Below, in pieces: positions 1 through 64,000 of a DNA stretch of 64,000 nucleotides. The DNA is from Acholoe squamosa (Eukaryota; Annelida; Polychaeta; Phyllodocida; Polynoidae), in NCBI GenBank assembly GCA_949317995.1, contig OX439047.1, forward strand, positions 33,952,950-34,016,949, written 5' to 3'. A program made the translations under genes and the position numbers. The notes under the pieces are model-generated. The model did not search any database. It saw only the letters and a program-made list of their open reading frames with translations, and was not told where the DNA came from. Every line of letters begins with the position of its first letter. The first letter of the stretch is position 1.

Positions 1-108
1 AGAATGCCTAGATGAAGATCTAGCAGAGCTGGAACTTGAACTAGAGTTCTTATGTGATTTCTTTCCCTTCTCCACAGAAGTGGGACTGGACTGAGATGTA
101 CTTGCCAT
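1..108 (-). CDS. Partial Ser-rich protein, N-terminal exon (runs off left edge)
   Basis: On the minus strand an ATG at 108-106 opens a frame that stays open for all 36 codons to the window edge. It begins MASTSQSSPTSVEKGKKSHK and continues with a run of Ser and Arg residues. One base upstream of the ATG is a good 3' splice site (pyrimidine tract then CAG at 112-110), so this is probably the second transcribed exon after a 5' UTR exon. The protein is not recognised. Low-complexity Ser/Arg/Lys composition suggests a disordered N-terminus of a nuclear or cytoskeletal protein, but that is only an impression. The rest of the gene lies outside the window. Confidence 0.5.
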   Translation of the reverse strand, partial: MASTSQSSPTSVEKGKKSHKNSSSSSSSARSSSRHS

Positions 109-152
109 CCTGGAAAAAGACCAGAAATAAAAAGATTATAGACTAGCTGCTG

Positions 153-478
153 ATCGATATGTACTTAGAGCAGGACTAGATACATGTACCTGGAGTAGAC
201 CTGCTTAGCGGTAACACAATGACAAATCCTCGCCGAGTGCTATGTACTTAGAGCAGGACTAGAAAACATGTACTTGGAGCAGACCCGCTTAGCGGCAACG
301 GCGAAACTCGCCGAGCGCTATGTACTTAGAGGAGGACTAGAACCGTGTACCTGGAGCAGACCCGCTTAGCGGTAACGGCGAAACTCGCCGAGCGCTATGT
401 ACTTAGAGCAGGACTAGAAAAACATGTACCTGGAGCAGACCCGCTTAGCGGTAACACAACGGCGAAACTCGCCGAGGT
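153..478. repeat. Tandem repeat, about 4 copies of an ~80-bp unit
   Basis: The block CTATGTACTTAGAG recurs near 158, 240, 318 and 395 (spacing 77-82 bp). Each is followed by GCAGACCCGCTTAGCGG or a close variant, and most copies then carry GGCGAAACTCGCC, a small 5-bp-arm hairpin. Copies differ by a few substitutions and by an inserted ACA. Open frames here are a by-product of the repeat. Confidence 0.8.
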
Positions 479-1320
479 GTACTCTAGGTAGCTCCCGCGC
501 ATGTCCTACTCTAAGTACGCAGGTACAACAGCGCTGGTGCTCGGCGAGCCCCAACGGACAATTTTTTCGATCGGTATCGACAAAAACTGCCCGAAAAAGG
601 TGCAAACTGAAGGCAAAAAGTGCCATAACATCAGGGAATGCTCAAAAACCCCTGTTAGATCCCTGTACCGAGAGAATTCCAGCGGAATTCCTCCAGGAAT
701 ACGTAAAATGTAAGATCTCTCTACGGCCCGCCGACACGACGACCGTCTTTGAGAGAAAAACTTTATTTTCTAGCACTAAAAAGGTACCCCAACGGCGTAA
801 CCTTGGCTAGAAGGAAAACAAGAACAAAAACCCTTAAAATAGGGCAAAAACTGCCCGAAAATAGGGCAGAAAAGTATGAAAAACGACCAAAAACTCACCT
901 GGAAGTTTTGACACCGTCTGCCAAACACGGACGCTCGATCCAAACTGTCATCACGTGACCGCCCTCGTTCGTATCTCATCGGTTCCGGAAATACCCGAGG
1001 TATTCCCGAGGTAAAATAATCTTATTATAGAGAGCATATATGCCCATCTATAACAGTATGCCACCCAAATATACTATTTGAATATTAATCTTTGAGGTGG
1101 ATGTTGATAACCTAAAAAGCCAGTATTGTACATATTAAAAGACCTGTGGAAGTTTTGTGGATTCCATATGAAAGTCTCCATCTTTTCCAATAAGCCATTA
1201 GCTTTCACTATATCAAGCGATTTCCCCGTGCAAAGTTTCCGACAGGCACAAGAGAAAAAGGTCAGATAAGATAAAAGCACTTTTCAAAGTCTGGTGAAAG
1301 AAATCTGGCTTTTGACTGAA
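479..1320. other. Intergenic, no gene seen
   Basis: Short overlapping frames on both strands (none above 130 codons) have no recognisable domain and no splice context. A small duplication, CCCGAGGTATTCCCGAGGTA, sits near 993-1012. This stretch probably belongs to the promoter or 5' side of the partial gene at the left edge. Confidence 0.4.
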
Positions 1321-1324
1321 AAAA

Positions 1325-1715
1325 GACGACCTTTTCAATATAAAGTTAACGTTTTCTGTCAAAAGTTAATTTTTAACGTTAAAATAACGTTTTCATTTGG
1401 TTCATAAGTTTGCCAAACGTTTTTTTTTTTCAATGTTAAAATAATGACAAAACATGAACTAAAGAAGTAAACGTTTTTGACGTTCTTATATAAAACGTTT
1501 TATTTTTGGTTAAAAACGTTTTTGAGGTTAAAGAACCATAAAATAAAATAGTTTTATTTTTGGTTAAAAACGTTTTTGAGGTTAAAGAACCATAAAATAA
1601 AATACATTTTTATTTGGTTGAAAATTGGTTGAAAAGGCAAACGTTTTTATATATGTTGAAAAACGTTTTTTCAACGTAAAACGTTTGCAAACGTTGAAAA
1701 ACGTTTTTTTGCCCA
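1325..1715. repeat. AACGTT-rich repeat element
   Basis: Dense AACGTTTT/AAAACGTT motifs on both strands, with an internal tandem duplication of about 60 bp (GGTTAAAAACGTTTTTGAGG near 1508 and 1568). The composition resembles the AACGTT-rich elements at 60411-61346 and 61608-61925. Terminal repeats are not clear, so the boundaries are approximate. Confidence 0.5.
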
Positions 1716-2880
1716 AAAATTCTACCTGAAACCTTAGAAATGTTTTTCAATACACAGGAAACGTTATTTTGACATTTTCTTTTCTCATATAGAGATAGTG
1801 CTGACACACATGGCATTTGTCTTGCAAGACCATCAGAAACTCACTGAGACCACACAGTAGTACATCGAACGCAGCTTGTTCTGTCTTGACCTGTATGTAG
1901 GTCAGTCACAGTGTGTTGTGTGTTTACAGCCTGTCACTGTCAGTAGGCATGCAGTGCCACTGCACAATAAGACACCATAGCAGTAGAGAAAGGTAAGGAA
2001 GAGGGAGGTAATGTAAGCAGAAAGAATTTAGACCATTTTTCTAGACGGAAATCCTGGCTTGTATAGAATTCAATATTCAGGCAGCTTCTCTCTTGAACCT
2101 GAGAGAGACTCTGTATGAATGGGGAGGGAGTGGGGAGTCTGGGACTGAGTTGAGTCATGTCGTATTAATTTTCATGGATTTGGAGATAAGCACACGTTAG
2201 GCATATACAGTGCACCTGTGTGTGATGATGGTTAGGATATCTAAATCCCTTATAATCATGAAGCAGTATGGAGTAAATCCTGAGAAACATTGGACTGGGA
2301 GTTCAATACACATCTTATATCCCAGATGGCGCCACTGAGTCAGCTTACTAGTACAAGGAGAGTCTGCTAAGGGTCACGTGGAACTAAATCCATTTCCTCT
2401 ATGTTTCTATATAGCATAACACACAAAAACAGCCACCTAAAATGTTTGTTGGTAAAATTTTCAACCATAGCACGGTTAACTCATCCCTCATACACAATCT
2501 GACAGAATGTTGGATAGGCTTAACCCTGAAAAATCTTAAATAAGGGAACGATATGTGCAGTGAGTGCCATTCTACCCTATTTTGGGCCTAAAAATCTCCA
2601 TTGGCCAGATTAACTTTTGCATGCCTCATAAAATCCCAAAGGCTTGGCATAATATAAAAGCATACCTACTATTCCATTTATTAACTATTTGGGAACACCT
2701 GTGATTTTTTTCATAATTTTACCAATATTTCTTCTGTCTAATTATAAACCAATCAGCAGTCAGAACACCCTTCAGTGCAGTCCTGAATACCATATGATTC
2801 ACGAGAGGGCAGCATTTACGTCCACGTAACCTAAGAGCAGTCACTGTATGACTTACTGTAAACCTTGCTTCTTAATTACT
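1716..2880. other. Intergenic, upstream of the zinc-finger gene
   Basis: No coding exon is recognised. The stretch should contain the promoter and an untranslated first exon of the zinc-finger gene, because that gene's ATG lies just downstream of a splice acceptor (see 2935-4428). No TATA box or first-exon donor can be assigned with confidence. Confidence 0.35.
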
Positions 2881-2934
2881 TTCAGGATTTTGTCAGTCAA
2901 TCCGGTGTGATACCTGAAGCACTACATCTAATTC

Positions 2935-4428
2935 ATGATGACTATGGCACACATAAAACTAGAATCTGTAAAGTCATCTGCAGTTGTACCCATGGAAATT
3001 AAACCCAGTGAGGACGATGGGCTTACTAGGACATTTTCTAATTGCACCAACCCCAATGGAATACAGCTGCCAATGCATGTGGACTTCAAGCTGCATTCAT
3101 GCAAAGTATGTGTACAGGGGTTTACACAGGAGCATCTCCTTGCAGCCCACCTCAACTCCCACACTGAGGATGGTTTTAGAGGTATCACAAAGACCAGAGA
3201 CAAGTACCGCAAGGAGGAGGCCCAGCTGTTCACCAGGACTCCAGATGGTTTTTACCATTGTGGGTTTTGCCAGAAGGTTTTCAAAAAGAAGGAATACTTT
3301 AACATACACATAGTGGTGCACAGTGCGGAACGACCCCTCGTGTGTAATTGCGGATTGGGATTCAGAAGGCGGGATGTGCTAGACCAAAACCGACTGCTGC
3401 ACACAGCAGAATACTGCCATACATGCCATATCTGTGGTAAAGGGTTCAAACAGAAACAAAGTCTTACCAAACACCTCTTTGTACATTCTGGACGTCAACC
3501 ATTTTCTTGCAACCAATGTGGGAAGTCATTTGCATTCAAGAGCACCCTCTCCAGGCACCTGCTCACACATGAGCCCAGACAGGAGCCATCCTTCCCATGT
3601 CCCATTTGCAGGAAAGACTTTAAAAGGAGAAACCAGCTTGACAAACATATAAGGACCCATTCAGGGAGGCACCCATTTGTATGTAAAATCTGTGATCAGG
3701 GTTTTCAGCAGGAGACATCCTTGACAACCCACATGTCTGTACATACTGGGAAATTCAAATGTGAAAGTTGTGAGCAATGCTTCACTCACAAGACATTCTT
3801 ATCCAGGCACATTTTAACAAAGCACCCAGAGCAGGGAGCAGAGAAATATAAGTGCGTTTTTTGTGCAGAAGTATTTACATCAGACCCTCAGCGAGCACAG
3901 CACCTGGTGCGACATCATGGTGAGAAACCGCATCGATGCAATGTATGCCAGAGGGGGTTTTCACAGAAGGTGAACCTGGAGGCTCACCTACTGACACATA
4001 GTGGGGGCCAGCTGCATGAGTGTGGAATCTGTGGCAAAGGATTTACACTGAAGTACACCCTAGCCACCCACATGTTAACCCACACAGCTACCAGATCCCA
4101 CACCTGTAGTCAATGTGACAAAGCCTTCACCACCAAGGCACATCTCACCAGGCACCTGCTGGTACATAGTGGTGAGAGGCCCTTTAAATGTGAACTCTGT
4201 GGGAGGTCATTCACCCTCAAATCTCATCTCAAACAGCACATAGCCAGCCATAGAGGGGAGAAGAACCAGAGGTGCTCTGTGTGTGATAAGACCTTTATCA
4301 GGAGGAGCGAACTCTTGACACACATGAAGGCACACTCTGGGGAAAGGCCCTTTAAATGTAGTCAATGTGGGCAAGACTTTACATACAAAAAGCAATTGGT
4401 AAGCCATATCAGTAGACTTCACACGTGA
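2935..4428 (+). CDS. C2H2 zinc-finger protein, 497 residues
   Basis: A single open coding exon. A 3' splice site (TTACTTTCAG, ending about 2884) precedes the ATG by ~50 bases, so the 5' UTR is probably split by an intron. The second Met codon (2938) directly follows the first, so the start is essentially fixed. After ~50 non-finger residues come 15 C2H2 units, roughly residues 55-497, many joined by short linkers of the (H/S)SGERPFKC type. Finger 3 (around residues 137-160) is degenerate: the Cys pair is CNC and the first zinc-binding His is replaced by Asn. No KRAB, BTB, SCAN or ZAD domain is seen. The likely role is sequence-specific DNA binding in the nucleus, inferred from the family. Orthology cannot be assigned by eye because such arrays evolve quickly. 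Confidence 0.9.
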   Translation: MMTMAHIKLESVKSSAVVPMEIKPSEDDGLTRTFSNCTNPNGIQLPMHVDFKLHSCKVCVQGFTQEHLLAAHLNSHTEDGFRGITKTRDKYRKEEAQLFTRTPDGFYHCGFCQKVFKKKEYFNIHIVVHSAERPLVCNCGLGFRRRDVLDQNRLLHTAEYCHTCHICGKGFKQKQSLTKHLFVHSGRQPFSCNQCGKSFAFKSTLSRHLLTHEPRQEPSFPCPICRKDFKRRNQLDKHIRTHSGRHPFVCKICDQGFQQETSLTTHMSVHTGKFKCESCEQCFTHKTFLSRHILTKHPEQGAEKYKCVFCAEVFTSDPQRAQHLVRHHGEKPHRCNVCQRGFSQKVNLEAHLLTHSGGQLHECGICGKGFTLKYTLATHMLTHTATRSHTCSQCDKAFTTKAHLTRHLLVHSGERPFKCELCGRSFTLKSHLKQHIASHRGEKNQRCSVCDKTFIRRSELLTHMKAHSGERPFKCSQCGQDFTYKKQLVSHISRLHT

Positions 4429-4463
4429 TGTGATAGTTCTCCTCTGTATGTTATTATAGCTGT

Positions 4464-4469
4464 AATAAA
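4464..4469 (+). terminator. Polyadenylation signal AATAAA of the zinc-finger gene
   Basis: AATAAA lies 36 bases after the stop codon. This would give a very short 3' UTR and places transcript cleavage at or inside the adjacent MITE (4482-4644). Confidence 0.55.
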
Positions 4470-4481
4470 AAAAGAGGTATA

Positions 4482-4644
4482 CCGTATTCGACCTAATTAG
4501 TGTACTGTGCGCTTAAAAAATATCTAAAATGTATGTCCAGTAGTTAAGAGTGTAATTGAGCTTAAAAATCCGAGAATTTTGGGTATTTTCTAGTTTGAAA
4601 TCTGACCAAAAAGAGGGTATGTGCGCTAATCAGGTCGAATACGG
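4482..4644. mobile_element. Mariner-like MITE, TA target site, TIR CCGTATTCGACCTAATTAG
   Basis: Ends are near-perfect inverted repeats of about 19 bp (right end reads CTAATCAGGTCGAATACGG) and both are bounded by TA. Length 163 bp, no coding capacity. It belongs to a loose family of elements in this window with ends beginning CCGTA. Confidence 0.75.
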
Positions 4645-5765
4645 TATGCCATATTGAGTCTCAGGTATACCTCATTTTAAATAACTATTTATTCATACTC
4701 ATATTTTTCTATGCTGACAGCTTTACATTGCATTTGCAGATTACATTGCAAGAGAAGAGGTTAATTTTAAAATCAGTTGAAATCTTCCATCTTTTGTTGA
4801 CTAGCAGTAAAGTGTAAACTGACTATGTCATTGTAATTTTGTACTGGTCTGGACCAGATAGGGTTGCCATTACCATCTCTATTGAATTTCTCCCGACATA
4901 GTGCCTCCATGATCTCATATGTGAATTTATCATTTATTCTATTTGGGTGCTTTATTGTACCTGATGTAATAATTAAGCACGCTGTTCTAAGCATACAACT
5001 CTTGTCTAAAGCATACAACACTTCTTTGAGCAGAACCTAGTTTTATCGATACTATTCATAACTTAATGCACAATAAACCACGTGCATATGCCAGGGCTCA
5101 TAGACAATTTAGAACCAGAAGACTGGGTGGAGGATGGGAGGTCGGGTAGGGGCTAGCTTTTAAGATATAGCCATGGCTAGAGCAACATAGCGGAGTGGGA
5201 TACATAAATCCTTTGGGATTTTATATTTGAAATTTGAATATCCCTCAGATATGATGAAAAATTATTTTTTTGTTTTTCTTTGGCCGGGGGGGGGGGGAGG
5301 AACTCAGGGCGTGGCATATACATGGAGGTTTACGGCATTTCTGTTTTGTTGCTTTATATACTTATCATGTCAGATGACTTGTCTTTTAACATTGTTACTT
5401 CTATTTTAACTTAAAGGGTGTCGGGTAACTTATCTATACACATGCTTCAGCCAAATATGTTGTTTTTTTTTTGCCCAAACTGTTTTTTTTTTTTAACAAA
5501 CTAAACTGAAATGTGTACTGATGAACCACCTTTATTAAAATTTACCTGAATTAAACACTTAATATGAAATATTTGTAAATTTTAATGTACCTGCTCTCAT
5601 ACAGTGGTTGAATAAAGGAGTTTCTGAACAGTCTTAAAATATGTTTCCAATATATAGATAAGTCTCCATGTAACGATTAAGGTACTAGCCTCCATAGTAT
5701 ATGATATAATACAGTGTAAAGCAATATGTAACTTTCTATATTAGACATCTGGTACCGATCTGTAC
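4645..5765. other. Intergenic, no gene seen
   Basis: AT-rich sequence with no recognisable gene. It contains a poly-G run at about 5285-5297 and poly-T runs near 5462 and 5487. The 82-codon minus-strand frame at 4773-5021 shows no domain or splice support. Confidence 0.4.
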
Positions 5766-7155
5766 CATGATACACACTGTGTGTTACAGACATGTCTATG
5801 TACAGTCCATATTTATATTACAGATTACACACTTTGTGTTACAGACATGTCTATGTGCAGTCCATATCTATATTACAGATTATACACTGTGTGTTACAGA
5901 CATGTCTATGTGCAGTCCATATCTATATCACAGATTACACACTTTGTGTTACAGACATGTCTATGTGCAGTCCATATCTATATTACAGATTATACACTGT
6001 GTGTTACAGACATGTCTATGTGCAGTCCATATCTATATCACAGATTACACACTTTGTGTTACAGACATGTCTATGTGCAGTCCATATCTATATTACAGAT
6101 TATACACTGTGTGTTACAGACATGTCTATGTGCAGTCCATATCTATATTACAGATTATACACTTTGTGTTACAGACATGTCTATGTGCAGTCCGTATTTA
6201 TATTACAGATTATACACTGTGTGTTACAGACATGTCTATGTGCAGTCCATATCTATATCACAGATTACACACTTTGTGTTACAGACATGTCTATGTGCAG
6301 TCCATATCTATATTACAGATTATACACTGTGTGTTACAGACATGTCTATGTGCAGTCCATATTTATATTACAGATTATACACTGTGTGTTACAGACATGT
6401 CTATGTGCAGTCCATATCTATATTACAGATTATACACTGTGTGTTACAGACATGTCTATGTGCAGTCCGTATTTATATTACAGATTATACACTGTGTGTT
6501 ACAGACATGTCTATGTGCAGTCCATATCTATATCACAGATTACACACTTTGTGTTACAGACATGTCTATGTGCAGTCCATATCTATATTACAGATTATAC
6601 ACTGTGTGTTACAGACATGTCTATGTGCAGTCCGTATTTATATTACAGATTATACACTTTGTGTTACAGACATGTCTATGTGCAGTCCATATCTATATTA
6701 CAGATTATACACTGTGTGTTACAGACATGTCTATGTGCAGTCCGTATTTATATTACAGATTATACACTGTGTGTTACAGACATGTCTATGTGCAGTCCGT
6801 ATTTATATTACAGATTATACACTGTGTGTTACAGACATGTCTATGTGCAGTCCATATTTATATTACAGATTATACACTTTGTGTTACAGACATGTCTATG
6901 TGCAGTCCATATTTATATTACAGATTATACACTGTGTGTTACAGACATGTCTATGTGCAGTCCATATCTATATCACAGATTACACACTTTGTGTTACAGA
7001 CATGTCTATGTGCAGTCCATATCTATATTACAGATTATACACTGTGTGTTACAGACATGTCTATGTGCAGTCCGTATTTATATCACAGATTACACACTGT
7101 GTGTTACAGACATGTCTATGTGCAGTCCATATCTATATCACAGATTACACACTTA
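5766..7155. repeat. Minisatellite, 25 copies of a 55-bp unit
   Basis: The anchor TTACAGACATGTCTATG recurs every 55 bp exactly, from 5784 to 7104 (24 intervals, 25 copies), with a degenerate tail to about 7200. Variation is limited to a few sites: CTTTG/CTGTG, CATATCTA/CATATTTA/CGTATTTA, and a linked pair ATTAC..GATTAT versus ATCAC..GATTAC. Because 55 is not a multiple of 3 and the unit has no stop in any plus frame, all three forward frames stay open for 460-500 codons. These are repeat artefacts rather than genes: there is no start context, splice site or domain. Confidence 0.95.
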
Positions 7156-7338
7156 CCTGCATTCCAGATTTATATCACTAATTACACACGTGAAGACATG
7201 TCTATCATGAAGTTCAAGTTTTTTTTTCGATTAAATATCTTGTCTCAAGACATATCTGAATATAATCTGAATCTCTGAATATAATCATGACAGATTTAAC
7301 ACTCTGTATTTCTATAAGAGGCGTGGGTTACTACAGTT

Positions 7339-10300
7339 CTACTTGTTTTCAAACTTCCCTGCAATACTTGCCACATAGCCTCTTCGCGGGCTTTTCCTGG
7401 CATTGGAGACCTTAGACTCCTTGGCTATATTCTCTGCTGTAACCTCCAAGGATCTTGGTGATATCCTTTCCCGGTTCTCGGTCAGTGGAACTAGACTAAC
7501 AGGACGAGGGGACCTTTTAGACATTGAAGGTGCTGAGATGGCTTCTGGTTTTTTGTGGTTACTCATGCAGTCATGCCTCTTCTTTTGACCTCTGGTAAAG
7601 GTAGCCGTTGGAGAATGTTTTTGCGAATAGTCAAAGATTCTAGCATTTGTCTGGTGGCAATGAAGATGAGGGGAATATGATCTCTGTCTGGCTCCAGTTG
7701 CTTCACCTGAAGGCTTTTCTTGCCTCGAGAAAGTCTGTGTTACTGATAGCACAGGAATCTTCACAGGGACAACTCTAGTGCTGGAACTAGGAGAAGCATT
7801 CATGCTGTCGCTCTGATTATGCTGATCTTTTGCTTTTGAATCAGAGACTAATTTTGGGATTAGGCTGACAGGGCTAACTTTTCCTTTTGTTGAGATCTTT
7901 GTTCTAGGTGACCTTGGAGAAGTGGGTGCACTTTGACTTTTCCAATTAAATGTATCTGCTGGTTGTGTAAATTCTTTGTGAGGGTCCATACTGACCTTTG
8001 TTGGCAAGAAACCTTCAATATTTTCAGATGCAAAATATCCAGCTGACTTGGCATTGTTTTCACTGGACCCCAGTTTTGTGCGATAAACTGACTCCGTGGG
8101 TGATATATTTGAACCTAGGCCCTGATTCACTGCATGCTTGCTATGAATGTCAGAGCCACGGTGAATCTGTGTAGGATACACAGGTTCTTCTGAACCAGCA
8201 TGGAAGACAGATGCTAAGTTGATGGTATCAGTTCCTACAGAATCAGCAATTGATGGACTCCCTTCAGTCTTGTTTCCGATCCCTGAGTTTGAAGAAGCCA
8301 GCTTTGTCTTCCCACTATTCATATCTTGCACTGCTATATTTTGCACAGGACCTTCCTGACTTGAATCCAGGTATACATTGAATTGATTAACAGCTAAATT
8401 TCCGTTGGACTGCACAGTTTTATCAACAACAGACGCTGCATCTTTGCTTTCATTCAGTGTCTGGGAAACTGGCGACTTATTCAATGACTCCTGTCCTTTC
8501 TGAATTGCCTTGTTTTGTTTTTCACACGATTGCATTTCAGATTTATCTTCATCAAAGTCAGATGTATAGCTTGGATGGTTTGAAATATGAATTCTCATCT
8601 GGGTCTCATCATCAGCCTCTACAATACCAGATTTAGTCTGCCTCTTGCCACTTGTAGGAGATGGTTCACACACTTCTGGCTCACTTGTACCTGCATTTAC
8701 ATTCTTGGGTTTGTTTGGAGAGACGGGTACAGGCAGTTTACTCACAGTCCCTGGCTTAGAGTAAGTCTTGTTGACACCATTAATATTTTCCAATGCTAAT
8801 TTTTGGTGATCAGTTTTCTGGCTACTTTGGTTGTCATTGTCACTTTTCTGAAACTGTTTCCTTCTTGGTGACACAGGAATAGGCAGTTTGCTTGCAGTGT
8901 CAGTCGCAACTCTCTGTCTTGGTGACAGTACCTTTGGGGCATTGCTATTTTGTACTTCCAATTTATGCTCAGGGGCATTGCTATTTTGTACTTCCAATTT
9001 TTGCTCAGGTCCCATTAAGGTCTTCCCTCCTTCCAGCAAATCAGCTAAACCTGATTTACACTGCTCTGGAATAAGACTTTCAGGTAGAAGCTGGCCTCCA
9101 TCACCCTTCACAGCATCTCCAACGTCATTGATAACATTGTCTGTTATCTTAGAAACATGTTTCTTGTTTGAACTTGATAGATGAACATTATTTGAGCTTT
9201 TCACCTTTGCTGATATTCCTCTATTTGCACCATGCAATTCTCCAAGTCCATGGTAATTCACAGTTTCTGACTTACTCTTACCAGAATATTCTCCTTTTTC
9301 AGATCTCAGTTCATCCTGCAGAGATCTACCTGCAGCATATACCTCTGGTTTAGTCCCAGAATGTGGTGTGGCCTCTGCCATACCTTTGTCAGTTCCCCGG
9401 CCACTCTCATATGTAACAGTATCAATCTGACGGGGAGATGTATACACCTCTGGTTCACTTATATAACCTGGCTTCACACTCTCTGCTTGAACTACATTAT
9501 TTATATCATAAGATTTTCCCTTGGATACATATTCTTCTGAGGTTTTCTGTGGTTGCTTTGTACAAGGAGATGCTTCAGATCTGTCAGTATCGTGTCCAGA
9601 TGCATAGGTGGTAGAGTTTTCAATGCCACTGCCCTCTTGTTTGTACCTCCAATACATCACCATGTTTCTGAGTTCAAAGTCTGTGAAAGCTCTCCCTTGT
9701 CTCGACCTATCCTGACTTTGGTTCGCCTCGGGTTCAGGAATTGGAGCAGCACTCTTGATAAGTTTCTTGTACTTCTCCAGTGCCTCAGCAATGGCACTGT
9801 GTACCAATGTTCTAGCAAACACTTTAAGGATAAGCTCATTACGGTAAGCAATTTGTTTTGACCTTTTTATGAATTCCTCCTCTGCTGCAGTTCTTGTGTT
9901 TCCATCGGTTGATTGGCTTCTTGTAGATTCATCAATTGCCGGGCTTCTGATGAATTGATCCCTTGCTGGAATTTTATTGACTTCATCATTTTCTGGGGTT
10001 TTGAGGGATTCATCCTTAGCTGGGTCCAAGATAGATTCATCCGTTTCTGGACTCGGGACTTTGTTCTTTTCTGGGCTCTTATATGATTCATCCTTTCCTG
10101 GACTTACGATGAATTCATCCTTGATTGGGTCAATGATAGATTCATCCTTTTCAGGAGATAGTACCTGATCCTTTACTGGGCCCTTGATGAATTCATCCTT
10201 TAATGGGCTTGCAAGGTTTGGCTCACTAACTGATGATAAAAGGTATTGGAAACTAGCATTGTGCGCATCAGTCTTAGATGCCAACTCTTCTGCACTCTTG

Positions 10301-13300
10301 GATGCTGTGGGAGCGTCTGAACCACATATGGAGTGATATTCCCATTCTTCCGTTTCACTCGGTTCACATGACAGAAATAGATCAAAGGAATCTTCACTAG
10401 ATCTTCGGACTAACTTATTTTGTAAACACTGATTGCATACAAATTTGCTGGGACTACAAACATCAGACCTCCTTCTGCACATCCCCTGGCTTGTAACCCA
10501 AGAATCACAGTAGGCAGATTTATCCACGGGCCTATCCACGGGCCTTTCCAGCATCATAGACACATTTACTGAAACATCATCTTTCTTGGGTGGATGTATG
10601 CTTATCTTCCCAACTATTTCTTCAGATCCTTCAGACTTGATGGGTGAAGAGCTTCCTGCTGATATTTTTCCAAAGCAAGGTTTACCTTGTCTTTCCTTAA
10701 GTTTGTTCATGTATATATCAATGTAAACCTCATCATCTTCATCATCAGTCCTATCGCCAAAACTTCTCTTGTCACAAGTATGAAAGGATTCATCTGAATC
10801 TTTCCCATAAACAGGTGAAGACATGCATTCTATTCCAACTGGATCTTGCTCAAACTTGAAACTTGGTGACAGCTGGAAAATATGTGGCTGCTTCTCATCC
10901 AGAACTGGGAAGAAAGAATCCCAGTCAAGCCCTGGTAGCATATCTGAAAGGAAAAAGTATCATTTGAGATATGTAGTCTCCCATTGTGTTATGGCAAATT
11001 AAAAAAAAAACTTAACGTTAAGTAGGCAGAAATTCATACTGGCTGTACACTCCCCTGACTTTTGAGAGAATACTGTCGGCTACATCTGGATTTTGAAACG
11101 GCATAAATTCGGTTCTACCTTATGGATTTTATAAATTCAAAAAACTATGAGGTGCGGCTTACAGAATGTACCCAAAGTCACGGTGAGTCATAAGTGGGGC
11201 TTATAACTCATTCTAAAGTCGGGGCCATGGCCTCTACGACTAGTCCAGGAGCTGGATTTTTTTTTTTTTTTTTTTTTAGAATCTTTGATCGTCCCTGCTA
11301 TTGGATGTGAAATTTAATTTATTAATCAATACTTTATTGATTGATAACTCAGAGCACCTTGGGTGATAGGCCCTAGGCCAAAGAATCCACAGCACTGCCT
11401 ATTTTAATTGGACCTATCTCGAATTAATATAGGACTTTGAATGTACTTTTACATCAAACTGGAAGTATTGCCTTGCAATAACTACCTTGGTCACCATGTT
11501 TGCCTAGCAACCGTAGTGACCGATAACTTCAGACCCCCCTTGGGATTTGGGACCACTGGCAATAATTTAATTGTCACATTTTAGCACAAACAGATGCCTG
11601 ATGAGTCCCCATGGGATGAAACTGCTCCATTTTGTTGTCAAATCTAATTTTGATGACATATCCCCATAGCACCCAGTGCCATGGATACATGTGTACAATG
11701 TTACATAGTAACATCAACACTTGTGACTGTTGCCAAGCAATGGTGTTCTGAGTGATGTCATAGCCCCCTGGGCCGTTGCGTCATTCGAAGTGGTAGCGTC
11801 GTGCAGTTAGGTTGGTACAAGCTTAGCTCTGTCGAAGTCCAGGAGCTGGAGGCCATTTTCTGCCCGAAGGGGTACCAAAAGGTTTGACGGTCCCAACAAA
11901 CCCAAAAAATCGTGCTGTTTTCAAAAATCCACCTCTTAGTTGTTGCAGCATGTGTGAAATTGCTGAAAATGGATGTATCTTGAAAAAAAATTGAAATTAT
12001 TTTCTTTAAATCATTAGAATCATCGAAAAAGTGTTGTCATATTTGACAATCACCTGGAAGCACTATTATTAACAGACAAAATTATCTCTCATCCCCCATC
12101 TTTTCTATAGTTTCTATGTGCGAACAACCCTCAAGATTTTGGTTATTCAGGGTTCCCACAAAATCCTGACACTTTTCCATAGCAAAAATCAAAATTTGCC
12201 ATGACATTTTTAACTATATTTGGACAAAATTGGAGTCGACCTCACAGAAAAAAATCTTGCAATCGGGGTGGAAAAATAGTCCACTCCAATGGATTTTGCA
12301 ATGAATATTCTTCTTTTTTTTTCATGACTCAAGAAGAATTGTTCAGAAATTCCATGACTTTCCCTGACAACTTTTAATTCCATGACATTCCATTACGCGT
12401 GGGAACCCTGAAATTATTGGTGTAAAAATTTACCCGTCCAAAATTGCCTAAAAACAACCCCCAATCAAGGGCCCTCGAGGGCTAGACTGAGTATCGTCTG
12501 TCACTCTTTGTAACGGGGGGGGGAGGGGGGGCAATCCATAAAGTTTCTCACGTGTCAAACGTGAGGTTTAGTCAACCCATAAAAATCCCACGTTTTTAAC
12601 GTGACCCCCACGTTTTGTTCACGTTTAGGACATGGAGGTAAAATCTCCAAGTTACAAAAATATTCTATTTGGATCAAAAAAATTCTTTTTAGGCCTATTT
12701 GTTTCAAATGCAAAACGTAAGGGAATGTTCTATGTGTGTTTGGGGAGCATCCATGTCCTATCCTAGACACATGCAATGGATGTTAAATTATATTTTAGGA
12801 TACTTTTACCCCAAAACGTGGACCAAACGTGACCCTCACGTTTCAAACGTGGGGTGTACAGTGTCAGAATGCAACCTGAACCTCACGTACAGACGTGGGC
12901 CAAACGTGAATATTTTTATGGTAGGGCTACTCGTCTCGAGGGCCTGTGCGTGGCCAAATAAGGTCCCCTTTCCCTTGAAATTATGTCCACACATGCAGAG
13001 ATGCCAACTTGATCCTGGGCTTCAGGGACAAAGTTACCTATATAGGTCAGGGGGGGGGGCGGGCCGCATGTGCAGCATCGCGATGTTGCATACAAAATGT
13101 AGTAACATTTTAGGGGGGGGGGGGGCATGAGGGCATGCCCCCTAGGAAAATTTTTAAACTTTGAGTGAAATGGAGCATTTTGGTGATTTTTAGACTTCAA
13201 ATTGGATTCCATGTGAAGCATATCACGTGTGCACCTCAGTAATAAAAATGATATCAGATATTAGATGGTGCCATCAAATGGTGCATTCTGTGCCTGAATG

Positions 13301-16300
13301 ATGAGGCTGTGAGTTAGATCCAAGCAGAGACATCATTCAAGATCTCTGATCCAAGGCTACCAATAATATGGCCCCGTGACCTAAGCCTAAGGGTACATAC
13401 CGTCAGTATCATTTGGAAGGCGCCATTTGGAATTCTGTAAACAGTGGTGCATCCAAGATTAAGAGAAGGGGAGAGGGCGCATTATAACTATAGTAGGAGG
13501 TGTATGTCTGACCAACCTCCTCCATTCCCATTCAACCTTTAGGTAAAGCACAGCAAGGAGGGAAGGGGGGGGGGGCATGCCCCCAAGAAAATTTTGCTAT
13601 TCTAGACTAAAAATGGTGGATCATGGTGCATAAATTTGCAGTACCAAATATCAGTACTAAAGACTGTATCTGCCCTCTGTAGTATCATATTTGTAGTATG
13701 AAAATTTCTTTTGGATTTTAGAAATCTAGAGGGATTTGGAGAAACACCTCAAGAAAATTTTTAAGATCCACACTTCACACATCCACACTTCATACTGGTG
13801 TATTCTGGCATACCAGATTTAAGGTTTCAGGTGAATCCTGCTTAAGTACAATTTAGATTGGGAAATTATCAAATATATACAAGATAAGTTCTAAGCCTAG
13901 CGGTTAGAGGAAATGCCCCTTAGAGATTAGCCACTATAAGCAGCTCTGACTACTTAGAGATGTGCCATGAGTAAATTGTTTCTGCCATCTGATCATAAAC
14001 ATATCATCTATGGTGCATCACTCAAGAACTCCTCTGTTATTCACCAAAAGCAGTTTCTCAAAGTTATTTTGTTTTCAATGCCTTAAGAATACCTATTGAT
14101 CTGACCACCGTTTTTCTATACTTCTCATGCATTTCTTATTATCATTGAGAGAAAAGACCAAAGTCCAGTTTGAACTGGTCTTGAAACTGAAAATACCGGT
14201 ACTGTACACGATAACGGATAAGGCACACCTTTAATTAACTCGGAAAGAGATATAGGCACCACCGTGGATTAAGACGGATTTGGCCAAACTTTGTGGAAAT
14301 AAAGCATCAAAGAACTGTTATTTTACAAAAATATGTTCACATATAGGTAGAGTAATAATGTTGAGATCATGAATATGTTGGATGGTCATTGAATAAATCT
14401 GTGATGTTTCCACAATTCTTGGATTACAAAATGTTGTATAGAAAAAGCAGAGAGGTGACACTTTGGCTCTCTAATGCTAAAGAATACACATTCCATCGGG
14501 AAACCTTTTTTCCCGCCCTTTTGTGGTGTGTTAACCAGCTGCAGTGCTGAGGTCAGACCTTTGGTAATATCTGGTGATACACATTACAAAAAGGCCACAT
14601 ATTTCAAAAGATTATTTCATCTTTTGTTGTTAACCATCAGAGGAGAAAACCTCTTTCTGAGTTATCAGCAATTTCATTGCTTTCCTCTAGTTAAAAACTG
14701 TTCCTTGTAAAAAAAAAAAACCTTCAAAAATGATAGAACTACTGGGTGGAATTGGACATATAATATGCCATTTTGAAGCTCTTGGTTTGCGCTTTCCGGG
14801 ACATACACCCTCCGTGCGGGACACAAGACAAAGAGCCAATTTCCGGGACTGTCCCGGACATTCCGGGACGGTTGGCATCTCTGCACATGGTATCCACAAG
14901 ACTAAGTTGTTTAGATTGAGTATCATAATCGTCTGTGTCACTCCCGTTCATATACGGGAGTACTAGGGAACAAGGGGACGCGTGTGTTATCAAAGGATAA
15001 TTAAACGAGGGTGCAGCCCGAGTTTAATTATCCTTTGTTAACACACACAAGTCATGAATTATCAATTAACTACTTATTTTATTACACGAAAACCCCCTCA
15101 ATAAATAATCAATAGAATATCAATAGAAAAAAATCACCTCTATGCCAGGACCGGGACTCGACATGCTACTGACTGGTCCATACCTTCTATAGAGCCAAAA
15201 AGTTGGTAAGGTTTGACAGTTTGCACCGCGAAAAAGATGAACCAGGCCGGGGCTTGAATACCTACGGCTACACCTGGGGTTTGGAGTGCTACTCGCTGGC
15301 CACTATACTATTGGTACACACACCTTGGTACCCGGCAGCTGCTGGCTTGGTTTGAACGCGTCCAGCAGTACCGTATATCCTCATGTTAAGGCCTGGTCAA
15401 TTTGCCACTTGTCTTAGGGAGTGGTCATTTTTGAACAACAGGGGGGTTGGTGGGTTTTGGGGGGACAACAACATTTCAGAGTGACAGCCCGCAAGCGCGG
15501 AATTTCACCAACCCCCCCGTTGTTAAAAAATGACCACTCCCTTAGTGGTTTAGGTAGTAGGTACTAATACATCCAGGCATTACAAGGGGAAATATGGTAT
15601 GTCGCTGTCTTGGCTATGGGTCAGGCAGCTCTGGCCACTATAGTATTCTCCTAACCAAATTCTACTGCAGCTATTCTGGTCAGTCCCTGTGGCGCAATGC
15701 ATAGGTAGTTGGAGTTGGATTTGGGATGAGTAGGGTATGGGTTCAACCCCTGCCCTTGGATAACCGCACACCTTACAAAGTTCATGATGCATGCAGGGCT
15801 TTTGACAGGATTTTTTGCAATGCGCCAATTGCACACTTTTTAGCAAATACAATGCGCCATTCTGTAAATGAATGGCCATTCTAGCCATTTAAATGTGACA
15901 TTTAGGCATTAAATGCGTGTATTGCGCACTGCGCAGCCCTGTCAAAAGCCCTGAGGCTGTGCATGCATCATCATCATGTAGGTACGTGAATGAAAGGGCT
16001 GCTATAAGCGCGGACCATGTCCTAGAAAACTGTGACAGGTTTGGGAGGTGTGTGCAGGGATAGGTCTCAGTGATTAGCTTTAAAATTATAGAAATAGTTG
16101 ATGAATAAGGTTCCTGATATTTTATCTGCCAAGAAGACAAGATTTCCTTTGATTTAGTGTTTCAATTTTGTATGAACTCTAATTAGTTAATTAATTACCA
16201 CCTTAATTAGGTCAATGTTTTAGTAATCTCTCATTCATTATATGATAGAACTTAGGAAGTCGAACAAAAACATATAGAACAGCAAGTACATAGTCTTAAC

Positions 16301-17331
16301 CTCATCTCTACCAAATATGAAGGAATTCTATCGACGAGCACATAGGTTTCTAGGATCAGCCAACTTAAATTTCAGCTAATTTTGATGGTTTTTCTCAACT
16401 TTTTATATTCATAAATTCATATCTCTGACCCTAGTGGTCATATCAGCTTCATTTAAACTGCATTGTATCCGTAAAGTCATTGGCTTTCAGGAAATATATG
16501 GTTTGCTATGATATATCTCTTTTCAAATTATGGCAATAATGTAGCTAAAGGTCACACACAATTCCTCTTTGTAGAGTTTAATTTCATGACGAAAATTTGA
16601 CCAACCTTGTCTCACAAAAACCTCAATAACTCACCCAAAAATGACCTTAAAATTACAATTCAAAAAGCATGTTGCTTCTCACATATGTGCGGAAAAGACT
16701 GTGCCAAAAACCAAGAGCTCTCATGTGTTTAAAATTTTTAGTCACATACCTACATCATGCCATGCAATATCGCCAGGTATGTGCATGGGAATATCCAGGA
16801 AAAGCACTCGGAATCACAGAAAATTGAGAAATCATGTAATAAAGTAGAGATACGAAAGTGGTTGTGCCCTCCCCCGGCTCATCCCCCCGACTGAGTATCG
16901 TCTCTCCATGTGGGTATTTAGAAATTCTAGGCCCTACAGTACTACTGCACTCCCGGGGCGGGGGGCACTTCAATTTTTTTGATACAGGTATGTGGCTGAA
17001 CCCACGACAACCCTTACCCTTGCTAGTAGGGCACTCGTTTGCGGGGTTTCTCTTCGAAAGCCTACCCTTGCTAGGGCACTTTTGACTCAATAATCCTAGA
17101 TTCGTTTCAAAATGTCTTAAAGTTACACTGATTGGAGAGAAAATTGAATTTGGTTTATGATATTATCATGAAAACTGTGCTTATGTCCAAGAAAATTGTC
17201 CCGGGACTGCACTGTCACTGGCACTGACGTTGAATCGATCGGGGAGGTGAGGATATACTCTACGTCTACGAATCGATCAATCATGTCAAGGAAGCCGCCG
17301 ATCTCTTACCTTCTTCGTCGGTTTCTGCCAT
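7339..17331 (-). CDS. Large disordered protein with a candidate PKA-anchoring helix and SxLP motifs (1208 residues)
   Basis: Two coding exons. Exon 1 (17331-17310) encodes MAETDEE plus one base and ends at a GTAAGA donor. An in-frame TGA lies 12 codons upstream of its ATG, which has A at -3 and G at +4. Exon 2 (10943-7339) follows a CTTTTTCCTTTCAG acceptor, and the phases join as G|AT, giving Asp then MLPGLDWDSF. The protein is acidic to Ser/Pro-rich and mostly disordered. In exon-2 numbering, residues 248-345 hold degenerate 11-12-residue KDES/SPEK repeats. Residues 369-395 form a strong amphipathic helix with hydrophobic spacing L-x2-FA-x2-LV-x2-AI-x2-A, which fits the AKAP RII-binding consensus. 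Residues 646-669 are a 12-residue duplication. SKLP occurs at 684 and 734 within basic SPRR/SPNK context and fits the EB1-binding SxLP pattern. No globular domain is recognised, and the family is unknown. The anchoring and microtubule roles are inferences from motifs. Confidence 0.75.
11257..11835 (-). mobile_element. Retroposed element with poly-A tail and 15-bp target-site duplication
   Basis: AGTCCAGGAGCTGGA occurs as a perfect direct repeat at 11242-11256 and 11836-11850. A run of 21 T directly follows the left copy, so on the minus strand the 579-bp insert ends in poly-A next to its target duplication. This is the hallmark of LINE-machinery retroposition. The body has no open frame and is not recognised. 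It may be a SINE or a processed RNA, and a B-box-like TTCGAA sits near its 5' end (11793-11798). It lies in intron 1 of the 1208-residue gene. Confidence 0.65.
12577..12928. mobile_element. MITE-like element rich in CACGTTT/AAACGTG
   Basis: The outer ends are inverted: CCATAAAAATCCCACGTTTT on the left, and AAACGTGAATATTTTTATGG on the right. Many internal CACGTTT and AAACGTG motifs make it strongly self-complementary. There is no coding capacity, and the target duplication is unclear. Confidence 0.55.
12929..15400. other. Intron sequence with GGGGGGCATGCCCCC-type repeats, no gene
   Basis: Segments near 13114-13160 and 13566-13620 share a poly-G run, GGCATG..CCCCC and AAGAAAATTTT followed by AAATGG..GCAT. 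They resemble the repeats at 27.8-29.4 kb. No exon is recognised. A CGGGAC/GTCCCG-rich patch lies at 14795-14870, and an inverted repeat around 14980-15050 pairs GTGTGTTATCAAAGGATAAT with ATTATCCTTTGTTAACACAC. Confidence 0.4.
15417..15541. mobile_element. GGGAGTG-family MITE, TTA target site (125 bp)
   Basis: TIRs GGGAGTGGTCATTTTTGAAC and the complement of GTTAAAAAATGACCACTCCC are flanked by TTA on both sides (15414-15416, 15542-15544). This is the shortest copy of the family. A 3-bp TWA duplication is typical of PIF/Harbinger; the superfamily assignment is an inference. Confidence 0.8.
15979..16752 (+). mobile_element. 774-bp nonautonomous DNA transposon, copy A
   Basis: Ends are TAGGTACGTGA and its imperfect inverse TCACATACCTA. 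A perfect 7-bp direct repeat, CATCATG, flanks it (15972-15978 and 16753-16759). There is no long open frame. The body is about 95% identical (by eye) to the reverse complement of copy B. It lies in intron 1 of the 1208-residue gene. Confidence 0.85.
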
Positions 17332-17483
17332 GCTTGCTAGTCTATGTGGATTCACAAATCGCTTTCAGTCGACAGTGTAACTGCAGATTCAATTTAACTT
17401 GCAAAAACACTACATTTCATGTTCTGTGTGTTCGCCCAGGCCTTTTTGCAAATTTTGCTTGGCTGACTCGTGTCAAACGTTTA

Positions 17484-17552
17484 TGACGTCATATGTCGTC
17501 TGGGTGACGTAAATTAAATTATGGTTGCTATGCAACCGTTCTCCATGGTAAC
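17484..17552 (-). promoter_or_regulatory. Probable promoter with CRE and X-box-like sites
   Basis: Located 150-220 bases upstream of the exon-1 ATG of the 1208-residue gene. It contains a perfect CRE, TGACGTCA (17484-17491), a second half-type site, TGACGTAA (17505-17512), a 15-bp palindrome, GGTTGCTATGCAACC (17523-17537), made of RFX-type half sites, and GTTCTCCATGGTAAC (17538-17552), which fits the X-box pattern RYYNYY-N3-RRNRAC. The sites are clustered and conspicuous; their function is inferred. Confidence 0.5.
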
Positions 17553-18055
17553 GACCTAGTTAACGAGCGGGGCACTGGCACTGCACAGTTTTGCTGTGTT
17601 TGGTGTGTATTTTGGCCACTCTCGTAGCCCTAGGAAAAAAGCCAAATATAGGCAGATCCTTGACACAGACGGATACGGTGGTAAGCCATAAAGCCAAGGC
17701 CCAAGCCACTCAGTCTTTTAAAAGCCTAAGCCTAAGGGGTTGGTGGTAAAAAGGGCTTGGCCTTGGGGCAAGTTGGGCCAAGTTGGGGAAGCAGTGAAAA
17801 CTTAGAAAAGAAATCACTCCTTTTCAGTGAAATCAAGTGTTATTGTTAATTTCCTGGTACCGTAGTGAAGACTATGGTCTTTTTGTAATTTTTTTTTGAG
17901 GAGGGGGTAGGGATTTCAGGGTGACCCCTCGGGGGGGGGGGAGGGGAACCAACAAATTTTCAGAGCACTGAGGGATGTCATCGATATCCAATCTTGAAGT
18001 ACCGGGTATCTTCATTATGGAAATGGTAAATATCGCATCGAGATTATCCTTATAT

Positions 18056-18829
18056 TAGGTATGTGACTAAAAATTTTAAACACATGAGAGCTTTTGGTTT
18101 TTGGCACAGTCTTTTCCGCACATATGTGAGAAGCAATATGCTTTTTGAATCGTAATTTTAAGGTCATTTTTGGGTGAGTTATTGAGGTTTTTTTGAGACA
18201 AGGTTGGCCAAATTTTCGTCATGAAATTAAACTCTACAAAGAGGATTTGTCTGTGACCCTTAGCTACATTATTGCCATAAATTGAAAAGAGATATATCAT
18301 AGCAAACCATATATTTCCTGAAAGCCAATGACTTTACGGATACAATGCAGTTTAAATGAAGCTGATACAACCACTAGGGTCAGAGATATGAATTTATGAA
18401 TATAAAAAGTTGAGAAAAACCATCAAAATTAGCTGAAATTTAAGTTGGCTGATCCTAGAAACCTATGTGCTCGTCGATAGAATTCCTTTATATTTGGCAG
18501 AGATGAGGTTAAGACTATGTACTTGCTGTTCTATATGTTTTTGTTCGACTTCCTAAGTTCTATCCTATAATGAATGAGAGATTACTAAAACATTGACCTA
18601 ATTAAGGTGGTAATTAATTAGCTAATTAAAGTTCATACAAAATTGAAACACTAAATCAAAGGAAATCTTGTCTTCTTGGCAGATAAAATATCAGGAACCT
18701 TATTCATCAACTATTTCTATAATTTTAAAGCTAATCACTGAGACCTGTCCCTGCACACACCTCCCAAACCTGTCACAGTTTTCTAGGACATGGTCCACGC
18801 TCATAGCAGCCCTTTCATTCACGTACCTA
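18056..18829 (-). mobile_element. 774-bp nonautonomous DNA transposon, copy B (inverted)
   Basis: It has the same length and terminal repeats as copy A, in the opposite orientation. Its own 7-bp direct repeat, CTTATAT, flanks it (18049-18055 and 18830-18836), so it inserted independently of copy A. It lies about 0.7 kb upstream of exon 1 of the 1208-residue gene. Confidence 0.85.
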
Positions 18830-18836
18830 CTTATAT

Positions 18837-20769
<1,933 letters not shown>

Positions 20770-23700
20770 TCACATGGTGAAGTGTTGGGTAAAGTCATAT
20801 TCTATCGTTGGGATCACTGCTTGAACAAACTTTAAGAAAATCATTAAGTACCTGGTCACTAGTCAAGGAAAGTACTGGGGATTATCTATCATTTATCATT
20901 ATCATTTTATTTTTCCATCCATATTTTTTTTTCTTTTTCTGCAGCAGTACACGTTCCTTTTGTAGAATAATAGTTCTGACATGTTTGAGAGATAAATGGC
21001 AGAAAACTGGACTTTTTAATGTCTATATAAGTAGATAAATGGTATGTACTGGTAGATAACATTGTGGTTATTCTAGTAAATAAATAGTATGTAGATAACA
21101 TTGTGATAAAAGGATACATATGAACTCCCAAGTCTCCACCACCGTCTGCTACTGTTTCGATAATTTTCTTCATGACTTCAGCATGTCTGGAAAAAAAAAA
21201 GTTTTATTCAGCATGTGATGAGGAAAATTATTGTTTCTTACTCATCTCCCTTCTGAAATAGCATGATATACATGCATACCAGAAGTCACTTATGGAAAAG
21301 TCCATATGAGTTATGTATACTATCATCCCTATGAACCATACTGACCTGTCTTCAAATGATATCCCCAGTGCCCATCCATCCCCCCTAAATATTGTGTCTC
21401 CAGATTTCTACTATCTACCACCAGTGCTTATTTGATTGACATGCATGTAAATGTATTCAATACGGGCCTCGTAAAAATACTGCAGAACTCGGATGCTAAA
21501 ATTGATAAAAGTGCTGGCAAGATTTCTCGCCAGCACTTTATTGAAGCATTATGCCGACCTTCCGGGAATATATATGTATCAACCCCCGTAGGGTCGGCAT
21601 GATGCTCCAATGAAATGCTGGCGAGCAGTCTCGCCAGCACTTCATTGGTGCATCATGATGACCAATGGACATGATGCACTCCTGTGTCAGCGGCTTTTAG
21701 AGGGTTAAGCAGATAACAAACCTGCAGGGGTGTACAGATGCCATTGGAGGTCCGTTAATGTGGGGGTGGGCTTCCATGGTCACTGTCTTTTTCGCATGGT
21801 CTTGACTGAAGTCTTCATACATATTTTCTACTGTTAAAGGTTTCCTATTCTGTGAATACAAAGAAGAGAAACAAAAGATTCAAATGAATATATCTATTGG
21901 CCTATTTGATATACATCATAGGATCTATTACCTGGTTTCTGATTGAATCCATAATGTGACATAAAACTATAAAGCGTTGAATACTTCACACAGAAATACG
22001 ATGAAATCGGAGATAGATCTGTAATTAAAGACTTTCTAATGTTAAAAAGGAACTAAGACATACCTCATCATAACCAAATAGCCATAACCGAGGTGTTTGA
22101 TAGTATTTGTCGTAGGTAATGTTGAGGTCATAGGTTCGTGTTTGGAGGATACCGCCATCTCCTGCAGCCGCTCCTTCCTCCTTAGCCACCGTCCGAGTGT
22201 CAAGTGTTGCCTGCAAAGATAGGGACCTTTAATAGCAATATATTATTACAATTGTTACTCATTATCCTTCTGGTAAAAATCTTTCAACTAACCCCCTGAA
22301 ATTTCTTATCAAAGCTGGACGTCTCACAAACGATGAGAAATTACCGATTGCTGGGAACCAAGCATTCATCTTGCATCTCCCTATATGATTCTTGAGTGCT
22401 GTTCTGTGTTCAGATTTCATTTCAGTGTTTGGTTTAGTCCCTAATTTAACGAGTCTTAAACCTGAGGCTTACGATGCCTGGAATGAAGCTTTTCTCCTTC
22501 TACTTGACCTCATAAGACGCATCAGTGATTATTGATAAATTTAAAATGTCATTTAAGGATTAGATTTATAGGCGTTCCAAGGAGCGACATTGACATAGAG
22601 TTGAAATTTCTTATGTGTAGTTATACTCTTTCTATGCTTATACATGTAAACCATAGAGACTGGTTCTTAATGTGAAATGAAAACACATACAGAATCTTCG
22701 GCATCTAGTAAGCCGCTCTCCTCAAAAGCGTCCATGTCCTCTGCCGGCTCCTCATCATCATCGTCATCATCAGCAGCCATCTCCTTGTCCTGATGGTTAC
22801 AGAAGGTATTTGTTAAAGTTAGACACCAGGCAAAGCCAACATTATTCAGGTTATAATCAAGGATATTGGTGGAATATAATAGAAATCTACCCATAGTAAA
22901 TAGTATATGGAAGTGAATGTGTATCGGTGGGATACAATAGAAATCTACCCATTGTAAGTAGTATATGAAAGTGAATGTGTATTGGTGGGATACAATGGAA
23001 ATCTACCAAATGTAAGTACCCCGGTAGTTGTAATACTGTGCAAGATGTCAATCATGTCTTCTTACACTGTAACATCCTCGAGATGAGAAATGCACAGTCA
23101 GTCTTTGAAACAAATTACCTTAAGTTCGTTGATTACTATAAAAGACATGATGACACTGGAAAACTCTCTCAAATACTATTAGTGGCCCCATACTGTAAAT
23201 CGTCTAAAAGGACAGGAGCTGTGAACTGTATATACTTGTATATAAAATCTGTCTACAACATTGTAAATGAAAACCTGCTGCTGACATAAGTGTACCTATA
23301 CATTAGTCAATAAGGCCTTCTTGAATCCCTCTTGAATCCCTTGAGAGTGAATGTGTATTGGCGGGATACAATGGAAATCTACCCCAATGTGAGTAGTTTA
23401 CATGGAGGTGAATGTGTATTGGTGAGATAAGGAAATCTACCAAATTAATATGTAAGTAATATGTAAGTGACTGTGTATGGTAGGATACATCAGGAATCTA
23501 CCAAATGTAAGTGGAAGTAAACGGTTTATTGGTGGAGAAACTCTGGTAATTAGCATAGGGAAATGAATGTTGAATTCTATGTAAATTATTTGAACGTAAG
23601 TAGTAGAGAGAAATCACTATTTTCAATTGGCTTGTGGCTTTCCCATACAAACCGTATTAAAATGTCACAGGTGAAGGACTCAGTCCTAAGGAGATGCCTC

Positions 23701-26700
23701 AATGTCAAATGTCAATTGACAATGTAAGTTCAATGCAAGTTGAATTGGTGCATTTTTTTTTTTTAACTTTTTTATTATTACTTAATTCTAGGCGTGGTTT
23801 GGGTGGGAAGGGTGGGTTGAATTATTGCATGCAGACTAGACTGTGTACAGGCTATAATTACTTAACTATAGGCGAGGTTTGAGTGGGGAGGGTGGGTTGT
23901 ATTGGTGCATGCCTGGGCGGAGGGTAGTATCACCCTGTAACGACCAGTCTTATAAGAACAAAATGAACCAACAAAATATGACAAAATATTAAAACGAAGC
24001 TTTGTATACACTTTTAAAATTAAGATGAATAATGTGGCCATATAAGCAATATAAAACAGTTGTAATTTGACTAAATTTCTATACATAAATTATCAAATAA
24101 GGTAATTTACTATTGCACATGTCGACTCAAGGGTTGTTGGACTGTCCGATTTGGTGTGCAATCGCCCTCCCATTTGAATACAATGGAGATGCTAAGGGCA
24201 TCTCCAATAACAGATTGATTGTCTAAGTCACAGACTTACCCTTCCATCCAGATTCATATCAGCCATTGATTCTGATACTTGATTGGCTCCAGATGCGGTT
24301 TCTGTATAGATAAAACAGAAATTATATACCAAAAATAAATTCATGTAGTTACCATTTCAACAAGGCAAATACCCACCCCTCCCAGCAGACAGCGCTAATA
24401 CGTATATTATTGTCGTCTTCATATAGACAATTTTATAAAGGGAGAAAAGTGTTGCCTCTCTTCTCCACACGGTCTTATGTTTGAAATATCTTGGTTAATG
24501 GTGTCTTTTTATGTGGTTAATAGTGACTTAGAGATGTGCCTCATTGTAACGTTCACAGCAATTTTCAGCCTAACCTACAGCATGGTTTTACACATACAAG
24601 TCATCACCTTAAACACACTATTATTTTGGTCATTGGTCATTACCTGCGTAGTGGTGAGTGTCGACCCAGCCGCCATCCTGATCGTCCTCTTCTATTACCC
24701 GCTCATGTTCCTCCTGGTGACCGTCCAACTGTTTCACCCGCTTATAGCATGGCACTGCAGGAACAACAGAGCAGGGTCGTCAATAAGGACATGGCCCTTA
24801 TAGAACTCAATTTAACATTGAAAACTGTAATACTGCAGATATAAGCACTGTAGCCAATTATAATAAATAAGAAGCCTATAAAGGGAGAATTATCACATCT
24901 ATGGGCCAAAAGGTCTAAGCTAAGAAAAAAATCTCACTTCCAGGGAAATTCTTTTTCACTCTACTTAAACATTTCATTTTTCTTCTGTGGAAGTAATCTT
25001 ATACGAGATAATAATACATAAGTTTTCAAGGGCCTACCTTTGATATGCAAACTCACCATTTCTTGTGATTAGGAACTGCTTGTCCTTTGGGAGGTATGAC
25101 TTTACTTTAGACTCATCTACCACTGCCCATTGCCATGTTGGGCAGTGGTGCACAAGGTGATCCCCTGCGGCAACAAACTAAACAGACATGGCACAAACTA
25201 ATTAGCGGTATATGCAATGTGGTAACATAGGACTGCATTTATATGATTCATTAATAGTAGTTATTATTGGGTGCGAAGCCTTTTGATACATGTAATAAAG
25301 GCTATAAAGAGACTGTGTGTTGTTCCATCTATTACGGATTTATTAAAGGTTGGCTTGGAATGAACTGATTTACTAACCATAGACCCTTTCTTTTTTCATA
25401 GACACTTTTTACGATTTTGATAATTTAATGTCACTTGCCATTTGTAAATATACATTGCATTTGAATAAAGCGTGTTACGATCCTTCATAAGACTAATTCT
25501 CTGCACATTACCTAAAACATATGGGTCAGGTCGCCAGAAAGCAGTAGATTTTGTGTTTTTGGGTCATTTTGGACTCTTATGGCTCTAGAGAAAGAAGTTG
25601 CAAATCAATTTTGTCATACATAGACTCATTTGATAGAGAACACTTAGGGCTATCAGAAACATGTAAATTTATGGTCATCCATCAAAAACTCTCAGACTTA
25701 TAGCTTGCCGAAGTGAAAAAAACAGTCAAATTTGTTCTTTTTTAACTTTTTGTATTTTTTACAAGTGTCCTGTATTGAATAAAGAACATCTGGAGTAACC
25801 CAAAGTTATTTTTTTATTTGTATATGATTGTAGGTATCATTTCCATGAGGTTTGGACATGTTACTGATTGAGAATTTTTCATTGTATGTCTTTGAAAATG
25901 GAAATCTGTAATTTGTAACGTCCGGTACCAAAATCTAAATCAGTTATAAAACATGGAAAAAATGAAGCTTCATAATATTTGTTATTACCCATATTAAGGG
26001 CTTTATTATCCCCTACTTAGGCGAAAAAATTGTGTGTCCAGCAGCATTTCTCTCTGTGTGAGAGCAGCTTATGTGAAATAATTCTTTTCAATTACAAAAT
26101 GGATCAAAATTTGAGTTATGCATGCACAGTAGACTGCCTCTTACATGATGATAAAAGTACCGGACGTTACGTAACGTCCGGTACTTTTATCATCATGTAA
26201 GAGGCAGTCTACTGTGCATGCATAACTCAAATTTTGATCCATTTTGTAATTGAAGTCAATAATAGACACATTGGCCTTGTTATTCCATATGTTTGTTATG
26301 CATAATGGGACATTCCTATATTCTGAGAATAACTCCAATTATCTCCATATTTCATCATTTTGGTACCGGACGTTACATGACACAAAACAAGCAACAAAAA
26401 TGGAACCGGATGCCCTAAGTCGGTATTTTTTGGTTTTCTGAGCTGAGGGGATGTCCCTTCACAATTGTGTTAAGGTTATATAAAGTAATTAGAAAATTAA
26501 TTTTAAAGGCCCTTCAAGGGCAGAATCTTACACTTTCTGACGACCTGACCCATATTATTTATCATATTGGTATTCCTTGATAAACCATGGAGGACAGGTA
26601 CAGGTAACGGTGCGTGAAATATCTCAATGAATAAATCTAATATTGAGAACCAAATTGTTTTCAATAATTGTTGCCTTACCTCTTCTGGTGTTATGACTCC

Positions 26701-29700
26701 AGTCTCTTTGAACTTTGATTCCTGAAAGGTATGATAAGCATGAATAAAAGCCAATATTAATCCAAACTGTTAGCAACTGTCACAATTGAACTAATTTGGG
26801 ACCCCACTTTACGGTTTACTTCAGTTTGCCTTAATGGAATCAGAGATATGAAGATACATGTACCTTTTTATCTCTGATGTAACTTGTCAACACATACCGG
26901 TAACATAAGGAAGAGATAAAAGACCCCTTAGGGAGTGTTCATTTTTTAACAACAGGGGGGGGGGGGGGTTGGTGGGTTTTCGTTTTGACCCCTGAAAATA
27001 TTTTCCGGCCCCCCTTTGAGAGGTGCCAAAATATTTTTGGCCCCCCCTCAGGAGGGGTCAAAATATTTCGCGCCCCCCCCAACATCAAGTTGTGTTGCAC
27101 CACATTGTACAGCATCATATCACACTCAATTGTATTGTTTCACTGAAGTATAAGGTAAAAGTATCACTTCCCAGAGTTATTATCATCAATTAATTATTTT
27201 TCTATTGGAATGCAAGAAATTGAAAAGGTGGTTCCACTTCTCAAGACCAATTTCATCAGTAGCTGCAGTGCGAGTCACACACTACTTAGCCTTATGTCTT
27301 TTGTTTGGAAAAAGCAACCAGGACAAGCTAAGTATAGGGTGGTCTGGAGGCATCACCACCCCAGTCAAACAGTTTTATAAATCTAGAGCCTAAATTTATG
27401 CATTATGGTGGTTTTTGAGGTTTCCCTATACCCTCTGTTTAAAATTCTACAAAATGTTAAAATGGGATCTCATTGCATGGATCTGGATGAATCACAAGAT
27501 TGATTTCTGTGGTCTTAGGTTAAAGCAAGCAAGCAAACCGTATTTGAGGGATCTTTTAAGTCTGAATCAACTTGCTGCAGACACACATGGGCCTTTATGA
27601 CTCTTAACTATAGGGAATGGGCTCTTTTAGCACAGCCTTTGGAAATTTTGTTTGGGGGAGGGGGATAACAAAAGCAATCCAAACAGGCAAATCAAAAACT
27701 TTACCATTTACATGGGTTGGGGGTTTGGGTTTCTGAGCAAATGGCCAGGCCAACTCTAAGTATTCGCATACTGCTTTCCAAGAAAAATGTTTAAAACTCT
27801 TGGGCATGTTTTTTTTTTATTGTTATTGTGATTAATGTGTGATAGAGAGTAAGAATCAGAGGGGGGTCTGGGGCTATGTCCTTCAAGAAAATTTTGAATA
27901 TTGAGAAGTCAAATGGTGCATTTTGGTGACGTATGACTGGATGGTGCAGGGGGGCACACATCCCACCTGACCCCAAGGTTTTATTACCCCTGCATCATAT
28001 ACACTGCTTTTGGCTCAGGGAGCCTAGGGTATATGGAGATGTCCCCCAGGAAAATTTTGAATATCGAGAAGTCAAATGGTGCATTTTGTTGAGGTATGAC
28101 TGGATGACCCGACTGGTATGTCCCCCAGGAAAATTTTGAATATTGCGAAGTCAAATGGTGTATTTTGGTGATGTATGACTGGATGGTGCAGGGGGGCATA
28201 CATCCCACCTGACCCCAAGGTTTTACTACCCCTGCATCATCAATACACTGTTTTTGGCTCAGGGAGCTTAAGGGTATATGGAGATGTCCCCCAGGAAAAT
28301 TTTGAATATTGAGAAGTCAAATGGTGCATTTTGTTGAGGTATGACTGGATGACCAGTCTGGATGGGTCGGGTTTATCCCGGTCGAGTCCATCTCGTATGG
28401 TTCTGTATGGTGTGGTTCTGTTCAGTCTGGATCAATCTGATTCTGTCCGGTCTGGTCTGGGTCCCATTGAAGTCTTGACTGGGTCTGTTGTGGTAGGTTC
28501 AGTCCAGATCCATTTGGTCCAAGTCCATTTGGTCCGGGTCTTTCCAGTCCAGGTCGGTTTAGTTTGGGTCTGTCAGGGTGGATCCATCCAGGGTGAGTCT
28601 GGGGGCAATCCAGGTAGATCTGGGTGAGTCTGGGGGCAGTCCAGGTAAATCTGTCTGGTCCGGGTCAGTCTGGTCTGGGTGAGTCTGTCCAGGTGGATCT
28701 GTCCAGGGGCAGTCTGGGTGGGTACAGGTCAGGCCATCCAGGTCAGGCCATCCAGGTCAGGTCAGGTATGTCTTGCTAGGCCCACTCCAGATGAGGGGAG
28801 AGATTTGGGGAAAGGTTAGGGGAAGGGGAGATGGGAGGAAAGGCTAGGGAGAGAGAGAACACTGAGCATGTGATCTGACCATGACATATGCAAATTCTGA
28901 ATGCGAAAAAAAAATCGAGGTATTAAAAGTAAGGACTCTTCTTTGATTTGCCATTGATAGGTTAAAATGGGAGGGGAGAGGGGGTATCTAGCCCAGGAAA
29001 ATTTTGAATATTGAGACATCAATTTGTGCATTTTGGTGCTTTTTGAGGGTGGCTGATGCCCTTGTACCCAAAGACCCCACTATATATATAAAATGGTAAA
29101 ATGATATCTCATGGGATCTGGACAAAGATTGACCCTGACAGATCTTAGAATAATGGAGAAAACTGAAAAAATGAGGAGTTTGCATGCATGTATGCACGAG
29201 CCATCTGTGACAGGCGTCACACATACCACAGAGCTCTCATGTTCTAATGGAGCCAAAGAGTGAGACTTTTCCCTGAAGCTTGGAATTTTCTAGATTTCTG
29301 AGATGCATTGAAATAAATGCAGTTCCAGGGGGTTTGGGTATGCCCCCAAGAAAATTTGGAGAAATATGGAGGTTCATTTGTTGATTTTTAGAGCATTTTG
29401 GTACATCAACTGAGGATGGATGCTCAAGTTCACTATATAAGTTTATACTGAAATTACAAAGTCTAAAATGCGTGAGAAACAGTGAGAGAGTGAGACAACC
29501 CCCAAATGTGTGAGAATCACGCCAGATGTGTGAGATTCACGACAGATGCTTGAGTGTTGAGAGCTCTGCATACACTCTTGTTGGAATTATGATTCCCCTG
29601 AAAAATTTTGAAATTTTAGAAAGAAAATGGTGCATTCTGATGCATTGTAAAAATATCAGTATAAACTTTCTCCTTCTGCAAATAATATATTGAGAAATTG

Positions 29701-31580
29701 TCCCCACTACTTATCAATTTGGGTATTTACGGCAAGTCGCGTCAATTCGTGCCTCATCGAGAAGGGTCTAAAAATTTTACGCCCCCCCCTCAAGAGCAGT
29801 CAAAATATTTTTCGCCCCCCCCCCTCAGGAGGGGTCAAAAAATTTTACGCCCCCCTCAAACTCACCAACCCCCCCTGTTGTTAAAAAATGAACACTCCCT
29901 TAAAGATGGGCTTGGTGAGCCCAAAGTGTCTTTGTAATTGAGGGGGGGGGCAAATGTACGTTTTTACTTTTTTTGTTTGTCTACTAATGCAGCTACCTAC
30001 ACCTGCCACTATCGTATGCATACCATAGCCTATTCCGACCTAGCTGGACGCTGTAGTGTCTAGCTGAAGCTGGTTATCAGCATGTGCCTTTCACTGGTTT
30101 TAGGGTACAGTTACATCATACCTGGGTGGGAAACCACTCTGTCCCCCCCTACACACTAATAAGTACTATTAAGACTCATTAATTAGCACATAGTGGCTTA
30201 AGAATGTAATTACAAGTTAAAAGGTATGGTTAGTGTGGGTTATCACTCATCACACCTCCAGGTGTGGAGTCTTCACACCTACACTACAGGTGTGGACACT
30301 CACCCATGTATCATACTATAGAGTGGTTTCTGTACCCTGGAAGCTACAGATCTCGCGCGAATGCATGTTAATTATATAGGCCTGAGCTGGTGGCCGCAGT
30401 AAGTCTGTAAGAGCACACCTGCATGGTACTGGCGACCACTGGTACACTTGCAACTTCGGTATACTAGGGACCGGATAGCCCTGTTGACGAGGGAGACAGC
30501 TAGGCCCCTCCTCGTCCTGTGTGGACTCTAATGAGTTTTCTGAAAAATCGGGACTAACTTCCTTTTAAAGTCTTGAATCTTATGGAAAACATTATAACAT
30601 TCCTCAAATATGTCACGAAATGATGATTAGGTAGTGATAATTTTTTTAACAACAGGGGGGGGGGGCTGGTGGGTTTGCGCGTGGACGCGTGAAAAAAAAT
30701 TCGACCGCCCTCTCGAGGGGTAAAATTTTTTCGACCCCCCCATCAGAGGTATTGAAAAAATTCTGAACCCCCCGGTCAAGGGGTTGAAAAAATTCTGACC
30801 CCCCCCCCTCAAACCCACCTGTTGTTAAAAAATGATCATTCCCGAAATGTGTTTTGAAGAACCCTAACATAGTCTTACACTAGTGGAGTGGATGCATTAG
30901 CGAAACAAGGGAGGGGGCCGGTTAGGGAAAGGATGGCTTTCAACACTTATCAAGTCCTACCTAAGCTTTAGTATATAGCACAGGGTATAGCCTGTACATA
31001 AGAAATGTATCTTTTTATTTGAATTGTTATTAGCTGTATACTAAACAAACAATTTTAAATGGACAGTAACAAAAAAAAAAAAAAATCTATTGGATGACTC
31101 TTACGTTTGCAACTCAGTCTCAGAGCTGACACACTATAAAGATGTGTGTGTGCAGCCCTGTGTCACACAGTGTCAGAGTGACTCATTGACTTTCTGAGAC
31201 TTGAGTCAGAGTCTGAGACTAGCCCAGTGGCAGTCGACAAGGAGAAACGAGGGAGGGGTCGGATAAGTCTGAGACTCATCTCTGCTTCTCTTACTCCCAT
31301 GAGAGGTACGGAGTCGGAGATGAGAGTTTAGCCTATGTTTCTAAGCTAGAAACTCAACTACTAGTCAATGCTAGTAGTAGTACTAGTAGTAGTACTACTA
31401 CTAGCCTTGACTAGACTAGAGTCGAGAAGTTGAGTGAGTAGTGAGTGACAGAAACGTCACCAACTCATTTGAACTGACACTTCATAACTACAATTGGCAA
31501 TGACTTACCTTTAAAATGGGCACCATATATTCAGCAACCCCCAATGCTTTACTCTGCAGATAATTCTTGACATTCTGCAT
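20770..31580 (-). CDS. ATG3: ATG3, E2-like enzyme for ATG8/LC3 lipidation (310 residues)
   Basis: Ten coding exons, all with GT-AG junctions and matching phases: 31580-31509, 26721-26680, 25177-25057, 24754-24644, 24301-24240, 22789-22691, 22210-22064, 21849-21722, 21186-21118 and 20851-20770. The start [18 protein letters not shown] and the end TQHFTM match the known family. The protein transfers ATG8/LC3 from ATG7 to phosphatidylethanolamine on autophagic membranes. Seen here: the N-terminal amphipathic helix; the [14 protein letters not shown] and HHCPTWQW signatures; an acidic flexible region (residues ~140-165) with [11 protein letters not shown], the equivalent of the ATG12-binding segment; [14 protein letters not shown]; and the catalytic HPC motif with Cys260, whose codon (21726-21724) lies at the 3' end of exon 8. 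Length is close to the usual ~314 residues. No frame breaks, so it appears functional. Confidence 0.97.
21520..21703. mobile_element. Fragment of a TTAA-type MITE
   Basis: Inverted GTGCTGGC..GCCAGCAC blocks and GTCGGCATGATGCTCCAA are shared with the element at 48957-49113. The right end, AGGG, is followed by TTAA (21704-21707). The left end is not clear. It lies in ATG3 intron 8. Confidence 0.5.
22862..23530. repeat. Degenerate tandem repeat, 58-bp unit
   Basis: The block GAAATCTACC recurs at 22882, 22940 and 22998 (58-bp spacing) and again after 23345 in decayed form, with AGTGAATGTGTATTGG between. A LINE fragment (23010-23335) splits the array. It lies in ATG3 intron 5. Confidence 0.75.
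23010..23335 (+). pseudogene. LINE 3' fragment (C-terminal CCHC-like region of a reverse transcriptase protein)
   Basis: A frame of about 90 codons contains [20 protein letters not shown], a Cys/His arrangement typical of the C-terminus of non-LTR retrotransposon proteins, and ends in a stop at 23287-23289. Only this 3' piece is present, inserted inside the 58-bp tandem repeat. Confidence 0.6.
25915..26376. mobile_element. Two abutting units with TIR GTAACGTCCGGTAC
   Basis: GTAACGTCCGGTAC occurs at 25915 and 26171, and its inverse GTACCGGACGTTAC at 26157-26170 and 26363-26376. This reads as two units (25915-26170 and 26171-26376) joined end to end. They are nested inside the 25519-26555 element. 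Confidence 0.6.
26087..26254. repeat. Perfect 168-bp palindrome with no spacer
   Basis: Base-by-base comparison gives 84-bp arms with no mismatch and no loop, centred between 26170 and 26171 (centre GTTACGTAAC). The first mismatch is at 26086/26255. Confidence 0.95.
27885..28350. repeat. Direct duplication, ~243-bp period
   Basis: A block running from AAGAAAATTTTGAATA through GCATACATCCCACCTGACCC to GGAGATGTCCCCCAGGAAAA is present twice, offset by about 243 bp (for example 27950 versus 28193). Shorter copies of AAATGGTGCATTTTG..GACTGGATG recur within it. Confidence 0.75.
28370..28770. repeat. Low-complexity GGTCTG/CAGGTC tract
   Basis: About 400 bp of degenerate short repeats built on GTCTGG, GTCCAGGT and GGTCAGGCC. 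No coding signal. Confidence 0.8.
30630..30843. mobile_element. Degenerate GGGAGTG-family MITE
   Basis: TIR-like ends GGTAGTGATAATTTTTTTAA and the inverse of TTGTTAAAAAATGATCATTC are present, with the family's poly-C/poly-G interior. The left flank is TTA, the right flank is altered. It lies in ATG3 intron 1. Confidence 0.65.
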
Positions 31581-32936
31581 GTTGATGATAAAACAACGCC
31601 CCCTTTTTCACTGTAATCTGTGATTCTGTCAATAAGGAAACCAAAATTCTATTTCTGATTGCGATTCCGGAAGTGACCAAGGTCTGCCGACTTAAAATTT
31701 TAAAATTCTCGGAAAATATCTAGATTTTCTAAGAATGGTAGGCGTATATGTTCAAATTACCTGTTGATCAAGAAATGTTAACAAAATTGTTTTTAGTTTG
31801 TTGATTTTAGGTATTATTTAGTATGTATTATCGAAATACAGATTTATAAATGATATAAATAAATAGAGAGTGTTGTGATACCTAAGTCAGCGGATTGTTT
31901 AGTTATGTTTGGACAAGTGCACTTGTAGAACGGAGTTTAAGTTTTCTCTGGATTTAGATCGTAAATCAACTATTTACCCAGGTCAGACCTATTTTAATAT
32001 GGTTAGATATAAAAAACCAAAGTATCGTTAGATTTTGTAGAAGATAACAACTTGCTCTCCCCAAGTAATCTAAACTGAGTGTGACTGTGTCTGTGAGTCT
32101 GTCACTCTGTAGTGTAGTGGTACCGGGACCCATGGCCCTAGAGACCGATGGCCCCGAAGACCGATGGCCCCAAGTGGGACCGATGGCCCTAGAAAATGAG
32201 ACTGATGGCCCCAACTTTTAAACCAGGGTCCATCCCACCTCTATCACCTATCTTCAATAACCATGCATATCTATGACACTTTCCATGTTACACTTGATTG
32301 AAAATTATATGAAAAAAAAGATAATTATTAAGAAAAAATGTTGAAAAAAAATTTAAAAAAAAAATTTTCAGATGTGCTTTCTATATTCAATCCATACATA
32401 AACACAATTAAATCACATGTCTTACATATGTTTTAACCATATATTCTATGATTTATTTGCCATTTTAATAAACAGCTTTCTTTATTTATGACATAGCAAT
32501 CACATACAATAACATTAATGACATAGCAATCACATACAATAACATCAGTACAAGTATCACATTCTTTGATATTACAATAACAATGTAATACCATATCACA
32601 TTTAAACACAATTAAATCTTATGTCTTACATATGTTTTAACCATATATTCTATGATTTATTTGCCATTTTAAGACACAGCTTTCTTTATTAATGACATAG
32701 CAATCACATACAATAACATTAATGACATAGCAATCACATACAATAACATCAGTACAAATATCACATTCTTTGATATTACAATAACAATGTAATACCATAT
32801 CACATTTAAACACAATTAAATCTTCATCTGTTACAGTGTTGAATCGACCTTACACTGGTTTGCACAAGTGGTATGTTATATATATTTTTCAGCTTTGATC
32901 TGTTTCAGCACACAACACAGTTTGTAGCCCTCCAGG
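31581..32936. promoter_or_regulatory. Shared 5' region between ATG3 and CEP63
   Basis: The two start codons face away from each other across 1356 bp. The region contains short repeats of GACCGATGGCCC (32113-32215) and a 204-bp tandem duplication (32401-32823). The CEP63 ATG is preceded by possible acceptors (for example TGTTTCAG near 32908), so a 5' UTR exon may lie here. No TATA box is assigned. Confidence 0.45.
32401..32823. repeat. Tandem duplication, 204-bp period with a nested 31-bp repeat
   Basis: AACACAATTA starts at 32401, 32605 and 32809, exactly 204 bp apart. Each unit holds two copies of AATGACATAGCAATCACATA. Confidence 0.85.
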
Positions 32937-35900
32937 ATGGAGCCCCTCTCAGGTCTGTGGGCCGACCTCAGGAAGGCTGGCGGGTGAGTAAAGCCCTGGT
33001 TGTTAAAGATTAACAAGGAACTAGAGGGGTCGGGAATGTAACCTATCCACATAATGTCTGCAGTTATAAGACTGAATTTAGATTGTCATCCATAATTAAA
33101 CTTTCATTGGTCACCATATACACAATATATCTATCAAGAATCCAGTTTATCCTCTACCACTACCGGGTAGTATATATATAAAGTCTTTTTGATAAGTTTG
33201 AGCGTTCAATTACCCTTGCCACAGCCTACCAGCTAAGGGGGTGTTGCTGTCGACATGTGAGGCAGAGTTGACCCAGTTGATGCAGCAGATAGACGTGATG
33301 GTGCAGGCAAAGCGTGCCGAGTGGAATCAGGAGCGACAGGTACTGCAGGCCAAGTTAGACGTAAGGCAGCAGGAGCATGCGCTCACCAAGTCCACGCTGG
33401 ATCAGAAACACCAGGAGGTAGAACACCATTCTCTATATACAATATTTACTGTATCACTAACTGTGAAACCTGATGTATATGATTTGAATAAAGGGCATAT
33501 ATGGCAAAATACCATTAAGTGTAATAGTTTGATATTTTATCACTTATCTTATTTATTTGTACCGTAAAACCCTGATCATAAGGTGACCCCAGTCATAAGC
33601 CGGGGGTAGAGTTTGAAGAAATATCATTAGCCGGTTTTGGGGTCAAGTTTTAACCATTTTCTTTTTATGCTATAGTAATAAAACCCCGGTCATAAGCCGG
33701 GGGTAGACTTTGGGAGAAATTTAGAAGCCGGTTTTGGTCAAAAATAGAAAAAAAAAATCCGGCTTATGACCAGGGTTTTACGGTAGTTATTGTATGTATA
33801 TGTCACTAGGGTGTAGGATACTGCATGAAACCCCTTTTGCATAAGATACATGTATCAGTAAAATTTACTTGCATGAAATTACAGATAGGCCAACTGCGCT
33901 GCCAAGTGGAGTCAACTGACCGGGAGAAAAGAGAGATTGTTGAGCAGTATGAGAAACAACTTAAGACACTCAAAGATGAGGTATGATATACCTTTGTCCA
34001 TATTGAAAACATCTTGCACTTGTTCAATTCTTAGACTGATGTCATAGTATAGCAGTTAGTGGGAGGAACGATGTTTGATATACTGTTGAAGTGTTCATCT
34101 TCGGTGAGCTGATAAAATTGGAAATAGTGATCTGATATGCCCGGGTTCAGATTGTCAGAGTCTGAAATGAGAAAGTTGGTAGCTAAAGCTATAGGGTCTA
34201 CATAGAAAAAGGGTACCGGTAATGATCAAAGAACCTTTTCAAACAAACAATGGGTTTGTACGTTCATAGTAATGTTGGTCCTATTATCAAATAATTGCTC
34301 AGATCCTCTGCACCCACCCCTCTACTGACAGTAGAGTACACATTTAATTGCTCTCTCCCCATTATATGCTGGTATGTCAGTTCTTGTGTTGTATCACAGC
34401 AGTAATAGAGCTTACAATTGTTCTTGCCTTCCGCAGTCCACTTTTGATAACAATTACGACCATATACTAGAAAGATTAAATGTATCTATGTGATAAAACA
34501 TGATGTAATTTGGTTATTTGTGGTACAGTATGTTTTAAGAGACAGACTTTCTCTTTTTAGGTGGGAACAATGCGAAAGGAGTATGAGCGTCTAAAGAAGC
34601 AGTACCGCCGCTACGCCCACCAGGAGAAGCACCGAGCTGCCACCGACATGGAGGAGTCAAGTAGTGAACTCCGCAAACTGAGCAAGAAGCTTGATGTGAG
34701 TACAATGTGGAAATGATTTACTGTAATAACCGTTACGTGGCATATAAGGCGCAGCTTTTATTTCAGGATAGACCCTTTTTAGAAAAGAACAGTGCTAATA
34801 TAACCAAAATTTAGCCTCAAGTGTGCCTTGTATGTCTGGCAATAACTATTGCTACTTTAAATCCTTAGATTTCTTACTTAGTGCTCCAATTTGAAAACAT
34901 TGTAGAATATTGGAACCTAATTTGTCTAAGTGCATTTATTTTTAATTGCATAAAAGCGATCGATGTGACTCACAGTATTTGCATGAAAGTTGATAGTTTC
35001 CTTGATCATATTCATGGCTGGCCGTTCTGTAGGATTACCGTCAAAAAGCCAAGGATTGGGAACAACAGAAGCGGTCCCTCCAAAAACAGGTTGAGACTTT
35101 AGAGTCGCAGAGTAAAATGCTTGCTGATAAATGTGAACTTGCACAGGTTGGTAGTTCTTTCCTTATACATGAATTATTTGACACCTATGTAGATGTTATT
35201 GTCATGAAATACTTGATGTATGAAATGTGAAAGTTTGCTTGATAGCTGTAGGGGATGTGCGTATGACTTGTTACTGTATACGCTGGCATGAATATATCCA
35301 TCTCTATTGTTATGCCCATCTGATATCAGAATCATCTTTATTTTAGAGTCAGCTGTACTTTTTGTTTGTTGATATGAGGTTATGTATATCTAACAGGCTA
35401 ATGCAGAATTCATACAGGTAGGAGTAGTAAATTCATGAGTTAAGATTTTAGAGAACCCTGTTTGAGCTTCCAACGTTCAGACAAAATCAGTTCAATAGCA
35501 ATTAGATACTAGAATGCTCTCCTCATTACCTATTACGGAACCCATCTTTGAATTTTTGGAATCACATGCATGTTTTATTTTTCATTATAATGCCGGTAGT
35601 TTTTAGATTTCTAGAATTTATATTAGATTGAACAGATAATTGGTAATTTTCTCCTTATTTTACGTTTGCTTCTATTTGCCATCTACCTTAGTTTTGTTTC
35701 TGTTTACTTTTGTTTCTTTTTTTTTCTATTAAATTTCGTTAACTTTGCAAGAACAATTCTCCTCTGTTCATGCAATACATTAGTTTCCAGACCTCTGCAG
35801 CTATGATTTTCACAAATAGTTTGATTCGTTTAATTTTTCTCCTTAAAAATAATTAAATTGGGGGGGGGGGTGTGGGTTTAGTTCTCATTGCAACTACAAG

Positions 35901-38900
35901 GGGGACTCCAAGACCTTTCTTTTGATATGTTACATGCCCCCTTAGCCATAATAGGATATATGGGGGCCCAGGGGGGTCTATGGGGCCCAAGTTACACATA
36001 GGTCTTTGAATTTTGAAAATTCATTCAGTAGAACCAAAGTTATGAATTTCTCATATTTTTGAGAATTTTCCAAAACGCCTTATACGCGGGCTGTGCCTTA
36101 TTTGCGGGAATTACGGTAGTTTACCTATTACTTGAGTTATACGAGAAACAAGTAGCCATGATATGCATATGCTCGGTAGGGATGGTATTCCTTCACTTTT
36201 TGCAGATTTTTTTTTTTAACTTTTGCATAAAGAGCACGAAAGTCCTGTAACTTTTTTTTCATTATGTTTATCAGAGAGTGGCATCTCTCTGCATGTAAGA
36301 GGATCTAAAGAACTGGCTTGTTCAACATTTTAGCAACAGTCAACTGGGTACCAGACCCAATTGGACAAGCGGCGAGACATGCTGGACTCGGCTGAGCTGA
36401 CTTTGCGGTCACAGATCACACAGTTAGAAGGACAGCTGACCCGCGCCCGGGACACTATCAACGCACAGGTAACCACTGCTTTCACACTCACAACGGCCAT
36501 CTATTTAGGCAGGTGTGCCTTTGTATAAAGGGACTGAGAAAAAGAAGAGAGTCAGCTGTGTGAGTTAGGAAGGGGAAAAGAGAGAGTCAACTGTATAAGT
36601 TAAAACAGTGCTTGTGAAAAAAAATCACCACCTCGGATTCCATACGATATGTCATTTTTCACTGGTGATTTCATTACATAGATCTAGATCCCTTGCTAAT
36701 ATAGTCATAAATGGACTACACCTGAGAAATAAGAAAAGTGATAAGAATATATGTATGATTGTTACTTTGATCTACCAGGATTCACAGCTCACCCACTTGA
36801 AGACAACGCTGGAGGATGCTGTGTCATCACAAAGACGGGGCCTGGAGGAGAAGGAGCAGACAGAGGAGACAGTACAGCGAGCACAGGCCAAAGTTAGGGT
36901 GAGTCATTGTCAGACAGTTCCCCACAGTAACAGGGATGGAAGTTTTCAGGGATTTTCAAGAAAATAACTTGTTAATACTTTTTAGACATCTAACTTTTCA
37001 TAAACGATTGTGAAATACTCCTCAATTCTCTATTTTTCTTTTGGCCACTACTGTAATCTCCCGCGTATAAGGCGCGTCTTATACAAGGGGTTTTAGTTAT
37101 CCCCAAATCCACAAGGGGGATATCAAGACCTTTCTTTTGATATGTTACACTTCCCCTAAGTCCTAATAGGACATAATGTGGGCCAGAGGGGTCTGGGGGA
37201 CCCTAGGTACACATAGTTTTTTTAACTTTTAAAATCCATTTAGTAGAACAAAAGATATGAATTTTTGGTAATATTTACAAACTCTGGGTGCGCCTTATAC
37301 GCGGGCTGCGCCTTATATGAGGGAGATTACGGTATATCTTATAGAGTCTGGAGACTGATTTAGCACGGTGCCAGTCAGAGCTGGATGCTCAGAAGGCTCA
37401 CGTGACAGCAGTGGACAGTACAAGTGAGCAGCTCGCGCGGGAAAAGGAGCGTCTCGAGAAGGCGCTCGGTGAGAGGGATGCATCCATACAGTAAGTGACT
37501 TAACGTGTGCTGAATAACTAGTGGGTGCTGTGTTCAATCCTAATGTGTGATCTAATGCTGTGTGTTTTATAATCTGCATTAATGTGAGAGAGTGGACCCC
37601 ATCTAGTCTGCAGTTACAACAAGGATTGCCTTGTGGATAGGTCTGGTTGACTTATTATTAGAAAAGGTGTACATTAAGTATAGTCAGTTTATACAAGTGT
37701 TATCATTTATCATAACTATGTAATATGTTTTCACATAATCGTGGTTTAGTTTAAGTGTTCTATAACCCTTGTAACTGATTCAAACCCACGCCATCCCCAA
37801 TATCATCATTGTTTGAGTAACATCATATTGATATGTATATAGGGAGTGTTGTGATACTGACCGTGTAACCTGAGTTTGTGTGGATTTTGTGGAATTGTTC
37901 TTATTGACCGTTAACAGCCGAATCAAACACAGCGTCATGCTCGAACAGACAAAGATTGTTGCTAAGCTGCGGAACGAGATTGAAGTTCTCCTAAATGACA
38001 ACCAGTAAGATTATATGATATTGAATAGAGACAACGGTTTTGTTTCCTACTGTCTACCGAAAAATACATGTAATTATTAAATTACAAAATTACTTTATAG
38101 CATGAATCTTGACTACGGAAGGTACTTGCCAAATGACAATGTTTAATAACGATTCAAGGCACTTTCAATTCTATAAATGCTATAATGTGCAGAATATGCA
38201 TTTAATAAGTGTGCACTTCACAATAGTATTAAACTTATTGACTGTTATTCAAAGGAACACAACCATTGTTTTCAGTACTGTGAATGTGATTTGAGTTGAT
38301 ATTAACTAAGGCCACACCAAAAAAATAAGTTTTTTGGAGTTGCAAGCCGCGTAAGCGGCCGGGAGCGTAGCGACCGTGCAACTTCATTATGGTTTCGGTT
38401 TGTCAGTGACGTCACGCTCACCTTGTGACGCAATTTGTGACGTCATACGTCGGCCGTGACGTCACATGTCAGCGCAGAGTGCAAATCCTATCCATGGTCC
38501 TTGCCACATTTTTCTTGTTGGTTTTGAAAAAATGGTGTGAGCGAGCGATTTTTTTTTCTTTTTCTTTTTTTAAAGAATTTTTTGGCGTCCAATGGATACC
38601 TTGGTGGGAAAGTAAGGCGAGCAACAATTTTTTTTTCTTTTAATTTTGCCAAACATCACAAAGAGAAAACTTGAAGAAACTGAAGCGGGCGAAATCCGTA
38701 TACAAGATTTTTTTCAAAGAAAAAAAATTTTGTATTTCCGAAAATATGGAGAGGGCGATCCGTAGACCAACTTTTTTGGTGTGGCCTAATGGATTAATAA
38801 TTAAGAGGAGAATTTTGTAATTTGTAAATAGAAAGTCATTATGTATTTAACACATGGGAACTGGGATAAGCTTTCTGATTAACCTCTTGATTAAATTGAA

Positions 38901-41900
38901 TTTAGTTCTAAGCCTTTTACGTGTAATTCTTTCACCATACAACTTCAGGACAATGGTTGTTGGAGAGAATAGTGCATGTATTTTGCAGCATAGCCCTACA
39001 TAGCGGTAAATTCATGTTTGCAGGAAGAGCAGAAAGGCAGAGCGGTTCTTCCGGGACGAGGTGAATGAGTTACGTGAGAAGCTTGAAGCGAGCCGCAGGG
39101 ACTGTGAGCTGCTCAATGAACAGATGGCAGTCAAGGTGAGCAGCTTATTCCAGTTTGTACATGTGATTATACCTCTGTACAGTTATCTACACTACTTTGT
39201 ATGGGCACACTTCCACACAACATGTAAGGGGCTGGAGAGGGCTGTAGGGTAAATTCTGATAAGTGTGACAAACTTTTGACAGGAATGAAAGGATGTTTTA
39301 TGTCTGATTGCTTTGGGGTCTGTGTAGTTTGCATCACAAACAACCCCCAGACAGAATTGGGAACACCAACTACCCAATTAATAGATTTACTTTTTTTGCC
39401 ATGACATAGAATAATGTCATATAGAAATAATGTACAGTAATGCATAGATTTTGGACAAACTCATAGGAATCAACTTCAAGCTGCTGCGATCTATGTAAAA
39501 ACTGTGTAGTACACCGCCTTGCTACCATGCGACTATTGCAGTTGAATGCCTAATAAAACAGATTTTCAGCTGAGGAATTCTAATAACAAATTTAATCTTT
39601 CTGCGTGTCGGTTTTCAAAATTTGCTCGAAGAATATAGGGAGCCTAAGTCTCGCGACAAACTATGTCGTAAAAAAATTTCTGATTTGGAACTAAAATGAC
39701 CAATATTTGAGTTGACCTGGAGGCCCACCATATATGAAATTTTAAGGCTTCACTCTCATTCTGAAAAAAGTTATGCTAAGCCTAAGATATTCCCCTATCC
39801 TTCAAGCCTGCGGGCGATAATATGCTGAGCTCAGAATCCGCCCGCACGTGACGTGACTTCGCCTCCCTATTACGAGACCCCCTGCTTCGAACATGTTTCC
39901 CAGCAAAGAACTTTTTAGTTTAATTCTTATTAATTTCTTTGACACTTGGTGAAAGTAAGAATTAGGGATTTGTGGTGATTGCCGATACACCTATGATAGT
40001 ACCGGTCTACCATGTACAATTTAAACCCTGTTCTTCTCTAAAATAGGGTAACACTTAGTTAGATGTCAGAGAACCTGATGTTTCCCATACTTGCACAGAT
40101 TTGTAACTTTTGAGAAAAGATGTAACTTGAAGTCCTGCATTTTTTGTTTCGCAGGGATTTAGTTTTATTTCAAAAATAGCTATTTTTTTTTGCAATCAGT
40201 TGCAAAAGTCAGAAAATCTTACACTTTGTCAACTAGGGCCATCTTTGTACAACATTCCTGTAACTCTTGTTATGATCCCATTTTGCTCGTTATCATATTT
40301 TGATTATCCGTTTTATGATTTGCACGAATTTGATAATTGTTGCACCCTTTTACAGATAAGAGAAATCCGAATTTTAGATGGTCAGGACCTGTGGGTCCTG
40401 AAGGCCCGTCGGCAGCAGGTATCTCATAATAGGTTGTACAGGGTAATCTTTAAAGCTCCCTACAGAGGTCTAGGTGTCTGTCCAACAACAAACGTCAATA
40501 ACAACAACATATATGGAAACAACAACAATAGCAGCAACGTACAAAAGTAAACAAAAGACAACAACATGAACAACAAAAACAAACCCACGAACAACAACAA
40601 AAACCTATACTTCAGCTATAGGTCAGTTGATGATCAGAAGTTGGTGAATCATAGGTTTGTGAATTCTTCTGAAAGTTCCCGGATTCCTATCACCTTCCAG
40701 TTTGGCATAAACCCTCGCCCAATAGTGCCTTTCACAATCAATGAAACCTTAATACTTCAGGGTCTAAATAAGTTTTGTTAATCAGCGGTTCGCATTCAGG
40801 AACATATTTTCATAGACGAGGTTTTGAATTCAAAGTTGAATCTAAAAAATTGCAACCCAATATATCATGTGAAATGGCCGTTGGTAGTCTGTAGGTTCTT
40901 GGTCCATAGGAGTCCATATGATAGATTGTGACTTCTGTGAGCTAGCTGACCTGTAGCTGTATATCCAGACCCTGTGTAATGCAGCGTGCTGTGTCAACCA
41001 TAACCCTGACTGTAGTGTGTTCTCTTAGTTCTACCTGGGTCTAACAATATCAATGCTTTCTTGAGTATATCCTGACTTAGAGAAATATATAAAAATTGAG
41101 AATTGCGATTAGAAATAATTGATACCGTAGTTCAGACCAAGTTATAAACAACACGAGTTTTTAATGGAAACATTTCACTATTTCTTTGTCAACCAACAAT
41201 TGATACATTTCTTGTCAGGGGGTCTATTTCTCAGGGAGTTACTGAGCTGTTTTTAACATTATAAATATTTGGGTTTGATGTTTGTCTTAAGGTGTAACCT
41301 GCCTCTTACTACCCCAGCAGTCGGTTTATGGGAGAATGTGTACAGGAGAGTGTCAGCCAGGTAGTGTTCTTTGTTAAACCTTCCGGGTTAATATGGCTGC
41401 AATAGTTGGTGTGTGAAAACAGAATGGCCCTCTCTGAAAGGTGACATTGAAAAGAAAACACACGTGGGTAATAGATTAATCTGCCATGTACAAATGCTTT
41501 TTATGTCACAGCAGGGTGATAGAAAACATTTTATGTTTTGTCTGTTTTCAGGATTGACTACTTCGGTTGAAAGTTTCTTATACCTTTCCTCTGTGTTGAA
41601 TAAAAGAGAGGGGCCAGCATTATGTCCCTGTCACAAGAGATAATGTAAAGAGTCTAAGGAAGCGATGCTTTCCCGCTGCTGAAATGAATATGATAATTAT
41701 CTTATCACCGGATTTATCTTGCACCTATGTGGTCCACTATGGCAGTACTGAAAAAAGAAGAAAGACAAAAAGGATGACAATGCTGTTTGGTTTTCTTGAT
41801 TCTAGTCATTGTTAAGAATACGATATCTAAAAGACTTGACCATACCTCAGGGATGAAAGTCTTCAGGGAATTTCCTGTTTTCAGGGATTTTGAGTTTCCA

Positions 41901-44900
41901 GGACCCTATACATTCATACATAAACCCTGGTTTTTGAGGCGAATATTGGACCATTTCAGGGATTTTCGTGCTCTCTGACTTTCATCCCTGATACCTTTTC
42001 TCTGGCAGTTGGAAGAGAAGCTGACCCACCTGCGTTCTACACATGAGATAGAGATGGACAGTCTGCAGCGAGAGGTTGCTGATCTTACTGCTGATCTACA
42101 CAAGCGCAACCTGGCACTCGCCGCGCTGAGTGAGAAGTCTGCCAACATGGAGCAGACAGTGCGGGAACAGGAGGATCTCCTAGAACGCAAGACCGCTGAG
42201 GTTCAGGTAAATATGTAAACCCTTCTCAATTTTCATCATTGTTGTCAGTTTTTTGGTTTAGGAATAGTCTCGCTGATATTCTGATACTGAGGTATTTGGT
42301 AAGTGTTTTTGGTTGTCATGGGGACGCTGATATTTCAGAAGGTACCATGTAATGCCACCACTCAAAGGTTCTGCAATTTGTGTATAAATGGTCAAGGAAG
42401 AACATTATTCTACCACAAGAGGGAGAAGGTGCTTTTCTTGTTTTTATTTTTTCAAAGTGCAATACCGAAGTATAAAATGAAAAAAAAAAACCCTTTAAGA
42501 CTAACATGGAAGATCAATGGTCTTATGAACAGTTACTCTAGTTCACCATGAAAAATCGATTACCCTAGTTCATTACGATGTGTGTTTAAGACAGCCAAAT
42601 GGAAGATTAACATTTCTAGACTTAAATTGACCCATTGTTTATCGTTAATAGCATTTAAAGATAAGGAACACGGAAGTGTTTGCCAAGTTTCTGGTACGTG
42701 TAGATTAAGACCCCAAAGTCCCCTTGATATATGCTGAAACGGACTATTCTCCCTCACAACCATAATTATAAGCATTGCCTTGTATATGTAAATACTACCG
42801 GGGTAATACAAGAGGCCCTATGATTTTATATCATCGTAAGATACCGTAATCTCCTGCGTAGAAGACGCGCTGCGCGTATAAGACGCACCCCAAACTCAGC
42901 ACATGCATTTTCGCGTATAAGACACACATTTTAATGCTCAATTTTGTAAATCCAGTACTGTTCTATAGTAAAATTACCCCTCGTATAAGACGCACACCCA
43001 ACTTGAGAGAAAGCTATAAGACCCCCCAGCATTTTGTTTGGCGTAGAGGACGCGTCTTATACGCGGGAGTTTACGGTAGGCAACATTTGGCCTATGAAGA
43101 AAATATGTTTTATTTACAATAATAAAGAATAATGAATAATCCTGAAATTCCATCAAATTATACACAGTACATAACATGACTATTTGATTAAAATACAATT
43201 TAAATACATGTATTATATCGTGTGGGTGTGCCGCTTGTGCCAACAGTGTGCCGCAGACACATTTGATGCTAATTGCGATGACCAATACTTCTGGCGTAAG
43301 GCTTACCAGGTACCATATGTCCATATCTCACAAACTGACCCCAACTCAAAAACTTACTCGCTGATCATTGCTGGTATATAGCTTCTGTGACCACAGCCTT
43401 CCTTATCACTCAATAATATGTAACTGGCATGCTCTGTGATGATGTTTAAAGAGGGTGACCCACTTTTAAAACTGCTTTGTTGTGATGTGCATGAAAATAG
43501 TCATCTGGCAGAGGATCTAGAGATATATGCGACAGTCTATAACAATTCCTCTGACAGATAACAAGGCAGTGGTCCTGTAACTTAACCCAATGATGATTCT
43601 CCAGTCTGAGATTGAGTGGGTCAGCTTATAGACTTAACCCTGCTTAGAACTGCATGGGTACATGGGTTGATGTAGAAGGTTGAACACCCTCATTGGTGGC
43701 ATATAGTGGTAGATACCATAGTGCATAGCTTATAAGGGGCGATTTTGAATCCATTCAGACGGAGTTGAGGGTAGGGAGATTTTTTTTTTTTTTTTTTTTT
43801 TTTTTTGGACTAGCTCATTGCGTTAATGAACTGTCAGGTTCATTTATGTAACGCTATAGAGCTGACCAATTTTATTTATATTTCAAACAGATACCAAACA
43901 GTTGAAGTAAATATAGACTCCACATAATCAGACAGATGAGAGGTTTAAATGAATAAAAATGCCAGAAATAACCTCAGGTCCCCGGAGATGCGTTCATTCT
44001 ATAAAACCCCTAAATTGCACAGTTAGTTGCTAAGGATTAAAATACATTTAATCGAGCCAGTATATCATAGGGTGGGAATCACCACGTCTGCTATTGAGAC
44101 GAGAGAAGGCTTTTTGTATACTCTTTTAATCTTTTATACCAGGACATAGCGCCTCATACATATCTGTTTTATTGTTATAGCCTACTATGTATTTAATTCT
44201 AGAGGAGATAATGCAACAAGGATTGAAATTTAAAGTTTGAATTCTGAATAATCATTGTGCCCTCATCATCTTATTATTATAACATTTTTGTCTCATGTGT
44301 CAACTGTTTAGCTAAATAAGACTAGAAGAAAGGTTGAACCAGAAGAATCAACCCTTACACAGATCCCTTCTGTGGGGATGAGGTTCACTTCCTTCATTAT
44401 TATCTCGATTCAATTTGTTGATTATATTTACATGATAATTCTCTGTCCGTCCTTGTTAGACATTGATATACTGAAAATCACTGACAATTAACAACATGTT
44501 TTACTACCGGCGACTTCTATAGATAGGTATATTAACCATCTAATATACTATATATCTAGAATCAATTATGTACTCTACCGGTTTTCAAAACATGTATACA
44601 TGAAAGCTCAGTTATTGATGTATCGACGGAAATTACTCATTGACTGTACCTAATACTTGAGATAATAAAGTAAATTCAAACCAAAAATCTTGCTTTTCAA
44701 GTAGATGAAATAAAACAAACATAAATTTTTTTATTATGTGGCAGGCATTTCCTTTTGTCATATGTACAGGGAATTAGTTTAAGTTTATGATCATAATCAT
44801 TTTAGCTACAGAGATTCTGTCATATGATTAACCCAACTACCCGTAGCTAATTAAAGAATATCAATCCATGTATAATTCTATTAGTCACAAGAATAATTAT

Positions 44901-47710
44901 AATGGAGAAATTAATGTTGAAATCTCCCCAAACACTCATAAAACTAATGAAATCCTAATTCTATGCATGCACGTCAATAAATGCTTAGAGCCTTCATCAG
45001 AATAGCTTAGCTAATAATAATAATGATATGCGATGCCAACTAGTAATATGTACAATGGATAAGTCAACTATGAGTGACTTGACATTAGATTCAAAAACAC
45101 AAAGACTGACCATGAATATTGGCCTGAGGATTGTAAAAACAAATTTTTATAAAGGAACATTCAAAATTATCCCTCATAGATCTGTAGAAATGATACAAGA
45201 TTCAGATAAACATTTTTCAAGCAGTTCCATGTCCCAGCTTATGTATGTATTGGATAATTATACTTCATATCTTTGGTGCCTACAGGTAGCGAGTGCCCAG
45301 CTGGAGGCGCTGCGGTTAGAGAGCCGACACCTTCGTAAGACGGCACTTAGGTCAGCTGGCAGCACAGAGGAGGCAGAAAACCAGCTTAAAGATCTACAGG
45401 CTGCTTATTCATCTTCACTCAAGGCACTGGAGGTATGGTGAACTTTGATTTAACCCAGTTTGATCAAATTATAAAAAAAAAAACACAAAAAAAACATAAT
45501 CAAACACACCATTACAATTGGCTTTGAAGAAAAATCAGTATGCACATGGTAAGCATCCTGGTTCACCTTTAAAGATACATACCGCTATTAATCTTTAAGC
45601 ACCAATCTCCTGAAGAGGAATATGTATCATATCCTACTCTGTATTTGCTAAAAATGATGTGACGCACATGTTTAATGAAATCGATTTTTTGGCCTTCTAT
45701 CTTTGGATATCTTGAGGCTAATTTATATCATCTATAAGGGTCTAAGCGGGACTGGAGCTGGTTTGTGATGTCATGCAATTGATAAGAGATGGAAGTGGTT
45801 GTTATCCAAGGACAAGGTACCCATCATACCATGTCTGTGTTTTGCCACTTTTAGAAGAACCAACACAATTGAAAATGTGGATCCACTGGGTATGGGTCTA
45901 GCATACGATAGATGTGTTGCCTCTGGAAATTCTCGTATAAGCCGCACCCCCGACTTTTGAATAAGCTATAAGCCACAACTGAGGCTTGAAAATTGGCAAT
46001 TTAGTACTATTCTATAGTGTCAAATATCCCCGTATAAGCCGCATCCTCACTTTGGGCCCATTCAATAAGCCTAATTTTGATTTGGATTCTGGTATAAGCC
46101 ATAGCTTATACGAGAGAATTTACGGTATCAATATTTACTCTGTAGATGTGGAAAAATGGTGATTGTGCCTATATTTTCCTTCAGCAACAAAACGAATCGT
46201 TACAACGGGAGTTGACAACACTGCGTAGCCATGCACGTCAACTACAGGACACCACCGAGGGACGTGTCGAGTCAGCCCTGAATGAGACGGAGAAAACACT
46301 GGACAAGGTCAAAGATGCTGAGAGAAAGTGAGTTTTGTTGAATAATTTTCCTCCAAATTTGTAACATACTATTAATGTTTTACTTGCTAAAAATCCTTTA
46401 CTCAGTGTATCAAATATATAATTGTGTTAAATACCAAGTTTTGAAAAGTGGTGGTCTTATTTAAGTGCTGGTTGCATGGGGGATTTAAAATGAACATTAA
46501 GCAGTAAGAATAGACAATGAATAAGCGCCTATTAACCAAATGTACCTTACATGTTACCCCCTATGTATACTGTTAACCTTACTGTTATCTATAAATAGGA
46601 GAGTAGATGATGCAAGGCGACAGGCAGAAAAGCGGGCGGCGGACGTACAGCTGAAGTTGGAGATGACAGTGGATCAGTACGAGGCACAGTTCGCACAGTA
46701 CAGGGATGAGATCACCAACCTAAAGGAAGACCTCGACTATAGGAACAAAACACTCAAACGTATGGCATAGAATTCATACCTCAATGCTGTGAGGCCAATG
46801 ATTCTAATTGTAACAAGACACTCTATGTACCCTCTGTATGCCCTATTGATTGTTAATCATTTAAACTGAAATTGTCCCAGGGACAAGAACATTGAGGGGC
46901 TCAAAGTCAGCATTGAGGGACATATCCAAAAGAGAAAAAAAAAACTTGAAAATATACAAATATCTTAGCTATCCATTGTTCGAGCTTGCTTAATTTCCTA
47001 TTTTCTCTTGCCATAGGTCTTGGTATGGAGCACGATGCGATGACACACTTTGTTGGCGGTGTGGAGGAGGTAGTGCAGCGACAGCCACATAGAGAGATGA
47101 GTATACTTATCAACACGAGTCAGCACTCCATGTCTCCCGGAATTGTACCTGAGCGAGATGACGAGGACGACATGGTGAGCCCATTACATTGCATTGTAGT
47201 TAACATGCCAACATTTACTTTTCAAAGCACCATTTGTCTCAGCATCACTGCTCTTTTGCAGTCACTTGCACATCAGTACCTGGCATAGATATATCGTTGG
47301 CGAAAGCAGCAAAGTCAAATTATTGGTCCCAAGAGTGTCTGTGAAGGGCAGTCTTAAGACTACATCCCTCATTGTGCAGTACAGATGTAAATCCACCACC
47401 GATGCCACCTTTTCTGACATTTTGAGAATACCGATATTTTAGCTGTAATTCCTATAGGCATTTCCTAAAGGATCATTTAAAGAACTTTAGAGATGTGTGA
47501 GTGACATCTCTGCTGCCACTAGTATACTTAAGTTGACTTAAACATGTCATCTCCATACAGATGTTAGACCCAGTAGAGGTGGTGACGGAACAGTTCTTGT
47601 CGCAGCAGGAAGAGCGAACGCGCGAGCTGGAGCGCAAATTGGACAAACACATCGAGGGGCTCAAAGTCAGCATGGACATGACCAATAGGAAATTCCTCAA
47701 CGAAAGATGA
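32937..47710 (+). CDS. CEP63: CEP63/DEUP1-family centrosomal coiled-coil protein (713 residues)
   Basis: Sixteen exons with GT-AG junctions and consistent phases: 32937-32983, 33225-33417, 33885-33980, 34561-34695, 35033-35146, 36334-36468, 36779-36898, 37345-37490, 37918-38004, 39024-39135, 42009-42206, 45286-45432, 46185-46327, 46599-46759, 47017-47174 and 47561-47710. Residues 22-80 (LLSTCEAELTQLMQQID then a heptad-rich stretch) match the conserved CEP63 N-terminus. Almost the whole protein is predicted coiled coil. The C-terminus (ERKLDKHIEGLKVSM) corresponds to the conserved CEP63 tail. Family members recruit CEP152 and help set centriole number at the mother centriole. Vertebrates have two paralogues, CEP63 and DEUP1; invertebrates usually have one, so the exact symbol is provisional. 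No frame break was found. Confidence 0.9.
33562..33783. mobile_element. CCGTAAAACC-type MITE, TA target site
   Basis: TIR CCGTAAAACCCTGATCATAA and the inverse of TTATGACCAGGGTTTTACGG, each bounded by TA; 222 bp. It carries internal repeats of CATAAGCCGGGGGTAGA. It lies in CEP63 intron 2. Confidence 0.8.
35397..35417 (+). other. Possible 21-nt microexon of CEP63
   Basis: GCTAATGCAGAATTCATACAG is bounded by ATCTAACAG and GTAGGAG. It would add seven residues (ANAEFIQ) in phase between exons 5 and 6. Splice signals fit, but the family alignment works without it. Confidence 0.3.
35880..36116. mobile_element. 5'-truncated copy of the CTCCCGCGTATAAGGCGC MITE
   Basis: It shares an interior (AAGACCTTTCTTTTGATATG) and a right end (GCGGG..ATTACGG followed by TA) with the complete copy at 37051-37332. 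The left TIR is missing. It lies in the CEP63 intron before exon 6. Confidence 0.65.
37051..37332. mobile_element. TA-target MITE ending 12 bp before CEP63 exon 8
   Basis: The left end is CTGTAATCTCCCGCGTATAA. The right end is GGGAGATTACGG. TA sits on both sides; 282 bp. The insertion lies immediately upstream of the exon-8 acceptor at 37344. Confidence 0.8.
38310..38786. mobile_element. 477-bp MITE, TIR GGCCACACCAAAAAA, TAA target site
   Basis: The left end GGCCACACCAAAAAA and the right end TTTTTTGGTGTGGCC are perfect inverses over 15 bp, flanked by TAA (38307-38309 and 38787-38789). The TWA duplication fits PIF/Harbinger. It lies in CEP63 intron 9. Confidence 0.85.
42844..43076. mobile_element. 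CTCCCGCGTATAAGACGC-type MITE, TA target site
   Basis: The left end is CCGTAATCTCCTGCGTAGAA. The right end is the inverse of CCGTAAACTCCCGCGTATAA. TA sits on both sides; 233 bp. It lies in CEP63 intron 11. Confidence 0.8.
43781..43806. repeat. Poly-T tract
   Basis: A run of about 26 T in CEP63 intron 11. Flanking sequence was checked for a direct repeat that would mark a retroposed insert; none was seen. Confidence 0.8.
45926..46125. mobile_element. Decayed TATAAGCCGCA-type MITE before CEP63 exon 13
   Basis: The right end GAGAGAATTTACGG is followed by TA. Internal CGTATAAGCCGCA repeats relate it to the other CCGTAA elements. The left end has decayed, so its boundary is approximate. The element ends 59 bp before exon 13. 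Confidence 0.6.
46881..46917 (+). pseudogene. Partial duplicate of CEP63 exon 16 inside intron 14
   Basis: GAGGGGCTCAAAGTCAGCAT and surrounding bases match exon 16 (near 47655-47674). The flanking CCCAG resembles a splice acceptor. Joining it to exon 14 puts the matching residues out of frame, so it is read as a decayed duplicate, not a used exon. Confidence 0.6.
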
Positions 47711-47931
47711 AAGCCTAATGTGATAGATATATTGTATATTTAAAGTTGTACATTCCGTATAAATGTTTTTTTTATGTTGTGAGAGATAATTATGTAATAT
47801 GAAAGTGTGATATATAATATGAAGAATTTTGTCTTAACCCAGAGGCTGTCCCATAGGCATAGAGTATATAAACAGTAGGAACCACTACTGTGTAAATGAT
47901 ATCAATGCGTGTTTTTATGCTTTGCTTTTAA

Positions 47932-48146
47932 CCCTTTGAGGGCAGAGTAAAATTTGTTGCCCTGGCCATGGGGACGGCCTCTGAAAAAAGTATAGTTCCT
48001 AGAGGACGAGCCTATTTTCAATTCCTATACAAATCCTATATAATGGGCATCGACTATAGTCGACGCTAGGCCTACCATGGTGTCGACTATAGTCGATGCT
48101 AGGCCTGCCATGATGTCGACTATAGTCGATGCTAGCCCTCAATGGG
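47932..48146. mobile_element. piggyBac-like MITE, TTAA target site (215 bp)
   Basis: Ends are CCCTTTGAGGGC and GCCCTCAATGGG, each flanked by TTAA (47928-47931, 48147-48150). The interior has three copies, spaced about 33 bp, of a unit containing TCGACTATAGTCGA, itself a perfect palindrome. It lies in the probable 3' UTR of CEP63. Confidence 0.8.
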
Positions 48147-48956
48147 TTAAACGTCATTACCGGGGTATATAAGATCGGCTCCCACAAAAATATGCCGGAG
48201 AAAGCCAAGACAAACACTAACCCTCACTGTCGTTTTTGACTTGTTTGTCTCTAGGTCTATCTATAGTGAGTGGTTTCTACAGAGTGGTTCTGTTTATTGT
48301 TGGTTTGCCATGTAGAATGTTTTCATGGCTATACGGATTGAAGATTACATGACATCAGTGCATTAGTGATATGGAATGCTATACGAACGAACGCCATATC
48401 CAGTACATTTTGCGATGGCAACTGACATTATGGGGCAAGTAATTTGGCTTATTGATGGTTTAAATCATTTGGTCTCAGACTTGATCAGTACAACCAGTAC
48501 CTGCAAGTAATTTTTCAAGGCAAGAAGAAATGTTTTTGAGTTGTGATATTTCAACAATTATCTGACAGTTTTGTTTAGTATTAGCGGACCTTTGGGTTGT
48601 GATGTTTTAGTAATTGCCATCAAGTGTGTCAATATTGTGACATAAATTCACATTGAATATGGAACGTGGATACCAGAAGAGGAATAAATGACCTGTGGGA
48701 CAGAATTGTGTAAAGATGGAATACCCGGTAGATCCATTCAGTTCTAACAATTACTCATTTAACCACTGCTGACAAGAACTGATGGGCTTATCCAAGTATA
48801 TATGTCTTGATGTGTGAAAGGTAGCTTAATAATTATGGTAGTATGACACTTAGTTGTGGGCATCTTTTCACGCTTTAACACTTTCTGCTGGGGTCTATGG
48901 TGCAGTTTTGATATTCCTTAGCTAGGTCTTGTGTTCGCTTAATATTAGTATCTTAA

Positions 48957-49113
48957 CCCTTAAGGGGGCATATAGTGCATTAATGCATTATGCCCATTTG
49001 TCGTCATGACGTTCCATACTGGCTCACTGCGGTCGGCATGATGCTCCAACGGCTAATAAGTAACCACGCTAGCACTGCATTGGTGAATCATGTCGACATG
49101 CGGCCTACAAGGG
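48957..49113. mobile_element. piggyBac-like MITE, TTAA target site (157 bp)
   Basis: Ends are CCCTTAAGGGGGC and CCTACAAGGG, flanked by TTAA (48953-48956, 49114-49117). Interior GTCGGCATGATGCTCCAA is shared with the fragment at 21520-21703. Confidence 0.75.
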
Positions 49114-49512
49114 TTAACATAAATTGATATGTAAATAGGGATTATACATAGCATTTCCAGGGACCTTACACTACACAGTAACGTGGCTTATAAGGTCGCT
49201 GGAATTACCTTCATGTTGTGATAAATTTATATTGTTTGTGCCAAAGTGATTGATGTGTACTTGATCTAGAAAGATAATGTATGCATATCACATTGCTGAT
49301 GAATTCCGTCCATTTGCTCAACCTTACTATTTGTATTACTCGTATTTATAACTAATTACTAAATAAATGAGAAACATGAACAGATATTGCTTGGATGACC
49401 ATTTTGTTTATTTCTTAGTGATTAACACCAGTAATGTGAGATTCTGACCTCAGTCTACACCCTTTCACATATCCTCCCATAATGTTCTTATTTGGAGATT
49501 TTATGTCCCTTA

Positions 49513-49831
49513 GGAGGTGATCATTTTTTAACAACAGGGGGGGGGGTGGTGGGTTTGGGGGGGGTCAGAATTTTTTCAACCCCTTGACTGGGGGGGGGGT
49601 TAGAATTTTTCCAACCCCTCTAATGAGGGGGTCAAAATAATTTCACCCGTTTTCAGTGGAAAACCCTGTGCATTACTATAGGGTAAAAAGGCACGTTCGC
49701 ATGCCATTTCCGCCCCTTGTGGGGGGGGTCAAATTTTTTTTACCCCATCAAGAGGAGGGGTCGGAATTTTTTTCGTGCGTCCGCTCGCAAACCCACCAGC
49801 CGACCCCTGTTTTTAAAAAATGATCACTCCC
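49513..49831. mobile_element. GGGAGTG-family MITE, TTA target site (319 bp)
   Basis: TIRs start GGAGGTGATCATTTTTTAAC and end AAAAAATGATCACTCCC, flanked by TTA on both sides. It ends 29 bp from the stop codon of the reeler-domain gene, so it probably forms part of that gene's 3' UTR. Confidence 0.8.
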
Positions 49832-49860
49832 TTAAGGGCTAAGGGCAATCCATTTTACCC

Positions 49861-51620
49861 TTAGTGGGTTTGCAGGTCTCTCAGAGCAATGCAGGCGACC
49901 ATGAGGATGTAGTGAGCAGGGGGCACTGAAATATGAAAATTTAGAGCTTTTACGAATGGTGAAGTTATCTAAATATAGTATGATTGATGTTAGTGATTAG
50001 TTAACAGCACCAATAATAACTTTTAAAAAGAGTTCCTTGTGATCTAGACATACAATTTATCCCATAGCAGATGTGGATGAAGCTTGGGTTCCCTTACCTA
50101 TGGTTGATGTACCACTACCGGTATAAACAATAGAGGCTGATGTGACACCCTTCCACCAGGTAAACTGCTGCTGGGCCACTGTTGCTCTGTACAAGTGATG
50201 GAGACACCAAGAACTAAGTGTGAATAGCATTGCAGGGATGTGGTTTCTCTTACATCTCCAGCCCAAAAAGTTAATCCTCATGGTTTTTCCGGATTCAATG
50301 AGAATTTTCAATAACAAAAAATATGGGGGAGCGGCTTTTTTTTTTTTTTTTTTTTATTTTGAGGCTGATCAAGTACAATTGGAACCATTGTGACCTCATC
50401 TGATCGTGTTTGATACACGATTGCCAAAATAAAAATCATATCACTGCATTAATAATGGGACTGAAATAACTTTCAATGTTTCATTATAGGTGTAACAAGT
50501 TACCACGATAAATTTTCTGAGTTTAAGATTAAAGATCTCAGGAACTTAAGGAGGTCACTTTTTCTCAGGTATGACTAACTGACCTGACTTGAAGAGTCTT
50601 ATCAATGCCGAATGGTGCATTCCATGTGAAAGTAGTGCCGCTCTGTTTGGGACTGATGTTACTGTGGGTGACGGCATCAGCAGCAAACTGACACTGTAAG
50701 GTCTTGGTGTTAGTGGCCACATTAGACCAGGAGCCATAGGTCGTATTGCCCCCTCCTACCTCCCGAACCTTATGTTACAAGAGGAGAAAATTGTGATTAA
50801 AATTTTAATAAAATATCACAGTAGAAATCTTCATGTGAAATTAAAAAATCAGACCCTCAAACAAAATAATTGGAGACAGGAAATCGGATTGATTTAATCT
50901 GGAAAATATATCAGTTGAATAAAGCATCGGATCTATTACTCCATGTACCAATTTTAGACGGGTCTAGACAGACAAAGAAACAATGATGCAAACATGATTA
51001 CCTGCATCAGGATGCCTTGAAACTGCCCTCCCGTCACCGTGACTGTAAAGATAGGTCATGGTCACATTTATTTCTGCTAAAATAGAAAACTAAAAGGATT
51101 TCGAAATTGACATTAAAACAGCTTGCACATCTTAGCTTGGCCCATAAGTGTTAACTCGGGCGTAAGCAAGGGGTCTATGTTTGCCGACTGTGCCCTAGAG
51201 AGATAGAAATTCCCTCTTTTTTGGACTCATTATCTTAAACAAGGTGGGCGGGGCTGTTTTTCTTTTCGGGAGGGGAGAGGGAATTCGAAGGAGTAGGGCA
51301 AGGGGATGCAAAGGCCTCTGAGTTACCATGCATTGTACATTTATTTAAAAAAAAATGAAATTCACCACATCCCATTGTTAAAAAATTGATGACTCAAGTA
51401 ATTATGTAGGCCTACTTTACCTGTAATTGTGCTTCCACCCTTGTATGTAGTAGCATCTAGTGTAATACTGTAGGGTAGCGTTGCTGTGGAACTCAGTGCC
51501 ATGTCCTGGGGTCATAGAGCCACATACACTAGTCGGTGCACCAGCCGCCAAGGGTGTTGTAGGACTGGCTAACATTAGTATACCAACCGCCATAACGACC
51601 AGTGCCACCTTCAGCTCCAT
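49861..51620 (-). CDS. Secreted reeler-domain protein, one frameshifting base in exon 1 (about 192 residues)
   Basis: Five exons: 51620-51421, 51042-51002, 50768-50584, 50186-50098 and 49925-49861, with GT-AG junctions and fitting phases. The start MELKVALVVMAVGILMLA is a clear signal peptide ending near PLAAG. The mature part begins APTSVCGSMTPGHG, the conserved opening of the Reelin N-terminal (reeler) domain. It continues with PYSITLD, GGQFQGILMQ and the Trp/Cys-bearing exons 3 and 4 (SWSNVATNTK, QQQFTWWKG), also typical of the family. The C-terminus is short and hydrophobic (AHYILMVACIAL), possibly a membrane or GPI-type tail. In exon 1 the frame shifts by one extra base around 51490, between HS and TLPYSITLD; downstream exons are intact. 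Reeler proteins include insect defence-type proteins and ferric-chelate-reductase-like proteins. The precise role is unknown. Confidence 0.85.
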
Positions 51621-52205
51621 AGTTTCTTCTCTGACAATGGCCAATGGGTATGGAAATAGATGTAAATTAACCATGATTAGATTGCATTAATTTTCAATTT
51701 TAGAGCTCTCAAGCATTAAGCATTCTGCTTGATTTTCACACATTTTGGGTCTTATTTAGAATGTCACGCATTCACATTTTACCTAACTGAAAATCGTACA
51801 AAGTTTGATGTAATCGAACTATTTCCAGAACCCAGCATAATCTACAGTCCCAGACCTATGTTAGGGCGTCTTAATGCGATTTTGGTTTAGAATTCTAGTT
51901 TCCAGCCAAACGTGTTTGTGGGATGGGAGTTGCCCAAGAGCATCGCCGAGTGATTCTGAGAATCTAAGGTAGGTAGGTAATTTGTTTTATTGGCCATAAG
52001 ATCTCGACAATACAAGATAAATGAGTTTTTTCCCAAAAAAGCCATGTGTTCTAATACTAGTCCGTAAAAATACTTTAAAAGTTCTTGTGAATGTGTGTGT
52101 ATGGGTCGAGTAGTTCACAAAGAAATCTGGTATATGACATATAAAGTTACACGCTCAAATCATCATTTGTAACTCTAGAACTTTCACTCTATCATATTCC
52201 GTTTC
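51621..52205. other. Upstream of the reeler-domain gene, no gene seen
   Basis: No exon or repeat is recognised. A longer open frame extends the reeler gene's start to 51674, but the shorter start gives a canonical signal peptide. The promoter is presumably here. Confidence 0.35.
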
Positions 52206-52209
52206 CAGT

Positions 52210-52760
52210 CCATAACAAGCCTATGTTATCATCAGTTGGAATTTCTGAATTGTGGTAGCGTGCTGGGTGTTACTATCTAGTGCATCCCATAGGATTTTCC
52301 CTCTGGCCAGAGGACTCTTTCTGTAGATGAACTTCTTCTCTCTTGGTAGCTTTATTTGCTTTTTGTTGTTGATCCTAAGGTCCCTCACCGGTACTATCAG
52401 GTTTTCTTCACACTGCGCTACCCGGTACATCATGCTCAGTAGCTCTCTATTTTTTTGGCACATTCAGTGACTCCACCCCAAGTCTCTCATGTAGAGTCAC
52501 CAGGCATTCATCTTGTCCGCTCTGATATTACATGCTATCCACAGGCAATCGTTTTGGAGAGTTTGCAGTTTATCAGTTACCCAACCTGGTGCTCTATCTA
52601 GCATGAAACCCGCATACTCAACCATGGGATGTATCATGGTCAGATATACTTTAACCGTTGTTTCTTGGTCAGTGTTTTGGCACACATTCCTCAGCTGGGC
52701 TATCCTTCTCTGTGCAGTACCAATAATTTTTCTTCCCTGAGCAGGCGCGGATTTAGGGGG
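52210..52760 (-). pseudogene. Broken LINE reverse-transcriptase C-terminal fragment
   Basis: On the minus strand, fragments such as YLTMIHPMVEYAGFMLDRAP, TLQNDCLWIACNIR and LLSMMYRVAQCEENLIVP match the thumb and C-terminal region of non-LTR retrotransposon reverse transcriptases. A stop and frameshifts lie between them (around 52440-52500). No intact element is present. Confidence 0.75.
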
Positions 52761-53960
52761 GGGGGGACGCAAGGGACGCGCGTCCCCCCCCCCTCCTATT
52801 TTTTTCCACACCTATGTTTCCTGGAATATCCAGAATCTGGGCTTTCCATTGGCGAAAGAATTTTTCAAATATTCCTACTAGAAGCAAAGTTATGAATACA
52901 TTTGCAGAGGTCACCAGAATACATGTCTTAACATTGAAATTTTCAAATAAATTTTCAGGACAATGTCCCCAACCCATCCTTTACATTGGTAGTAGGGCCA
53001 CCAACCTATTCAGCAAAGTCATACCAATATGTCTTTCCTTTCACCTTTTCCCCTGTCCATCTCTCATATCCTACTGCCTTTCTCCTGCACCCCTCTCTCT
53101 CTCTTTAATGTCACCACAATGTCTCTCTCTTCTCCCTAATTGATTGCCTCCACCATTTTTCTGAACTATTACATGTGCCCTGCATTTTCCTTATGTCACT
53201 TTCTGTCTTCATATTTCACATCACATCTGTATCTATACATATTACCAGTACATCTATTTGAGGTTGACTGCCTGGTATCTTCATAGGGTGGAGTCAATAG
53301 TTGAAAATTGTGGGTTTGGGGTAGTGGGGTGCAAGCGGGAGCATCAAGAGGAGAGGGGAAGGGTAGGGTAGGAATGCCTTTATCTGTCCTGGATTGTCTT
53401 TTTGCTTTAGGATGGCTTCAGGTTCACTACTTAATATTAACTCCTTTCTCTTGCCCCTCCTCTATGTCATTCAATGCAATAATCTCCCCAATCATTCATT
53501 ACTCTTCCCATTGCCTTCCTCTCCCCACCCTTCCTCTACTGTAGAACTGTTGACTTCATGTCCTTGATGCCCAAAGACTTACTGATGTGCATCTTTTATA
53601 TAAGCGTCTTGGCCCCTTTCAGCGTGATGGTTCTCAGATTAATGTCTCCAGATGGTTCAACCACAACTCATTCATTGCCCTGAGTATGATAGCTATATAT
53701 TACTTTAGTATACATCCGAATTATTAATATTTCACAGAAAAGACTGAAAAGATATTCTGATGTAAGGACCTATCTCAATGTATGTATTATTATATGCTAG
53801 TTACTTTAAGGGGTGCCATGTGCATGTACATGCCACATACTGTAGGTCGCCAGTCAATTGCAAAGTGCCTTAACTGACAATGAAGGGAGCAGTCAATATA
53901 ACCACTCCAAGACGACTCAAAAGAACCAATAAAGGAGATCCATAATTGATAGCCATGACC
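52761..53960. other. Intergenic, no gene seen
   Basis: Pyrimidine-rich sequence (TCTCTC and CCTTTC tracts at 53040-53130 and 53440-53540). No exon is recognised. Some of it may be decayed LINE sequence, since reverse-transcriptase pieces lie on either side. Confidence 0.35.
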
Positions 53961-53967
53961 CGATTGT

Positions 53968-54030
53968 GGTGTACTTCAGGGGTCAGTACTTGGACCGCTT
54001 CTCTTTTTAGTATACATAAATGACCCCTCT
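53968..54030 (+). pseudogene. LINE reverse-transcriptase fragment (GVLQGSVLGPLLF)
   Basis: The frame from 53968 reads GVLQGSVLGPLLFLVYIND, the conserved signature preceding the catalytic motif of non-LTR reverse transcriptases. Neither side continues in frame. The strand is opposite to the fragment at 52210-52760, so they are separate remnants. Confidence 0.8.
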
Positions 54031-54160
54031 GTTTCCCTGGCTATGTCACTCGTAGCCAGCATTTTGTCTGTGTTATCCTATATTTAATAGCTTGTGGACT
54101 GTGTAATACCCGATTTGATAGCATGTATTAGATACAGGAAGTTATTTCCAAATGGTGTTA

Positions 54161-54438
54161 GGGAGTGATCATTTTTTAACAACAGGGGGGCCTGGTGGGT
54201 TTGCGTGCAGACGCGCGAAAAAAATTTCGACCCCCCCTCTTGAGGGGGTAAAATGTTTTTGACCCCCCATAAGGGACAAAAATCGCGCGCGAACTTCCCC
54301 TTTTAGCCTATAGTACCACACGGGGTTTTCCACTGAAAGCAGGTGAAATTATTTTGACCCCCCAGTCAAGGGGTTGAAAAAATTCTGACCCCCCCTCAAA
54401 CCCACCAGCCCCCCTGTTGTTAAAAAATGATCAGTCCC
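54161..54438. mobile_element. GGGAGTG-family MITE, TTA target site (278 bp)
   Basis: TIR GGGAGTGATCATTTTTTAAC on the left, and the inverse of GTTAAAAAATGATCAGTCCC on the right, flanked by TTA on both sides. Confidence 0.85.
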
Positions 54439-54741
54439 TTAATTTATAATAATTTCAAAGAATCCTCTATATCAAACACGTAACCCAATAGATAGACAAA
54501 GGGGTCTGTGAACTGAAAATAATAAATTTCCTGTTGATAATTAAATTTTCATCAAACTTACCTCTTAGACTTTGTGCCTAGCTCTATGATATCCACTGCA
54601 TGAACACCTTTACCTATACTCACAACTGTCCTATAGTCAGGTGTTTAGGTGCTGGGATACCATGCACTAGCTGGTGGTTTCCCCTCACCGATCAATACTG
54701 AAAATCAATAAGTCATGCTCCCTTGAACACTGTTTTGCTTA

Positions 54742-55059
54742 GGGAGTGATCATCTTTTAACAACAGGGGGGCTGGTGGGTTTGCGGGTGGACGCGCAAAA
54801 AAAATTCCGATCCCCCCTCTCGATGGGCCAGAAAAATTTTTGACCCCCCTTAAGGGCCGAAAATAGTGTGCAAACGCACCCTCTTAACCTATAGTAACAC
54901 GCAGGCTTTTTCACCGAAAACAGGTGAAATAATTTTGACCCCCCCTGGTCAAGGGGTCGAAAAAGTTCTGACCCCCCTGGTCAAGGGGTCGAAAAAATTC
55001 TGACCCCCCCTCAAACCCACCAGCCCCCCCCCCCGTGTTGTTAAAAAATGATCACTCCC
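54742..55059. mobile_element. GGGAGTG-family MITE, TTA target site (318 bp)
   Basis: TIR GGGAGTGATCATCTTTTAAC on the left, and the inverse of GTTAAAAAATGATCACTCCC on the right, flanked by TTA. It carries one extra internal copy of TCAAGGGGTCGAAAAA relative to the 54161 copy. Confidence 0.85.
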
Positions 55060-55721
55060 TTAGTCATGTTCAAGTCCAGCTGGTGCCTCTTACAGAAAGG
55101 ACAAATAAATTGCTCTTGAGGATATACTAATGGGTGCACTATATTTTTCATGTGTAGGCTACATGCTATATCGGTCTTTTTTGGAAAGGAGGCATATGAA
55201 TTGGTAATGGTAGGCCTATGGTTCTATACGGAGGTTGCAGGTTCTTTGGTAAGGGGCACCGTTGCATGATCTGTATACTGGAGAGTTAAGCACTGAAAAC
55301 AACCAGCATGATGGGTACCAGCTAATACCGGTATGTAATGTACTCTAAAAGGTCTGCACTGAATGAAATGAATTATCTCATTTATCAATAATGTATCTCA
55401 CTAATATAGGATTATGTATGTGTGTGCGTGTGTGTGTGTGTGAGTTGCAGCAGGGCCGATGGTCAGCTTTCTGTGTCTCTGAAGGACACAGCAGCAGCTC
55501 ATTATGTAGTCTCCTTGAAGGATACAACCAACTGACCAATCAGGAGCTGGCTTCTGCTGCACAGCTGCATGAGACCAAGATGCTGAACTTTGTGATACCT
55601 ATTCAATGCATAAGTGCACTGATCTTTCCAGGGTAAAACTTAAAGCAGTATCTGTTCTTTGAAATAGTTGCAAACAAGTTGATATTCTTCTATTCATCAC
55701 TGCTCATTATTTGCTCACTTA

Positions 55722-55770
55722 GGGAGTGGTCATTCTTTATGAACAGGGGGTTGTGGGTTTGAGGGGGGTA
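55722..55770. mobile_element. Truncated GGGAGTG-family end inside the left outer arm
   Basis: GGGAGTGGTCATTCTTTATG preceded by TTA. Its mirror copy sits at 59799-59847 in the right outer arm, so this piece was inside the arm before the palindrome formed. Confidence 0.7.
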
Positions 55771-55949
55771 TACAAATTTAAGAAAAGAAAAATTTGATCC
55801 CTCTTGGGGGAGGCTAAAAGAATTGACCCTCTTTTTAGCAAGAAAGCCCGGGCACTACTATAGATAAAAGAGAGGCGCAAAAATTCTCCTCGGCTCCGGC
55901 TCATTAGGGCACAATAAATTTTGACTGTCTTTGAGGGGGGGACAAAAAC

Positions 55950-56352
55950 CCATCACTGTCCTTGAAGGATACAAGCAGACTATTACATCCTTGAAGGACA
56001 CAAGTAGAGCACTGCGTCCTTGAAGGATACAAGTAGGCTAGTGTGTCCTCCAAGGACACAAGCAGCCCACTGCATCCTTGAAGGCTATAAGCAGCCCACT
56101 GTGTCCTTGAAGGATACAAGCAGACCACTGCATCCTTGAAGGAAACAAGGAGATCACTGCGTCCTTAACAGATACAAGGAGACTATTGTGTCCTTGAAGG
56201 ACACAAGAAGAACACTGTATCCTTGAAGGACACAAGCAGAACACTGTGTTCTCGAAGGATAAAAGCAGAGCACTGTGTCCTTGAAGGATACAAGCAGGCC
56301 AATGTGTCCTTGAGGGATACAACCAGACCATTGTGTCCTTAAAGGATACATT
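55950..56352 (-). repeat. 29-bp minisatellite, inverted block
   Basis: About 14 copies built on CCTTGAAGGATACAAGCAGA with CACTGTGT or CACTGCAT linkers. This is the reverse complement of the block at 56925-57534. Open frames of the LYPSRTQWSA type arise from the repeat. Confidence 0.85.
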
Positions 56353-56924
56353 TATATGTGAGTAATCAATAATTTTCTATGGACATGTACATGTTCTGTT
56401 ACCGGATGTGCTGAGGGCAATTGAACAAAATTTGAGACCAAAGTTTGTGATTACCAGAATCATCAACAACCGCATGTCAATGCCATCCCTAGGATTAGTG
56501 CACATTTAAACTGCACATTTAAACTGCACAAACATGCCAAAGAAGGTAAATGACTGGGGACCACCCTCGAAAGTAGGTCATGAGGGGTGCGTTAGGTTGT
56601 TAAATTTTATCTCTTACTACGTCTGCACACATGTCAGATTCTTTGAAGATTCAGAGAAAAGGTGACTTAATGTTACAATTTTAGGGGGTATATTCAAAGA
56701 TTATTTTTTGGGGGATTTTAGATGCAAAAATTTGATTGGGGGTTCGGGGGCAGAGCCCCGAAAAGGGTTAATTCTTAACTCTATGTCCGGTTTTCAGCGG
56801 TACTGAATGCACCGTTCATGACCTGTATTTTGGGACTGGTCCCCTGTCATTTACCTTATAAGCGCTGCTGACTTTTCAACATGGAACCTCGCTATACTTC
56901 TAGAACACATGCTGCAGTGGTCAG

Positions 56925-57534
56925 CTTGTATCCTTCAAGGACACAATAGTCTCCTTGTGTACCTTAGATACCAGTACACAGTGGTGTGCTAGTGTCTTGA
57001 AGGACATGCTGATCTTCTATATCCTCCACAGACGGGCTGGTCTGCTTGTATCCTTCAAAGACACAGTGGTCAGCTTATATCCTTCAAGGACACAGTGGGT
57101 CGTTGTATCCTTCAAGGACACAGTGGGCTGCTTGTGTCCTTTTAGGACACAGTGGGCTGCTTGTGTCCCTCAAGGATGCTATGGTCTGCTTGTATCCTTC
57201 AAGTTCAAGGGCACAGTGGGCTGCTTGTGTCCTTGGAGGACACAGTGGGTCGCTTGTGTCCCTCAAGGATGCAGTGGTCTGCTTGCATCCTTCAAGGACG
57301 CAGTGATCTGATTGTATCCTTCAAGGATGCAGTGGTCTGATTGTATCCTTCAAAGACACAGTGGTCTGCTTGTATCCTTCAAGGATGCAGTGTTCTACTT
57401 GTATCCTTCAAGGACACAGTGGTCTGCTTGTATCCTTCAAGGATGCAGTGTTCTACTTGTATCCTTCAAGGACACAGTGGTCTGCTTGTATCCTTCAAGG
57501 ATGCAGTGGTCTGCTTGTATCCTTCAAGGACAGA
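56925..57534 (+). repeat. 29-bp minisatellite, direct block
   Basis: About 20 copies of a unit built on TGGTCTGCTTGTATCCTTCA with GGACACAG or GGATGCAG. Exact 29-bp spacing is seen at 57362, 57391 and 57420. The 29-bp unit keeps several frames open for ~100 codons, which accounts for the open frames here. Confidence 0.9.
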
Positions 57535-59785
57535 CCCAGTCAACAAAAAAACGTTATTTAAAGTCAAGAAAACATTTTCAACGTTTTAAAATGTTTAGCC
57601 ATAATAAGGAGCCATAGGGAAACATTCTGAAATGTTTTATAACGTTTTTTGGGGAGTGGCCATTATTTATCAACAGGGGGTGGTGGGTTTTCGCGCAGAC
57701 ACACGATAATTTTTGACGCCCCTGGGGTGCCCCCCCCTTAACAGAAGTCAAAATTTGTTGTGTCCCCCAGTTTGGGAGTTTGTGCACCCCTCTTTGATCT
57801 ATAGTAGTGCACAGGCTTTTTTGCTAAAAGCAGGGTAAATTTTTTGGGCCCCTCCGCAAGAGAGGTCAAAATTGTATTAGCCCCCCCTTGGGAGGGGTCT
57901 GAAACTTTTATGCCCCCCCCCTTAACCCACCACACCCCCCTGTTGATAAAAAAATGACCACTCCCTAAAAAATTTTGACCCCTCTTGAGGGGGGGCTAAA
58001 AGAATTTACCTTCTTTTTAGCCCAAAAGCTGTGCGCTACTATAGATCAAAGAGGGCTGTGGAAATTCTCAGTGCCTCCAGCACATTGGGGGGGGGCCACA
58101 AAAAAATTACAGTCAAGGAGGGGGTGAAAAAATGTTGTGCGTCCACGCGAAAACCCACCACCACCCCCCTGTTGATATATGTTGACCACTACCTTAGACC
58201 TGCCAGCTGTTGTGTCCTTGAGGGACACTAGACTAGCCCACCCCAATGTGTCAACAAAGAATTGGTGTTGTGTCCTTCAGGGACACAAGGCTAGCCCACC
58301 CATGCACTGTGTCAAAAAAGCTTTGAATCCAGGATCATCATCCATAGACAAAATAAATGAGCATTTTAATTTCTTTCTATCACTATTTTGATCTGTCAAA
58401 TTCTATAACAAAGAAAAATTCTGCCTATTTATTCAGAAATCAGTGTGTTTGTGCTTTGAATGCAGGCTGTAGAAGGTCCACCATCTTGGTTTTAGCAGCT
58501 GCCATCTGCTGCTGCAGAGACCGGCTCCTGATTGGTCAATTGCTTGTATCTCTGCAGGACACAAGGGCTTGTATCCTTCAGGGACACAGAAAGCTGACCA
58601 ACGGCCCTGCTGCGAAGTGCGCGCATCCCAGCAGCAGGGCCGTTGGTCAGCTTTCTGTGTCCCTGAAGGATACAAGCCCTTGTGTCCTGCAGAGATACAA
58701 GCAATTGACCAATCAGGAGCCGGTCTCTGCAGCAGCAGATGGCAGCTGCTAAAACCAAGATGGTGGACCTTCTACAGCCTGCATTCAAAGCACAAACACA
58801 CTGATTTCTGAATAAATAGGCAGAATTTTTCTTTGTTATAGAATTTGACAGATCAAAATAGTGATAGAAAGAAATTAAAATGCTCATTTATTTTGTCCAT
58901 GGATGATGATCCTGGATTCAAAGCTTTGTTGACACAGTGCATGGGTGGGCTAGCCTTGTGTCCCTGAAGGACACAACACCAATTCTTTGTTGACACATTG
59001 GGGTGGGCTAGTCTAGTGTCCCTCAAGGACACAACAGCTGGCAGGTCTAAGGTAGTGGTCAACATTTATCAACAGGGGGGTGGTGGTGGGTTTTCGTGTG
59101 GACGCACAACATTTTTTTCACCCCCTCCTTGACTGTAATTTTTTTGTGGCCCCCCCCAATGTGCTGGAGGCACTGAGAATTTCCGCAGCCCTCTTTGATC
59201 TATAGTAGCGCACAGCTTTTGGGCTAAAAAGAAGGTAAATTCTTTTAGCCCCCCCTCAAGAGGGGTCAAAATTATTTAGGGAGTGGTCATTTTTTTATCA
59301 ACAGGGGGGTGTGGTGGGTTAAGGGGGGGGGGCATAAAAGTTTCAGACCCCTCCCAAGGGGGGGCTAATACAATTTTGACCTCTCTTGCGGAGGGGCCCA
59401 AAAAATTTACCCTGCTTTTAGCAAAAAAGCCTGTGCACTACTATAGATCAAAAAGGGGTGCACAAACTCCCAAACTGGGGGACACAACAAATTTTGACTT
59501 CTGTTAAGGGGGGGGCACCCCCGGGGGCGTCAAAAATTATCGTGTGTCTGCGCGAAAACCCACCACCCCCTGTTGATAAATAATGGCCACTCCCCAAAAA
59601 ACGTTATAAAACATTTCAGAATGTTTCCCTATGGCTCCTTATTATGGCTAAACATTTTAAAACGTTGAAAATGTTTTCTTGACTTTAAATAACGTTTTTT
59701 TGTTGACTGGGTCTGTCCTTGAAGGATACAAGCAGACCACTGCATCCTTGAAGGATACAAGCAGACCACTGTGTCTTTGAAGGAT
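57460..59785. repeat. Inner palindrome, ~1.15-kb arms, 17-bp spacer (58614-58630)
   Basis: The left arm ends CCGTGCTGC-like (GGCCCTGCTGC, 58603-58613) and the right arm begins GCAGCAGGGCC (58631). CCCAGT at 57535-57540 pairs with ACTGGG at 59706-59711, only 2 bp off perfect symmetry over more than 1 kb. The arms contain GGGAGTG-family MITE copies (about 57654-57966 and its mirror 59280-59592) and a CCCAGTCAAC fragment. Confidence 0.9.
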
Positions 59786-59929
59786 ACAATCAGACCAATA
59801 CCCCCCTCAAACCCACAACCCCCTGTTCATAAAGAATGACCACTCCCTAAGTGAGAAAATAATGAGCAGTGATGAATAGAAGAATATCAACTTGTTTGCA
59901 ACTATTTCAAAGAACAGATACTGCTTTAA

Positions 59930-60001
59930 AGGCACTCTGAATCGAGGAACTACGTCCGCCGACGTTAGCACTGTGGCAGACGTAGCCGATTCAGAGCTCC
60001 T
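59930..60001. mobile_element. 72-bp MITE in a TTAA target site
   Basis: Inverted ends AGGCACTCTGAATCG and CGATTCAGAGCTCCT, with CTACGTC/GACGTAG inside, are flanked by TTAA (59926-59929 and 60002-60005). The mirror position in the left outer arm (near 55637) has the uninterrupted site, with a single TTAA. Confidence 0.85.
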
Positions 60002-60410
60002 TTAAGTTTTACCCTGGAAAGATCAGTGCACTTATGCATTGAATAGGTATCACAAAGTTCAGCATCTTGGTCTCATGCAGCTGTGCAGCAGAAGCCAGCT
60101 CCTGATTGGTCAGTTGGTTGTATCCTTCAAGGAGACTACATAATGAGCTGCTGCTGTGTCCTTCAGAGACACAGAAAGCTGACCATCGGCCCTGCTGCGT
60201 GTGAGTTGGTGTAACCAGCAAATTGGGGACATTTATGGGAACACACACCTACAAACTGGGGACATCTTGCGATCCGGGGACGTCTCACTTTGCATGACCT
60301 TGAGAAAAGGGGGGCTATGGGCTTGGGCATCAGTAATGACCTTGAAAATGGTTATAAACATGATTTCTAGTGTGTCAACAAAATGTCCCCAATTTGACCT
60401 TAAGAGACTT

Positions 60411-61346
60411 CCCAGTGAACAAAAAGACGTTTTCTGATGTTTTTCAACATATTTTTGAAAGTTTAGAAACGTTTGTTTTGAATGTTATTCTAACGTTAAA
60501 ACGTTGACTCATTCTAACGTTTTTTCTAACATTTTAAAACGTTTTCTAACATAATTTTCAACATTCAAAAACATTAGAGAACATTCTTAAACGTTTCTAC
60601 TATCATAACCGCTGGGGTATTTTGACTTTGTATTTTGTATAGGTACCTATTGCCCAAATTAATGACAGAACATAATCATTTGTTGTGCACATAGAAGTAT
60701 CTTCATATAGAATTCTCCTGAAGCACATTATACCTGTAATCCCTGAGCAAATATCTCTAGGACTGGTGCAAGAGGACATTGTCCTCAGAGGGATTATGTA
60801 TATTTCTTGGTAACAAGCAATGGGTGTCTTCATCAGGATTATTTCATTTAATCCAATAGAATATGATAAAACCAGTCATATTCTATCAAGCATGACTTGG
60901 AATTAAAGTTTTGATCCAAGGATATATGAAGTAAGCAAAAATATGATAATGTATACATTTAAAGCAACTTTAGATTACAGAACATACAGGGAAAATCTCC
61001 CCATTCGATTGGCCTGCCACCTTGTTGGGAAGATATGTATAACACAAATGTATAAAAATGTTAGAAAACGTTCTATAAACATTTGTTGAATGTTTTATTA
61101 CATTTTAAAATGTTTGGAATGAATGTTCACATTCTAAATTACTGTTGATGTTAACAAATGTTTGTTAAATGTTTGTTTGATGTTATAAAACATTATATAT
61201 GAATGTTTGTTTTAAAGCCTTTATGGACATTAGTAAACGTTTGCTTAACATTTCATTTATGTTGGAAAACATCAAAACGTAACATTCACTTTCTAGCTTT
61301 AAAATGACGTTCACGAACGTTCTCTAAACGTTTGCTGTTCACTGGG
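60411..61346. mobile_element. 936-bp AACGTT-rich element, TIR CCCAGTGAAC
   Basis: The left end CCCAGTGAACAAAAAGACGT and the right end GCTGTTCACTGGG are inverse. The interior is dense in AAACGTTT and AAACATTT. No coding capacity. Confidence 0.7.
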
Positions 61347-61607
61347 TTGTGCTGTGTGTGAAAAATCAGCGCAAAATATTTAATAATTAACCTGTGTGTA
61401 AAAGTCCCCAATTTGTTTTACACACTGAGAGGTCTGTGTGTCCCCAGTTCATCTAGTAATCTGGGTGTATTCCCTGATTTCCATAATTGTCATTTTTGAC
61501 CTCTTAAGGAATAATCAAGTGCATTTGTAATAAAAATGTGTCACAAATTGGAACCAGACATTGAATCTTTGTGCAGGCAAACTGAGGACTTTCCTCAATC
61601 AAACCTC

Positions 61608-61925
61608 CCACTTGGCAAAAACTTATTTTCAACGTTTGCAAACAAATTTTTTAGGTTTTGTTAAAAAGAACGTGTTTTTTTTTCGACCAATTTTCAACAA
61701 ATAAAGATGTTTGTTTCATCAACCAAATAAAAATGTTTATTAGTTTGGTTTCTTTTATGTTAAGAAATGTATTTTGACCTAGAAATATAAACGTTTTTAT
61801 AGAATGTTAAAATAGCATCTTTTTCTGTACATGTTTTGACATTATTTTGATGTTTAAAAACAAACATTTGGCAAACTTAGGAACAAAATAAAAACTTCTT
61901 TTTTAACGTAAAAAAACACTTTTAC
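61608..61925. repeat. AACGTTT-rich degenerate element
   Basis: Composition and motifs (TTTTCAACGTTTGCAAAC, AAACGTTTTTATAGAATG) resemble 60411-61346 and 1325-1715. Terminal repeats are not resolved. Confidence 0.45.
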
Positions 61926-63660
61926 GTCAAGTAGGCTGTGTATTTACAAAGTGGGGACTTGCCCACACAGTGTGTGTATGCAAAATGAGGGCTAGATGAC
62001 TTTGTCTATGATATAGACAATTACAAAAAGTGTAGTTAAACTGGGGGCTTGGAATTAGGTATGGACCTTTGGACATGATGACACAGCACATGTTTGCAAA
62101 TAGAGGACGTGGACTTAGGTGTACTCCATACAGTGTGGTTAGGCAAACTGGGGACAGTTGTAACGAATATAGAACATGGTTTTGAATATACTCCATAGTG
62201 TGTGTAGGCAAACTGAGGACATAACAACACAGTGTGTGTATGCAAATAGAGGACATGGTCTTAGATACACTCCACACAGTGTGTGTAGGCAAATAGAGGA
62301 CATGCCCAGTCAACAAAAAATGTTGCAAAACGTTTCAGAATGTTTCCCTATACCTCCTTATCATGGAAAAACATTTTAAAATGTTAATAATGTTTTTTGA
62401 CGTTAAATAACGTTTTTTTGTTGAGTGGGTGGTCTGAGATACACTCCACACAATGCATGTAGGCAAACTGAGAACATGGCCACACTGTGTGTGTAGGCAA
62501 ATAGAGGACTTTGTCTTAGATACACGCTACACAATGTGAGTAGGCAAACTGAGGACATGGCCAGGTAGTGCATGTCTGCAAGTAGAGAACTTGGTCTGAG
62601 ATATATGGGTCAGGTCCCCAGAAACCATCAGATTTCTGATTTTAAAGTCAGAGTTTCTTTATACAACCTTATTACATTTTGTAAAGGGGTATCTCACCTA
62701 CTTAAATACACCTTTTATACAGACTTCCTCCAATCGAAGGACATGGCCACACAGTGTTTGTATGCTAATAGAGGTCACGGTCTTAGATATACTCCACACA
62801 GTGTGTGTAGGCAAACTGAAGACATGGCCACAGAGTGTGTGTATGCAAATAGAGGAGATGGTCTTAGATACACTCCATACAGTGTGTGTAGGCAAACTGA
62901 GGACATGGCCACACAGTGTGTGTATGCAAATGGAGGACATGGTGTTAGATACACTCCCAGTCAATATGAAAACTCGTCGGACATTTGCTTTTGCAGACAA
63001 AATTGCTCCCGGACCACCCGGAATCATCAAACTGTCAGACGGAATGTCTGGCTGTATTTATGGGACCTTGGGCTACATTTTGTTTTTTACGGCATGCGAA
63101 TCGAACCATTATTAAGGTTTTTACTGCCTAAAAATAAAGCAGTTACTTTTAGTTAAATTTTGAAGAGTTAAATGGTTAAAATAGTTATTTAATTCTGTTC
63201 TTTTTTTATTATTCATTTCTTATCAAAAATAATCTTGAGGTATTCAGTCCTACCAAAATCAATCCGGGCCTGCGGAATGATGAGATCTGCAGGACCGAAT
63301 GGCCTGCGAGGGGAAAAACTTTTCTTATAGACTGCACTCCACACAGTGTGTGTATGCAAACTGAGGACATGGCCACATAGTGTATGCCAATAGAGGATGT
63401 GGTCTTAGTTAAGGTCCACACAGTGTGTGTAGACAAATTGGGGACATGGCCCCACAGTGTGCCTATGCAAAAAGAGGACTCGGTCTGAGACACTGCATGT
63501 GTAGGCAAACTGGGGACTTAGTCTAAGATATACTCCATGCAGTATGTGTAGGCAAACTGAGGACAAAGCCATACAATGTGTGTTAAAATAGAAGACTTGG
63601 TCTTAGATATACTCCACACAGTGTGTGGAGGCAAACTGAGGACATGGCCACACCTCCTCC
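61926..63660. repeat. Satellite, 81-bp bipartite unit
   Basis: Each unit has two related halves, GTGTGTGTAGGCAAACTGAG..ACATGG and GTGTGTGTATGCAAATAGAG..TCTTAGATACACTCC. The spacing of the first half is 81 bp (62801 to 62882). The array is interrupted at 62305-62429, near 62604-62740 and near 62955-63325 by other sequences. Open frames of the THTVWSVSKT type come from the repeat. Confidence 0.85.
62305..62429. mobile_element. 125-bp CCCAGTCAAC-type MITE inside the satellite
   Basis: The left end CCCAGTCAACAAAAAATGTT and the right end AACGTTTTTTTGTTGAGTGGG-type (inverse) are present. Neighbouring satellite units show the uninterrupted sequence GACATGGTCT. The same family's left half is at 57535 in the foldback element. 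Confidence 0.75.
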
Positions 63661-63702
63661 TCCCATGCAACAGAATTTATACAGTCAACTTTGTTTTATC
63701 AT

Positions 63703-63746
63703 TTGACATATCACTGCTGAACAATATTTCAGCAGTGATATGTCAA
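63703..63746. repeat. Perfect hairpin, 19-bp arms
   Basis: TTGACATATCACTGCTGAA pairs with TTCAGCAGTGATATGTCAA across a 6-base loop (CAATAT). Confidence 0.9.
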
Positions 63747-64000
63747 CTATTGATCTGATGTTGAAATGGTAATGGTTGACAAAATTGATTTGGAATGATT
63801 GAAAAAGTGTTGAAGACAGGTTGATCAAAACTATCAACACAATATCAACCAGTTGGTAATGTTGATGAAATTGTTAATGAGAGCGACTGATTCCTCAAGG
63901 GACATCCCACTCAGAAGGCCATGTTCTGTTCCAGCTCTTCCACCATCCTTGTCCAGCTAGGGGGTCCAGGCCCATTGAATCTCGACCTTCACCAGGACTT
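63747..64000. other. Right edge, unassigned
   Basis: No complete feature. On the minus strand a short frame reads GPPSWTRMVEELEQNMAF then a stop, resembling the C-terminus of some LINE proteins. It is too short to assign and continues past the window edge. Confidence 0.25.

Follow-up and report, generated by a model that had tools for sequence, protein, structure and literature searches.

Two foldback-type elements joined tail to tail in the annelid Acholoe squamosa and their probable movement as one macrotransposon

An inverted pair of element copies at 55438-60207

The window (the whole stretch of 64,000 nucleotides that was analysed, from contig OX439047.1 of Acholoe squamosa) contains at 55447-60198 a unit flanked on both sides by the 9 bp sequence GTGTGAGTT. 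The two copies, identified by sequence match at 55438-55446 and 60199-60207, correspond to a target-site duplication bounding the structure, as an earlier note on this DNA had claimed, and no such repeat is found at the inner junctions. GTGTGAGTT also occurs at 36558 in the window, as an unrelated third copy. The 12-mer GCAGCAGGGCCG or its complement is located at 55447, 58602, 58631 and 60187 and at no other place in the window, and a search with an 18-base terminus pattern allowing up to three mismatches gave four matches, compared with 0.02 expected.

The left part of the unit is E1, a complete element copy of 3167 bp running from an A end to a B end (55447-58613, plus strand), as defined by alignment and family comparison. 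Its terminal repeats, at the A end (55447-55712, plus strand) and the B end (58351-58613, minus strand), match in 198 of 288 aligned columns. Between them lie a left 29 bp minisatellite of 13.6 units with the palindromic core TCCTTGAAGGA (55957-56350, plus strand), a central segment U with no recognised coding match (56351-56913, plus strand), a right minisatellite block (56913-57532, minus strand) that is inverted relative to the left one and 81% alike over 435 columns, and, within the B arm, a MITE of the GGGAGTGG...CCACTCCC family (57652-57965; counterpart in the second copy at 59279-59594). A 17 bp spacer, GAAGTGCGCGCATCCCA (58614-58630), with one exact match in the genome, separates the B end of E1 from that of E2, the second copy, which is inverted and 1568 bp long (58631-60198, minus strand).

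E2 aligns to E1 over its length with 1480 matches and 9 mismatches, and lacks 1561 bp and 116 bp (4 x 29) relative to it. The larger deletion removes the equivalent of E1 55772-57332 and leaves a junction at 59797-59798, for which a full-length match was found only at the window locus among 40 scored of 900 candidates. The right arm of the composite, and only the right arm, also contains a 72 bp MITE (59930-60001, or 59926-60005 including the TTAA on each side), which the earlier note overlooked. The note had described 324 bp outer arms, inner arms of about 1.15 kb with a 17 bp spacer, inverted 29 bp minisatellite blocks and one terminus at four arm ends, and all of these are reproduced: the outer arms (55447-55771 and 59798-60198) are identical at 324 of 325 positions, setting aside 76 extra bases on the right, and the inner arms occupy 57436-58613 and 58631-59810. 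However, these are portions of one arm, and what had been read as nested palindromes is a single inverted pair in which E2 corresponds to E1 with two deletions.

The dispersed family and its target duplications

Elsewhere in the genome the element is a single unit of about 3 kb with the order A...U...B, and 25 of the 30 loci fetched are complete (a further single unit, L040, is known by pattern only). The family is numerous: B-end matches number at least 41, and 150 of its ends have a tenth flank base other than C. All 25 complete monomers pair a single A end with a single B end, whereas the outer ends of the composite are both A, and in all 25 both ends start with 5'-GCAGC. Segment U is 97.8-99.8% identical across L009-L015, and is split into two pieces in L012; a candidate empty-site relative of L012 is about 70% alike and is unreadable at the insertion site. 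The GCAGCAGGGCCG terminus has no match in IMG/VR or GTDB, and the minisatellite none in IMG/VR.

With the minisatellite excluded, E2 is separated by 4 sites from L010 and by 6 from both L009 and L011, compared with 9 from E1, and no base is common to E1 and E2 yet absent from all 25 monomers. A T at 55713 is common to E2, L010 and L011 only, and the 72 bp MITE also adjoins the A end in L009, L010 and L011, with L009 having the MITE but not the T; the idea that this MITE is exclusive to E2 was dropped, since other copies carry it. An AU test rejects an E1+E2 clade (p-AU 0.013), and a grouping of E2 with L010 and L011 has support of 77/78. Four more differing sites shared with L010/L011 fall in the minisatellite, where the alignment is uncertain, and the clean evidence is one diagnostic base together with the MITE, so that the case for an E2 lineage apart from E1 is thin. 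From these comparisons, E1 and E2 appear to be separate members of a MITE-bearing family, and the MITEs look symmetric because the family carried them beforehand. The proposal that the palindrome formed after the MITE insertions is not supported, as the MITE-bearing single unit is dispersed.

The earlier note had suggested that its reading would fail if other copies lacked a 9 bp duplication. An exact 9 bp duplication is present in 12 of 40 paired copies and in none of 600 cross-pairings of the 25 monomers, and the reading survives this test. Exact duplication is nonetheless not a rule of the family, in that the flanks are unequal in 28 of 39 pairs; those of L013 and L029 have 7 and 9 mismatches in register, although L029 fits after a one-base shift. 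The differences follow a pattern: of 81 sites where one side only has the base completing a hairpin with the element's tip (CTGC-N5-GCAG), 79 have it on the side that the rule predicts, and the figure for 14 pairs outside the set from which the rule was formed is 22 of 23. A target preference for GCAG, rather than a change at or after insertion, is disfavoured: GCAG is absent from positions 6-9 of all 12 exact duplications, and partial changes keep the other bases.

A tentative interpretation is that the transposase may leave a templated mark, in which 1-4 bases in the far part of the duplication give way, in register, to complements of the tip bases, such that tip, five bases and mark can form a hairpin with a 4 bp stem. 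Such a mark would fit hairpin-ended intermediates with a 5-nucleotide flank loop that are opened off-centre and resealed, as in an aborted excision, and the inner flank of E1 (GAAGT-GC...) would be consistent with a mark of this kind. To our knowledge, hairpin-ended chemistry has not been described for foldback elements with 9 bp duplications. Paired duplications that differ by a tip-linked rule constitute a readable trace of a transposition step, and if hairpin-ended intermediates are what it reflects, the chemistry of transposase cleavage would be readable from sequence comparison alone, and other 'degenerate' target duplications may merit a second look.

Probable movement as a single unit

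We consider the composite to be probably (at roughly 0.75) a macrotransposon of two non-coding foldback-type DNA transposons, their B ends facing each other across 17 bp, that moved once. Two elements and the DNA between them share one duplication, with none at the inner ends, where the flanks GAAGTGCGC and CGCATCCCA have 1/9 and 0/9 bases in common with GTGTGAGTT by hand count; the proposal of one insertion of the whole unit is therefore sustained. Under a first-order model built on 60 bp of the left flank, all 9 positions match with a probability of 6e-5 (200,000 trials), so that the match is more than an effect of the GT run to which the earlier note had pointed. For comparison, a 774 bp inverted pair of another family in the window (15979-16752 and 18056-18829) has a separate 7 bp duplication for each member.

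In the proposed pathway, E1 and E2 would first have come to lie 17 bp apart elsewhere, by adjacent insertion or by joining of broken flanks, with the spacer being former host DNA. Transposase supplied in trans would then have brought together the two outer A ends, one from each copy, and everything between them would have been inserted into the GT-rich site; the central 1.56 kb of E2 could have been lost before or after the move. The tail-to-tail junction and spacer occur once in the 1.48 Gb genome, in the window, and a whole-genome pattern search for junction plus spacer yielded no donor site and no second composite copy, so that the evidence for the move consists of one duplication at one site. 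With cut-and-paste movement the donor locus may be gone.

An unlikely alternative is inverted duplication of one copy, in which copying turned back at a break or hairpin at the B end of E1, and the resulting palindrome was afterwards shortened in one arm and then moved here. In its favour, no more than 9 mismatches separate the arms over 1489 aligned bases, divergence does not differ between the A and B arms (p 0.69), and the spacer holds an 8 bp palindromic core, TGCGCGCA, of a kind that arises in 5.8% of shuffles anywhere and 1.2% centrally. Against it, E2 is nearer to L009-L011 than to E1 and shares the 72 bp MITE with them, and the absence of bases private to E1 and E2 and the rejection of their clade point the same way. 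After fusion in place, moreover, the right flank would be the left flank in reverse complement, which it is not, and this alternative therefore needs the later move. Still less probable is that the two parts were inserted independently at this locus, or that copies recombined here, with only one of the events leaving the 9 bp match. Such events are conceivable given the size of the family, and L013 and L029 illustrate that unmatched flanks occur. However, each sub-unit would be expected to keep its own repeat, like the 774 bp pair, the inner flanks are unlike GTGTGAGTT even granting the 1-4-base changes of the family, under which five bases survive, and the two outer A ends contrast with the A and B of every complete monomer. 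Assembly misjoining of two repeat copies is very improbable, for while long near-identical arms are difficult to assemble and the composite is known from assembled sequence, the outer repeats match and neither the spacer nor the deletion junction is found elsewhere; a fold-back, similarly, is unlikely because the two flanks are not reverse complements of each other and a wrong join rarely gives matching 9 bp repeats.

Moving jointly as proposed, the composite would be a natural example, in an animal, of a pair of foldback elements that travel together, and joint movement would allow such elements to take host DNA along and to assemble large palindromes with no need for in-place copying.

Relationship to known systems

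The likeness of the A and B ends of the present element and its inverted 29 bp arrays place it with foldback elements, and its 9 bp duplication lies within the 8-11 bp of the Mutator superfamily (MULEs). No Pfam match above the cut-off was found in 9 frames of the composite, out of the 57 that are 45 aa or longer. Merlin elements, with terminal 5'-GG and 8-9 bp duplications (PMC8101967), are set aside on their termini, the ends here starting 5'-GCAGC, and Galileo of the P superfamily on its 7-8 bp duplication (PMC4168063).

Foldback elements have been placed in the Mutator superfamily, with Tm1 of root-knot nematodes (PMC3169594) and Tetris of Drosophila virilis (PMC4079207, which cites the sea-urchin TU elements) as examples. 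According to these accounts they share with our element long compound terminal repeats in which the number of tandem units varies, a predominance of non-coding copies, and target duplications of 8-10 bp, mostly 9; they differ in that here the 29 bp unit surrounds an 11 bp palindrome, the termini are GCAGCAGGGCCG, and no transposase was found in the composite. Rehavkus, for which a PHD-finger transposase and a minisatellite preceding the 3' repeat are described in arthropods and annelids (PMC6446971), likewise has a 9 bp duplication and a minisatellite adjoining a terminal repeat, whereas minisatellites lie on both sides here and no transposase was seen in the composite.

Plant MULEs with multiple terminal repeats resemble the composite in having extra internal termini without their own duplication and one duplication round the whole, but are reported as mostly tandem (48/61 in tomato) or with one solo extra repeat (PMC3310237), whereas two whole elements in inverted orientation are present here. 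No inverted composite of this kind was described in the literature searched by titles and abstract openings. The Ac/Ds system of maize differs in its 8 bp duplications and belongs elsewhere, and in our case only 17 bp is carried and the composite is known from sequence. As portrayed in the sources cited, however, Ac/Ds composite insertions and macrotransposons (PMC4270019, PMC9910405) and a head-to-head VANDAL21 pair in Arabidopsis (PMC12312487) are similar in that the ends of two nearby elements are used jointly and the DNA between them is carried, with the duplication, in Ac/Ds composite insertions as here, at the outer ends only.

An inverted pair of related copies

The composite at 55447-60198 consists of two elements, E1 (55447-58613, forward strand) and E2 (58631-60198, reverse strand), separated by a 17 bp spacer. 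Reversed E2 aligns to E1 over the full E2 length with 1480 matches, 9 mismatches and four single-base indels, and 76 bases of E2 are without counterpart in E1. Two segments are absent from E2, one of 1561 bp (E1 55772-57332) and one of 116 bp, equivalent to four 29 bp units. An earlier note had described nested palindromes with 324 bp outer and ~1.15 kb inner arms; because E2 aligns along its length to E1, these are one arm interrupted by a deletion, and E1 and E2 form a single inverted pair. No microhomology was seen in the bases shown at the 1561 bp deletion junction, and a 121 bp context of this junction has a full-length match at the composite only, among the matches listed (40 of 900 candidates scored). 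Near the middle of the spacer (58614-58630), the core TGCGCGCA is a perfect palindrome, found in 5.8% of shuffles at any position and in 1.2% centrally.

Comparison with other members of the family indicates that E1 and E2 are two copies, not one copy doubled. The 76-base difference is a 72 bp MITE with a TTAA duplication, which also adjoins the A end (A and B being the two termini of the ~3 kb element) in L009, L010 and L011, three loci elsewhere in the genome with single A-to-B elements (monomers), at 97% identity. With the minisatellite excluded, 4 sites separate E2 from L010, 6 from L009, 6 from L011 and 9 from E1, and no base common to E1 and E2 is absent from all 25 monomers. There is one clean diagnostic base, the T at 55713, carried only by E2, L010 and L011, and E2 has the A at 58147 in common with L010 and eight further copies. 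E2 also groups with L010 and L011 at 57451, 57455, 57456 and 57470, minisatellite sites at which the alignment is uncertain. The MITE and the lineage agree imperfectly, as L009 has the MITE without the T at 55713. In a tree of 13 copies and 1404 shared columns, minisatellite excluded, the E1+E2 clade was rejected (p-AU 0.013), and the E2+L010+L011 grouping had modest support (77/78). The symmetry of MITEs in the two arms had been read as evidence that the palindrome formed after their insertion; since L009-L015 are 98.9-99.4% identical to E1 along 2956-3166 aligned bases, it is explained by descent. Relatives of the MITE that has GGGAGTGG...CCACTCCC ends are dispersed across the window (54732-55070, 49510-49831, 15417-15541 with TTA on both flanks, and others).

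The single element elsewhere in the genome

The genome searched comprises 1.48 Gb in 63 contigs, and the 64 kb window contains a CEP63 exon and a C2H2 zinc-finger gene, both indicating an animal source, as well as a 204 bp tandem duplication with 97% matches (32399-32824), and a minisatellite of 25 copies of 55 bp, a unit not divisible by three, with all three forward frames open (5774-7153; 478-522 aa). The first 211 bp of the B end of E2 has at least 41 matches at 98-100%, two of them inside the window, a lower bound with 40 of 473 candidates scored; 32 of the other 39 places were examined. A complete single element of 2.8-4.4 kb, from A end to B end, is present in 25 of the first 30 loci examined. 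At L040 the two ends, found by pattern, lie 1839 bp apart with an exact 9 bp duplication. Six loci (L019, L020, L025, L026, L031 and L041) have no A end in the stretch examined and were excluded from paired counts.

The A and B ends match each other in 198 of 288 columns, and the minisatellites to the left and right of the central segment are mutually inverted. The motif TCCYTSARGGA occurs 32 times within 55447-60198 and not at all in the remainder of the window, and sequences with two or fewer mismatches to TCCTTGAAGGA number 43 within the composite versus 2 in the remainder. The minisatellite motif recurs near both termini, at 66 bp from the A end and, in a form with one mismatch, at 30 bp from the B end, which suggests multiplied putative transposase-binding sites, a likeness to Galileo, for which such multiplication has been proposed. 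The composite copy looks non-coding, as no Pfam match above cut-off was found in nine of its frames (of 57 frames of at least 45 aa). Within the central segment, 56543-56857 contains an inverted pair (52 columns, 79%), perhaps another old MITE.

Unequal target duplications

Of the 25 complete monomers, 7 are flanked by exact 9 bp duplications. A pattern excluding C as the tenth flank base matched 150 ends, and the 100 of these that were listed yielded 19 pairs, 5 of them known from the monomer set and 14 new; all 39 pairs comprise 11 exact and 28 inexact ones. Including L040, the 9 bp duplications that the earlier note anticipated at other loci with family ends are exact in 12 of 40 pairs. In differing pairs, positions 6-9 of the B-side copy tend to read GCAG and positions 1-4 of the A-side copy CTGC, often just in the bases nearest position 5; none of the exact duplications has GCAG at positions 6-9.

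The bases so favored are those able to pair with the element's own tip. Where such a template base is on exactly one side, 79 of 81 sites have it on the side predicted, as do 22 of 23 in the 14 pairs that had no part in forming the rule, although the nominal p values (3e-21 and 6e-6) overstate the case because sites within one copy are not independent. Among the 100 listed ends, GC is at flank positions 6-7 in 47 (3-15 at other offsets) and GCAG at positions 6-9 in 20 (0-2 at other offsets); in the 50 monomer flanks, no clear excess is seen past position 9. Genome-wide, N5-GCAG is found at 49 ends and the reversed pattern at none. Contrary to the rule, the template base is on neither side at 11 of the 92 differing sites (positions 1-4 and 6-9) and on the wrong side at 2, three pairs differ at position 5, L013 has no duplication, L029 fits solely with a one-base shift, and the C4:10702118 pair is irregular.

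In the fullest cases the element tip is followed by five bases and then by a tip complement, which could form a hairpin with a 4 bp stem and 5 nt loop; the 9 bp duplication accommodates this with its length unchanged. Unequal duplications could instead arise by templated gap repair during insertion. We favor hairpin-ended intermediates with a 5 nt flank loop, in which the hairpin would be opened off-center and resealed, and flap removal would keep the duplication length; the template match suggests which of the two flanks is the original one. A literature search found no account of such duplications, which is not proof of absence. They are a more surprising result than the composite and merit their own study.

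A probable single move of the composite

The 9 bp repeat GTGTGAGTT, at 55438-55446 and 60199-60207, immediately flanks the GCAGCAGGGCCG...CGGCCCTGCTGC of the composite, in agreement with the earlier note that the repeat bounds the structure. When the GT-rich left flank is modeled, a chance match of this kind arises in 6e-5 of trials. The terminus is also present at two inner sites facing one another across the 17 bp, and neither inner flank of E1 and E2 resembles GTGTGAGTT, so that the sub-units indeed appear without duplications of their own. At the inner flank of E1, GAAGT-GC would fit the unequal-duplication mark, but two bases prove nothing. As a control in the same window, two elements of another family with TAGGTAYGTGA ends (15979-16752 and 18056-18829; 774 bp each, inverted to each other) each retain an exact 7 bp duplication, CATCATG and CTTATAT, which is how separate insertions appear.

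The composite has an A end on each outer side, unlike the 25 complete monomers, which all combine an A end with a B end. No reverse complement of the left flank is present on the right (local score 15, against 19 on average over 100 shuffles). Genome searches found no B-17-B junction (three or fewer mismatches) and no 17 bp spacer outside the window, and no facing pair of exact 12-base termini within 30 bp beyond the composite; the composite thus has no second copy, and a donor is not visible. On the sequence evidence the composite is real, its parts being ordinary and its arrangement unusual. The simplest account is macrotransposition, in which two tail-to-tail family copies would have been mobilized together via their outer A ends. 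That the ends of two elements can act jointly is shown in maize by Ac/Ds macrotransposons and composite insertions (PMC4270019, PMC9910405), and also by rearrangements where two VANDAL21 elements lie head to head (PMC12312487). Inner duplications are likewise missing from the plant MULEs of PMC3310237 that have additional internal termini.
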